Below are positions 1-64,000 of a stretch of DNA of 64,000 nucleotides, piece after piece. Within the stretch, counting starts at the first letter, position 1; every line of letters begins with the position of its first letter. Where the stretch lies: assembly GCA_963669155.1 (NCBI GenBank), contig OZ022588.1, forward strand, positions 1,026,525 through 1,090,524, in the 5' to 3' direction. Source of the DNA: Arbacia lixula (lineage: Eukaryota > Echinodermata > Echinoidea > Arbacioida > Arbaciidae). The notes below the pieces were generated by a model. The model saw nothing but the letters and a program-made list of their open reading frames with translations. It was not told where the DNA came from and did no database searches. The position numbers were made by a program, and so were the translations under genes.

Positions 1-654
1 ACCAAATGGCAGGAACGGGGCGAAGACCCGTGATTGTCAACTGTAATCATACAACTCGTCAGACACAACTTATGGTATCAATCTTTCTTGGGGTATAACC
101 AGCCAAACTGAAATCACATAGGAAAGGGGGGAGGGGGTGATGTAGGATGGACTGTGTGGTGTAAGAAGAGTGAGGGGGGGGGGGGGGCGGTATTCCAAAT
201 TCACCTATTAATTGAAATTTATCCCGTGTTGTTTAGATTATTGGTGTGGGCTGCGGCTTTTAATATAGGTGAATGTTGTGACGCGTTATGCGACTATTAC
301 CACTGATGGGCTGGTCATGAATGTAAAGAAGGGGGTGGGGGAAGGGGGGGGGGGGGCGGCAAGGAAATGGAGACGAGTGAAAGGGCTTGAGAAAACCGGA
401 GCACTCTGGGATATCCGACGCGTGCCCCTTCATTTCCTCGGATGCATCCGTTGATATCTCCCATCCTCCCCAATTATGGGAAAGCACAGGCCTGCGATCA
501 CCTTGATTATTGTGTTAGGATTTCACTCGGATTCCCGATGAAGCGCAATTGACCCCATCACCCAAACAAGTCCATTCCATGACGAGGAAGATTTAGAGGA
601 AGCTGCCGGATACATGTGCATCTTTTTTGTGATATATGTTTGCATGAATTGGAG
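1..654. other. Non-coding DNA with G-runs
   Basis: No convincing coding region. Two long G-runs (about 123-188 and 338-356) are embedded in otherwise mixed sequence. The short open frames here are overlapping, low in information and have no recognisable protein content. Confidence 0.5.
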
Positions 655-700
655 TCGAGTGAGAGAAACAGAGCAAGAGGGAGAGAGAAAGGGGGAGACA

Positions 701-748
<48 letters not shown>

Positions 749-801
749 AAGAGAGAGAGAGATAGAGAGAGACAGAGAGAGAGTGTGTGTGTTTGTGTAT
801 G
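655..801. repeat. (GA)n microsatellite with short (GT)n tail
   Basis: Purine-only GAGA repeat interrupted by AAA and GGG, ending in about nine GT units. Frames through it encode only RERERE or SLSLSL strings and are not genes. Confidence 0.95.
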
Positions 802-815
802 TACAAATCAATAAA

Positions 816-1955
816 TATAGTTGTATATATAAATATAATAATGTGTGTGTGTTTATTTGTGTGTTGTATGTATGTGAAAGACAGTCACATTCTAAGGGTT
901 CTAATATACGCTTACTCTATGTACGCTGTTAAGTCAAAATATAAATAAACACACAAACCCAGAACTAAAGTATCTCGATAACAAGTAGATAAGAAATATA
1001 TTTAGGTATTCATGTAATGAAACTTAACTCTAAGTATGTATTTTGTCAGCATTGATGAACAGAAAGCCCATTAAGCAGTATTAAATCTGGCACAGGAAGG
1101 GTAAGTAATTACGTGACGTGACATGATTGACTGATTACCAGTTGAAGTGTTTCATGATTGGCAGGCAATTCTTGGCGAGTACGAGAGGGACAGCTCCTTA
1201 TAGCCCTGTCATACCCTGACGGTTTAGCCAGCGTATGACAATGTATGGGAAACTTGGTGAAAGCGTTGGCGTATGTCGACTATATTATGAGTCCGTGTTG
1301 TTTGAGTGCACGTTGATATACGCAATGGTACGGTAAGGTGAGACAACAATTGTTGTGCGTATGTTCGACATATGCCAGCGTATGGTTCATACGTTAAGCA
1401 CACGCGGGCTATAAGTTGTAAGTAGGTCATGCGCTCGTTGACACACATTATTTGTAAGCGTTCAGGTGAATTGGCATATACAATGGGCTTCGACCGTCAG
1501 TACGATTATATGATTTGAATCGAGCGGCAGCCTTTTTATAGGTTATAGAACACGCTATGCATGAGTTAGACTATAGTTGGATATGGACGCCAGCAACACG
1601 CCATCAACACGCCAGCAACACGCTAATGCGCAACACGCTAATATATAATTTGTATACATTGTTTATAAGTTATGGAAATGCTCGATAAAACTGTCCAGTA
1701 CGTTATGTATACATCCAAATCGTTATGAATACGTTTTTTGCATACCCGCAGCATTGATAAATGCATCTGTAGCTCAGTGTGAGCCAGCGTTTTAGAGAAA
1801 TGTTGATACATGGGCATACACTAAAAAAATCTTTAAGCGTGACAGGGACATCATAAAATGCAACGTCATTATTTCCTTTATGGATGTCAAACTGGGACAT
1901 GAAGGCCTTGAAATAAGGAGGAGAGAGACAAGACATTGAAAGGGAATAAAGAAGA
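816..1955. other. Non-coding DNA with small minisatellite
   Basis: AT-rich sequence with no recognisable gene. Near 1,588-1,640 the motif CAGCAACACGC recurs several times in a short imperfect tandem array. Confidence 0.45.
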
Positions 1956-2103
1956 AAAGGACGACAAGGAATGATAATGAAGCTAGGTACAGGAAAAGGA
2001 TGAAGAAGAAGTAGAAGAAGAAGAAAACGGAAAAGAAGTATAGAAGAAGAAGAAATAGAAGTAGATGAAGAAGAATTAGAAGAAGAAGAAGTAGACGAAG
2101 ACT
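1956..2103. repeat. Degenerate (GAA)n / (TTC)n flanking the LINE 3' end
   Basis: Imperfect GAA repeat with GTA and TTA interruptions, directly abutting the A-tail of the minus-strand LINE. Read on the LINE sense strand it is TTC. The same repeat lies on the other side of the LINE at 13,552, so the element appears to sit inside a TTC microsatellite. Confidence 0.8.
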
Positions 2104-2417
2104 TTTTTTGACTTTTCAAAGTAAACCTTTATTAAGTCAATTTTTTACAATAATACATAATTCAATTTCAAACAAAAGCCACATTTGGGCAATGCTTACA
2201 CAAAGTAAAAATTGTTCATAAAAAGAGTTTACATAATATTACAAATTAAAAGGGTTGTAACAAAGACGACTCGTTCTAGTGCAATATATCAAAATCATAG
2301 CAAATACGGGAAAAATTATTTCCTTTAAAGGTACAAAAAAAAAGTTGAAAAGTTTATCACTTTTCAACTCAGCAATTTTTCAACTGACAAACTTATAAAC
2401 TAGAACATCAAATCAAA
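2104..2417 (-). other. LINE 3' UTR, poly(A) signal and A-tail
   Basis: On the minus strand, 313 bases follow the ORF2 stop. They contain AATAAA (TTTATT on the plus strand near 2,127-2,132) and end in seven A before the TTC repeat. A short A-tail is expected for a reverse-transcribed mRNA-like element. Confidence 0.7.
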
Positions 2418-5400
2418 TTAGATCAACCATGTGAGGTTTATATTATTGTCAAGGAAAAATATTGAATTGTTTTGAGACCATCGTTTTATGAAGGCACACA
2501 GGTTGTTTTGAAGTTTGTAGAACTCAAGGTCTAGAATGATTTTGTTTTTTATTCTGAAGGTCCAGATAGGTAGAGGGTCAACAAAATGAGATGTGCGATA
2601 AAGCCAGTACAGTGTGCTCTTCAAACTGATAATAAGGAAATTGGATAGGCGAACAGTCTCCCTGCAACGACCTCGTACACGCGGAATCAGAGTCCAATAA
2701 AGTTCAAAGTTCAGCTTAGCCGTGGGCAGCAGACGGGATAGGAGATGGTGAAGAAGGCCCAATGCAGGTTGGATGAGCGGGCACAGGAAGAGCAGATGAA
2801 GAGTTGTGCCTCTTTCGCCGCACCATCCACATGATGAGGAAATGTTCGGATTCATGTGGTGAAGAACCGCTAATGAAGGCAGAACATTGTAGAGAAGTTT
2901 GAACTGGACGTCTCCATCTTTTTTGGAGGCTGGCACTTGATATATTTCGCTCCAAGCAACTCGACAAGAGGGTTCTAGAATGCCAATGTCATGCCAGTGT
3001 GTGACAGAAGATATTGGAAGAGAGTTTGTGGAGACGTTGAGGAGGTGATACAATCGCTTGGTGGATGTGATGAGAAAGTTCGTATTGTCATTGGCTTTGA
3101 CAGTGTATGGAGACAAAATATTGGCAGCAAGATGATGAAGTGGAAAGCCAGAAAGTCGAAGTCCGTTGGAACAGAAGAACGCTGGAAAGTTGTTGGACAG
3201 TTTCTTATGCATCCAAGAGAGTTCAAGTTCAAGGAGGCGAACAGAAGGACGAAGAAGTGTGGTGAGAGTGATATTTTCAGCCGGAAGCCACTTGCCATTT
3301 GTAGGGTTGAGAAGATGCTTCACGAGTTTGATTCCGCGTGCAAAAAGTCGAGCAGGGAGAACCATAGTGCCATTCAAGTCACATGAAAGTAAAATGGTGT
3401 AGTTTAAAGGAATATTTAACACATGGTTGACCGAGAAGGACGAACTTTCAATGTGTGCTCCGGAGGATCTCCAAGCACTCAGCACTTCGGAGTAAAAACA
3501 AGGCAAGCTCGTGTCATATTTTGGATCTGTTTCAATGAGGAACAACTGGAAATCAAAGTTGAGTCTTTTGTACTTCTTTAGGTTATAAGAACACAGAGCA
3601 TATGCAGGATGAGAAGAAAGGTTCAAAAAGCGCTGAAGGAAGGCAAAACGAAATGCAAGAACGCGTGCTTGGAGACACACTAGACCAAGTCCACCTTTAT
3701 TTGGTTCCTGATATAGAATCTGTTTTTTCAAAAGATGTCTTTTATTGGACCAGACGAAGTTGATAAGCATCTCTTGGAGTTCTGTCAATATCGACTTAGG
3801 GGGAGAAAGAGTGGCAAGATGGTGAAAGATTTTTGAGGCAGCTAATTGATTTGCTACGAGAATCTTGCCTTTCAATGAGAGACTATGTGTAATGGAGGTC
3901 CACCGCGTGAGAGTTTTGTTTAGTTTTTCTTCACACTTCATCCAGTTTTGATTTATGAATGTGTTGCTTGTACCAAGGTGAACCCCAAGAAATGTTAGTC
4001 CTTCATTATTCCACTTAAAGTGAAGAGGATTTTCACTCCGTCTGGACCAAGACCCTAGCCATAATCCTTGTGATTTCTCATGGTTAAGACAGGCATTTGA
4101 TGAAGTACTGAAAATGTTATACACTCTTTCAATTGTGTCAAAACCGGAGTCAGAGCTAACAAAAATAGATATATCATCAGCATACGCTGATACAGACACT
4201 TTCGTTCCGGTGTTGGGCAAGGTAAAACCAGAATCACCAGATGTAGGAAGGGTTCTATGGCGATTGAATATAACAGACCAGACATAGGACAACCTTGACG
4301 AATGCCTTTACGAAAGGGAAAAGGTGCGGATAGAGATCTGCACACCTTAACAAGACCCTCAGCATTTTTGTACAAGAGTTTTACACATGAGATAAAGAAG
4401 TCTCCGATACCCATGGCCTTCATTGTGCTGAACAGATAGTGGTGGTCAACGTTATCAAAGGCCTTCTTCTGATCTAGATTAACAATAGCAAGAGGGAAGT
4501 TATTGCAATTTGCAAAGTGAATTACATCTCTTATCAAGATAATATTGTCGTATATTGTTCTACCAGGTACACAGTACGACTGGTCATGATGAATGATATC
4601 GCCAATACACAGTTTAAGTCTGTTTGCAAGTGCCTTAGCAAAAATGTTGTAGTCGTTGTTGAGAAGGGATACAGGGCGCCAATTTGCAATGTCTGCCGGA
4701 TCCCCTTTCTTTAGAATGAGGGTAATAACCGCCTTATGAAAGGAGTTTGGAAGATTCCCAGATGTAATGGCATATTGCAGAACAGAAAGGAGATCATTTT
4801 TAAGGAGCGGCCAAAAAGTGAGGTAAAATTCAGAAGACAGGCCATCCAAACCTGGAGACTTGTTATTTCCAAGCTGTTTTACAGCAGTGGTAATTTCATC
4901 AAGTGTCAAAGGAGCGTCAAGATTTTCAGATTCTTCAGGTTCAAGCCGAGGAAGATTCGATAGAATAGTTTCAAGAGAGTTTTGGTCAGTAGGAATACTA
5001 CTATATAAGTGTTCATAGAAATTTCGTACATGAGCTTTGATTTCTCCTTGATCCTCTGTGATAACACCAGATGAAAGACGTATACGAGACATTGTTTTTG
5101 AAATAGAGTTGTTTTTTTCAAGATTGTAAAAGAAGCTGGAACTTGTATCAGCTTCATTGGCATATTGAAAGCGAGACCTAATCAGAGTTCCCTTAGCTTG
5201 TTTTTTAGGAGGAGATTGAGCTCCTCCCTCTGCTCAGTTAGAGCCTGTTGTATATCAGGTGTAAAGTCTGAATTAGATTGAAGCTTTTCGATAGTCTTGT
5301 TAATGTTCAAGAGGGTTTCTTTCTTTTCATTAGCTACCTTAGAAGCGTACATCTGAGTAAAAGATTTTATGTGGGATTTACCAAAGTCCCACCATGCACA

Positions 5401-6309
5401 AATATTCGGAAAGTCATGTATTTGTTGTTGCCAGGTATTCCAGAAATGAATAATGATATCTTGATAACTTTTATCAGTAAGTAGTGAGTTATTCAAGTGC
5501 CAAAAAGCACTTCCTCTCAGGTTTGGAGAAGGAAGTTTAATTTTCAGGTATATGGCAGAGTGATCTGAAAGGGAACAAGGTATGATTGAGCATGAGTGGA
5601 TGGATGTAGTTAAGCTAATAGGTGTATAAAAACGATCCAATCTGGCCTTAGAAACACCATGAACACTAGAGGGATTTCTTCTCTGCCAAGAAAATTTTTG
5701 TTCAAAGGGGTGTAGCTTGCGCCAGGCATCACACAATTGAGAACTCTCATTCAAAGCTTTCAGAGCCGTGGATATTTTTGATCTATGTTCAGTGGACATG
5801 CATAAACGGTCAATAACAGGATTTAGGGTGCAGTTAAAGTCACCACCAAATATGATATGTCCATCTTTGCGTAGATTTAAGTGAGATGAAAGTGAACTGA
5901 TAGCCTTCAGTGCACAAGTATCATCTTGAGGAATCAAAATATTATACAAGTGGTATATGGCACCTTCAAGATCAATTTTGACATATAAAATATGGCCATC
6001 ATGAATGACAGAATTTTCTATGATGCAAAGAGAATTTTCCTTTAGAAGCGTGGTTACCCCTGATCCTCGTGTAGGTCCAGGGTTACAAATTGGATGGTAT
6101 GATGACCATACATTCCAGCACGAGCATTTTTCAGATAAATCATTAGTTTCCTGTAAGAATATAATATCCGGTACAGAAGTAATATTTTTGACGTAGGTAT
6201 AGATAGAGGCATTTTTCAAGGGAGAAGAACAGCCTCCAGTATTGAGTGTGAGAAGCGATATTGTCATAGGGAGGAAGAGGGAAAGGAAAGCATGTATTGC
6301 AACAAACAT
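2418..6309 (-). pseudogene. LINE ORF2: endonuclease and reverse transcriptase, frameshifted
   Basis: This encodes the retrotransposon's endonuclease and reverse transcriptase, about 1,297 codons if counted through. The APE-type endonuclease lies at about 6,290-5,500, with LNTGG, FLQET, GGDFN, LDRF and a C-terminal SDH, so its catalytic motifs look complete. The reverse transcriptase follows, with KSPGLDGL, LDQKKAFDNVDH (motif A), RQGCPMSGLLY (motif B) and YADD at 4,184-4,173. A CCHC-type motif sits at 2,831-2,781. Two frame changes are visible. One is near 5,195-5,210 in an A-run, where one frame stops at 5,182 and the next takes over. The other is near 4,245-4,260, between motif B and YADD. 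The first in-frame ATG is at 6,309, 13 bases after the ORF1 stop; a frame-open stretch upstream lacks an earlier ATG. The coding frame is otherwise well preserved, which suggests a fairly recent insertion. Confidence 0.9.
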
Positions 6310-6322
6310 AATGAATGAGAAA

Positions 6323-7609
6323 TTAAGCACAGTCTTCTAACTTTCTGACTAGTTTTTGAATCCTTTGCTGAGTGCTTTTTTGAAAAAGTGGGCTGTTTCT
6401 TAGTGGTCGTAGTTGGCGCACGAGTCCAGGAATGTTTGACGTGAATTTTTTGGCAACATCCAAAGGTTTTTTCCGGGCTTTTACTGTTTTCAGAAACTTA
6501 ATAAGTTCCTTATCTGAGAGGGGACCCTGGCTAGAGGGAAAAGAGGAGGCCCAGTCAACAGAATCGTCATCAGTATCTTCCCACATCGTCGCGTGAGTAC
6601 CAATTGTTCCCGTGGAAGCAGGAGTGGGTGGGTGGGCGGTGCTGAGTGAGAAGCTTGAGAGGGGGTGGGTGACGGAAACATTTTGGGGGTGGAAACTTTT
6701 TTTTGAAGTTTCCGTGGAGGGGTGGGTGATTGAAGGGGGACGAGAACAGGAGTCTTGTTAGAGGAAGGGGCTGGGGGCTGTTTCCTTTTTGAGACTACTT
6801 CTGAAAAGAGTCTGGTAGGGGCGGGAGGTGTACCCCAAACAGAGACAACGGGTAGTGGTTTTGGTGGATTTGATAGATTTGAAGGGGTGTCAGTAGGGGT
6901 GGATGTTGGATTTTCATTTTCATGGTTGTTGCAAACAAAAGCATTAGTATTTTTAGGGAGGTTGGGAGGAGCGTCTACTTGTGATGTAGTTGACAAGGAG
7001 TCTTCTACGGTAGGGATTGTGTCGTGATTCGAGACGGGTTTAGGCTGTGGACCTACGTTTGACGGGTCGGCAGATTCATGATTTTCACGCGCAGGGACGT
7101 GTTGAGATGTAGCGCTGGAATTAGGTTGCGCGGATTTTGAACGTTTGGGAGGGTGTTTAGGGTCAGATTTACCCTTATTTGATGTGGGCGGTTGACTATC
7201 AATCGTGGGCCCATCTTGCCGTGCGGCTTTTTTGCACGCCCGGCTGATATGGCCCGTCTCTCCACACTCAAAACACCGTACTGATTCTGTCGATAGAAAA
7301 ACGCGGTAGTTTGCTCCCGCGTGGCTGAAATTTATGTGATCGGGGGGTGTGACGTTGGGATTTAGCAACACTTGGACGTGTCTTCGGAATGACATGATAT
7401 GGGCTAGATTTTTTGTCCTTGAAACCCAAGGGAATTGCTCGAATTTGCGACACAACTTTGCAGAAGTTTGATATTTGCTTAGTCAGGGTATCGTTCGGAA
7501 TTTCCGGGTAGACATTTGATAATGTGAGCCTGGTGGTTGGAAGTACTAGGGGGGAAACTGGAATGTATGTGTTATTGTACGTTAGCCCATTGTTTACTGC
7601 ACTGAGAAC
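6323..7609 (-). pseudogene. LINE ORF1, C-terminal part (frameshifted)
   Basis: Downstream portion of the LINE nucleic-acid-binding protein. Starting at the foldback insertion, it reads through a conserved-looking block containing LTLSNVYPEIPN and SFRRHVQVLLNPNV. A CCHC zinc knuckle (CFECGETGHISRAC) follows at 7,275-7,234, then a Pro/Ser/Thr-rich linker and a short basic C-terminus ending LEDCA at 6,326. The first frame change, near 7,415-7,425, coincides with a run of six A; one A fewer would restore the frame into NLAHIMSFRR. The second lies around 6,600-6,650 in a CCCACCCAC tract. With the 84-codon upstream part at 13,094-13,345, ORF1 would be about 512 residues. Confidence 0.85.
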
Positions 7610-7615
7610 ATCGTC

Positions 7616-7761
7616 TGTTGCACCACAAATTGTCGTCCCTGCACAAATTGACGTCGACGACAATTTGTGCAGAACCCTGACACCACAAATTGTCGTCCCT
7701 GCACAAATTGACGTCGACGACAATTTGTGCAGGGGGCTGACACCACAAATTGTCGTCCCCC
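7616..7761. repeat. Left terminal domain of foldback element: 60-bp palindromic tandem units
   Basis: Two and a half copies of a 60-bp unit start at 7,620, 7,680 and 7,740. Each carries CACCACAAATTGTCGTC followed by the dyad GCACAAATTG...CAATTTGTGC. The same units appear inverted at 12,983-13,093, so they form the terminal inverted repeats, and each unit can itself fold into a small hairpin. Confidence 0.9.
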
Positions 7762-7909
7762 CTCGAAACACATTCAATATGACGTTGAAGCCTTCAAGGC
7801 CATTAGGGGCTTACATTTTTGTTAATATGATAATTCCTGACAAACATAATACATGAAAACCAACACATAACTCAAGTGCACACAAACCAAAATAAAAGGT
7901 CACGTTAAA

Positions 7910-8388
7910 GTTTGTGTGTGTGTGTGTGTGTGTGTGTACGTGTGTGCGTGAGTGTGTGTGTTTGCGTGCGTGCGTGCATGTGTGAGTGTGTGCGTGCGGG
8001 TGTGTGTGTATGTGCGTTGTGTGAGTGTGAGTGAGTGTGTGCGTGCATGTGTGTGTGATTGTGTGTGTGCGTGTGTGTGAGTGTGAGTGTGTGTGTGCAT
8101 GTGTGTGTGATTGTGTGTGTGTGTGTGTGAGCGTGTGTGTGCGTGTGTGAGTATGTGCGTGTGTGTATGAATGTGTGTGTGTGTGCGTGTGTGTGTGTGA
8201 GTGTGTGTGTGTGTGCGGGTGTATGTGTATGTGCGTGTTTGTGACTGTGTGTGTGTGCGTGCATTTGTGTGTGATTGTGTGTGTGCGTGTGTGAGAGTGT
8301 GTGTGTGTGTGTGTGTGCGTGTGAGTGTTTTTGTGTCTGTGTCTGTGTGTGTGTGTGTGTGTGTGTAGGGGGGGGGGGGGGTGGGGGG
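7910..8388. repeat. Imperfect (GT)n block and G-run in left arm
   Basis: About 460 bp of GT repeat with GC, GA and AT interruptions, ending in a G-run. A CA-rich block occupies the mirrored position in the right arm (12,440-12,793), as expected for inverted arms. Frames encoding TH/HT strings across it are not genes. Confidence 0.9.
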
Positions 8389-8507
8389 TTATGGGGTAGC
8401 TGTACCAGGTCAACGGATTGAATCAAGGTTTGTGTGTATTGTGCCCGAAATAGTCCCCATTTAGTAGACTAGAATTGTGTGAATCAGTGGGGCGGTTAAG
8501 CAACAAA

Positions 8508-9670
8508 TATGAGGTGAATTGTGCACTTTTGTCTACCAGCACCAAATTTGGCACACATGTTCAAAATCATATTTGGAACAATATAGAGGCATTTTTAGGG
8601 GCGCCTGGGAGCAGCCACCAAAGTGCCCTAGGGGCCCTCATTTGTTATTTTTACTTTTTGAAAACGCACGCCCTGACTTGAAAAAAAAAAGAACTTGATA
8701 TGAATCATCCTTGGATAATAGGGACCTTACCTTGTTAAAATGTGTGGTCATAAGGGGCAAGGGGGCCGGTGGATAGCCCCCAAACGCCCCCGGGGGCATT
8801 TTTTTTTTGTTTTAGGACATTTCCTCAAGAAAAAATAACTTGATTTTAACCAAACTTGATAGGAATCATCCTTAGGTAATAGCAAACTTTAATTGTTAAA
8901 CTTGGGATACAACAAGAAGCAAGTGGCTGGGGAAGGGGGGGTAGCCCCCAAAACGCGGCGGGGGAAACTTTCTTTAAAATTTTTAAATACTTTCTCTCAA
9001 GAATAAATAACTAGAATCATCCTTAGGGATTAGGGACCTTAAGTTGTTAGAATGGGGGGGGGGGGGGGGGTGGCACAAATCGCAAGGTGCCGGGAGGGGG
9101 TAGCCCCCCCCCCCCCTTCCCAAAAAAAAAAAAAAAGGAGAGAGAGAGAAAAAAAACGGGCAACTTCTTCTTAATTTTTCTACTTTTTCAGAAGAATTAA
9201 TAACTTTTTAACCAAACTTGATACGAACCATCCTTAGGTATAAGGGACCTTAAGTTCTTAAAATGGTGGTATGCAAGTGGCAAGGGACGGGGGGGGGGGG
9301 GGGGGCTAGCCCCAAAAGTTCCCCAAGGGGGTAAATTCCACTTATGTTTTCCTTTTTACTCAAAGGTAAATGACTGGATTTTAATCAAACTTGAAAGAAG
9401 TCACCTCTAAAAAGTGGACTTAGGGTTGTAAAAATGGGATACATATCTAAAAAATGAATGTTGGATCTCATCAAAGCTCCACAGATTATTCTCAGACAAT
9501 TGTACCCCATCTGACAGCACAGCCCCTCCCCCACCACATCAGAAATGCGCCTTGCGGTCCATTATTTCAAGAAAAACGGAATGTTTTCTCGAATGTATCC
9601 AAACTGCACAGTAAAAAAGGATAATCTAACGTACACATCTGAGGAGGAGACAAGGAGGATCAAAGATTGA
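8508..9670. repeat. Left inner arm of foldback element with ~160-200-bp internal repeats
   Basis: The arm opens with GTGCACTTTTGT...AGCACCAAATTTGGCACACATGT and is matched in inverted orientation by 11,895-10,726. Inside it a block recurs near 8,691, 8,851, 9,011, 9,211 and 9,386. Each block has an ACTTGATA-GGAATCATCCTTAGG core, a GGGACCTTA motif, and a G-run/C-run pair around GTAGCCCC. The G/C pairs are themselves small inverted repeats. Confidence 0.85.
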
Positions 9671-10725
9671 GTCCAAAATGACTGCCAAAGCCATGTATTT
9701 AGCTTTATTCTGTTCCACTTTTACCTACAAGCATCAAATTTGGTACATAGGTTCATGATTATGAACTAAACACAATTAGATATAGAGGCGCTTAAACATA
9801 TGTCCTTGAGACGCCATTTTTCATGTAGGCGTCTAACTTAGCTACCAAAACAATGTTTATAGCTTTGTAGTTTTTGAGGCCTCAGAACTGGTGGCTATAT
9901 CCATAATGGCTGGAAATTTCTGTCAGAACTCTTGGTCAACCGCCATACCATGGACCCTATCACGTGGACCGGTCCATGGAAAGGCGATGGACCAAGAGTT
10001 TATACAGATGATGGAATGAGCAGCTCCTGAAGAGAAACATGACATTGCATTGTGTGAAAAGAATGTCACCATGAATCTATCTAAAAAAATCGATAAATAA
10101 AGAGTATTTATTTACATCACTTAATGTAGCAAACATTATGTTTCTTAGTTAAGTAATTAGCGCATCAATTTTATCTTCCCGTTGACACTGATTTTTTTTA
10201 CGGATTTCTATTCTATCTAGCCTTTTCACAATCAACTATCATGCACCATTGAGTGATGTGACAATTTGTATTTTGTTTATTCAAATTTTGGTGGCCATCT
10301 TGAAAACTGATTGACTACATTTTATTTGTTTATATTTTCCATTATAGTTATTTTCTATGGAAATAGTAATTGCATCACTGTTCTTTCATATACTGAGCAT
10401 TACCGATTATTCTTTCACCATGTTCACTGCTAACTATCTTATATATGGTTATAAAAAGAGTCTTAAAACATTTATAAGTATTATTATGTCATGATACTGA
10501 AGGATGGCGAAATTGATAAAATTTTTAAAAAAATGCCTCAAAACGATATCTCATATCATTCCAGATAGTATTTTAAACATATGTTCAAAATTTGGTGCTT
10601 GTCGAAAAAAGTTAGCAGGACGAAAGAAAAATGTTAAGACATGCACTGAGGGAGGGAACGAAGTCCCCCCATGAAAACAAGCTTAGTAATTGACATGTAA
10701 GGTGCTATATTAATTTCGAGGGTGG
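9671..10725. other. Central region of foldback element
   Basis: AT-rich loop between the arms, without a coding frame. A short imperfect hairpin lies at 9,927-10,000 (AACTCTTGGTC... paired with ...GACCAAGAGTT). Weak inverted similarity persists inward: CAAATTTGGT near 9,737 against a TTTGGTGCTTG stretch near 10,590. Confidence 0.7.
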
Positions 10726-11895
10726 GGGGGGGGGGTCCTCCTTGTCCCCTCATCAGATGAGTACGCGACTACATGTGTATGTTAGATTATCCTTAGTAAC
10801 TGCACAGTTTGGATAAATTTGAGAAAACACTCTTTTTTTCTTAACATTTTGGACCGCAAGGCGCATTTCTGAGGTGGTGGGCGAGGGAGAAGGGGGAGGG
10901 TGGCTAGTTCATGACAGATGGGATCCCCTTTTGTAACAAATTTTCCCATTGCTTCAGAATAATCTCTCGAGTTTTGATGAAATCTAACATTCATTTTTAG
11001 ATATGTATCCCATTTTTACAACCTAATTAGGTCCTCATTTCCGAGGTGACTTCTTTCAACTTGGTTAAAAGACAGTCATGTACCGTTGCGAAAAGGTAAC
11101 AAAACCAGTGGACTTTGCCCCCTGGGGGCATTTGGGGGCTCCCCCCCCCCCTCGCCACTTGCATAACATTATCTTAATAACTTAGGTACCTATTATTATT
11201 TATTCATTTTGTATTCTTCTGAAAAAGTAAAGAATAAGAGGAACTGGAGGCATTTTTTTTTTTTTTTTTTTTTTTTTGGGGGGGGGGGGGGCTACCCCAT
11301 CCCAGTTCCTTGCAATTTGTGTCCCCCCATTCTAACAACTTAAGGTCCCTAATACCTAAGGGTGGTTCCAGTTATTTATCCTTGAGAAAAAGTATTAGAA
11401 AAATAAAAGGAAACTTCCCCCTGGGGGTTTTGGGGGATACCCCCCCCCCCTCCCCTTCCCCAGCCCCTTGCCACTTGTGTACCCCAAATCTAACATCTAA
11501 TGTTCCCTATTACCACAGGATGATACCTATCTAGTTTGGTTAAAATCCAGTTATTTATTCTTGAGAAAATGTCCCAAAATAAGATAAAAATGCCCCCAGG
11601 GGAGTTTGGGGGCTATCCCCCGGCCTTCTTGCCATTTACGACCACACATTTGAAAAAAGGTAAGGTACCTATTGCCTAAGGATGATTCCTATCAAGGTTT
11701 TTTTTCAAGTCCCGCCGTGCGTTTTCGAAAAGAAGTTAATAACATATAAGTGCCCCTGGGGCAATTTGGGGGCTGCACCCAGGTGTCCCTGAAAACATTT
11801 TGAGATACCTCTATATCTAATATTGTCCGAAATATGATTTTGAACATGTGTGTCAAATTTGGTGCTTGTACACAAAAGTGCACAATTATTCACCT
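10726..11895. repeat. Right inner arm of foldback element
   Basis: Inverted counterpart of 8,508-9,670. Good matches include GCACAGTTTGGAT near 10,802, GACCGCAAGGCGCATTTCTGA near 10,853, GGATGATTCCTATCAAG near 11,680 and the outer block CAAATTTGGTGCTTGTAC near 11,852. It carries the same G-run/C-run blocks as the left arm. By eye identity is roughly 75-85%, so the arms have diverged since duplication. Confidence 0.85.
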
Positions 11896-11926
11896 TATCC
11901 ACTCCACTAGTGTGGGTTGGTAAGTG

Positions 11927-12001
11927 TATGGGTGTGGATGTCTGTCTGTATGGTGGTGTGCGTGTGTGTTTTTGTGTATGTGTGTGTGTGTGGGGGGGGG
12001 G
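11927..12001. repeat. (GT)-rich tract in right arm
   Basis: Short GT-rich stretch ending in a run of nine G. It has no clear mirrored partner in the left arm and may be a later change. Confidence 0.7.
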
Positions 12002-12439
12002 TGTACGTGCAGTTAACACAAATACTGCTCTAAGAGAATAAAGACAGTTAACACAGTCAAGTTTTGAGTTCTAACACATAAAAGTGGGGCAATACCAGAA
12101 CAAACAATTCATAAACTGTTTCCCCTGCTTTCGTATTATTCCTAGAAGGAGATAATGAAATTTGACTTTAAGTGACTCGCTGTCTTTACTCTAGAGCATT
12201 GTCAATTATTTTCATTTTGTCTTATTGGCACGATCATAAGGGTGATCATATTTTGATATTTGTTTATAATTCCATTCACTATCATGACATTTCTTTTTTG
12301 TAATCACACCAATATAGTAACCCCGATGACCATCGTCACTGTGTAATTTTTATTATATTTATAGAACAATGAAACAGAGGGCGATGCAAAACCCATTGGC
12401 TAATTCCTCAACACAAATACACGACTTCACATCTACACA

Positions 12440-12755
12440 ATGTACACATACACGCGCGCGCCCCCCCCCCACACACACACAATCACACAACCACCACCAT
12501 CACCATGCACCCACACGTAATATTCCGTACTTACACAGTTACGCACACATATATTGCACACACCCACCTCAACATCCCCACGTACACATACATACCAGCT
12601 CAACACTCATTGCTAACACACGCACACGCAAACAACCTAGCCCATACGCCAGCACGCGCGCAACACACACGCACACACACACACACACACACATGCACAC
12701 ATACACACACCCACCCACCCACACACACATACACACACGCACACACACAATTACA

Positions 12756-12793
<38 letters not shown>
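12440..12793. repeat. Imperfect (CA)n block in right arm
   Basis: CA-rich block with GC and CCCA interruptions, in the position and orientation expected for the inverted copy of the left GT block. ACAC-encoded frames are not genes. Confidence 0.9.
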
Positions 12794-12794
<1 letters not shown>

Positions 12795-12844
12795 TACATA
12801 CACATCACAGGCACAACCACACATGGCAATATTTTGAAGACAGG

Positions 12845-13093
12845 GACTGGTGACAATTTGTGCAAGGGGTGACAATTTGTGCAAGGGGTGACAATTTGTG
12901 CAACGAGCTATCAGTTTGCCTGCACAAATTGTCGTCCGTGAGGGTGAAAAATGGGAACATCACCTGCAGCACAAATTGACGCCGACGACAATTTGTGCAG
13001 GGGACGACAATTTGTGGTGTCAGGTTTTGTCAAATTTTGCACAAATTGTCGCCGACGACAATTTGTGCAGGGACGACAATTTGTGGTGCAACA
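12845..13093. repeat. Right terminal domain of foldback element
   Basis: Three tandem copies of a 19-bp unit (TGACAATTTGTGCAAGGGG) at about 12,850-12,903 are followed by palindromic units built from GCACAAATTGTCG and its complement. The last 52 bases are nearly the reverse complement of 7,616-7,667, which defines the terminal inverted repeat. Confidence 0.9.
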
Positions 13094-13345
13094 ATCGTCC
13101 TTTGAATTGAGGTAAATCGCAATGCGCTGATTGCTGATACGTGACGCTGAGAGAACACGGTTGGCAGGTGTAGTTGATACAAAAGCTTTAATGTATTCAT
13201 GTATGGAAATATCTGGTGCTGCATTGAACGAGATTCCATTGCTTCTACTGACTGCCTTTATCGGTCCGCCAGCAGAAGCAACGGGAGGCTTAGCCGAACT
13301 GGTCCCCGGCTGGTCCCGGGAGACCTGTTCGGCTGCACCGGCCAT
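13094..13345 (-). pseudogene. LINE ORF1, N-terminal part
   Basis: Eighty-four codons from ATG at 13,345 (MAGAAEQVSRDQPG...) to the insertion point of the foldback element. They end NQRIAIYLNSKDD, where the last two codons are the duplicated target GACGAT. The reading frame is the same as that of 7,609 and below, so only the foldback element separates the two halves. An upstream in-frame ATG at 13,420 exists, but its extension is hydrophobic and unlike an ORF1 start, so 13,345 is preferred. Confidence 0.85.
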
Positions 13346-13550
13346 ATTGGCAAGCGACAGGTCTAGAAAATGGCAGTAACAAAGATTGATCAATATCAGT
13401 AAATAAAGAGTGTGAACCACGGTGGACTTGGTCTAGATAAACCAAGGAAAGTATATAAATCACTAATGTGAGTACACAATGACCACAAAGGTCCAAGCAA
13501 TATAAAAAAAGAGACTTACTCCGGAGCACTATGGAAGTTCGTCGTCCTTT
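13346..13550 (-). other. LINE 5' leader
   Basis: About 205 bases between the TTC microsatellite and the ORF1 ATG on the minus strand. This is the expected place for a LINE 5' UTR and internal promoter, but no specific promoter motif is recognised. Confidence 0.5.
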
Positions 13551-13551
13551 C

Positions 13552-13960
13552 ACAAAAGAAGAAGAAGAAGAAGAAAAAGAAGAAGAAGAAGAAGAAGAAG
13601 AAGAAGAAGAAGAAGAAGAAGAAGAAGAAGAAGAAGAAGAAGAAGAAGAAGAAGAAGAAGAAGAAGAAGAAGAAGAAGAAGAAGAAGGAGGAGGAGGAGG
13701 AGGAGGAGGAGGAGGAGAAGAAGAAGAAGAAGAAGAAGAAGAAGAAGAAGGAGGAGGAGGAGGAGGAGGAGAAGAAGAAGAAGAAGAAGAAGAAGAAGAA
13801 GAAGAGATAATTAGAAAAAGAAGAAGAAAAAGGAGAAGAATAAGATAATGAATAACAAACAGAGAAATAATGAGAAGAGGACAAGATGTAACATGAGGAC
13901 GAAGACGAATAAGACAAAGATGAAGAGGAGGAAGAAGATGATGATGAAAATAAATAATAA
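13552..13960. repeat. (GAA)n / (GGA)n microsatellite
   Basis: Long pure GAA array with two GGA blocks to about 13,847, decaying to degenerate purine repeat by 13,960. It abuts the LINE 5' end and is TTC on the LINE sense strand. Poly-E and poly-F frames are artefacts. Confidence 0.95.
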
Positions 13961-15424
13961 GAAGGATAAGTTAAAGGAATATAAGTCCATGGATACAAGC
14001 GGTTATTCAGAGAGAACTAAGTAGCATAATGTACTTCACAGGAACTAGAATTCAAAACTCCTCCAAATATTCTTGCAATAAGCACATGCTATCCGTGCAT
14101 GTCTCTCTATAAAAATGGCATCGAGGTCAATAGAAAACAAACTCTTGGAAATACAGATACTGCCGCAAGGTCGCATTTAGCTAGCGTCAACAAAATAAGA
14201 AAACAAGCTGTGCGTGAAGCCAGCAAATACAATAAGTGTTTACGGTGTTGAACGTTAAACTCCCCGCGAGGTCATACTGTCAATCATCTCGAGATTTCAT
14301 TTCATACCCTGTTTGTTGGACAATATCCTAATCCGGAAAGCGCGAGCAAACACTCCATATTCCTTTCAAATTCAATATGCCACTGCCTTGACAACTCGAG
14401 TAAAAGACCAATCTTCTCCCTATTGACCTCATCTTGGTCGTTGCAGCAATCAAGAAGCAACAGTGAGAATATCACTCAATAGGCAGATAGGTGCATCCAT
14501 ACTTTATTCTTATTTTCTCATCTCATATTGCTATTCAAGCCACTGACGCCAAATAAAGCATTACAGAACGAGAGTAACGTCCATTTGTTTATGAAATGTA
14601 TATGTGATGAGGAAAACTGAGCTTCAAAACCCTTCGTAAGCCAGAAAACTGTGCAAGATGTGTGTTTTACTGGCCGTGTGATAATACATGAATGACATGA
14701 ACATTGAATAACTAGCAAGAAGGTCGGGTGTAACCCTTGGTGGACAAAATTATTTATCATCAAATATTGGGATATACAGCCTTATTCAACAATCACTTTT
14801 TTCTTCAGTGTTAATTCAATATGTTAAGTTTCGAAACTATGCTTTAGTGATGTTTTATAAAATTATGTAATACTTTAACATCGTGAGTATGTATTGAATC
14901 ATTTACCCGCACTATTGAACGCATAACGCCTCTATGTGTCATTTATCTAAGCCTGTACATAAAGGTCATTTATTGACTACCTTTAGTGGCCTTTTTATGC
15001 AGGTTTCACTATAAACACAGTACATTAATAGTATCTTGAAGTCTACAACTCAAGAGACTATACCATCGTATTCACCCTTTGTGTGTGAGTGTGTAATGCG
15101 TGTGCTAAAATGCAGCAATTGCGTATAAAGAGATAATATTGTGTTTTAGAGCAATATCGGTATTGTTGGCGAACAACATAATCGACCGTCAGCGTGTTTC
15201 TTATCCGAAGAACAATCAATAGTGACGCCTTCGCTTGTGATACAGCGCATACAATCAGAGGTAGCGATCAAGTGTACTTAGGGAAATCCCCGAAAGGTAA
15301 CATATACGCCTCGAGGACTCCGATTGTTTCAAAGACCAATCTCACGGTCGGACTGAAATTCCACGCATCTTTAGAGCTCGTTGACGATCGATAAGAATCA
15401 AGAGAAAGAGCAGGAAACGAACTT
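13961..15424. other. Non-coding DNA
   Basis: No gene, RNA or element recognised on either strand. Open frames are short and without protein character. Confidence 0.4.
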
Positions 15425-15670
15425 GTGAGAGACCATGAAGAGAGGAAGAAGAAGGGGAATGGGAAGCGAGAGTGTGGAAGGGGGAGGGTGAGGAGAAGAG
15501 GGAGGAAAGAGAGGGTGGGGAGAAAGGGTGCGGAGAGAAGGGGGAGAGTGTGGGGAGGAGAAAAAAGGGAGGAGAGAGAGGGTGGGGAGAAGGGGGAAGA
15601 GAGAGAAAGGGGGAGGGGAGAGTAAGGGGGGAGGGGCAAAGGAGGGGGAAAAAAGAGGGAGGGAGAAATA
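15425..15670. repeat. Purine-rich GGGA/GAGG tract
   Basis: About 245 bp that is almost entirely G and A on the plus strand, with an irregular GGGAGAG pattern. It is a homopurine/homopyrimidine tract capable in principle of triplex formation. Confidence 0.8.
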
Positions 15671-15707
15671 CTACCCGCCGTCGCTAATACTACCACCAGT
15701 ACCACTG

Positions 15708-15727
15708 CCACTACTACTCTACTACTT

Positions 15728-15802
<75 letters not shown>

Positions 15803-15841
15803 TTACTACTACTACTACTATTACTACTACTACTTCTACTT

Positions 15842-15933
<92 letters not shown>

Positions 15934-15951
15934 GCTACTACTACTACCATG

Positions 15952-15999
<48 letters not shown>

Positions 16000-16041
16000 G
16001 CTACTACTACTACTACTACTACTACTAATAATAATACCATG

Positions 16042-16109
<68 letters not shown>

Positions 16110-16160
16110 CATTACTACTACTACTTCTACTATTACTATTACTACTACTCCTGCTGCTTC
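15708..16160. repeat. (TAC)n / (ACT)n microsatellite
   Basis: About 450 bp of TAC repeat with TTC, ATT, CAT and GCT interruptions. All six frames run open through much of it, giving poly-Y, poly-T, poly-S and poly-V translations that are not genes. Confidence 0.95.
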
Positions 16161-18090
16161 TATTCTTACTATTACTCGTAGATATTAGTATGATAGTGAT
16201 GCTCCACTTAATTAAGGATATCACGTATAGTGTTAAGAATAAGAAAAACATATCGAAAGGGGGGGGGGGGCAAACAAGTACCATGGAACCAGCCCTAGTC
16301 ACCCGCCTGCTTTAGAAGGTTTCCGATTGATATGATAATAATTCCTCGCTAATGAACATCAACATGACGTCAGGACAGCCGTAATGACGACAACATGGCC
16401 ATAACCGTCGATTTCGATATCACGTTAAATTATGATATAATCTAACAACAACATTGATTTATTTTACGATAAACAAGAGAGCATAAAACAAGAGACAATA
16501 AGTATGATAACAGAATTGCAGAGTTTTGAAGACAATCAGATAAGATCGAACGTTAGATGTGCTGTATCGTTACAGACCATTAGCTGATCACCCTAAAATA
16601 TTCAATTTTGAAGTCTTCTCACCCATGTTTTGTGCTATCTATCTTTACTTAAACATATGTTGTCGAGTTATATGTAATAAAAACACCCATATAAGAAATA
16701 GGGTCATTGCTCATGTACATACTCGGTGTCTCAATATTATGATTCTAGTGTTTCTAGAAATAAGTGTTGTGTTGGTACTCATGTTGTACCTTTTCCGACA
16801 ATGCCAATCGATTCAGTAACAGGAATGAGAGTGTCATGGCTTGCTCATACTCTCGCTAATATGATCATGTCTATTTTAAAGTTTCTATCGATCAACCTGT
16901 TTTTAAACAACCCCTGTATGTTTTTCATACTACACGTCTTTAAATCAGTTTAGGGAGGGTCATAGTGAATTGGGGCTTGAGAAAGTGTCATTTACCGGGG
17001 TAACAACAGTCAGCCCCAAAAGAATTGAATGATCGGAAGAGTCAAAGTGTTTATCAGAATACTTGGTTTGCATAGATTCGTGTCTACGGCGAATGAATAT
17101 TGCTATAGCTAAGGGAATGTAAACAAACTATGGGTACCCAACGGAAGTGTTCGCATCCCCCTTCCGAACATGGTGAGTCTTACTAGAGCAGATTGAGGAT
17201 GGGAATTTCTACGACCTTTATTTTGGATGAACCTGTGTCCGCGTCCATTTGGCCAAAGCGTTTAGCCGCCCAGCCTGACCCGAATTGCCAAGTGTCAACC
17301 TGTTCTAAGCTATTCGAAAATCGCATCAAAACACGGTGTCCGCGTGGCAAGTGCAATGATTAGCTATTAGACATGAATCGGAAAGGGGAAAACCCCGTTA
17401 ACGACCCCATGTAAACGAGCTTTTACCCTACTTTCCTGCAGTTGAAACCAGTAGTTGTTCGTGGTAGGTGGGTGTCCGCTTCCCCCTTCGCTCTATTCAA
17501 TCATGTTTATGTGAGATTGAATACTTACTTCAAGGTAAAATTGGAAGATCAATATTCCACTTGCGTTCATCACTTCCATAATTTCCCTCTTTTCATGTGA
17601 GTTCCTTCCCGTCGATGCCTCCTGACATGCGCTGATATTTCATAACGTCAATGCGCTTCCCCTTTTACGCTCATTTGAAATCTGATGATAGATTTTATTC
17701 CTCTACGTTGTTTACCCCGAAGGCAGATTCTGGGTAGATGGCAATAAACTAAACATGTCCATTTCAATCATAGCAATCATAGCCTGGGGGATTAAGGCAT
17801 ATTCTCGGAAATGTCACTACCGCTTATAAAAAGCGATTTTCTTCATCGCTTATCTGAGAGAATCGAAGCGAAAATGGCTGGTTTTAAGTACGTGTTAAAA
17901 CTAAAGCGTTTGAAGATTGATCTCGTGCAGAATTATCACCCAGATAACAACACTCCCACCCACGATAATATGTGAGAAAGCTAATGTAATTACCTTTACA
18001 TAACCATTGTGCTGTTTGTAAAGGCATGAAAGGAATACTGATTTGTGTTCGAAGTTTCAGTGAGTCTATTTCTGTCGTAGAATGGGTAAT
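16161..18090. other. Non-coding DNA
   Basis: Nothing recognised. A G-run lies at about 16,259-16,270. Frames at 16,559-16,953 are short, overlapping and lack protein-like composition. Confidence 0.4.
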
Positions 18091-18092
18091 GC

Positions 18093-18184
<92 letters not shown>

Positions 18185-18209
18185 GAAGAGAGAGAGAGGG
18201 GGGGGGGGA
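18091..18209. repeat. (GA)n microsatellite
   Basis: Nearly pure GA repeat ending in a G-run. Confidence 0.95.
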
Positions 18210-21168
18210 GTAACTGAGACTGCGTTGTTTTATGCAAGACAAAAATAATCATCCTTCCCCTTATTCCATGTATTCTTGTTACTATAATTATTATTATAAT
18301 GATGATTATTGATATTGATTTGCATTTTTATTACCATTGTCATTTGCATTACTTTTAACATATTCCTTATCTTGACGAGTTTTATCGTTATCGGTACTAA
18401 TATCAGTATTATGTTGATGATACTGAGTATCATTATTCTGTTGATTTATTTTGTTTTCATTATTTTTCATCAACACTATTCTGTATAAGTCCTGATCTCA
18501 TATCACATAACATTCGAAAAAGGAGCATATGATAGCATGTTCACTTGAATCAAATAATGGTTCATTTATGCAATACACGCCTAAGGGCTGTGAGTTTAAT
18601 ATTGCACGTTATATGTTGACAATGTAAATACATTGATTATCATGATAATGTTAAAATACATACATGACACAATGATATGCTATTTCATTGACAAATGAGG
18701 CTACAAATTGCTTTTTAGATAATGAAAACAAGCAAACAAAACACCCTGTTTTTGTCGATCGGTTAAGGCTCCCATTTTCGCGTGGAAATGTTGAAATGTC
18801 TGAAATGTGGCTGGCGAACTTGCATAGCGCTGAATCGATGGTCCAATGGCCAATATAAATGTGATGAGTGTAAACACATTTGACATTGATATCATCATTA
18901 CGGGTGCCATTACGGAAGGGCGTACGTACTCTAATAATTACATTTATTTCGCTCTTCAAATTGTTCCTGATTTATACAAGAAACACACACCTACCCTTTC
19001 AAACATTATCTCACGTTCTCACTTCCCAACTTCTATTAACCTTTTGGAGATTGTGTCCTTCAGCGTTTCCGCATTTTCGACATGGGATCTTTTTGGTAGA
19101 AGGGAGTGATTTGTGTTCGTACCGCCTCGACATAGGTGCGAATCTGCAAGGTGATTTCCTTCTTAATTTGAAATGATAGTCTTTAGTGAAACTGTCTTAC
19201 AATAAGTGTGTAGAGACCTCCCTCCCCCCCTCTCCTTTCAGAGGAAAATCTCACTGCATGTATCCATGGCATTGACCTTGACATAGGTCTGTCCTTGAAT
19301 TGCGAGACTTGATACTGCAATGGCATCCATATATAACCTCGGGATATGCGATACGAGATCCTTTCCACGAGATCCTTGTCTATGGTTTGCTGTTGTTAAT
19401 GCCTTTACCTACAGGGGTAAGAGAAACACAATGTGCAGGTGTGGGTGGAAAGCGTAAACGATGCTTTACAGTAAAATACCGTAGTTACAGTCATAGCCTT
19501 TTAGTAGCGGGATGTAGTGGAGTTTCAAGTAAATGTAACCCGTTGGATTTCTTACTATTTTTTTACTATTTATTACTATCTTTTTTTTTTTACAAAAGCA
19601 ATTTCGTAGTATGCAACGAGGCAGGGGAGGTACATTTATACTGGAAACTGTGTCCAAAATTGACCTAAAACAAAGAAAGGTTCATTGAAATGACGTTTAT
19701 TCCATTGTAATGTTTATATATCATGTACTTTTTCATGTGTATATAAACACCATTGCACTTGTCTGCTCTGTTTGACCATATTTTTGTAAATCCGTGATCA
19801 ATATGACTTATATCACTGATCATGGAGTTTGAAAAAAAAAATATCAATTAAACCAACCAAAAAACAAGGAGTATCGAGAGGATATTTATTCGGGGGGGGG
19901 GGGGGGGGGGGAGGTAGTACCTACCTTCGTCACCACAAGACCTATGCAACTTTACACCTTTAATTTCCCAGTTAATTACCCAGTTCTGCTTTAATTACGG
20001 CCCCGTAATCATCACCACTACCCCTTTCATTAAACATGTTAAACCATAAACAACAAGAAGACTATATAGCCTTGTTTGACTTATTGTTGTACGGCTACAT
20101 GAACTAATTGGTATCGTGTAAGTGTTCGTAGTAATGAGCCCTTTATGTTAACCGATTGTCGAGCTATTCATACATGTCAACATTGTGCAGTGAACTAAAC
20201 GTGACCTTCGGACTGCACTGTTTGGTTTGATAAGTCCTTTCATCTCAATTCAACTCAAAGTCATATTTCATGCCGGCATCCTAAGCTTATGAATATTGGA
20301 AACAATATAGCAACAGCATTTGTGCCAGCCTTTCACCAAGTATATTATATTTTCTTTGGTGTGAGAGCAGAAGATGTTAATATTTATTTCTCTGTGAAAG
20401 CTTCCAGTAAACAGCATACGCCGGATTGTTATAAGAACAAGATATGTGTGGTGAGATTTTGAAAACGTTTACATCTAGCTCCAATCCATCTTGTCAAGAA
20501 AAGAAAAAAAATCACTTGATTTTGTTCAGAAAAAACCTGTGTAACCCCATGCAATGCGAGTGCCAAACGCTAGCCATGCTAGTAGCTTGGACGATCCATG
20601 AACCTCACGAGTAATTCAAATGTGGAGAAAAAATAATGATAACCAAATTTTCGAAAATTGCTCAACCCCAGCAGATATAGATATCCATTAATCTGTAACA
20701 CTGTAGTTAGAGCCTATGTGATCTGAGAACAAGTGCATTCTATTATATAAGTGTGGAGCGAAGAAAACTTAATTCTGAAGTCTCCGAGGGGACGTGAGAC
20801 AGACAAAGAAGACATCAAAATCTCAGAGCAGGAAGACACGAAGAAGGAAGAGGAGGAGGAGGTGGAGGAGGAGGGTGAGTACAACTCGAGGAAATCCAAA
20901 ACTTTGATCACTGCTGTGAAATCCGAGGCAAGCAGCGGCTGGTAGCCCGGAGAAGGACTGAAATATGAAGTGCAGCACATAAAAGGTCAAGTCTGCCATT
21001 GTCGGATCAGATTTCCTCGATAACAGTCCCCCGATCGATCTCAATCTACCGCCTGTAGAGCCCAGCTATCGGGAGAGACTCGTTGCGTGTTCGATTATTA
21101 CGACATTCGCTAACCCGCTTACGGCTATGTTTAGATCGAGGTGAGAGGGCGAGTGGGTCAGTCGTATC
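18210..21168. other. Non-coding DNA
   Basis: No recognised gene. A 64-codon plus-strand frame at 20,751-20,945 has an acidic E-rich centre and an AGG-GTGAGT match inside it, but no supporting exon on either side, so I do not call it. G-run at about 19,892-19,911. Confidence 0.4.
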
Positions 21169-21395
21169 CCCTACCCCTACCCCCTCCACCACTCACCCCT
21201 ACCCGATTCACAACTCACCCCTACCCTACCACCACTCACCCCTACCCCATCCACCACTCACTCCTACCCCATTCACCACCTACCCCTACCCGATTTACAA
21301 CTCACGCCTACCCCTCCACCACTCACCCCTACTCCCTCCACCTCTTACCCCTACCCCCTCCACCATTCACTCCTACCCCCTCCACCACTGTATTA
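21169..21395. repeat. CCCCTACCC minisatellite
   Basis: Imperfect tandem array of roughly 25-28-bp units built on ACTCACCCCTACCC followed by a variable linker (CCTCCACC, CGATTCACA). Strongly pyrimidine-skewed. P/T/Y-rich frames through it are artefacts. Confidence 0.85.
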
Positions 21396-22512
21396 GAACC
21401 CCACATGTTCGCTAATGCCGTTGTTACGTAACACTTTTAATCCTTTGCTTGCCAGACAGACTGCTGTTCTATGGAAATATGTATTATTTGTGAATAAAAT
21501 CACATGTGTCACACTGCTCGTTGCTTTATTTTGACACACTTCATTTCCCGTCGCGGTAAAGCTTGGCAATAGTTGAATTCCTAAATTATGTAAATGCCAG
21601 AGTGTGCCAGAGTTTCGTCGGAAGGGGGGAAACTCTGTCTCGGGCCACATAGAATGGTTAATTCTACAAACTATAGCCCTAGAGCGTTCTTATGTGAACG
21701 TACCTTTAGGCTGAGGTACACTCATACGGTACACACTGCATGGACATAATGGAGTGGCTACCCACTGCGTCACATCATGTTTAGAATGTAGGCTAACTGC
21801 GTTCTCCAAAGTGGACACGCAAATATAAATGTAATCCTTTTTTAAAGGGTGCATATAATATTATTATGTTTCATTGAGAAAATAATACATCCAGCTTTAT
21901 CAACCCATTTTGTGTCAGAGAATCGCTGTTGTATATGATTTGTGTGTATCATTTGATTAAAGTAGCATATTATGGCACATAAAAGATACGGGCTGATGCT
22001 AAGACAAAGTCGGACCATTAACGGATCAATTTTCCTTTGGAGATTAAGATAACATCAACAGAAATTACCATAGGAAAATGAAAATAACAACAAAATATAA
22101 TATTGGCCAAATTGACCTATATCGCAATATCGAAAATTAGCTTTATGGCTGCGAAGATGATTTTAATAAACCTTGAATTGAATTGAATTGGATTGGATCC
22201 CTCATTTCGAGCAAACAATTTGCGTAATAACATGCTTTGTTGACACAAGAGCAACTAGGATGAGCCGTTTAACATCAGATTGGCTGAGGCACATGAACTG
22301 TGCGATTGAAATGTATTTCTTGCTCTAGGAAGGAAGAAGGAGAACTATCAGGAGAAAAAACAGACGAAGAGAAGACATTGACATCTGCAGTAGATATGAA
22401 CGTAATGGAATTTTGGGCTGCGCGGCCATCAGTCAATTGGCCAACAGGTGTCAACTATCATGCACACTGGTGTGGCAACTCATGCGATGGATATAATGAG
22501 GGAAGAAAAGAC
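21396..22512. other. Non-coding DNA
   Basis: No gene or element recognised. The short tandem GAATTGAATTG occurs near 22,175. Confidence 0.4.
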
Positions 22513-22531
22513 TTACAGAGAGAGATAGGGA

Positions 22532-22571
<40 letters not shown>

Positions 22572-22643
22572 GGGGAGAGAGAATGAGAGAGGGAGAGAGA
22601 GAGGGAGAGGGAGTGACGGAGAGAGAGAAAGAGAGTGAGAGAT

Positions 22644-22723
<80 letters not shown>

Positions 22724-22727
22724 GGGG
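22513..22727. repeat. (GA)n microsatellite
   Basis: GA repeat with GGGA and GATA interruptions, ending in a G-run. Confidence 0.95.
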
Positions 22728-22902
22728 TGAAGGAGGACAGGGGACAGAGAGATATATGTTTATTTATATACCTCATCTCGATAATTCTGTTATATCCTGT
22801 TAGATACTGCTCTAATATTTGAGACATTTTTTTAAACTATAGGCTCAAGGTAATCTTAAAACAATACAATTTCCCCTCGACCTGTTGCCTAATGATAATA
22901 GT

Positions 22903-23076
22903 AAGCAAATAATCAACGTCGGTGAAGGTAATGGGACGAACTATCACTTCCGAGGCGATCTGGATGTAGCTATCTTTCCGAAGCTTTTAGCTGAGGAAAG
23001 ATAGCGTATACATTCAGATCGCCGAGGAAGTGATAGTTCGTCTCATTGCCTGAAACCAAAAGTTGATTATTTGCTT
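22903..23076. mobile_element. Near-perfect 174-bp palindrome (MITE-like hairpin)
   Basis: The left arm starts AAGCAAATAATCAAC and the right arm ends GTTGATTATTTGCTT. Matching continues inward through GACGAACTATCACTTCC against GGAAGTGATAGTTCGTC and GCTATCTTTCC against GGAAAGATAGC, leaving a loop of about 16 bases. Arms of about 75-79 bp pair with few mismatches. This looks like a miniature inverted-repeat transposon with no room for an internal sequence. No convincing target duplication is seen. Confidence 0.8.
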
Positions 23077-23642
23077 TATATTGCACATCTGATACCAACA
23101 ATCTATAAAATAAATGACAATTTAACGTACAAAAGTGTTCGTGTCGGTGCGGTCTGGGGTGCGGCTACATATTCACGCGACGCTCCGAAACCCGGAAGCA
23201 AATTGACTTTGTGCACGTTGCTATATAGACTCTACAAATTCCAACGAACACTATGACATAGTGACGCCAATTTGTAAGATTTTGACGGAAAAGCAAGAAG
23301 TAATCGAAATTCTCTTACCTGTGCGGTATCGGTGAGAACATAGATCCTCCCAGAATACTCTTCATAATTCTAATAAATTACAGGAAAGTGAAATTCTAGG
23401 TCAATTTTGGTACGAGGTGGTAGAGAATTGCACACTGGCTTTGGTGAAATACTGTGTGGGGAAATGGAAGGCTTGCACTGCTTTGTACGTACGCCTGCGG
23501 CGCAGCGCGCTATAATCAAAAATGTTAACGCGCACCACGGTGTCGTCTGCGCCGATAGTCCGAGCTACGCACTTTTATTTCGCGCGTACTCAAAATATTG
23601 ATCACGCGTTAGGACTGTGAGGAGTGAAGAGATCAGCGAAAC

Positions 23643-23728
23643 CAAAAAGTACTATCACCTAGAGTGTAACGAACTTTCCTTCTCAAAAAAGTACTATCAC
23701 CTACAGTGTAACGAACTTTTCTTCTCAG
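23643..23728. repeat. Direct tandem duplication, ~42-bp unit
   Basis: Two adjacent copies of AAAAGTACTATCACCTA(G/C)AGTGTAACGAACTTT(C/T)CTTCTC, differing at very few positions. Confidence 0.85.
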
Positions 23729-24108
23729 GTGATCAGATGGGAAAAACTACGCTTCATCACGTGATCAACTCTTGACCAATCATATAGCAACGTTCTTAGT
23801 ATGTGGAATATAATATTGTCTAGTATAAGTATAATTTTAATCAAGTTCATTAGAGCAGTCCATATTTGTATAACACTTTGATTAGATGAACTTACGATAT
23901 CAAACCAGTAACATGTTCTCTTCCAATTGAGATGGAGACGTATATAAGTTTACTCAAATTGTTATTCAGCTAATATGGATTGTGAAATAAGTTGTAGCAT
24001 ATTTCAAACGAAATATATAAACTGCACTCGCGAAACGCAAAAAAAAATTAGATCGCACAAATTGAATGATTCAGACAAGGTTGGGAAATGTTTAGTATGT
24101 ATGTAATA

Positions 24109-24835
24109 CCAGGGATGTGTTAGGAAAGGATATGAAACAACATTCTTTCTTTGAGCCCATGCGTGGCACCGCCGAAAAAAAATGTGGTCTCAGCATGTGC
24201 TTTTCATATGTTTTAACAATAACGAACAGGATTGCCTAGCAACGGTTTCTCAGAGAGAACAAAAGAAATGTAGAGTCTTATTTCGCTTGTCCACTTCTGT
24301 TGGATTGCATCAATACTTTTGTGAGGAAAAGAGATATCAGCGAACAAAAATAAACTGTTTTTTTTATAGTAAAATATCTCAGCTGCACGCAAATTCACGC
24401 AAACTCTGTTAATGAAAATAAACAGCTTAATATAGAATTTTAATAATGATTGAATCCAACATTTCCGGAAATCTCCGGAAAGTGAAGAAATTTGGTAATT
24501 ACGTAAGTAAGAATATTATTTTATATCTCCGTTTGTTCATCATTCAACAATTATTTAGAAGAAAAACGATTGCAGGATCTTTAGAGGTGTTGCCCTTAAC
24601 TTTCTTGAAAATTACAAAAAAATGTGATAAGAAACACAGCTTCGAGAAACAAAACAGGGAATTAAAGATATTGCTTTCCAAGTTGACGGCAGCAAAATGA
24701 CGGTGCCACGCATGGGACTTCAAAGCATTGCAGTGATTGTGGAATGCTTTTGACATTCATTAGCACGCTTTAGTATCCACACAGATGTTTGAATACATTA
24801 GCTTGAGTTGTCCCTCCTTCCTAACACATCCCTGG
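24109..24835. mobile_element. 727-bp inverted-repeat element flanked by TAATA
   Basis: The ends are CCAGGGATGTGTTAGGAA and its complement. A second inverted match lies inside (GCCCATGCGTGGCACCG near 24,159 and its complement near 24,700). TAATA flanks both sides (24,104-24,108 and 24,836-24,840) and may be the target duplication. The interior is AT-rich without a transposase, so this is a non-autonomous DNA element of unassigned family. Confidence 0.75.
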
Positions 24836-25017
24836 TAATACTGAACCAGTTTACTCAAGAGCACATTTTGAAGTCAGCATAATTCGATGATTACTTTGTA
24901 GCCGTGCGCCATGATATACATGATTATTTGCAGACATGGAGAAATTGCTGAAATTGTCTTGGGAAATAACTCTAAATGCCAAAGGGTCCAATAACGTAAT
25001 GTATTAGTGTCTAAATC

Positions 25018-25338
25018 AAAATCTCTCCGTCTCTTTCGTCCACTCCCGGTCTCTCTGTCTGTCTGTATGTATGTCTGTCTCTCTGTGGCTCTTTCTCTCT
25101 CTCTCTGCCTTTCCAATCCCTTCTCCTCTATCTGTCCTTCCCCAACTCAGCCAATTTCCGCTCTTGATCTTTACTCTCCTTCTTTTCATCTATTCAGAAA
25201 TTCCATGTTCTTATTTCTCACCTTCCTCTTCCTCGTTCTCCTTTTCTTTTTTCTTTTTCTTTTTTTTTTCTTCTTCTTCTTCTTCTTCTTCTTCTTCTTC
25301 TTCTTCTTCTTCTTCTTCTTCTTCTTCTTCTTCTTCTT
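25018..25338. repeat. Pyrimidine-rich CT tract and (TTC)n microsatellite
   Basis: Irregular CT/TCTG repeats grade into pure TTC at about 25,270-25,338. Poly-F and poly-S frames are artefacts. Confidence 0.95.
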
Positions 25339-26848
25339 CATCCTTTGTTTTCTAGCCATTGCAATTTAGAGTGCATTGTAGGACATGATGATCGCGAGAA
25401 ATGCTTTTTTTCACTTAGATACTATTAATGAATATACTTTAATTTCATTTCCTTGTTCTGTCAACAGTGTCAATATCTCTATTCGTTTGCTGATTTTTGT
25501 AATTTGTATGCAACGTCAAGCAGACTCAAAACTACTCTTGAACAAGAAAAACATCCCCACCACGATAACAGTCTGATGGATTACCTGAAGATTTATTTTC
25601 CACAAATCCCCTCGGAGCAATCTAAATCGGCCACAACGAATTTCTCAATCTCTCCAAACTTATATTTTTGGTATAGATTCTTCCACGTTACCATGGTTAT
25701 TATGGTATCGTAATACATTCTGACCTTATTCAATTAGAAAATATCCAATTTCAAACTATCCAGATGCGTATGACGTCCAAAGACGTAAATATGGTAAATA
25801 TTTGTAACAACTCTAAAAACGAAAAATTAGTAATCGTTAATGAGACACATAATAAATCAATTTTGACTATTTTGACGTATATTTTGTGGTTGAGACCGCA
25901 TAGCGCGAGTACTAGATGCTATTTTATTGTTTTCAAAATGAACTCGTATGTCGTAAATGGAGAAAAGAGTTTTATTTCCTAAATAAACAATGGTGCAATG
26001 CTATGACCCGACAAAATAAATTGAAAGATCATGAAAACGCGCATTGCCTACCCCAAACGAAAACAATAGAATTGTACACATAATCATTTAAGAAGATTGC
26101 ATTTTTTGACCCATCAGATACTCTATCCTAATAAGACAAAAAGCGAGAAAATTAAGTACAATTATGAAATCCAGTGCGTCAGAAACTAAGCCTTTATCTA
26201 AAGGTAAGGATAGATCTGACTGTCCAGAGTCACCATGATAAATCGCAAACAAACAAGGATTAGTTTTACAGACCACAGCAAACGACACGATCCGATTAGT
26301 TGCACGACTCTGCGACTTGCAGAATCATTGGACCCGGTCATTGGATTTGTGCAAGAAGGTGACGTCACATCTTCAGTCTTACGCCCTTGCTACTGCAGAA
26401 TCGTGGCAATATCGTCTTGTATGTGGCGGTCTTAAGCCGAGTTTAATTTTAGTGTGTTTACTACATTGTATATTGTACAACGCGTTGTAAGTATCTCATT
26501 TGATATCACGACCGGGCCATTACTTCACTGCTACAGATATGATTGGAAAAAGAGAAATGAAATCATTCGCCAGCTTCGGACGTCTGACGAATTCCACCCA
26601 TTACAATCTAGCTATGATGTGATATCATGTCGGACCGTTAGGAATCAGGCAGAACGGAAAGGCAATTGTAGAAACCACATTTGGAGTGCAACTCAAGATA
26701 CTAGATTACCAGAATTCCTTGACAAGTGTTGGTGATGTTGTGATGACATTCAGAGACGGGGGTAACAAGGTCGAGAAGTGATGCAGTGGTTGCAACAGCG
26801 CACGGACATGGGGAGAGGTAGTGATAGAACATGAGGCAAAGAAAAAGG

Positions 26849-26849
<1 letters not shown>
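25339..26849. other. Non-coding DNA
   Basis: Frames at 26,235-26,435 and 26,454-26,735 are open but resemble no family I recognise. No gene called. Confidence 0.4.
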
Positions 26850-26907
<58 letters not shown>

Positions 26908-27041
26908 GGGGAGAGAAAGAGATACACAGTGTGGGAATTAAGTGAAATACAAGTGGAGAGTGAGAGGGAAAGGACACACGGAGAGTGACAAAGAAAGAGG
27001 GAGAGATAAAGAGAGGGAGAGAACGAAACAGACAGACAGGC

Positions 27042-27099
<58 letters not shown>
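26850..27099. repeat. (GA)n microsatellite, two blocks
   Basis: Two GA-rich blocks flank a mixed purine stretch with GACA units (about 27,025-27,045). Confidence 0.95.
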
Positions 27100-27100
<1 letters not shown>

Positions 27101-29507
27101 GGATAGAGGGGGTACAAACTAAGGAACATAGATTGTAAGATTGTGATAATGTCAAACTAAGTAGTAGTTTAAAAAAAAAGAGGGACAAAACGAAATAAAA
27201 CAATAAAATAAAAAGGTTTCTCCAACATGTCCACTGGGACCGTGGGACGTGCCATCTTAAAACCCTAGCAAGGATCTTGCATTCCTGAAGGCAAAAGATC
27301 GTTCCAGCGACGACTTGCTACGTGGCAACTACAACTGTCTTTCTTCATATGTTTTCGACACAGACCCTCAAAGCAATATTGGGGAGTTTGTGCAGCAAAT
27401 CTAGATAAGCTCTGAAATACTTTGCCCGCTGAGTAGTTTTCTAGAAAAACCGATGGAATCTAGAGCAAACGATAGCACGTCATATTATAGTTATGGCAAA
27501 ACAGATACGCAAAATGTAGGAAGTCCTGAGGGCAATATTTGATACACATGTTTTCGTTGCTGTTTTTTTGCAAGCGGCAGGCCAGAAATGATCATGATCA
27601 CAAGAACCTTAGTCATGTAAGTGTAATGAAACAATAGGGAATATGTTGATCGCGAATTAGAGAGGGGGAAGAGGGAGGGGGGGGGGGCGGTCTTTAACCC
27701 CTGTTCACACAAGACAGACAGCCAGGGCCATTGTCTTTGATATTGACGAATTGGAATATTAAACTTCCCAAGCCTCTCTTGGTTCACTACGTGACTGATT
27801 AAATAATAATAACATTATTAAATATAAAACATAATACCTGGATTTAAAATCCATCCTTCAAAAAACAATCAATATATGACTTTGATCTATAATGGAGGAA
27901 AGTATGTACATCATCTTAAATTTTAGATGCTATTTTTCGATCTAAACTTTGCCAGAGATCAAATAAGGCAACATGCAGGGTACTGATGATTTTCCTCTAG
28001 TTATACCAACATATTACATAGTTTGAAAGAATATTTAAAGTAATATAAGCTTAACCATATTTAGTACAATTTAACATGATATAAAAACATGGAAATTGCC
28101 CCTCCCCCTCTACACACACATACATCCCACAGAAGATAATTTAATATAATAATCAAATTTGTCGTTTAAATGTCTACAATGAGGGAGTAAGTTGTGCATC
28201 CAACATCTAACCTTAACTAAATCCATCGGACCCTCAGCTCCCCCATGCTGGAAAAAAAGTTTACTTCCTGTCTACAGTTTTACTTATTTTGCTCACCTTG
28301 CACATCTCATATGGACGCTTCTCATTCCGCCTCCGCCACCAAACCCCTTTTAACCTCTCAAATCCGTAATCATCCAACTTCCATAGACTCAACACAGGGA
28401 CGACTTGATTCCCTTAAGCTACGGATTTCCTTCACTCATTCTTTCGGAAACGCGACGCTGCCCGAACCAGGAAGCCTCCGCCGTAAATTAGGGTGTGGAT
28501 TACCTTTGTTTCCTATTTGCATTCTCAGCTGAATTCGATTAACCTTCTTTTCAGCTGTCTAATGAATAGGGTGAGACGCTTAAAATACCTCACCGATTCT
28601 CAGCATCGCGTCGAAGATTTACAGCTCGGAAGCCTGAAATGCCCACCGATTTTCCTGCATCGCATTAAAGATTCATTACAGGATTTTGATTATCATAACT
28701 TGCACACTAACCTGGAATGTACATCGTTTTTAAGTAGCTTTTCTCACTGTCATTCCTTTACACGATATTCTCCTTTGTAATATTAGCGTTCATGATTTGT
28801 GCATAAAATGAACAATATCCTGAATATGGAACCTCAAGTATTACCTCCTTCATCTAAGTTGATAGAATTATACTGACGAACGTGAGTCCCTTCATTGCAA
28901 AAAAAAAAATCATAAATTATTTAACAAAGAAGAAAATTATTATCCTGCAGAACAATCAAGCCCCCACCCCCGTCACACCGTCTCAATCCCATTATCTTAA
29001 GCTACACAAGCACGATCTTAATCCTTCTCAATAAAACTCCACCCCATCTCAACACTTAGGCACAACCATACAATTTATATTTTGTCTTCCTTTCCTTCTC
29101 CCTCTCAACGTTCTTTTCTCCCTATTATTGTCAATATACCCATTCATACAGAGCGTATAAAAAAAGGGTTCTCGATGTTCAGATGCTGATAATTTTAAAG
29201 TTTAAGTTTTCATACTTATTACGAGGGTTAGATGTAAAGTGCGACAAAACAGCTTTCATTTGGTACCTTTCCCAAATCAGCAATGTCACACATCGCTGAG
29301 TTCTTTGTATTTAAGGATGACAGGTGCAAAACCCACTTTTTGCAACTTTGAATTCCACACATCCATGCACACAGCTATTCCAAAATGTGTTTTGATTCAG
29401 CTCAGGCTGAATTGTTTAAAAGAATAAATTCCTGATATCACATATGAATGAATACATTGTTTATGACAAATTGACTGCATGAACATTTTGGGGAAAGGGT
29501 AGTTTTG
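27100..29507. other. Non-coding DNA
   Basis: AT-rich, with no recognised gene or element. G-run near 27,677-27,687. Frames at 28,245-28,780 overlap and have no recognisable protein content. Confidence 0.4.
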
Positions 29508-29705
29508 CTAAATCCCGAAGTGGAATAGCCGCCCAGATCCCCTGGCGCCTGACTTGACACTTTGTGATCTCTTCATGCATCTCCTCCTCGTGACCTCATG
29601 GATTTGCAGAACCACATTAGACTCGAAGTGGATGTTTTGCGAAATATCCCGGCTATGGTAAGATGTGATGTCCAAGACACGCGTTGCTGTCAACAATGTG
29701 TTGAA
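29508..29705 (-). other. Candidate coding exon, unknown product
   Basis: On the minus strand a pyrimidine tract followed by TTGACAG precedes an open frame reading ATRVLDITSYHSRDISQN, and the frame closes at 29,508. Composition is more protein-like than the surroundings. It could be a terminal exon of an unrecognised gene together with 31,722-31,880, but no family match is visible and chance is a real alternative. Confidence 0.15.
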
Positions 29706-29756
29706 AGGGGAGGAGGGCATGAGGAAGGTATAGGTGCATGATGTAAAATTTAGCAC

Positions 29757-30756
29757 TCACTGTTATCACTTTAAAACGAAAATGTAATGCAAACTAAACA
29801 CATAATCACACATTCACCCAACAATTCAATATCTTACAAACTTGCAAAAAGCATGTTTTTGACATGTCTTCTTCTAGAACAATTTACTCAGTCATGTAAG
29901 ATGCTTTTGATGCATGAAGGGTATCAAATGAAAGCAGAATAGTTGCTCTTTAATTATAACTTACATTCATATTGTGGTCATGGATAAGTTTAAAATAATT
30001 GACCTTTGAACTTCGAGTACATTTTTTTATACGCCCCGTATATCTCACACGAATGACTGAAGAGGAAAAAGCAAAATGATAGGCTACGGCTGAAATGTTG
30101 AGTAATATATATTTTTCCTGCGTGTGTGTTATTTTGTATTTCATCTGCATATATCTTACTCGATTTCAAGATTAAGTTATAACCCTACTTTCGCCATGTT
30201 CGTGACTATATTTTCTCAATCTGAGCAAACAAGTGACCCAGCCTTTAAGCTGTATCACATCACGTGTGCCCGTCTGCATCACCAAAGTGGATAGAGCCTT
30301 CTTCACAGTGTTGTATCCTTATATTTGGAAATTCCTCGAATCGACTGCAAACATCCACTGTTTGCGGCGAATGTAGACACTCAAATATCCTCTCCGTGCT
30401 GTTCTACATCTCTCGCTGCCTGCTCATACCAACGGAAAAAGTGGGGTAGGAGAGGGGCATGAAGAGAGGCGGGGGGGGGGGGGGGGTGGGTGGGACATAA
30501 TTTGCCTTACCTAACTTACATTATCCTCAATATCTTTCAAAAGATCTCAATCGTAAATGTAATAGGTATAGGAAAGTTCTTCTATGACATACGCACCGTA
30601 GAGTGCGTACGTGCATTATCATCAGTACTTTGCATGCTTTGTGACCTCATTCTCTAGTTTGTTCATCCTCTCTGATCCTCATCCTGCTCCTGCGTCGTCA
30701 TCTCTTTTATTTGTTTGTCTCGAGCTTTTCCTTTCCGTCCTCCCTCGTTTCATGTA
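29757..30756. other. Non-coding DNA with G-run
   Basis: Nothing recognised. A G-run lies at about 30,470-30,486. Confidence 0.4.
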
Positions 30757-30757
30757 G

Positions 30758-30815
<58 letters not shown>

Positions 30816-30822
30816 TGGGAGA

Positions 30823-30878
<56 letters not shown>

Positions 30879-30891
30879 TGGGAGAAGGAGA

Positions 30892-30929
<38 letters not shown>

Positions 30930-30956
30930 TGCGCGCGCATGTGTGTGTGAATGTGA

Positions 30957-31002
<46 letters not shown>

Positions 31003-31031
31003 TGGTGGTGGTGGGGGGGGGGGGGGGGGGA
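30757..31031. repeat. (GA)n, (GT)n and G-run composite
   Basis: GA repeat (30,757-30,925) followed by GT repeat (about 30,938-31,000) and a G-run. Protein-like frames on both strands are artefacts of the repeats. Confidence 0.95.
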
Positions 31032-31185
31032 GGGGCGTCTCTAGCAAGATCTTGGGTGTAGGGGTAGGGAGGGGGTTCTCCCCCATGACTGATCGTGATC
31101 TCATGATTGCCTCCGATTGACCACTTCTCACTCATCATCAAGGTCGATTGTTTAGCATCATATCACTCTCGCGTGTCTATCATTT

Positions 31186-31381
31186 CCTTCTTCTTCTTCT
31201 TCTTCTTCTTCTTCTTCTCTTCTTCTTCTTCTTCTTCTTCTTCTTCTTCTTCTTCTTCTTCTTCTTCTTCTTCTTCTTCTTCTTCTTCTTCTTCTTCTTC
31301 TTCTTCTTCTTCTTCTTCTTCTTCTTCTTCTTCTTCTTCTTCTTCTTCTTCTTCTTCTTCTTCTTCTTCTTCTTCTTCTTC
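31186..31381. repeat. (TTC)n microsatellite
   Basis: Nearly pure TTC for about 195 bp with a single phase slip near 31,218. Unlike the GAA tracts around the LINE, it contains no insertion. Confidence 0.95.
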
Positions 31382-31721
31382 TACACCTCCCTCTCCCTTT
31401 CCCTTTACTCCTCTTCTTCTTGTCACCCCGTCTTCTCTTTCCCTCTCCATAACTTTATGTCCACTTCATTTTCTTATTGTCATCCTTAATCCATGTTTTC
31501 GTATTCACCCTTTCTTCTCCATTCGTTTTCATTCTTCTTCTCCTTATTCCTCCTCCCCCTTTCGTCTTCTTCCTGTGTCTAATCTTCTTTTTCTCTTCCG
31601 TTTTTATTGTCTTCACTTCAACATCATCGTCGTCTCCCTTCTTTCATATTGACTCCTTCGTTTACCACGGGCCCCCATCTTTATCTCCCCCATCCTCTCC
31701 ACCCTCACATTCCCTGCCACA

Positions 31722-31880
31722 TTGTCTTCGTCTGAGAGATCCACTTGACTGAGAAAAGGTAAGCGCCGTCTCCAGTTTTGTCCCCGCTGCTGACGGACAC
31801 GCACTCCTCGATGTAAACATACAGACTTCCCTCTTGACTCGCTCCAATTACTACTACAGCCCCCTCCACGTCAGTAATTG
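31722..31880 (-). other. Candidate coding exon, unknown product
   Basis: The minus-strand frame reads IGASQEGSLYVYIEECVSVS and continues SSGDKTGDGAYLFSVKW. It is followed by GGGAAT-GTGAGG, a possible donor. GC content and codon choice look more coding-like than the flanks. The pattern VYIEECVSV faintly recalls extracellular modules such as ZP domains, which is only an impression. No connected gene model could be built. Confidence 0.25.
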
Positions 31881-31905
31881 CCCAAGTGCGAAAACAACGC
31901 CTCAA

Positions 31906-32980
31906 ACGTGTGTCGATAGGCCCACTCGTTCATTACGGGAACTTAAGGCCACATAACACATGCGCTGGAAAAATTATCCTCAAAAGACATTAAAAGTATC
32001 GAATTACTTTCATTTCACGAGGAGTCAATATGATGAAGAATGCCCTGCGATGGAAGTTTTTTTTTTTTTTTTTTTTTACCAAAAGGAGGAAATTAACAAG
32101 GTAGTCATGAAAGAATAGGAAGTCGGTATTTTTTCTTCATTTTTAAAGAAGGTACTTTCATGTGTTTGTATGTGTGTGTGTATGTGTGTGTGTGTGTGTG
32201 GGTGTGTGTGAGTCGTATACTACGTTTTATCTGAAAAAGTATTTAATAATATTGCTGTTATTTAATATGCCCTTATAAAGAGCTCATTTGCAAAAAGGGT
32301 TAAATCCATTTTTCATGAAATTTCATTTTTTTGTCTCAATGTACAGACTTGAAGTAGCTCTATAACATGATACCAAAGAAAAGTTAAAATTCCCATAAAA
32401 AGTGAACGAAAATGGCAACAAAATTACCCTTTTTCAAAAGGAGTTAGATCCATTTCAGTTTGTTTGCAAAAGGGGCTAGATCCACAAAGGTAATTTTTGG
32501 AAAATATTTTAAAACGAGACATACTTGTCGACAAATATAAAGTGGTCTGCATTGACAAATTCATGCAAAGACGTAGGCTGGTAAATACACGGTGACACCA
32601 TCTATGCATTAGAAATCAGAGGCAATGCTCAAGAAAGCTCATAGCGCACGTACAACATACTAACATTTCAGAAAGTTGCCTGAATTGTCACATGCATGTG
32701 CTCACAAAATGTAATTAATAGTCATTTAAGATAAAGGGGCGAGAGAAAACAAAGGGGAAAGAAAATCTCAAAGAGAAAGACAAAGTAATGATGATAGTAT
32801 AAATAATTTAGCTGGAGATAGAAAAGTGCAACATTGTACTTTATTGCTTTATGAGAGCATTTTGCTATAATGGTATTAACTCTAATTGTAAATGATATTC
32901 ATCATCATTATCGTTATATTACAATCGTGGTAATCACCATAATAATGCTAAAATATAATGATAATTAGTATAATCATGAT
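31906..32980. other. Non-coding DNA with T-run and (GT)n
   Basis: T-run at about 32,058-32,077, GT repeat at about 32,164-32,211. No gene recognised. Confidence 0.45.
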
Positions 32981-33053
32981 ATTACTACTACTATTACTAC
33001 TACTACCACTACTACTACCACTACTACTACCACTACTACTACCACTACTACTA

Positions 33054-33110
<57 letters not shown>

Positions 33111-33121
33111 CACTACTACTG

Positions 33122-33185
<64 letters not shown>

Positions 33186-33239
33186 CACTACTACTACTAC
33201 TACTTCTACTGCTACTACTACTACTACTACCACTACTAT

Positions 33240-33311
<72 letters not shown>

Positions 33312-33406
33312 AGTACTACTACAACTGCTATTACTACTACTACTACTACTACCACTACTACTACTACTACTTCTACTGCTACTACTACTACTACTACCAC
33401 TACTAT

Positions 33407-33469
<63 letters not shown>

Positions 33470-33492
33470 TACAGTACTACTACAACTGCTAT

Positions 33493-33561
<69 letters not shown>

Positions 33562-33574
33562 TACTTCTACTACA
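32981..33574. repeat. (ACT)n microsatellite with higher-order duplication
   Basis: About 590 bp of TAC/ACT repeat. A segment with the interruptions ACTTCTACTGCTAC and ACCACCACTACAGTACTACT occurs twice, at about 33,187-33,330 and 33,352-33,492, so a block of about 165 bp was duplicated within the array. Confidence 0.9.
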
Positions 33575-33593
33575 TACATAGCTTCTTTGCTTG

Positions 33594-33711
33594 CTTTTCT
33601 CTTCAGTATCCATGGTATCTTGTTATTGAATCGGTACGGGTCGTGTTCTGAAAGTTCAATCCATGTTGCCATTAATTCGGCCAAAAAAAGGACAACAAAT
33701 AAGGATCTCAT
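33594..33711 (-). other. Candidate signal-peptide exon
   Basis: The minus-strand frame starts MRSLFVVLFLAELMATWIEL, shaped like a secretory signal peptide, and runs about 40 codons before entering the ACT microsatellite. GCTAT-GTATGT near its end could be a donor. It could belong with the exon-like stretch at 31,722-31,880. Support is weak. Confidence 0.18.
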
Positions 33712-34398
33712 GTTTCACGGTTGCAAAAGCAATGTCGAAAAACAATTTATGTACCTCTTGTGACGTATTTCACTACACCACCCTCCGTCATACGTGTTTC
33801 TTTAGAACTCGGTGGGCGCCAGGGATCTATCTCTTCGGAGATTTGAAAAGGGGGTGGGGGGGGGGGGGTGGGGGTGGGGCGGATAACATCTTACTTCAAC
33901 ATAAGCGGTGACAAATAAAGATACGCCAGGAGCTGCGAGGAAAACGCCCCAGGCTTCCCTTTACACCCAAACAAAGTGACAATACACTGGAGATCGCTAA
34001 TAATTGAATTGCCTCGTCGCATATATCCGCTAGTTCGTGTTGCTCGCGCTTAGAGTTTGCCCCTCCACCGCGGGCCGACAAACAAGCAACGCTCACGAGA
34101 AATGTCGAGCTCTGGGCATACATGCAAAGACAACATAGGCGACGGAGTGTGATGAAATATTCATGCGAAACGTGGCGTATCTGCGTTAAGTTCGCGTGGA
34201 AATCCACCAAGTGTTATTGGACTGAAGGAAAGTGTTCGGCGCTAATGGCTGTTAAATAGCACAGAGAGAGAGAGAGAGGCCGCTAAAGCACTTGACATTA
34301 GAGGGAAATATTTCATGGGTAAACATCAAGGGACCCGTAATCCTGTTTCCTGGTTGATTTCGACGACTACGGTACATCATTTTAAGAAGATTCCTTCC
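33712..34398. other. Non-coding DNA
   Basis: G-rich stretch at about 33,849-33,882 and a short GA repeat at about 34,262-34,277. No gene recognised. Confidence 0.4.
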
Positions 34399-34800
34399 TT
34401 TAAGACAGGCTATCCCTTTTGCAGGTCAAACAAATGTACTTTTGTAAAAAAAAACACGGAAAATGGAAGAAGATACTGTGTCAGAACTTCCCTCCCATTA
34501 ATAGAGCTGGAAACTGGCTTCAAGCGAAATTAGAGCGATCACTAGAATTCCAGGAAGTTTCGAGCGGGTCGTTCGAAACCTAAAGCACCAGTCCGCTTTA
34601 GTGTATGCGGATCGCGCATCGACAATACGATTGTGAATTACAATAATTTCGAAACTAGGTTTCGAACGTATAGTTTTCACCTATCCTACAAAGGTTCGTG
34701 AGGCTATGACGGTGAAATTTCACACACGTTATCGTTAGGGTAAACTTTTGATTCCAGCAGAGTGTCATGACTTTTTCAAATGAGACACCTTGCCTGTAAA
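34399..34800. mobile_element. TTAA-type inverted-repeat element, copy A
   Basis: The left end TTTAAGACAGGCTATCCC and the right end pair imperfectly (CAAATGAGACACCTTGCCTG). The interior closely parallels 37,435-37,822, with shared landmarks GATACTGTG, GGAAACT, CGAAACCTA, GTGAGGCTATGAC and ACACGTTATCGTT. Non-autonomous. Confidence 0.7.
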
Positions 34801-35254
34801 TCCGGAAGTTTGGGACCCGTATGTAGACACAGCAGAACAAACCTGCCATTATCGCAGGTTCCGTCATCTCTGGCACGACTCCTCACCTTTGAATTGTATC
34901 AAATGGAAAACAAAACGAACTATTGGAAGCAAAGTCAATAGGTAAACTTTAAGAAACAGAGAAACCGCTTTTACCTCAAGTGGACATATACAAACAAAAT
35001 TAATGTACACCGTGTTTAAGTTGCTACAATAATATCTACATTGCAGCCTTAGCTCTGATTCAAGCATGAAGAATTGCACATTTAAATCTACGTTATGAAA
35101 TAAAAATCGCCAAGAATTAACAGTGAAGAAACATACGTAGTTGTAAATAACTACTTAATTGAAATGTTTAAAGGAGTATCATCTTATCTTGAAAATCGTT
35201 AGTAAATTAGGAAACTTGTTCATGAACCGGAGAAACTTGTACATGTATAAGATA
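34801..35254. other. Non-coding DNA
   Basis: AT-rich, nothing recognised. Confidence 0.4.
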
Positions 35255-35348
35255 GTATGTGCATGTGTGTGTGTATGTGTGTGTGTGTGTGTGTGTGGGG
35301 GGGGGGGGTGTATGTATGCGTGTGTGTATGTGTGTGCGTGTGTGTGTG
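35255..35348. repeat. (GT)n microsatellite with G-run
   Basis: GT repeat split by a G-run at about 35,297-35,308. Confidence 0.95.
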
Positions 35349-35356
35349 TATATATG

Positions 35357-35596
35357 CAAGGGCGGAAATCGCTCCCCGAAGGTGGGGGGGGGGGGGGGAC
35401 ATGTTTTTCATCAAGAAGTCGCTGAGCGGGGGCGGGGGGGGGGGGGGTGATGATGATATTTTAGGGGTACAGGACCGAAAATAGTGGGGGGGGGGACATT
35501 TGATATTGTGTCCCCCCCCCCCCCCCCTTCGAAATGGTGGGGGGACGCGTCCCCCCCCCCCCCCCCACCCCCGTCCCCCCGGGATATCCGCCCATG
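35357..35596. mobile_element. hAT-like MITE with 8-bp target duplication
   Basis: The ends CAAGGGCGGAAATC and GGATATCCGCCCATG form an imperfect terminal inverted repeat. Directly outside, TATATATG occurs on both sides (35,349-35,356 and 35,597-35,604). An 8-bp duplication with CA-GGGCGGA ends is typical of hAT-superfamily elements. The 240-bp interior consists largely of long G-runs and C-runs that can pair, with no coding capacity. Confidence 0.78.
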
Positions 35597-35604
35597 TATA
35601 TATG

Positions 35605-37434
35605 TAAACACAAACAAATTAATGAAGACGTACGCCAGAGAAGAAAGGTGTGTGGGTATGTGTGTGCGAGTGATTGTTACTTCACAAAGCGAGAGAGAAG
35701 GGGAGGTTACAGAGCAGGAAAGAATGAGTAGGAAAAGCGTGTAGGGAGAGACATATGAGAAAGTGAAAGATGGAGGGAGAAAACGCGTGAGAGATTAACG
35801 GGGAGGGGGGGGGGGGGGCTGCTTAACGGGCTTACTGACAAACACACAAACAAATCAGCATATTTTAAATACAAAATATACATATTTATTCAAATATTCA
35901 AATAAAATGGCAAGAGACTGTACAATATGTCGTGTTCTTCATTTGGCACCTACGAACAGAGACAAAAGCAGTCCAATATGGGCTCAATAGTACAATGATT
36001 ATGCTAATATAAACACTAGACACTAGAGAATGAAATCAAAATTACATACAAGGCATGCTGTTAAAAAAGGTCTGCTTATATCTACCATTTGGTATATTTC
36101 AAAAAGTGTGACAATGCAACATGTTTTAAGCTGATCATACTCTTTCCATAAACTCAAGAACCTGATTTCCCAGTAGTTATCTAAATGCTTAAACGCTAAA
36201 TGATCATAACACATTTTTTTCAAACATAAATTATTGATTTTTTAACAACTTATTATTGCTATGAAAACATATATGTCATAGTGGAACTTGACGGGAAATA
36301 TCTTGCAGAAATGACATATCACATTCCATATTTGATCTCCTTTCCACGGGAGTCTCGAAATTAGTACTCCTATACTACAATACACATCATAAATACAACC
36401 TAACCATAGTACAGTAAATCCACATTGGCAATAGCAATAAGCGACTTCATAATGCAATGTGCGCATGAGCGGAGTATTACTGGTACGAATGACCTCAGGC
36501 CAATTGTACCACTCACAGAGTAAAGCGGAAATTCCATAGATAGCGGACCACGTTTATACCCATTATAACGCAGATATGACAACAGGGATTCAGCTCTGAG
36601 AAGGTAGTGAAAGAACATTCCACCATGTGCACCTGCTTCTATTGTTGGTATCGGTACGCTGTAAAATAACACACCTACACAGCTTCATGATCAAATCCCT
36701 AGTCATTCTTGATTCAGTGGAGTGTCGGACCATGCTGTAAATATGAACTTGCTTATTGAAGTATCCAAAGCTAAAACGGTAATGCGAATCTAACCTAGGT
36801 TTTTCCTTAAGTTACGTCACACTTGTTGTCCTAAGCAAGTTGAAAATGTGTACATCTCTACCTAAAGTACAGACATCCAATTATAATTAACCTCTATGAT
36901 ACAAGTTCATTACCATTAAGTAAGGCTGGAACTATGGAGTGAAAACTCACCCATTTTTTTTTTACTTATGAGGTAATAAGTCCTTTTGCAATTAACCCCA
37001 TATACATACATGCATCTGCTGTGATTTCAGATTTTAATTTTCAGTAGCAAGATGATTTTCATTGCATAAAACTATGAATACTAACAGGCAGCTCACCTAT
37101 TGTGTACTGCATGGATTACTAAAGCACAGACCCTGCAATCTATAAATGCAATATGTGACACATTATCAAAACACTAGCTCAGGAAAATACTAATCCTAGC
37201 TCGCTTTTAAAATAACTATTTTAAAAGCAGCATATGGGAGTAAACACACAATCCCTATACAATTCTAGTACATGATGTGGCAATAGTTTTGATTACAGAG
37301 ATTGCTTAGAGTCAAGTAAAGCAACAGATAATAATCTTGAGAAGTACATTTAACTTCTTCTTGCTGTTTGTAAGTCCTTTTTGGTATTGTAACAATAAAA
37401 TAATTATTTCAACTATTAATGTTTTTGATGCATC
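35605..37434. other. Non-coding DNA
   Basis: G-run at 35,805-35,818, then long AT-rich sequence free of microsatellites. No gene recognised. Confidence 0.4.
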
Positions 37435-37822
37435 TTAAAGACAGGGTGTCCCTTTTGCAGCTCCAAAAAACAACATTTTGTAGAAAACACAGAAATTTGA
37501 AAAGGATACTGTATGAGAACTTCCTTCCAAATAATAGAACCGGAAACTTACTTAAAGCGAAAGCATAGTGATCGCTAGATTTTGAGGAGGTTTTGGGCTG
37601 GTCGTCCGAAACCTATAGCCTAGAGACCGGAGACAGGGCAATACGACTGTGAATGTATACTACGGCCGCTGTGTTTCACACGTAAACATAGATAGTCGTT
37701 TATTTTTCATGAAATGGTTTGTGAGGCTATGACTGTAAGATTTCGCACACGTTATCGTTGGAGAATACTGCTGATTCCTGTCGAGTTTCATGACTTTTGC
37801 AAATGGGACATCCTGCATTTAA
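37435..37822. mobile_element. TTAA-type inverted-repeat element, copy B
   Basis: The left end TTAAAGACAGGGTGTCCC and the right end GGGACATCCTGCATTTAA are imperfect inverted repeats bounded by TTAA on each side. It is related to 34,399-34,800. The TTAA target suggests a piggyBac- or Kolobok-type mover, not assigned further. Confidence 0.72.
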
Positions 37823-40519
37823 GTCTCCTTTTCTATAAAGGTAACAATGAGTAGCCAACCATTACAATTAATACGGAACAATACACTACTTAACAAAGAA
37901 AGGCAACTTCAATATATAACTGTAGGTTCTAGTAGGTCTACCATGAAGCACGCAGTTGAACATCTCTCAAAGCATCTATTATATTAATTGTAGTATTACT
38001 GTTAACCCTAAGGCACAAAGGTTATAACATAATTATTTACGAGCATAACTTCACATAAAAAGAAATACTTGCCTATTGTAAGTAAGTGTATGGACTACTA
38101 CTGGGGACAAAAGCACACCACTTACATTTAAAATGCTGAATTAATATGAAATATAAAGACAGTAAGTTTGAGTTTTGTTAAACAACTTTTTTTCTGAAAT
38201 GAGAGCGTGCAATCTCAGTATTTTCCTTTTTAAATAAAGAATCTACTATCTAATGCAGAAGCTTGAGCAATATGTTCACATTCTAAAATAACATCCCTGA
38301 TACAAGGTATTTGTATACACACAGTTTGTAAGTTTGGAGATCAGTGATCAACCAATCAATTCCAATCTTGTTGCACTGTCAAGATGACGTTACTAAATCT
38401 TGAAAAAATATATGTTTTCTCCTCTTAATATGAAGAACACAAAATCTATGCTATGTCATAAAAGCTATACAAATCTTCATGTTGAATATGTACAAGAAAA
38501 AAACCAGACATTTGTATATAAAAAAATACCCTGTAGGAAACCAAAAGGAAGAAATTATGAACTTCAATTCTTAAAACACAACCTTTCTTCCAATAACTAA
38601 AATGTTGTTTTCGAAATGAACTATTTCATAAAATCAAATACTGATTCTTTATTAATTTAAATAAATTGTCCAATTTTGAAAAACATTTATTGTCACATGA
38701 GTATTCAAAACATGACTGGTCAAATGGACCAAATCTTGTATATCTTTGGGCATGGACATGTCCTAGCAGTACCACACAATTGAAACGGCTCAGAATGCAT
38801 TTCCACCCAACGTATATTTGTAAATATCTTCAGAGTGATCAGAATAATGGAAAACGTTGGAGCGACAGCATTCCTATGAAACATATCATCCCTATAATAT
38901 ACAGACATTTACATTCAGAGTGCAATAGCAGACACAATAAAAATGCATTAAATGGAGATGTCAATTTCAACTACCTCTGGGAACCATTGCCATCATGTAT
39001 ATTAACACTCTCAGTGATAAGCCAGGAAAAGCAAATTAACTTATCATATCACACATTACATGCTTCTAAATCAGAGGGAGGGTTAGCTATCTCAGTGCCA
39101 GGCCTGGAAAATCCCATTCACTTATCACACATTTCATGCATTTACATAAAGGGCTGAAAGGGTTTTCACTGGTACAACATGTATGTTTGTTTGGGGCGTG
39201 GTATAGCAAACATACTCCCCCCCTCCTCTCCTTCAACAATATAATGTGATTCAATAAGAGGGCTGATTTCTCAAATGTGATTGCCTGAGATAGGTAATGT
39301 AAACAAAAATGACATTTTGTGTTGTCCATTTCACAAAAACATCTTGAATTTCTAGTGATATGAAAACTAGGCTCTTGGCAAGGTTCCTCAAAAGTTGTCC
39401 GTTTTGAGAGTTGTGTTCACCGTAAGCTGTTAACACTGGGAAATTGTACAGGTACTCCAGCTCTAAAACAGGAGCGTTCCCATTGAGTTGTTATACAATG
39501 CAGGAGGTGCGTGCACCACTCTCCCTTGGAGGGACTGTAGAAGCGGTCATCCCATCATGGGTCATTCATGAGTCATCCCAACCATTCATATGATTTTTCT
39601 TAAAGTTTTTGTTTACGTACGGCTAGATCATGATTAAAAGGGGACTTTATTATGCAATCAGAACACACCATTTCATATGTCTTGAGCAGCATATAGTACC
39701 ATATATCAGGTTCAGCCTTATTGGAGTGAAAAAGCTACTCAGTGCCCTAGCACAAGCCAAACCTAAATTTCCAGAAGGTTGCTGTACCAGCATAACCATG
39801 GGAGTATCCTGTATGACGGGTTTGAGCCAATAAACATAGGTACACTGCACTGACCGAAGGGTATTTAAGCCCCTACTCACTACAACTTTGTATCACACCT
39901 GACGAAGTGTTGCAGTAGTGCATGAAACGTTGTGATCTTTTTAGATTCCTTATTGACCATACATTGTGAGACAAACAGTTATCACTAGCGATTTTATCCG
40001 CAACAAGTAACATATTTAGCATACATAGGGTATGTTAAAAAGTCACAGAGCACCATAATGAATTTGAAGTTCTTGTTCTTTTTCTCAAAGATCAGCATTG
40101 TGTAGACACTCATGCCACCTAAGAATGTCACACTCTGTATCACCTCACAAGGGCAGTCGTCTTGTTTTCTCTACGAAGATTAGTCTTGTGTGCACAAGCC
40201 CACACAGTCAAAGACTACAGCATGACTAGACATACTGTATACGCCACATATTTCACAAAATTATGAATACGACGTGCTCGAGCACTTGTACTACTTGTAC
40301 TAGTACTCCACGATCTTGAATTTAACCACTCGCGAAATTGTCGAGAAGTCCTGATTCACAAAAAATTAGACTCGTGAAATATATGGCGTATATATACAGT
40401 ACCCTGTCTTAGCTCGGCAGGTCTTTTGTTGTAATGTGAATGCACCCCTAACCATTCCTGTACCCGATAGGATGTTGCTTAATGGGGTTCATCTACACTA
40501 TTGGTGACAAAATGCCCAT
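37823..40519. other. AT-rich DNA, possibly including the FAM20B 3' UTR
   Basis: The nearest minus-strand AATAAA below the FAM20B stop is at 39,651-39,646, which would give a 3' UTR of about 1.2 kb. The 163-codon plus-strand frame at 38,666-39,157 is not similar to anything I recognise and has low-complexity AT-rich composition. A 40-bp hairpin-forming stretch lies near 39,892-39,930. Confidence 0.35.
39646..39651 (-). terminator. Candidate poly(A) signal for FAM20B
   Basis: AATAAA on the minus strand, the first one I see downstream of the stop at 40,874. No transcript evidence; the true 3' end could lie elsewhere. Confidence 0.3.
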
Positions 40520-40858
40520 CAGGGGGGTGTTTCACTAAACTGTTTGTAAGCTACGAACGACTTTACGCATGACTGGTGACCTGTTCTTGTGCTTCATCAG
40601 ATCTTCAATGATTTTGGTTCTCATCAGCTGGAGTTGAAATCTAAGCTTTGTAAATAAAAACACTTAATGTTAACAAGCGTCTGAATACAAAGTATTTGAT
40701 TCGTCAAAGTTGATTAGGACTGTTGGAAATTACCCTCCACTTTGCTAAAACAGGAACACATTGGGGTAGCGGGTATCTAATTTAGCACAAAAACAGGTCA
40801 CCAGTTGTGCATAAAATCATTCGTAGCTTAAAAACAGCTTGGTGTAAGACCATTCCTG
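40520..40858. mobile_element. MITE of the GGGTGTTTCA type, 339 bp
   Basis: The left end CAGGGGGGTGTTTCAC continues into CTGTTTGTAAGCTACGAACGA. The right end mirrors it (TCGTAGCTTAAAAACAGCTT...), giving about 75-bp inverted repeats that also share ACTGGTGACCTGTT. A second copy lies at 59,544-60,401. This copy ends 15 bases past the FAM20B stop codon, so it lies in the presumed 3' UTR. Confidence 0.8.
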
Positions 40859-40873
40859 ACACAAAGAATGGAC

Positions 40874-41081
40874 TCAGTCTAAGAGTACCGTGCCCTCGCC
40901 GTGCTTGGCGAAGCAGCCATTGACAGTGTCGATGATGTCGTTGAGGCGGCGGTCGAGGGCCTCCAGATGCCAGCTGGTCAGTACAGGGGCCACGGGGTCA
41001 TGTGATAGGACCTGCCGCATCACATGACTGAGGCGGCCATCGCGGTACTGCTGTAGAGTCGTCCAGGTGGTGCGGCGTAAC
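40874..41081 (-). CDS. FAM20B: FAM20B exon 8 (terminal coding exon)
   Basis: Residues 442-509 plus the stop TGA at 40,874-40,876. It reads [35 protein letters not shown] and ends GEGTVLLD. Acceptor TATAG precedes 41,081. The HDP-PVL and LDRRL pattern matches the FAM20 C-terminal lobe. Confidence 0.93.
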
Positions 41082-44000
41082 CTATAATCAATAACATCAA
41101 TTTTTTTTATTTCTTATTTTTGCTTGTTTTGCCTTTACTTGATACTCTCTGTAATAACAGATTGATTAACTAAAATATAGATTAATCATCTATTCTCTGT
41201 CTGCAATATTCATTTTCTGAATAAAGTCTATTTAGGCCTTGCACTAACTCTGTATATGCTTTGTGTGCATTTTATCACCAATATCACCAAAGAACCCATT
41301 TTTTTTAGAGCCTTTTCTTACCCTCCTCAAAAATGTGTCTTAAAATATATCTTCTCTCTATTGAAATGCGGACTGCAAGATAATCTACTGCATAGTTCAC
41401 CCATTGTTCATGGTGATTTGGGGGCTTTGTGGATGCTGGTCCAGTTAGGACCAGTTTGTTAGGGCAGAGGATTTTTAAACTGTAAAAAATATTCCTACGG
41501 TAGTCACAGTGCAGTTAAGAAACAAGTAGGTCATAGTAAAATTGAATGAATGCAACAACATGCTGACAGTGCTCAATCAGCGATAACAAAACTTGGAGAC
41601 CAAAATCTCACTGCGTACAAAGTTTCAGATGAGCAGAGCTTCAAGGAACATAATGTTAACTTGTATAAGTTTGTAATGTGCAACTGGAGTACCCTACTCC
41701 AGCTGATTACTGTGTACTCACCGACAGCACTGATAGATGGGTGCAAGTATAGTCCCTTCATCTAAGTATGGGTTCCCAAAACTAGAGAAGAGGAAGACAC
41801 ACATGAAGTTGTTACACAATATGAACAAAATATTGAGAGAACTAGTTAGGATTCCCAAATGAGAGCTTTGTTAATGATATGTATTTTATATTGTGAGTAC
41901 TAAAAACAAAGTACACTGTATATTAATCACAATGCTTTCTTATGTCCTGATTGAAAAAAAAAAGACTTTTAACATTCAACCTAAGTTTAAAAATCCAACT
42001 TATCATTTTATGGAACACTACTTGTTTCAAACTATTTGTTTAACATGTTCTATCATTAAGTCATTTGGGTCGATAAATCGTTTCATGACGAAGCAGAAAG
42101 AAGTGTCTCTATGTGGCATAAGGACTTTATCCATTTCCTGCGGAAACTGGGTATTCTCGGTTCTCAGAAATGGAGCGACCTTACCTTGTTTTAACTCTAT
42201 TCTAAGTACTTATTTAAATACTGTTGATGTGTGCATTGACTAGATTGACACTTTCGTGCAAAAATATTGTTCATCAAAGATTTTACTAAACATAGTATGT
42301 CAGTCCGTAGGAAATTGCTATACCACAATACACACTGTGTGCACTGATGGCATGTTTTTCATATAAAATCATTCTAAAATCTTCATTGGACACACATTGG
42401 CAATGTACCAGTCAAGCAAACACCTTTCTTTGTCATTAGTGTTCACATGCATAGTACAAAGGCTGCACAGACCAATAATAAGCTTGTTTTAGGCTGCAAA
42501 CACTGGTCCAAAAATCTTATCATCAACAGGTGACACTTCCCACTCCATTCCCCTCACCTTTTGGCGTTGTCCATGTGGAGCAGCATACCGCGGTCGCCGT
42601 CCGCTTCAAAAGTCTCGTACATGTGGCGGTCAGCGTTGCCGATGAGGTAGTCGAAGACGGCTGCATCAGCCATGTGGAGAATGAGTGGGTGGCGGTCAGG
42701 GGGCACCTTGGTCATCAGATCCGTGCAGTACTGGTCATCTGTCTCCCACCTTCCGGTCAAGGTGGAGAGAAAGGCAAAAAAGAAGCGTTGGTCTTTTTTT
42801 TCGTTCATTCCTTCATCGCAATAGCAAGTCCACAGGATTAGTTGAGGTCCAGTGAAAAAAATCACAATAGTGACATTCTCATTGGGCTTACAAAATTGCG
42901 ATTTTAGAAAAATTGCGAAGTTAGGGTGAAAGTTGCCTAGCAACTGTACCAAAAGTACGGCATGGTCATTATTGTCCCTATTGTCTGCTAACTTCATGAT
43001 TTTTCTAACATCACAATTTTTAAAGCCTAATGAGAAGGGCACTACTGAGGCTCAGAGCGATTTACATACATGTAGTACCAACGAAGCATAAAAGGCCCCT
43101 GTAAACTGCACATCATGTTTCTGGGTGTCCATTCATTCGTATAATTTTTGAAAAGTGTTCCCAGCAAGGAATTTTTTAATTCAGTCAGTGAAAAAATGGC
43201 ATGGGGCTCGGTGATGATTGAGCCCCTGCAACGCAAAAGAAAACACTCAGCACATAACAATAGAGCCCATATAAACAATTATTTGATCTCATTTGGTAAA
43301 TGTATAACTTTCCCTTTCTACCCTGTCCTATGCTCTTCTAGTCAGTGAAGTCTCCCATATTCCTATCCATCTCCTACACTGTTTGATTGGATCTTGCTCT
43401 GGAGTGTGAACAAGGTGTCCGGTTTGTTCTTTGGTTTGTCCAAATCTGCAATGTTTCATCCCAGCTAGATAACTGGCCTATCTCAATTATCTCTAATAAT
43501 TACTACACCATTCATTTCGGTCACGATGTCCCTCTAAACCTGATTTTTTTTATAACCTGACCCTTCCTGTGATACCTATCACGATGCTATGCATATTGAT
43601 TGAATATTGCACATCATATAATATGTTTGGTCCTCAATTCATAATATTACTTGTTAGGTCCTGAATTCATGATAACATTTGTAAGGCCCTCATTGCAGAC
43701 TTAAGCTGGAAACCCGCCATCCCTTGAAAAGACGACACTCACTTTGCTTTCTTCCCCTCCTTGTACGTTCTGGACCACAAGTGCCTCCACTTCTTGAGTT
43801 TGCGTTCTGGGGGCAGCCATAGGGTGAGGGAGCCCTCCATCATATCTCCCTCCCCGCACGCTGCGTCATCAGGCTTGCAGTAGTAGCACTTGCCATAGAA
43901 ACAGGTGTTTCCATCTTTCACACAGAAGAGAAGGTATAGTGTTATAATGTATTATATCGGCTTTTTCTTGTTTCATATGACACTATTGACTTGGCAGTAC

Positions 44001-47000
44001 CGGTTTATCATCATGTCTCCCTCACTGAATGCTGCATCATTAGGCTTGCAGTAGTAGCACTTGCTATATAATCAGGTTTTTCCATCACTCACACAGAATA
44101 TAAGGTATAGTGTTACATTCCATTATATTGACTTCTTCTTTCATGCAGGAGTTCCGGCAGCGCGCCCAATGATTTTCCGCTAAAACGCCACAAACCAGCT
44201 GGAAAGAAACGTATCGCGTTGATTTTGCGTGTTGCGCATTCACCTGGGATGAATTATGAAAATTGTATCGATCACCGATAGCCCGGATATCGATAGTCCA
44301 GAGGGAAAAAAAGACTATTTTTGACATGACGTCACGAAATAGTACTTTTTTTCCCTCTGACATAATGAAATAGTACTTTTCTTCCCTCTGAGCTCTCTTC
44401 CTTCAAATAGTTCATCTATTTGTGGTCATGTGACACCCTTTGAACCAATCAACGAACTGGAATATATTAATGAGGGATATAATACATTATATTGACTTCT
44501 TCTGGTTTTATATGGCCGTATTGACTGGACAACACCAGTTTATCATCATGTCTAGCTCACTGAAGGCTGCATCAGGCTTGCAGTAGCACTTACCACAGAA
44601 ACAGATGTTTCCATCTGTCCCACAGACAGTACAGCATTGCCAAGTGCAAAGCTATGACAAGATATAAAATGATTGTTGTTATTGACGTTACCTGACCTCA
44701 ACCGAACCCATGAAATTTCCTGATTTCTTCTTCTTTCTTATGACAGGGAGATACCAGTTTACGGCCCACACAAGCTACGGGGGAGAGCCATGGGGTTGGT
44801 ACACACCCCCCTCACTCCCTCCCCCCCCCCCCCCCCCCCCCCCCGGTGAATAGCAACAAAAAAAGCAATGTTCTTTCATATAAACGCTGAGATATGAAGT
44901 GGAAATGGGAAAGAAACTGTATCAGCAACACATATCAGAGAGTTTTACATTGCCACAACTTTGACTGTGACTAGTAACTGCTCTTTTAACCTGTTGCTAA
45001 TGGTTAGACTTTCGGGGTTCTTGAAGCATAGTCCAAATAAGATGTCATAATTTGCCATGGAACTGCAGTAATTACAGTTGTGTGGCTTAATTCTGCCCTA
45101 CAAGGAATTACAAGTTTATTCATAGATTGCCTGCAATTGTCTGTACTGCTGATTAAGCAGGAGTAGCGCTATTCAGTATCTTAGTAGGGAAAAAGCAGCC
45201 CACATATATGCAGGGTCAGTAGAGAACAGGTAACACAAGGTGATTGCATAATGTTCACCTGGATGTTAAATTGGGTCTTGCACATTCCACATTAGTCACA
45301 GTCATGGTCGTGGCAATTTAAAACTCTCGAATACTGATTGGTACTTACTTTGTTCGAGGAAGGTATCATTGAGGGCAGCAGAGGCAACAGGAAGAATCTC
45401 ATGTTTTAGACTGACTGTCCTCCCAACAACAATAGGAGCTCTCCTGAAATTTAGAACCCTGCAAAAATGAGATAACAACAATGAAACATAAAATAAACTC
45501 TGCACATTTTTGTTCCTTGTGCGTCTATATAAGCAGCAAAAATAATGAACACACAACACTCTTTATGTTTTCCATCACACAATTGTGCGAGTCTTGAGGA
45601 AAGAATTATTTGTTGCAGCTTTACTTTTTTTCATTCTACCTGTAAACTTCTCTCGTATGGCACCATCATGAGCAATAAATAACAAACTTAGAAATGTGAA
45701 CAACTACAAGAGTTGATGATAAAAATAATCCTATTCATTCCTTCCTCTCCATCTCCCATATATTGGTGACTTATATCATTTAAGAGAGATGAGACAGATT
45801 ACTTTACAGTTAGTGGGTGGTCTCACCTGTCCAAGTGAAAAGCAGCAATTTCTCCATTATGCCTGTCGTATCCTGCATATGGAGTCCCGTAGATCACATG
45901 ATCACGGGTATACCTGGACGGAATGAGTGAAAAAGTGAGTTCGCATTATGAGCATTTATAAAATCAGACAAGAATAATGCTTAAATCAACATCAAATTGC
46001 TACTACAGGTAGAGGTGGCGCTCATTAAAAAGGTTGCTTTTTGTGATTTTCAGGCAATTACATTGTTAACAATTGTTTAAAAACATATTTTCCTTAGAGG
46101 ACTCTACCATTCCCTAACCCAACCCTAGTATAGTCAAGAGCATATGCCTAACCTATAATGACTGATTTTATGCTGAACATTAATTCATGAATTAAACCAT
46201 GAAAATGACTCAAAATGAGGAACATCGCTGTCTGATGAAGTATTCAAGACCATCACAAACTTACCATACTAAACTCTACCCTATCCTAGCCCAACCCTAT
46301 TCTAGTCCGAATCCAAACACTAACCTAAAGTGATCGAGGTGAAGCTGTAAATTCATGAATTAAACGATCAAAATGACTCAAAATAAGGAACATCACAATC
46401 TGATGAAGTATTCAATACCATCACAAACTTACCACACTAAACTCTACCCTATCCTAGCCCAACCCTATTCTAGTCCGAATCCAAACACTAACCTAAAGTG
46501 ATCGAGGTGAAGCTGTAAAATCATGAATTAAACCATCAAAATGACTCAAAATAAGGAACATCACCATCTGATGAAGTATTCAATACCATCACGAACTTAC
46601 CATACTAAACTCTACTCTACCCTAGCCCAACCCTATTCTAGTCCGAATCCAAACCCATTACCTAAAATGATAGAGGTTAAGCTGTAAATTCATGAATTAA
46701 ACCATCAAAATGATGCAAAATGAGGAACTTCACTGTCCAATGAAGAGTTTAATCAAGACTGACCTCTTTGGTTTAAAGACCACAGTCTGTCCTCCGTCCA
46801 GCATCAACCGAGCCTTGAGCTGTGTACCCCTGAACCCAATGTCAGCCTTTGTGATTGGGGCGTGGGCCATAGCAAACAGCACGTCCCCAAGCTCCCGGGC
46901 CCCGGGGCCAGCAGGAATGATCTGGCTGGATGTCACCCAGGTGCCCGCCGTCCGCCACACCGCCATGTAGTCACTACCAGCAGATGGAATAGAAATATTG

Positions 47001-48528
47001 AAATACTTTTTCTCACCTTTACCCATTCCGGATCAAGTACCACAAATACATGTATTCGGTTTGGTACTGTAACTTTTGATATCAACTATTCAAGATTATA
47101 AAACATGTATCACATGAAGGAGCATAAATTTCTGCAAAAGACAAATCTCTTTTAGGCATTTGATGATATACATAAGCATCGTAATGATTTTTAAAACAAA
47201 ATAAGGATCAAATAATCATTTAATCTTTAAACTGGTAACACGCTGAAGGCTGAAAAATTCACTTTTGTTCTTCAAATTTGCATGATTATTGCTCTAAATT
47301 TACTGAAGTGATTTTGACCATTTTGTTCATTAAAAACAGAATTAACATTCTATTTTCTTATAAGGATTTCATTTGAAAAAAAAATAGCTTATTCAAAAGC
47401 CAAATAGTGATCAGTTTTGCTCTGAAAAAGCCTCAGTCCCAAAATGGCTTTTAAATTGGCAACACTATTTTTTTCCAATGAAATTTTAATTAGAAAATGG
47501 AATGTAAATTTCATCATTAATCCAACACAGTACCATGTAGACCCTACCATCAGATGGAACAGAAACTATCTAAACTTCTACCTTTTCTCTCCTAAATGAT
47601 TTAGAAATGAAGAATTGACTTAAAGACATCCCACAGGGAAGCATGTTTTCCAACATAGTGCCAAGAAGTCACTGCCAGCAAGGAAGAGCAGAAACATTTA
47701 CCAACTTACATTACCGGTAATTTATTTTTACCACTCATGGGGTGGTATTCCAGAATTATCCTACGTTTTCTCCTAAGTCCCCAACTTAGGAGGTGCTTGA
47801 AGAGCAGAAATTGGTATTCCAGAACGTCCTCTTAGGATTCTCTTAATGTAAATTAGGGGGGTTTGACCCCGCCCAATGCGCATTTGTTAGCGACTGGAGA
47901 GAAGTGTTTCATTTATGAACAGCCAGTCACAATCACAGCATCTCATCGGACCCTCCCCCTAGGATTGATCCTAACTTTGTGGTCATACTTTGTACTTAAA
48001 TGCAAAGGTGTTATTTTCCCTCCATCAGTCGGCCTACCTCCGAGTCTTGAGTTTCCTCTTGGGGACAAGGTCGAGTTCTAATGGGTGTGGCTCCTCGCTC
48101 TGCGCCCCCCTCTCATCCTCCGGCAGGCTCTGTCCGTTGTGGGAGTTACCCCCCTCAATATTATCAATCTCGACTCCTGCAGGGACCTTCTTCTCCTCCT
48201 CCAAACCCTCCTCGCTCCGCTCAACATCATTCTGAACATCCACAATGTCCTCCACTTCTTTCTGCTCTGACGTTCGCCTTCCCCGTAGCTCAGCACCGAG
48301 TGGCGATTTCTGTTTTTCTTGTCTGATGATGTCCGTCTCTTCCACCTCGCCAGTCTCTCTGATGTCGTCCCCGCCCAGCGATTGCTGGTGTCTCCTCCGC
48401 CACTCCTGAAGGTCCCCACGGCCTTTCCCATTGAGGTTGGATGGAGCGGGCAGAAGGAAGATGACAAGCAGCCACATCCCAACGATACAAGCGGACACCA
48501 GCAGAACCCATTTCACTTTCAGCCTCAT
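40874..48528 (-). CDS. FAM20B: FAM20B-type glycosaminoglycan xylosylkinase (8 coding exons, 509 aa)
   Basis: By family, this Golgi type II kinase phosphorylates the xylose that starts the proteoglycan linker tetrasaccharide, which helps glycosaminoglycan chains to be completed. Coding exons are 48,038-48,528, 46,764-46,973, 45,827-45,913, 45,349-45,458, 43,743-43,914, 42,558-42,749, 41,722-41,781 and 40,874-41,081. All have GT/AG borders and matching phases, totalling 1,530 nt. A signal anchor lies at residues 5-26, then an acidic low-complexity linker to about 150. Next come [32 protein letters not shown] and the Cys-rich [11 protein letters not shown]. The catalytic [15 protein letters not shown] (Asp397) and metal-binding MDNAKSFG (Asp417) follow, then APIYQCCR and the C-terminal lobe. 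Sequence fits FAM20B better than FAM20C (GNADRH and DNAKSFG rather than GNMDRH and DNGRGFG). Human FAM20B is 409 aa; the extra length here is mostly the linker. The gene is divergent from C9orf78. Confidence 0.94.
41722..41781 (-). CDS. FAM20B: FAM20B exon 7
   Basis: Sixty-base exon encoding residues 422-440 and half codons on both sides: [19 protein letters not shown]. Acceptor TTCTCTAG, donor GTGAGT. It completes the metal-binding DNAKSFG motif begun in exon 6. Confidence 0.92.
42558..42749 (-). CDS. FAM20B: FAM20B exon 6 (catalytic exon)
   Basis: Residues 358-420. Holds WETDDQYC, the catalytic loop [15 protein letters not shown] with Asp397, and MDNAK with Asp417. Acceptor GGAAG, donor GTGAGG. 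Confidence 0.94.
42876..43036. mobile_element. Small inverted-repeat element in FAM20B intron 5
   Basis: The ends TTCTCATTGGGCTTACAAAA and TTTTTAAAGCCTAATGAGAA are imperfect inverted repeats, with GTTGCCTAGCAAC inside. A partial copy lies at 54,606-54,670 in C9orf78 intron 5. Confidence 0.72.
43743..43914 (-). CDS. FAM20B: FAM20B exon 5
   Basis: Residues 301-356: [20 protein letters not shown], then [14 protein letters not shown] and [10 protein letters not shown]. Acceptor GTGTGAAAG, donor GTGAGT. Two decayed partial copies of its 5' half lie upstream in intron 4. Confidence 0.93.
44014..44105 (-). pseudogene. Decayed partial duplicate of FAM20B exon 5 (copy 2)
   Basis: The minus strand reads GGCAAG-like AGCAAGTGCTACTACTGCAAGCC as in exon 5, and downstream GATGATGCAGC and GAGGGAGACATGATG also match. 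The acceptor is altered (GTGAG instead of GAAAG), and in the exon 5 frame a TGA arises after three codons. Flanking ATACCTTATATTCTGTGTG matches the exon 5 intron edge, so intron and exon were duplicated together. Confidence 0.8.
44536..44640 (-). pseudogene. Partial duplicate of FAM20B exon 5 (copy 3), acceptor intact
   Basis: GTGGGACAG then ATGGAAACATCTGTTTCTG resembles the exon 5 start; an exon from 44,614 would read [28 protein letters not shown] inside it could serve as a donor. It lacks one codon of the CYYC motif and runs to a stop soon after. It shares CATGATGATAAAC with copy 2, so copies 2 and 3 are closer to each other than to exon 5. Confidence 0.75.
44820..44844. repeat. C-run in FAM20B intron 4
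   Basis: About 25 consecutive C on the plus strand. Confidence 0.95.
45090..45235. repeat. Dispersed repeat shared with 63,525-63,663
   Basis: GCCCTACAAGGAATT-ACAAGTTTATTCATAG, a CTGCTGATTAAGCAGGAGT core and AGTATCTTAGTAGGGAAAAAG recur in order near the right end of the window. Possibly SINE-like. No tRNA-type promoter boxes were recognised. Confidence 0.6.
45349..45458 (-). CDS. FAM20B: FAM20B exon 4
   Basis: Residues 264-299: [20 protein letters not shown] and [16 protein letters not shown]. Acceptor TTTTGCAG, donor GTAAGT. Matches the FAM20B block FHRAPLVVGR. Confidence 0.92.
45827..45913 (-). CDS. FAM20B: FAM20B exon 3
   Basis: Residues 235-262: [20 protein letters not shown] then EIAAFHLD. 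Acceptor GTCCAG, donor GTGAGA. It holds the conserved AGYDRHN motif of the FAM20 N-lobe. Confidence 0.93.
46101..46763. repeat. ~168-bp tandem array in FAM20B intron 2
   Basis: Four copies, with landmark AAAATGA(C/T)(T/G)CAAAAT at about 46,205, 46,373, 46,541 and 46,710. Units carry CTAGCCCAACCCTA and GATCGAGGTGAAGCTGTAAA. The copy nearest exon 2 runs up to its splice donor. In the other copies the aligned position has GGTAAGTTTG on the minus strand, which is donor-like. Confidence 0.88.
46764..46973 (-). CDS. FAM20B: FAM20B exon 2
   Basis: Residues 165-233: [60 protein letters not shown] and KPK. Acceptor GCTGGTAG, donor GTCAGT. It is the start of the conserved kinase core, including the FKP motif. 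Confidence 0.92.
47740..47860. repeat. GGTATTCCAGAA-type element fragment in FAM20B intron 1
   Basis: GGTGGTATTCCAGAATTATCC and, about 75 bp on, TTGGTATTCCAGAACGTCC form a direct repeat; CTCCTAAGTCC and CTTAGGAGG between them form a small dyad. Likely a remnant of a small transposon. Confidence 0.5.
48038..48528 (-). CDS. FAM20B: FAM20B exon 1 (start codon, signal anchor, linker)
   Basis: Residues 1-163 from ATG at 48,528. [20 protein letters not shown] is a signal anchor, followed by a long Glu/Arg/Gln-rich, probably disordered linker. Donor CGGAG-GTAGG at 48,038. Alternative long frames on both strands over this GC-rich exon are shadows. Confidence 0.9.
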
Positions 48529-50137
48529 GTTTCCCTCTTGGACTTACATGTAGGGTGTGATTTTGAGTTCATGTCTTGAGAAGTATCTCCTCGCAACTAG
48601 ACATCTCAGTCTGATTCATCATAAATAATCCGTACTTCTTGACATCAGAGTCATTCTGTGGGTACTAACCAAGTTCTGGAGACCTGTTACCTGTGTATTT
48701 ATTAGATAACAGAAATATGAGACAGAAAAAAACATAAATAGCATGTATACTGTCGACTGATCGGGGAGCTATCGCATTAATGGCAGTGTTTGCCACATCA
48801 GTCTCTGTACTAGGTCGTTGGATCCGCTGAGATTGCAGTTGTGGCTCAGCTTAATCGGAGGTATAGTCAAGAATAGCCCCGGGACTGCTCCCGCGCAGTA
48901 ACGTAAGAGTGAGCGGGCTGGTCGCAGTAAAGTCAAGAAGTGAAATTTTGATGAAAGAATGCCCCGAATGAGATAGTTATGCCTGTCTCTTAGTACAATC
49001 AACCTCCAATTTCCCTATGCAGCAGATGGAGTAGTAGCCAGGACATGCATTGTCATTGGATCCGCTGAGATTGCATCTGCATGGCTCCTCTGAACAGTAG
49101 TACACCCTCCTGTCTACAAATTTTGGTGGGTAACGTTACTAATGTTACTCACCTACATCTGCTGATTGGAGGCAGATTGTACAATGGACAGGAACAACCG
49201 TCTCATTTTCATTCCATTCATCTGAGCCAGTACAGGCAGTAGATCGAAAAATCAGTCTCTGTAGGATGTTGGATCCGCTGAGATTGCATCTGGCTCCTCT
49301 GAAAGCCCTATATGTCCAAAAATGTCATTTCGATTAAAGAATGCCCCGAATGAGACAGTTATTCCTGTTTGCCATGTCTGCTGAGCCAGCTGCAATCTCA
49401 GCGACCAGTGGCAGTGATCCAGCGACCTAAGACGTGAGACTGATTTTTTGTCTTGAATTTGAATTTTAGAATTTTACTCGGCTCAAGATCAAGATCTGAC
49501 AAAGATACCTGGACACTCAGATAGTACAGACTGAAATCTGAAGTCTCAAGTAAATTGATCATTTGACTGACAAGCCTTAGGTTTCAAAACGAATTAGGCC
49601 CTAAACAAAAAAAAATGTAGACTCAGAAATCTCTAGTACTAGGCCTACACCTACTACTAATGTGACTTGCCTTACTAAATACCAGTGTCATGATGTTAAG
49701 TAACATAACATAACAAGTTTAGGCCCACGGCAGTTGAAGGCAGTACCTAGTTCAGTAACACGTGGACACGTTACTCTTTTTATTCAATCATATAACAACA
49801 TGTTTGGAGTTAACAATAACATTACCTCGGTAATTCCAGCTGCTCAACTCAAGCTCCACACTCTACACAAACCAGAAACGTTCACCGATTCAGCTGGCCA
49901 CGTAAATCGTAAATTTGGACTTTTGCTAGTCTTTGCCACAGGGATAATATGGATGGGATATTTGATAGGATTTGCTTTTCCTACCTCAAACATTGGTTAT
50001 AAGTCTAAAAATAACACAAATGAGAGAAAACAGCAATATAATACACTTTAAAGCAAATTATGATAATGTATTACGAGACAAAGGAAAAAACACAGTACAA
50101 GCTTACTTAGTTTTGATAATTCTATTTCTATTTCTAT
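48529..50137. promoter_or_regulatory. Intergenic region between head-to-head genes, with local duplications
   Basis: This lies between the FAM20B start and C9orf78, so both promoters should be here. TTGGATCCGCTGAGATTGCA occurs at about 48,818, 49,058 and 49,267, and CTGCAATCTCAGCG inverted at about 49,391. AAAGAATGCCCCGAATGAGA occurs at about 48,954 and 49,335. Transcription start sites and core promoter motifs cannot be fixed from sequence. Confidence 0.5.
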
Positions 50138-50641
50138 TTAGCCTATTTCTCTCCACTGCTGAAGGAAGGCCTCCTCATCATTTTTCCATCTCGATCTATC
50201 TTGTGCCGTTCGTTTCCATGTCACACTACCATATTCTCTAATATCGTCAATCCACCTCCTACTTTGTCTGCCTCTTCTTCTGGTGTTAGCTCTGGGGATC
50301 CAGATGGTTAATTTATATGTCCATCTGTCATCTTTCCTCCTGGCCAGATGACCAGCCCACCTCCATTTCTTTGATTTAATTTCCTGTACTATGTCCCGTA
50401 CTTTAGTTTTCTTTCTCAAATCCTGGTTTCTAACTTTGTCCCTCTTTGTAACACCAATCATAATTCTTTCCATAGCCCTTTCGGTTACTCTAAGTTTTCT
50501 TTCCAGTCTCTTAGTTGTGGTCCATGTTTCTGATCCGTAGGAGAGCACAGGTATGATACATTGGTTGAAGATCTGTTTCTTGAGAGAAAGAGGGAGCTTC
50601 TCATCACGAAATATGAAGTTGAGCTTGCCAACTTGTTGAAC
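50138..50641 (-). mobile_element. 5'-truncated RTE-like LINE fragment
   Basis: The minus-strand frame encodes the region just after the reverse transcriptase: LSLKKQIFNQCIIPVLSYGS, ETWTTTKRLERKLRVTERAM, KSKKWRWAGHLARRKDDRW and RRGRQSRRWIDDI, closing at 50,138. This resembles the C-terminal part of RTE/BovB-type ORF proteins. The reverse transcriptase core is missing. It ends about 60 bases upstream of the C9orf78 start codon. Confidence 0.82.
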
Positions 50642-50701
50642 TTGTCAAAGTTTTGATAATAAAACTACTCAAACGATTTAGTCGAGGCAACAATTGTCAA
50701 T

Positions 50702-50790
50702 ATGGCGACTTTCTCAAAGAAACGAAACATTCGTCGACGCAAGAAATCCTCAGATTCCGAAGATGAAGAAGTTCCTGATCAAGATATTAT
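50702..50790 (+). CDS. C9orf78: C9orf78 exon 1
   Basis: Residues 1-29: MATFSKKRNIRRRKKSSDSE then DEEVPDQDI. Donor ATTAT-GTAACT. If not spliced the frame would stop three codons later, which supports this donor. Confidence 0.88.
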
Positions 50791-52301
50791 GTAACTATTT
50801 ATAATAAATTGGTATTTAAGCATACAATGCATTACGTAAATGGAATATATGAGTAAACATTGATGTCAAATAACCCTGTTTTCTGACGTGACGAGAGTGC
50901 TCAGTCCCACTTGTTGGTATTTGTGTGAGTTGGGACAGTGAAGGTGCATTGGAATTATTGAATATTCATGTGATATTGTTGATTGTTATGTCGATGTGGG
51001 TTATTCAGTTAAAACTGGCACCTCTGCATCATTTTGATTTTTGTTGTACCAAAATAATCTATTATACTACAAAAATTGTTTACTCAAATAAAAATACTGT
51101 ACATCAACAAACTGGAAATGGAATATATCAATGAGGGATTTAAAATAGGCCTTATTTATTTCTCTTTGACTAATTTTTCTAGTTAACTGGTTAAGTTTAA
51201 AATTGAATTATGATGAAGGTACCCGAATCATCCCCCTTGTTTTCTTTTGAATATAGCTGTTCACAGATGATCGCAGAAGTTACTACACTTTCACTTGCAT
51301 ATTAATTTGTGCTTTTCAAAGAAATATTTTTGATTGAAGATTAGCAAGAAACTTTTGATTGAGGAAGCTGCCTTAGCTACTCTTTGAATATCGCACATTC
51401 GGGTCACTGAACCTTGAAACCGGCCCCTGTTGATTATGTATGATATCTCAGTCAGTGAGCGCAGTGCCTATATTTTACCAGTACAGGGAAACCCCGTTAT
51501 AACGAGCACGGGTATAGCGAGAACCTTGCTATTACCAGGACATTTCTTGGGTCCCGATTTTTCTTCCATAGACCTCCGTGTATTCTATTTTCATATAATG
51601 AGATCGGCTATAGCGAAATTTCTGCTATAGCGAGGCAAATTCCCAGCCCAAGAATAAAGAAAAAGAAAGGAAATTCCCTTATTACGAGCACTCCCTTCAG
51701 CCACGCCACCCAGCGAGGGAAACGATGCAACAGCACGAGCAATTTTTTCCCCATTTTGTTCATTCAGTGTGTAATTCCATAACGAGACTGACATCAATGC
51801 ACATGTGCATACCCTGCTTGCTGAGTTGACATTTAATATTTTGTATTGTTTTGGAAGTCTGATACATGTTCATTTCTGCATTATGTCCTCCAGGACTATA
51901 TTGGAAGAGACAAAAGAAGCACAGAAGTATAGAGAAAGACAGCGAGGAGTCAGGTAATTTACCATTATGTCCAAGAAATTTCCATCTTCTCCTCATTATT
52001 GTCGTGCTCAGTTTATCCATTTTTGTCTTGACTAAGATCTCTTCATTGCTAATGTGTTCTTGCCATTTTATCTTCATGATTCTCCTTATTTCATCTGAAA
52101 AGTATTGAGTTTTCATTCATCGCCCTTTGTCATCTTCCATGTCTTAGATTCAGTATTAGCATCGGGAGTACATGTACCAATGATTTATTTAAGCCTGAGT
52201 TATGTGGTTCTCTTGATTTTGTTACTGTTCCATACTTTATTGAGTTGCCTGTATGCATAGTTTGAGCAATCATAATACCACAACTCACATTTTTGTCGTT
52301 T

Positions 52302-52348
<47 letters not shown>

Positions 52349-55300
52349 TATAGATTTGTATCGTGTGCAAGTCCCATACTTTACAATAATGTCATGGGTC
52401 AGAATTACTGAATCAGGGTTTTGTGTAATTTCAACAATTTTATCATTTTGAGATGATTCCTTCCTGAAATAAAACCAGAATGGAGCACACGGTCCTGGCA
52501 GGATGGCCCTCGGTTGATCTTGGGTCTTGTCAATCAAGCAACCTCTTACTTTTTTAAAGTCAATTTAAATTCCAAAATGTATCGAGATAATGAGATGATA
52601 CAAAAAATGATATGTACACTGATATGTAATGAATAATAATTTTGATAGGAAATTAGGGTTTTAAAAAACACAATTTACTTTTCTTTATGAAAAGAAAATA
52701 TTTATCTTCTGATGTTTTACATTGTGTTTATGTAGTCATATAATCTGAATGGTTTATATGACATGGCTCGGGGATGCCTCTTTGCTTTACAGAAATCAGT
52801 TGGTTCTAAAAGTGTGAGTTTGAGTCAATGTTACTATTTTCATACTTCTTCTGTGTTGTACATCTAGCGCTGCAGCTCTACTCACTGGAAAGAAGATCAC
52901 TAAACAAGAAGCTCTGACTGATGTAAGTTTGAAGAAATTTGACAAGACGTCACAGTGGCCAATTTTTTGATGGGGAAAATAGGATACAAAGTAGTGAGGG
53001 AGAGCTTCTTTTCCAAATTACTTTCCAAGAGTTGTTGGAACACCCCCTCCCCCACCCCCCCCCCACCCCTCTCCCTTGCCTAATAACTATAAGGGGCTGT
53101 AGACTGAGAGTATACATACATGTATGTTTCAAGAGTTGGCCCAATTTTGCCTAACTCTGATTGAATTTAGTACGTCTCATAACTCTACGAAAATCACACC
53201 TGTGCCTTTTGCAGCTCACACAAAACAAATTTATCTTGACCAGACCTCTCAGCCACAGGTAGCTCTTCCAACTAGCTTACTCTTCTATCGACATGTTTGC
53301 TGTACAGTCCGACCAGATCAATGTTTACCATGCTGCCCTAATCTCACAAAAGGAAGCAACTAACGAAAAATAATTTTCTTGTAAATGAGCAAAATGTGTC
53401 TGTCACTTGTATTGGCATCAGTACAACACCACTACTCTTATTTGCATCCATGGATATTTTTTCTATTTTGAATTATTCATCTTGTGCAGACATGTATGCC
53501 CTTTCATTTGATGCATCTAGTATGATACCAAACTAATGTGTGGCCTTAAAAATGTGACTTTGTTTGTAATTGAATAAAATTGTTTGTCATCTCAATGTCT
53601 TTTTTTTTGTCCAGAGTGATCCCTTCAAGTTAAAGACTGGCGGGATGATCAACTTTAAGGATATAAAGGACAGAAACAGAGATAGGTCAGTCAATCCTCA
53701 AGGTCTATCTCAGGGGGTGTTTCATGAACATTGTCAGCACTGACAGCACTGACCAAATGACCAAATGGTCAGTGCTGACAACTTCCTCGGTGCTGATTGG
53801 CTGAGAGGCACTAGCCTCTAACTGTTACTATGGTAACTATCAGAGAAAGACAGCTTGTCAGACAAAAATGTTCATGAAACGCCCTCCTGTACTCTCTACT
53901 GCAGGCAATACTCTGGAGAATGCTAAGTACTTTCCACCCAGATTAGGGCTCTGTAGCATAAAACCAAACGTACCATTGATAGTAACTTTACTCTGAATGG
54001 CAACTTCTGTGGAAACTTTTGATTTGATTGGCTGTCCTGCAATGTTACCACAGTAGTTACCGTTGATGACAGAGCTACCATTGATAGTAAGTTTTATGCA
54101 AAGGGGCCTAGAAGTGCATCTTATTGACAATGAAAGTAGAATTTGAAAATAAAGTTGATATCAGTTAAGAACCCACTATGCGTAATCCAATATCATTCAT
54201 GTCATTCTAGCTAACCCTACTTTCAGGGTATTGTTCTGCTTATAAGTACTAGTAGTGTGCCTAAAAGTCATGAAACTCCGCATGGATTTGAAAGATGGTA
54301 ACAATAATAAGGATGAAATGTAACTATCATAGCTCCACTAGCTTTTTCAGGAAAACTGCAAAACTGATGCTGTTTTTATTTTATTGTTTTTAATTTGTGT
54401 GAAGATCTGACAAATGTTATCCCCCTTATTACCTCTGCAGGTCTGATGAAGCATATGACAGAGATGTTGCTAACATGGGGAGTACCTTTGCAGTGGAGAC
54501 GAATCAAAGAGACGAGGATGCAGAAATGTGAGTATTCTTAAGCTCTTTTATCTCACAGTGTCACATTTTTAGTCCAGTAATGCACACGAATCACATATAA
54601 GTGCTGTTCTCATTGGGCTTAAAAAATTGCAAAGTTAGAGTGAAAGTTGCCTAGAAATCACATTATTTGCCAACATCACTGAGGTTTGGATTTTGTTTAA
54701 TTTAAAGAATCTCATGACTGTAAGATGATTCCTTCTTAGAATCCTGAAATCAAACCAGAGTGGCACATATTCTGTTCATTGCAGAATGGACGTTTATTAA
54801 ATTATGTCTCATTAGCCCAGTCCTGATCTGCAAACTAACCTTAAAAAAAAGGAGGATTCAAGTACCGCATTATTTGAGTGACTCTAGTTCATATACGCAG
54901 CTATTGGTAAAACATCTACAAACTTGGCTGCAAATGTTGCGCTTATTTTGGGGATAGGTGGTGTATATGAATTGGGTTATGGTCTGTACCACTACTACGT
55001 CTACCTCTGTGTGATGTGTGCTTTGTGTTCATGCAGGATGAAGTACATTGAGGAGGAGATGAAAAGGAAGAAGGGCGTCACTGCTGAAGAGGAGGAGGAA
55101 GGAGAGGAGAGTAAAAACACAAAGTAAGTATTCTCATCTGTTCTTCTTTTAAACCTGTTTTCCTCGTTCCCATTGTGTCAACAAGTGTGTCTTTCTCCTG
55201 CAAGATCAATGTATGTTTGTCCATGTCTGTAAACTGTAGTACTATCAACGTGGTATATTTCTCGTACAAATATTTTGGCAAATTGTGACAACCCAGACCT

Positions 55301-58300
55301 TTTTGCAAGCAAATAATTTCCCGGGCCCACATTCCAGGCCTAACACACAGGCCTACAATATGATATAACAACAAATCATACCAGTATACTGACTTGAAAC
55401 GCACTGCACCTATAGATAGATAAGTGATGATGATTGCCGTGCCTAAGATTACAGCGCATACTAGAAGTATAGGCCAATCATTTGTAGCGCATTGTAGCTA
55501 ACAGCGATAGCGATTGCGTGCTGGATATCAATCAATAACAACCGTCAAAATTTGGGGGTGTTAATTTTTTTGCGGTCCGTGCCTCATTTGTGAAATTCAT
55601 GAAAATTAAGATGCAGCAAAATATACCACGTTTACAATACCCAAATAGCCCTTGTGAAAACTGTCTTGCGCTAAATACGGTACATAACACAGCATGTTTA
55701 ATGTGCTGATTTCATGAGGCCAAGCTTGCAAAGAAGCCTTCACAAATGCTTCTTCTTCTCTTTCCACTGAGAGAAATGGGGCCTTGGCAGGATCCAATCA
55801 ACCGGATTGAGAGTTATTGACATTAATTAATTGATTGATTTATTACTGATTGAGACATTGTATCCAATTTACCTACAGTTAGTCTCCCATCACTTAAAAC
55901 CTGAATAACGTATGTGTTATAGACACATAGTGCCAAAGATGATATACACCACTGCATATATATTTGTCATATAAATATCAATAATTGTTAAGCTACATGT
56001 ATTATTGAACAAAAAAGAAGTGTACATTTATTCAAAGTACTCTGGTAATGTGAATATGATAGATAGAAGATATGATTTTGATAAAAATATTAGTGATTTA
56101 TTTGAACTTTGATTTTGATTTGAGGCACAAGAATCCTGAAGACAAGCTGTACGAGCTGCCGGATCATCTCAAGACGGACTCCATCAAGAGCTCCGAGGAG
56201 ATGCTCTCTAACCAGATGCTCTCTGGTATTCCTGAGGTGGACCTGGGCATCGAGTGAGTGCAGTGGGCTGGGATATTAACTTTCTCATTACAATTGGACT
56301 GCAAATGTGTAGTAAGCCAGTGTGGGTTTCAAGGCCTGGTAATGTAAGGGTTAACTCTCTCATTACCATTGGCATAATGATGTGTAGTAAGCTAATGGGG
56401 TTTTCAAGGCCTGGTAATGTAAGGGTTTACTCTGTCATTATCATTGGCATGAAGATGTGTAGTAAGCCAGTGTGGGTTTCAAGGCCTGGTAATGTAAGGG
56501 TTAACTCTCTCATTACCATTGGCATAATGATGTGTAGTAAGCTAATGGGTTGCTTCAGGCCTGGTAATGTAAGGGTTTACTCTGTCATTATCATTGGCAT
56601 GAAGATGTGAAGTGAGCCAATGGGTTTTTTAGGCCTGGTAATGTAAGGATTAATGCTCTCATTACAATGGGCATGCAAACGTGTAGTAACTTATAGAGTA
56701 CAGTAGCATGATGTCATGTGAGCTTGCTGTCAAGAAAGGTAGTTCTAAACTATGTGGATAGAGCAAACATCGTTGATCACAATGGGGACTCTCATTGGGG
56801 GTGCCCAACACTACTACCCTTGTAGAAAATGTCAGACAAAGTGTTTTGCTCTTTCTGGAAAGGCTTGTAAAGTTTTGAAAATGAGATTTTGTACTCGTTA
56901 GGGTATACTGCTGATACATGCCGATTTTGATGGTTTTTGTGTAAAGTTTACCCTATCTTTACATTCACCGAACTTAAAACGGCGCATTTAATGAGGAATT
57001 TGTGCTGTCACAGAAGTTCACACTTCTGCCTACTTCTGTGTGTGAGGTTTAACAGGAGTCTTGTGGTGTTCTCTCCTATAGCGCCAAGATCAAGAATATT
57101 GAGCTCACCGAGGAGGCTAAACAGAGGCACTTGGAAGAAAGACGGAATAAGAAGCGTAACACAACGTCCTTTGTTCCAGCTAACATGGCAGTCAACTATG
57201 TGCAACATTCAAGATGTGAGTAGCACAGGGCATTTCTTATCCAATCCTATGATTGGTTGTTAACACTGGAGGGGGGGGGGGGTTTCGCACATGAGGCTAC
57301 ATTGCTTGGTTTATGCATGCTTGGCTGTAAAAAGAATATTGTTTGATTATTTTGGTTGACATCATGTTACATGAGTAACCAAAAATATTTCATTTTGTTT
57401 CAAAGGGATCTCTAGTACCAATGTTGTGATTGTAGGTCAGGAGATGGAATGTGCACTGCTTAAATGATTGATACAAATGTGGATGCAGTGGTATGACAAA
57501 AATAAAAATGGATGGACATTGGTGCCTCACAATTTGTGACTTCAACTGAAACAAAAAGAATTTCCATTTTGTAAATGATAATAATAATAACTTTACATGT
57601 AGCAATTGAACAACACAAGAGAAAAGAAAATGAAATCAATAAACATAATTAACAATTCAAGAAACTCAGTTAATTGTCATTGTTTTTTGCTGCTCTTCCT
57701 CATTATTTCATGTTCTTTCTCTCTTTCCTGCTTCTCTAGTTTTTTTTTCACTGCCCATCTTAAACTTTGATTGTATTGATGTATATCTTGACTATCCTGT
57801 ATGTACCAGTATATAGGCCTTGTTGATGATTTCAGAAAATGTATTTAAAATCCAACTGCATTTTGGAATGATAGTTGCAAGAAACAAAAAATATAGATAG
57901 AGACAGTGGAATAACTCTTCTTGGAAGTATTCTGTTCAGATGTGGTTTATCAACACCTTAATCCTATCTTATAAAGTGCTGCGTTTGATTGCAACTTGAC
58001 TTACAATTCTCCCTATCGCATATAACAAATATCTAGTGATATTACTTCACGATACTGATATCTGATCGATTGCTTTTGGGATGTATACTTCCGGGTTTGC
58101 GGCACACCATATTGTCGGATAGTATACAAACATTTAAAATGCACAAAACTTGTCATTTCAAACTTCAGAAAACTCATAATACGTCTTCTTACACTAGCAA
58201 ATCTAGATCAACCCGATGATGAAGAATCCCACATATCAAATGAAAAGTTATACATTGGAAAATAACTTTATTATTCCTGAGATGACCTCGGAGTTCAGTG

Positions 58301-60762
58301 TGCAGAAAGCATACCGAAAGGAAGGGCACGTTCAGAACCGGAAGCTTACATCCCAAGCATTAAATGTAAAAAGATCAGAGCGCCACAGGCGGTCAGATTC
58401 GGAGAGCTATATAGGATAGGGATAATTGATCAATCACAGCTCTTTATAAGGAAGAATCCTTTCATGGGAGAATGGGTGGGACCATGTTGATATTTCTGTT
58501 GATCTCTGGTTCCAGACGTGCATGAGGATTACTACGCCTCCAAACACCGCCAACATATATAGGGAGAATTGATCAATCACAGCTCTTTATAAGGAAGAAT
58601 CCTTTCCTAGGTAGAATGGGTGGGACCATGTTGATATTTCTGTTGATCTCTGGTTGCAGACATGCACGAGGATTACTACGCCTCCAAACACCGCCAACAT
58701 ATATAGGGAGAATTTATCAATCACAGCTCTTCATAAGGAAGAATCCTTTCCTAGGTAGAATGGGTGGGACCATGTTGATATTTCTGTTGATCTCTGGTTG
58801 CAGACATGCACGAGGATTACTACGCCTCCAAACACCGCCAACATATATAGGGAGAATTTATCAATCACAGCTCTTCATAAGGAAGAATCCTTTCCTAGGT
58901 AGAATGGGTGGGACCATGTTGATATTTCTGTTGATCTCTGGTTGCAGACATGCATGAGGATTACTACGCCTCCAAACACCGCCAACACCGCAATCAGAAG
59001 AAGGAGGAGGCTCCTAAACCCAAACCCGTTGTCGTGGGCGACGCCGATCAGCCAAGAAAACCAGGTGAGTGTGTCAGGATTTATTTGACGCTTAAATCCC
59101 CATTGAGACATTTCATGTTCCAGTTATACACTTACCTGTAAATCATGTGCTCTCCCATCCAGTGTGCTGGATAATTCCATAGATTGCTCTTTTTCTGTTT
59201 TTGATAAAGAAATATTGCTTTTTTTCATAGAGGTTTGTTTATAAAAATGTATCAAATTCACTGGTAAGGTAAAATGATGCATATCCTTTTGAGAAAATCG
59301 ACATTTTCAAAAAAAATTGTACACAACATATAGGAGAGCACCGCACACGTGATGTCACAAAATCAATCAATCAAAATCAATTTGACAGATTTTCACCAAA
59401 CCTTTTATATGTCTCTGCTTTGATTGAAACCACCTTCAGGGTGAACTATCCCTTTAACTCTTAATGGGCTGCTGCAATGTTACAACAATAAAACACAAAA
59501 TGTTACAGAACAGCTCGACTGGTTCTGGCACAGAAAGAATTCCCAGGGGGGTGTTTCACCAAGCTGTTTGTAAGCTAAGAATGATTCTATGCATGACTGG
59601 TGACCCTTTCTTGTGCTAAATGAGATACCCCAATTTGTTCTTGTTTTAACATAGTAGGAGGTGATTTCCAACAATCCTTATCAAATTTAACAAATCATAC
59701 AATTTGTATTCAGACACTTGTTAACAACAAGAATTTGAATTTATGAAGATCAAATTTCGACTTTAGCTGATGGGAATCAAAATCGTTAAGAATTGAATTT
59801 AGCACAAGAAAGGGTCACCTGTCCTGCGTAAAGTTGTTTGTAGCTTAACCCTAATACTCCCGGGGGGGGGGGGGCCATTATGGCCCCCCCCCCCCTGTCA
59901 AAGTTTTGTCGGTACTTCCTAACGCCTCAATATTTCGAAACGAAATTTCTTGACTTTTTTCTCTGATCCTTCCCACACATTTTGATACCATATTTATGGC
60001 GATCGGAAATAAGAAATAATTACCACAACCTATCTTTTTCTTTCAAGAATTGATGAGGGAGTTATGAAAGAAATTTGTACCAAAAATTGCTATTCCTTTA
60101 TTTAGTGAGAAATACCAAAATCTATGATTTCTCGCATAAATTAGCATAAATTAATTAGTTAAAAAAAATAAAAGGGCTTTCGTAAATTTAGCTATACAAC
60201 TTTGTAGATTACATAATTCTTTACCCTTGTGCGAAATTTTGAGGCAATCGGGCGACCCATGGCTGAGATCTCGGTGGGGGGGGGGGGGGGGGGCCATAAT
60301 GGCCACCCCCCCCCCCCCCCCCCCCCCCCCCCTGGTAATAACAAGCTTTGAAATACCCCGGGAGTATTAGGGTTGAGAACAGCTTGGTGAAACATCCCCT
60401 GGTCAGTTAATGGTGATTCTGTTTGTTGCAGAGGTCCTTTATGGTTATTCAAATAAGTGCATGAAATCAACTATTTACAGCAAGTTTGTAAATCCCTCAT
60501 CAAGGTCTTTTGATATTTTCAGTTGATGTCTAATCACAAAATACTGATATTTGTTTGTGTTTGTAATAAACCGGTAATGGCTTACAAACATGCTTCCTTT
60601 CGCTACATCTGTTACTTCTGTAACATAAAATATTTTTTGGTGTGTTTTTTATGAACTGCAGAGCCCGTCGTGTTTACATCAAAGAGGAAAGTGCCCAATG
60701 CGGAGAAAGCTACTGATGATTACCACTACGAACGATTCAAAAAGCAACTCAGAAGATACTGA
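50702..60762 (+). CDS. C9orf78: C9orf78 / Tls1 homologue, spliceosome-associated protein (10 coding exons, 309 aa)
   Basis: Human C9orf78 binds the spliceosomal helicase BRR2 and affects 3' splice site choice; fission yeast Tls1 acts in splicing of shelterin transcripts. Coding exons are 50,702-50,790, 51,894-51,953, 52,868-52,922, 53,615-53,685, 54,441-54,527, 55,037-55,123, 56,125-56,253, 57,082-57,215, 58,948-59,064 and 60,662-60,762. All phases agree, totalling 930 nt. Recognition is strong: the N-terminus is basic then acidic (RNIRRRKKSSDSEDEE). TFAVETNQRDEDAEMMKYIE, the signature EEMLSNQMLSGIPEVDLGID, TSFVPANMAVNYVQHSRY and the C-terminal EKATDDYHYERFKK all match the human protein closely. 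Human is 289 aa. It is probably nuclear and largely disordered. No frameshift is present. Exon 9 has three extra acceptor copies upstream. Confidence 0.95.
51480..51720. mobile_element. pogo/Tigger-like terminal fragment in C9orf78 intron 1
   Basis: CAGGGAAACCCCGTTATAAC, GGGTATAGCGAG and later GGCTATAGCGAAATTTCTGC have the repeated TATAGCGAG pattern seen at Tigger/pogo element ends. Only one side is recognised, so it is probably a remnant. Confidence 0.4.
51894..51953 (+). CDS. C9orf78: C9orf78 exon 2
   Basis: Residues 31-49: TILEETKEAQKYRERQRGV. Acceptor CCTCCAG, donor GTAATT. Matches the human LEETREVQNLRKR region. Confidence 0.92.
51960..52116 (-). mobile_element. LINE ORF2 C-terminal remnant next to C9orf78 exon 2
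   Basis: The minus-strand frame reads IRRIMKIKWQEHISNEEILV then KLSTTIMRRRWKFLGH. This is like the region after the reverse transcriptase in several LINE clades. It begins within about ten bases of the exon 2 donor. Short and truncated. Confidence 0.6.
52296..52349. repeat. (TTTA)n microsatellite
   Basis: About 13 tandem TTTA units in C9orf78 intron 2. Confidence 0.95.
52868..52922 (+). CDS. C9orf78: C9orf78 exon 3
   Basis: Residues 51-68: AAALLTGKKITKQEALTD. Acceptor CATCTAG, donor GTAAGT. Corresponds to human SAVALLVGEKV. Confidence 0.91.
53615..53685 (+). CDS. C9orf78: C9orf78 exon 4
   Basis: Residues 69-91: SDPFKLKTGGMINFKDIKDR then NRD. Acceptor TTTTGTCCAG, donor GTCAGT. Matches human DPFQMKTGGMVDMKKLKER. 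Confidence 0.92.
53711..53889. mobile_element. MITE in C9orf78 intron 4, 179 bp
   Basis: The ends CAGGGGGTGTTTCATGAACA and TGTTCATGAAACGCCCTCCTG (its imperfect complement) define terminal inverted repeats. The left half carries the tandem motif TGACCAAATG. It starts 26 bases after the exon 4 donor. Confidence 0.78.
54441..54527 (+). CDS. C9orf78: C9orf78 exon 5
   Basis: Residues 93-120: SDEAYDRDVANMGSTFAVET then NQRDEDAE. Acceptor CTCTGCAG, donor GTGAGT. Confidence 0.93.
54606..54670. repeat. Partial copy of the 42,876-43,036 element
   Basis: GTTCTCATTGGGCTTAAAAA, AATTGC and GTGAAAGTTGCCTAG match one end of the FAM20B intron 5 element. The other end is missing. Confidence 0.6.
55037..55123 (+). 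CDS. C9orf78: C9orf78 exon 6
   Basis: Residues 122-149: MKYIEEEMKRKKGVTAEEEE then EGEESKNT. Acceptor CATGCAG, donor GTAAGT. Confidence 0.93.
56125..56253 (+). CDS. C9orf78: C9orf78 exon 7
   Basis: Residues 151-192: HKNPEDKLYELPDHLKTDSI, KSSEEMLSNQMLSGIPEVDL then GI. It is the most conserved family block. Acceptor GATTTGAG (weak polypyrimidine tract), donor GTGAGT. Confidence 0.94.
56254..56700. repeat. ~75-bp tandem array at the start of C9orf78 intron 7
   Basis: AAGGCCTGGTAATGTAAGG recurs at about 56,332, 56,407, 56,482, 56,557 and 56,631, with AGTAAGCCAGTGTGGG between copies. The array begins at the exon 7 donor, where GAGTGAGTGCAGTGGG aligns with the repeated TAGTAAGCCAGTGTGGG. Two alternating subtypes (AACTCTCTCATTACC and TACTCTGTCATTATC) suggest expansion in pairs. 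Confidence 0.88.
57082..57215 (+). CDS. C9orf78: C9orf78 exon 8
   Basis: Residues 194-237: AKIKNIELTEEAKQRHLEER then RNKKRNTTSFVPANMAVNYV. Acceptor CTCCTATAG, donor GTGAGT. Confidence 0.94.
58418..58985. repeat. Four tandem ~144-bp copies carrying the exon 9 acceptor
   Basis: Units begin at about 58,418, 58,561, 58,705 and 58,849. Each has GGGA-AATT-ATCAATCACAGC, ATGGGTGGGACCATG, a pyrimidine/AG acceptor and the first 39 or so bases of exon 9. Acceptors fall at 58,516, 58,660, 58,804 and 58,948; only the last leads into the full exon. In the first three the exon sequence breaks off at CGCCAACA into TATATAGGG, giving an in-frame TAG after about 14 codons. Copies 2-4 are nearly identical; copy 1 is 143 bp and more diverged. 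Confidence 0.93.
58948..59064 (+). CDS. C9orf78: C9orf78 exon 9
   Basis: Residues 239-276: MHEDYYASKHRQHRNQKKEE then APKPKPVVVGDADQPRKP. Acceptor GGTTGCAG, donor GTGAGT. It matches the human YHEELNAPIRRNKEE...VGD region. Confidence 0.92.
59437..59457. repeat. End of a TTAAAGGGA-type MITE
   Basis: AGGGTGAACTATCCCTTTAA is one terminus of a TTAA-bounded small element. GGAGAGCACCGCACACGTG upstream (about 59,333) belongs with it. A related piece in opposite orientation lies at 61,969-62,130. Confidence 0.5.
59544..60401. mobile_element. MITE of the GGGTGTTTCA type, interrupted by a second element
   Basis: The left end CAGGGGGGTGTTTCACCAAG and the right end CTTGGTGAAACATCCCCTG are inverted repeats, and the family is that of 40,520-40,858. 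The right arm is split at GTAGCTTAA / TTGAGAACAGC by a 524-bp insertion. Without it the element would be about 330 bp. Confidence 0.82.
59849..60372. mobile_element. piggyBac-like MITE with TTAA target, nested in another MITE
   Basis: Terminal inverted repeats CCCTAATACTCCCGGGG and CCCCGGGAGTATTAGGG are perfect over 17 bp. TTAA lies on the left (59,845-59,848) and TTGA on the right (60,373-60,376), consistent with a TTAA duplication with one later change. Subterminal G-runs, C-runs and GGCCATTATGGCC / GGCCATAATGGCC form further palindromes. TTAA targets with CCC ends are typical of piggyBac-type elements. No coding capacity. Confidence 0.82.
60662..60762 (+). CDS. C9orf78: C9orf78 exon 10 (terminal coding exon)
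   Basis: Residues 278-309 and stop TGA at 60,760-60,762: PVVFTSKRKVPNAEKATDDY then HYERFKKQLRRY. Acceptor GAACTGCAG. The end matches human EKATDDYHYEKFKKMNRRY closely. Confidence 0.95.
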
Positions 60763-62297
60763 ATCTTACAGACTGTATCATCATGGAAGCTCTAGTGTGA
60801 CAAAGACGCTTAACCCGTTCTTAACTGATCCACTGTATATGCGGGCAGGATTTTTTTCCACTTGGATACTGAGTAGCGTTTTTGCTGCATAATGGATGCA
60901 CGGACAATTGATGGCAGGCTTTGAATACCCGATAAATTTCAAATTCCTTACATGGTGCAAGTAAGCCTCACCCGTTTGGTTACTGCAGGTCCATGACGTC
61001 CTTACTGAACCAGGGTTCACAAAGCCAGAAAATCTCACCGTGAACAACCAGATCATGTTGGCATGGTCCATTGCACTGGGCCACATACAAATCACGTCAT
61101 GGAAAAGACACTCCCATCGGTATTGTCCGAATGACAACTGTTATGGATGGGCATGTATATTTGGAAGCAATACACGAGAAAAGACACCCTAGTTGATATT
61201 GTCTATGAATGGCTGATGATAAGAACAGAACTGTAGTATTGTGTTGTAGTCGAATCTGGAAGTGAAACCGAGATAGGTAGACAGGTGACTCTGGCCCGAC
61301 ATCGAGTCACAATGTACCCACAACTTGAGGACTTCACGTTTAGTGCCATTTTTTTTCAGATCATGGCTGGCATTAGGCACTGAAGTCAGTATGGTCCATT
61401 GGATTGCTTCATGGATTGTTGATGCAGACGGTAGAGGGAGCTTCTTGGGAGTGGGCATTATTCAACATTGCTGCTCCGTATACGGGATAGAGACAGGGAC
61501 TTGAAAGAACCCATCAAATGCAGCTACCAGAATCTATTGGATTTGGAGATCATTGAAAGATTGATTCATTGCCGTCACATGTATTTTTTATACACTAAGA
61601 AGTGTGGTAACTTTTTGTACAGTTGTAAAAATAGTGTTCATACTGATATTTATATAGGTACATGTAGCTTTCCATAGTAAAAGGAAACATACCGTGTATT
61701 ATTATAAGGCATTTCATCCCAAACTTTTCATGAAGAAATTCATGTTTGCAGTGGTACGGTTGTTCAGAGGAGATTCGCTCTGGAAGATCTTTGTCTCAAT
61801 CTGGTCATTATTATTTCTGCTATAGTATTGTCATGCCCCAAACTATATTTATGAATGTATTTTTGTTGCACTATTTATCAAAGTCCCACAATGTACTTAA
61901 GCAAACACCAACTATGAATGATTCAGAGAATAATCTCCAGGTAGAATGCTGCCTTAAATTGCTCAGGCTTAAAGGGAGAGTAACTCTGGATTCAAGTCTG
62001 TTTTCATAACAGTAGTCACATAAAAGAAACATATTAGTGAACAATTGATGAAAATCCATCAGAGGATAAAAAAGTTAAAAGTTCTTTTTTTATTTTATGA
62101 CGTCACGTGCGAGGTGCTCTCCCATGATTTTTATGATTATATATCTTATGATTTTTTAATTAGAACAGGGTGACCTTTTTCCCGTATGCTCATTTTTATG
62201 ATTGAAAAGGAGGTGTATATATGTCAGGAAGTTGCACAATTCCTGTTCTTAAACTTAAATTTGTAGGAATTATTCCTCCACTTGATGAACTCTTTCT
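60763..62297 (+). other. Probable C9orf78 3' UTR and flank
   Basis: No other gene recognised. Includes a TTAAAGGGAGAGTAACTC element end at 61,969 with GACGTCACGTGCGAGGTGC (about 62,099), related in inverted form to 59,333-59,457. Confidence 0.4.
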
Positions 62298-62303
62298 AAT
62301 AAA
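62298..62303 (+). terminator. Candidate poly(A) signal for C9orf78
   Basis: AATAAA, the first canonical one I see after the stop. No transcript evidence. Confidence 0.3.
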
Positions 62304-63524
62304 GTTTTCCCCATACTTGTAAGTTCCGATAAAAAGAAAACAATATAATAATGCATGAAAAAGACTAGATTTATAATTGCTTGCATTTAATCTGGAACAT
62401 TCCATGTTGATGAGAGCTGATCCAACCATCGACTGCCTGTGAATCTGTACACCGTGGTGTCCTTTCTAAATGGTTTTTTTTTTCGTATCTTTCGTATGAT
62501 AATGCAAAATCCTGTCATCATGATAAGTGGGAGTGTGTCTTTGCTATAAAAAAAAAAAGTAGGTTGGCATACATTGCTATACACATGTATTACATGATTG
62601 AATGATTCTGAATTAAAAAAAAACAATAATCCTACACACAGAAAATGTTTTTGTTGTTACAGATACTTTGTAAGAATTTATTAAAATTTGTATCCATATT
62701 TATTTTTTACTATTTTAAAATGTTCGGGGTCAAATGAGGGTTCACAAAATTTAGTAAATAAAATTGTTGTTTTCAATATGGTGTGAAAACAGAATTCCCA
62801 ATTTATCCATTGCAGTTTAACCTCAAGGAAAGTGAATCTAGGTATGTTCAGATGATAATTTAACAAGAGCTGATGAAATTAGAATAAATGAACCAGAATT
62901 ACATTGTTTTACATTACTTTATCGTTTCTTGTCGACTATTTTCAGGTTTCATGACTGTAAGTCTATCTTCTTAAATTGACTTCTTTTGTTCTGCCTTCCA
63001 TCTTCTTCCTTTTACTTGGTCCTAGTTTCGAATTTTCCTTTTCTTCTGCTCGTCAACCCAATCCCTTTCTCCGCATTCTTGTTTTTTTTAATGTGTTATA
63101 AAGCTACATGTATTTACTCTATGCATGAGCGAGTGTACGTGGGTATGTGTGTGTGTTAAGAAGTGTCGTTTCATGTATGTTGTAGCATGCACGGTGTGAA
63201 TATCTGCACATAATATGTATGTAGGTGAATGCGTGAGCGAGTGACGGCCTAATGAAAACCAGTCTTTGTACTAATGTAGGCCTTTGATCGTGTTTAATCG
63301 TCCAGTTAGGAGAAGAAACATTTGCCACCGACTGCAGTAACCAAAGAAATGTGGCTTATCATTGTGCCTAGAATCATACATCAACAGAGTTTAGCCAATT
63401 CAATTTCAACAGGTAACCAGATGGTGCGTGTCAATTCGTCTGCTTGCCCAACAAAGAAACGCGCTTCATGCTGTTAGGTGTCGAAGGCGCGAAGGACAAA
63501 CTCTGTGTATTACGTCTCTGATTG
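62304..63524. other. Non-coding DNA
   Basis: AT-rich, nothing recognised. Confidence 0.4.
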
Positions 63525-63663
63525 TGCCCTATAAGGAATTTGAAGTTTATTCATAGCCTATGTCTATTGGCCACACAGCAGATAACGCGGGAGTCGCACT
63601 GCTTAGTATCTGGGTGGAGAAAAGCCTGCCCACAAATACTCTGGCTCAGCGCAGAACGGGTTA
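63525..63663. repeat. Dispersed repeat shared with 45,090-45,235
   Basis: GCCCTATAAGGAATTTGAAG, GTTTATTCATAG, CGGGAGTCGCACTGCTTAGT and GGAGAAAAGCCTGCCCACA parallel the FAM20B intron 4 copy in the same order. Confidence 0.6.
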
Positions 63664-63950
63664 TTTTTATTTTTTTTTTTCAAATGAGTCGGCCAATCAA
63701 AACTCCAGGGACGTCCTATAGCCAGCAACTCATATCTCGTACGAGGTCGTAAACATTTGTTTTATGACCTCGTACCAGTGGTAGTTTTATCTTCAAACCA
63801 TGGCCTGCAAGAGGGTTTCATATAACACCCGACCTATCACCACATGTATAACGCTGGATATCAATTTATCATGATGGATTTACAGGGAAGGACAAAACAG
63901 TAGGCCTACGCTTTCCAGCTACTAGGCTTTGTGGTTTTTCACACATTTGG

Positions 63951-63986
<36 letters not shown>

Positions 63987-63987
63987 T
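63951..63987. repeat. (TTTC)n microsatellite
   Basis: About nine TTTC units at the right end of the window. Confidence 0.95.
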
Positions 63988-64000
63988 TAAGCTATGAAAT

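Follow-up and report, generated by a model that had tools for sequence, protein, structure and literature searches.

What kind of mobile element interrupts a LINE in the sea urchin Arbacia lixula, and what sort of enzyme might have placed it there? The window analysed here, 64,000 nucleotides of contig OZ022588.1 (assembly GCA_963669155.1), contains a long inverted-repeat element within ORF1 of such a LINE (Table 1). The first-pass annotation described it as a large non-autonomous foldback transposon with exact ends and a 6-bp target duplication, and could not name its superfamily. Our preferred reading, at a probability of roughly 60%, is a non-autonomous foldback DNA transposon that depends for movement on a DDE transposase of retroviral-integrase type acting in trans. 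Because no transposase was seen in the copies read, we infer the class of this putative enzyme from its target-site pattern alone.

Insertion and structure of the element

Exact copies of ATCGTC flank the element on both sides as originally described, and excision of the element with one copy rejoins the ORF1 frame, which stays open over the join (...IAIYLNSKDDVLSAVNNG...). Matches to Exo_endo_phos, RVT_1 and zf-CCHC in a domain search mark the host as a LINE, and this LINE is a young mobile element. A further change of frame lies at most about 350 bp from the insertion, so ORF1 is not intact here even apart from the element. The first-pass annotation had proposed PCR or long reads for an empty LINE copy, and had named intact LINE copies that lack the sequence on either side of the junction as grounds against the insertion. 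The joined flanks (400 bases) align at full length at 27 other places in the genome, each spanning the join and matching all 400 joined bases; 24 of these matches are exactly 400 bases long and 10 are perfect (top score). LINE ORF1 is upheld as the target.

Table 1 Features of the element and its host LINE in window coordinates.
Feature	Position	Strand	Remarks
Host LINE: reverse transcriptase, endonuclease, CCHC part of ORF1	2418..7609	-	
ATCGTC, left copy of 6-bp target duplication	7610..7615	.	supported by empty LINE copies
Foldback DNA transposon; no gene recognised	7616..13093	+	5478 bp; ends TGTTGCACC...GGTGCAACA
Left terminal block	7616..7760	+	60-bp unit, twice
12-bp motif CACAAATTGTCG in left block	element positions 9, 27, 43(-), 69, 87, 103(-), 129		at most 1 mismatch
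GT-rich array within left arm	7914..8366	+	edges approximate; inverted partner found
Inner left arm	8517..9638	+	diverged units of ~160 bp; 74% identity to inverted inner right arm
Central stretch	9639..10772	.	outside main arm pairing
Inner right arm	10773..11887	-	
CA-rich array within right arm	12663..12792	-	inverted partner of GT-rich array
Right terminal block	12851..13093	-	10 copies of CACAAATTGTCG, both directions, at most 1 mismatch
ATCGTC, right copy of 6-bp target duplication	13094..13099	.	supported by empty LINE copies
Host LINE: start of ORF1, severed by element	13100..13345	-	empty LINE copies

The first 35 bases of the element match its last 35, inverted, with 0 mismatches, and the outer 125 bp of the right terminal block match the inverted left end at 86%. 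Within the window, the 20-bp end occurs exactly twice, once per strand, where chance would give 0.01 occurrences with up to 3 mismatches allowed. An LTR retrotransposon, which has direct terminal repeats with TG..CA ends, was considered and rejected, the terminal repeats here being inverted. By eye, no transposase-like reading frame was seen in the central stretch. Long, largely self-complementary arms with internal tandem units, together with movement that leaves a short target duplication (exactly 5 or 6 bp in 45 of 51 copies, with empty sites), place the element in the foldback class. The long arms are probably passengers.

A recently mobile family and the search for its enzyme

The genome search proposed with the first description returned 248 exact 20-bp ends and none for the reversed control, with TGTTGCACCACAAATTG as the family terminal sequence. 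A scan for a subfamily with a different sub-terminal sequence gave nine ends that diverge at base 18 and one that lacks YC after the 20-mer. The ends first described are constant across the family, and the reading of the element as a transposon is strengthened. Spacing of 5–6 kb was found for 31 of 68 mapped end pairs, and the shortest copies are 80-bp near-perfect hairpins by folding. Separately, a 17-mer had 14 matches in viral contigs, which we judge by our own estimate to be chance.

Long palindromes and microsatellites assemble poorly, and misassembly, or a chance palindrome beside a chance repeat, might have produced such a structure. The ends recur 248 times, 45 of the 51 copies counted have exact duplications, and LINE copies lacking the element are identical across the junction. 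These results refute an artefact for the ends and the insertion, making it a negligible explanation, and a chance palindrome was likewise rejected. The lengths of the inner arrays could be misassembled.

The family is young and has moved recently. Aligned bases of the window copy and of copies from two further contigs show 99.9% substitution identity, and one nested LINE piece (99.8%) is carried by copies at two sites with differing duplications (L017, L025). The literature listings searched show no description of this foldback family, which points only weakly to its being unpublished.

An autonomous partner with identical ends had been suggested as something to look for. The first 100 ends listed comprise 35 pairs and 30 unpaired ends; 26 pairs were read whole and 9 at their ends only. 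Samples of 251 bases were taken at 20 unpaired ends, and copies L027 and L042 take in another 2. Neither an autonomous partner nor a transposase was seen in the copies read (35 pairs; 22 of 30 unpaired ends sampled or covered). The element's description as large, inverted-repeat and non-autonomous stands, and no coding capacity was found in the family. Sixteen of the 20 sampled unpaired ends match the family and four do not (L049, L051, L059, L066); of these four, L049 falls outside L087, a copy of 141 bp, and L051 is found past the truncated end L088. Nine mapped pairs exceed 6 kb, of which six were read whole (L011, L012, L017, L025, L029, L030), C15 and C16 were sampled, and C21 (7.0 kb) was left out. 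Inserts of those read look LINE-like by eye, except for the 0.7-kb insert of L011. A Pfam check of six inserted frames gave RVT_1 (L029), Exo_endo_phos (L025) and zf-RVT (L016), and no match in L012, L030 and C16.

Integrase-core genes occur elsewhere in the genome, with 17 matches to PF24764, which we take to be a marker of IS3EU/GingerRoot integrase-type transposases. Among the ends listed (a list lacking 25 of the 248), none of the 17 lies inside a pair of ends. Measured against these listed ends, the closest known end stands 3.9 kb from a match and leaves it outside; on C9, one match was placed about 3.3 kb outside a left end. The one PF24764 locus that was read has no matching family end within 3 kb. 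Among the ends listed, no link was found between the family and the integrase-type transposases of this genome.

Two duplication lengths and the choice of target

The duplication was exactly 6 bp in 22 of the 51 copies counted, exactly 5 bp in 23 and neither in six, and no exact duplication exceeds 6 bp. Six base pairs as the family's length, as read from this single locus, therefore gives way to two lengths that are equally common. The first-pass annotation had named other ends or another duplication length among other copies as grounds against it; the ends are constant and the length varies.

Flanking preferences are the same for both lengths. A lies at −3 outside one edge in 18/22 of 6-bp sites and 18/22 of 5-bp sites, and T at +3 outside the other edge in 19/22 of each (p = 1e-6 and 8e-8). 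The two lengths are associated with different central sequences: CG occupies the centre of 15/22 6-bp sites (background 0.023 per step) and is present in only 3/23 5-bp sites, whereas GGG or CCC occurs in 12/23 5-bp sites and 2/22 6-bp sites. YR at the two central steps of 5-bp sites is not favoured (7/23; background 0.48). That the 5-bp class is a 6-bp duplication minus one base was rejected, because T remains at +3 rather than +4; the paralogous empty site of 5-bp copy L031 is a single, gapless TGCCC. A paralogous empty site for L046, a weaker match, is likewise gapless.

This choice of target resembles that of a retroviral-integrase-type transposase acting in trans. The direct CACAAATTGTCG copies at positions 9 and 27 of the ends would bind the putative enzyme, and each of its two active sites would join one end to target DNA at a point that lies three bases in from an A. 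The spacing of the cuts may follow the shape of the target DNA, being 6 bp where the centre is a flexible CG and 5 bp where the target is rich in GGG/CCC. We give even odds to a single integrase-type transposase that, with fixed outer contacts, switches between the two staggers by the mechanics of the target centre.

Two related transposases could instead serve one family, one with a 5-bp and one with a 6-bp stagger and each with its own central preference, as the difference in central sequence between the classes (CG versus GGG/CCC) might suggest. The outer A/T positions and counts are, however, equal in both classes, and near-identical copies fall in both (6 bp in the window copy and L024, 5 bp in L020), so the two enzymes would have to share ends at about the same time. 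We consider this arrangement doubtful.

Somewhat less likely again is that the element belongs, as a non-autonomous relative, to a different cut-and-paste superfamily, hAT5 or hAT6 being the most plausible. No transposase was seen in the copies read, which leaves room for this reading. Duplications of 5 or 6 bp are reported for hAT5 and hAT6 in the available part of PMC12730594, where the two are described as separate groups; both lengths occur here in one family. TGT...ACA ends, A(−3)/T(+3) and a central CG suit integrase-type targeting. By contrast, hAT elements prefer bases within an 8-bp site.

If a single integrase-type enzyme does switch, the target DNA, and not the enzyme, would dictate how long a duplication a cut-and-paste element makes. 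Orphan transposons are placed in superfamilies by this length because the enzyme is believed to determine it. Near-identical copies with 5 or 6 bp form a natural data set relating target shape to the distance between cuts, a relation for which retroviral intasomes have otherwise been the object of study. If the 80-bp hairpins moved as such, ~40 bp at each end would suffice for movement, and a mobility assay would be simple to build after the enzyme has been identified.

Comparison with known systems

TG...CA ends with a 6-bp duplication had been called unusual, which holds among the foldback elements considered here, whereas 5–6 bp is expected for integrase-type enzymes. Most described foldback elements are of the Mutator/foldback kind (FB, Tm1, Tetris-like), and Tetris, as excerpted from PMC4079207, shares with our family long inverted arms of tandem units around a middle that varies. 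Both lack coding capacity as far as seen, have a miniature relative with only the ends in common, and have yielded no autonomous copy. Its duplications are 8–10 bp there, against 5–6 bp and none above 6 bp in 51 copies here, making membership in this group very improbable. Galileo, a foldback element of the P superfamily, likewise has long, internally repetitive arms in the part of PMC3573991 consulted. It is a P-type element, in contrast to the TGT...ACA ends and 5–6-bp duplications found here. Galileo duplicates 7 bp. The TU elements of the sea urchin, which have an 8-bp duplication, resemble our family in being foldback elements of an echinoderm. The 1983 paper on them is cited in PMC4079207.

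Among integrase-type superfamilies one length dominates in each, 4 bp in Ginger1, 4 or 5 bp in Ginger2 and usually 6 bp in IS3EU/GingerRoot (PMC10045372, in part). Ginger enzymes are integrase-type with a site preference, and Ginger termini read TGTNR, which the TGTTG at both ends here fits (PMC2836005, in part). The same excerpt gives Ginger1 a 4-bp CCGG/CCGT duplication, unlike the 5 or 6 bp here, and Ginger2/TDD 4 bp (TDD 5 bp) at an AT-rich RTATAY target, and describes no foldback structure for Ginger1, Ginger2 or TDD. In our family, 35 exact duplications are 69% G+C, and roughly one copy in two carries 6 bp. IS3EU/GingerRoot elements have 6-bp duplications (6 bp in 22/51 here, 5 bp in 23/51), and TG..CA termini, as found here, are occasional in GingerRoot; the group's termini are mostly TA..TA, and the excerpt of PMC10045372 describes no 5-bp class. 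IS481EU, from the same source, has TGT...ACA ends (Histomonas families) and several duplication lengths per family, but at ~4, 15 and 25 bp, in steps of roughly one helix turn and not 5 and 6 bp, and in parabasalid protists.

Target choice here can also be compared with that of retroviral intasomes. In the available part of PMC4422553, these make 4–6-bp duplications with a preference for T/A or A/T at two or three bases beyond the edges and for YR steps at the centre. The range of lengths, the symmetric outer A/T preference and the central YR (CG) are similar here, although the 5-bp sites show no central YR preference. Our family also differs as an inverted-repeat DNA element with no retroviral genes seen, in which two duplication lengths occur together.

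Structure and insertion site of the window copy

The foldback element in the window (C13:1026525-1090524 in a genome of 607 Mb) begins with 35 bases that recur, inverted, as its last 35. Its two ends share 86% identity over the outer 115-125 bp and its two inner arms, ~1.1 kb each, share 74%, with GT-rich and CA-rich arrays, inverted to one another, lying between the outer ends and the inner arms. Because the inner arms differ by ~26%, far above the divergence among copies, the foldback palindrome predates the present burst. Inspection by eye of frames in the element and the other copies read revealed none resembling a transposase; the long frames were microsatellite or nested LINE sequence.

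Features of the window, in window positions
Feature	Position	Strand	Length	Flanks
Foldback element	7616-13093		5478 bp	ATCGTC on either side
Host LINE	2418-7609 + 13100-13345	minus
Frame with partial Fam20C kinase domain	42554-43042	minus

Domain hits in the host LINE are to a reverse transcriptase (RVT_1, 6.5e-23) and an endonuclease (Exo_endo_phos, 2.4e-7), along with a CCHC knuckle (3.6e-5). Its ORF1 stays open across the junction when the flanks are joined at one ATCGTC, and a further frame change occurs within ~350 bp. The first-pass annotation had read the element as an insertion into this frame and proposed looking for empty LINE copies, which do exist. A query of 200 + 200 bases of joined flank returned 41 matches in the genome (42 candidates, 40 scored), 27 of which cover the full 400-base span; 24 are exactly 400 bases long and 10 share the highest score. 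Two of the 41 matches are the halves of the window's own locus, each found separately, and nine others are distant (64-65%). These matches show that the element is a clean insertion and that empty copies are common; the 10 highest-scoring places elsewhere also mark the LINE itself as very young. Another LINE copy (C5:4625659-4626397) is split by a different 337-bp stretch at query base 207/208, ~7 bases from the element's insertion point. Elsewhere in the window, the frame with the Fam20C domain (1.5e-18) probably represents a host-gene exon.

Family size, copy lengths and recent movement

Across the genome there are 248 exact matches to the 20-bp end (123 on the plus and 125 on the minus strand), against 0 to its reversed control. 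The end is preceded by C in 102 cases (100 listed) and by A or T in 90 (all listed), so the remaining 56 must follow G. Pairing used 223 of the 248 ends, covering G-preceded ends in part, and yielded 68 neighbouring pairs and 87 unpaired ends. Pair lengths were 80 bp (3), 113-143 bp (5), 451-801 bp (3), 1.0-2.5 kb (13), 2.5-5 kb (4), 5-6 kb (31) and above 6 kb (9), with inserts present in all eight examined of these last nine. Three ends of a variant, TGTTGCACCACAAATTGC, lie at exact 319-base spacing at C8:3374035-3374690 and look like a tandem array grown from one copy.

All three copies of 80 bp form almost perfect hairpins on folding (z -13 to -17) and are flanked by exact duplications of 5, 6 and 6 bp. 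If they moved as such, ~40 bp per end, with CACAAATTGTCG at positions 9 and 27 (as in L034 and L035), would suffice for movement with an enzyme from a partner. Shrinkage after insertion would be an alternative origin, palindromes being prone to deletion; the data fit either, with the three copies of exactly 80 bp tilting towards movement at that length.

Twenty elements longer than 5 kb were compared pairwise over their longest aligned segment with gaps excluded, and the 169 of 190 pairs with >1500 aligned bases had a median substitution identity of 97.0%. Identity reaches 99.9% among the window copy, L020 and L024 and 99.8% between L017 and L025, and falls to 75.4% in the least similar pair (L029/L030). 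L017 and L025 share a nested insert at different sites with different 5-bp duplications, which shows that an element moved together with its passenger.

Target duplications of two lengths

Duplications were scored in 51 copies: all 35 pairs among the first 100 ends listed, 13 elsewhere (window included), L027 (one mismatch in its right end) and two long pairs. Exact duplications were 6 bp in 22 copies and 5 bp in 23; the six copies without an exact one were L038 (4/5 bases), L040, L041, L044 (5/6), L045 (5/6) and a pair on C15 (4/5). L087, a 141-bp copy with an altered left end outside the 51, has flanks agreeing at 5/6 bases. For L016 the outer of two left ends was used; the left end and its flank, AGAATGCGCGTC, are repeated inside this copy (309-3095) within LINE-like sequence, through either rearrangement or assembly error. 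A paralogous empty site found for L031 has a single TGCCC without gaps and one for L046 is gapless but differs inside the duplicated bases; in L035 and L017 the empty-site alignments are gapped close to the junction.

Both classes share their outer bases. At the third base outside the duplication, A on the left (-3) was found in 18/22 sites, T on the right (+3) in 19/22 and both together in 15/22, identically in each class; the 23rd 5-bp site, outside this count, has G and T. The 5-bp class is not the 6-bp class minus one base, as T stands at +3 where loss predicts +4 and as the gapless empty site of L031 also shows.

Duplication length is associated with central target sequence. Of the 22 six-bp sites, 15 have CG at the centre (p 5e-20; the CpG frequency per step in window 14001-64000 is 0.0234) and 18 have a central YR step. 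CG at any position was found in 3/23 five-bp sites (Fisher p 2e-4 against central CG in the 6-bp class), and GGG or CCC, which are A-philic, in 12/23 five-bp versus 2/22 six-bp sites. All of these patterns were discovered and tested on the same sites. The target palindrome belongs to the average site and not to single sites, because half-sites of 18 six-bp sites were no more complementary (23/54 pairs) than after column shuffling (mean 26.9). This result, and the low YR at the two central steps of five-bp sites (7/23 versus a background of 0.48), run against a simple picture.

Comparison with integrase-type elements

The genome contains 17 matches to PF24764 integrase-core transposases, which we take to mark IS3EU/GingerRoot; most have open frames and several are equal in score, as if copies. 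None of the 17 lies within a listed pair of family ends, and the one locus read (L103, C14:438900-441900) has no family end in 3 kb. One match (C9:15347306-15347845) lies ~3.3 kb outside a family left end at C9:15351161. Ginger1, Ginger2 and IS3EU/GingerRoot each have a defining feature that the family lacks or only half shares.

Retroviral intasomes are reported to make 4-6 bp duplications with a symmetric T/A preference two or three bases outside and central flexibility, A/T at three bases being tied to integrases with threonine at the equivalent of HIV-1 Ser119 (PMC4422553); A-philic sequence is reported at joining sites (PMC9410886). The A(-3)/T(+3) preference, combined with TGT...ACA ends, thus points to an integrase-type transposase. 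Because each named group agrees at most in part and the PF24764 matches fall outside the listed end pairs, we claim no membership in a named superfamily but that the family works like an integrase-type element.
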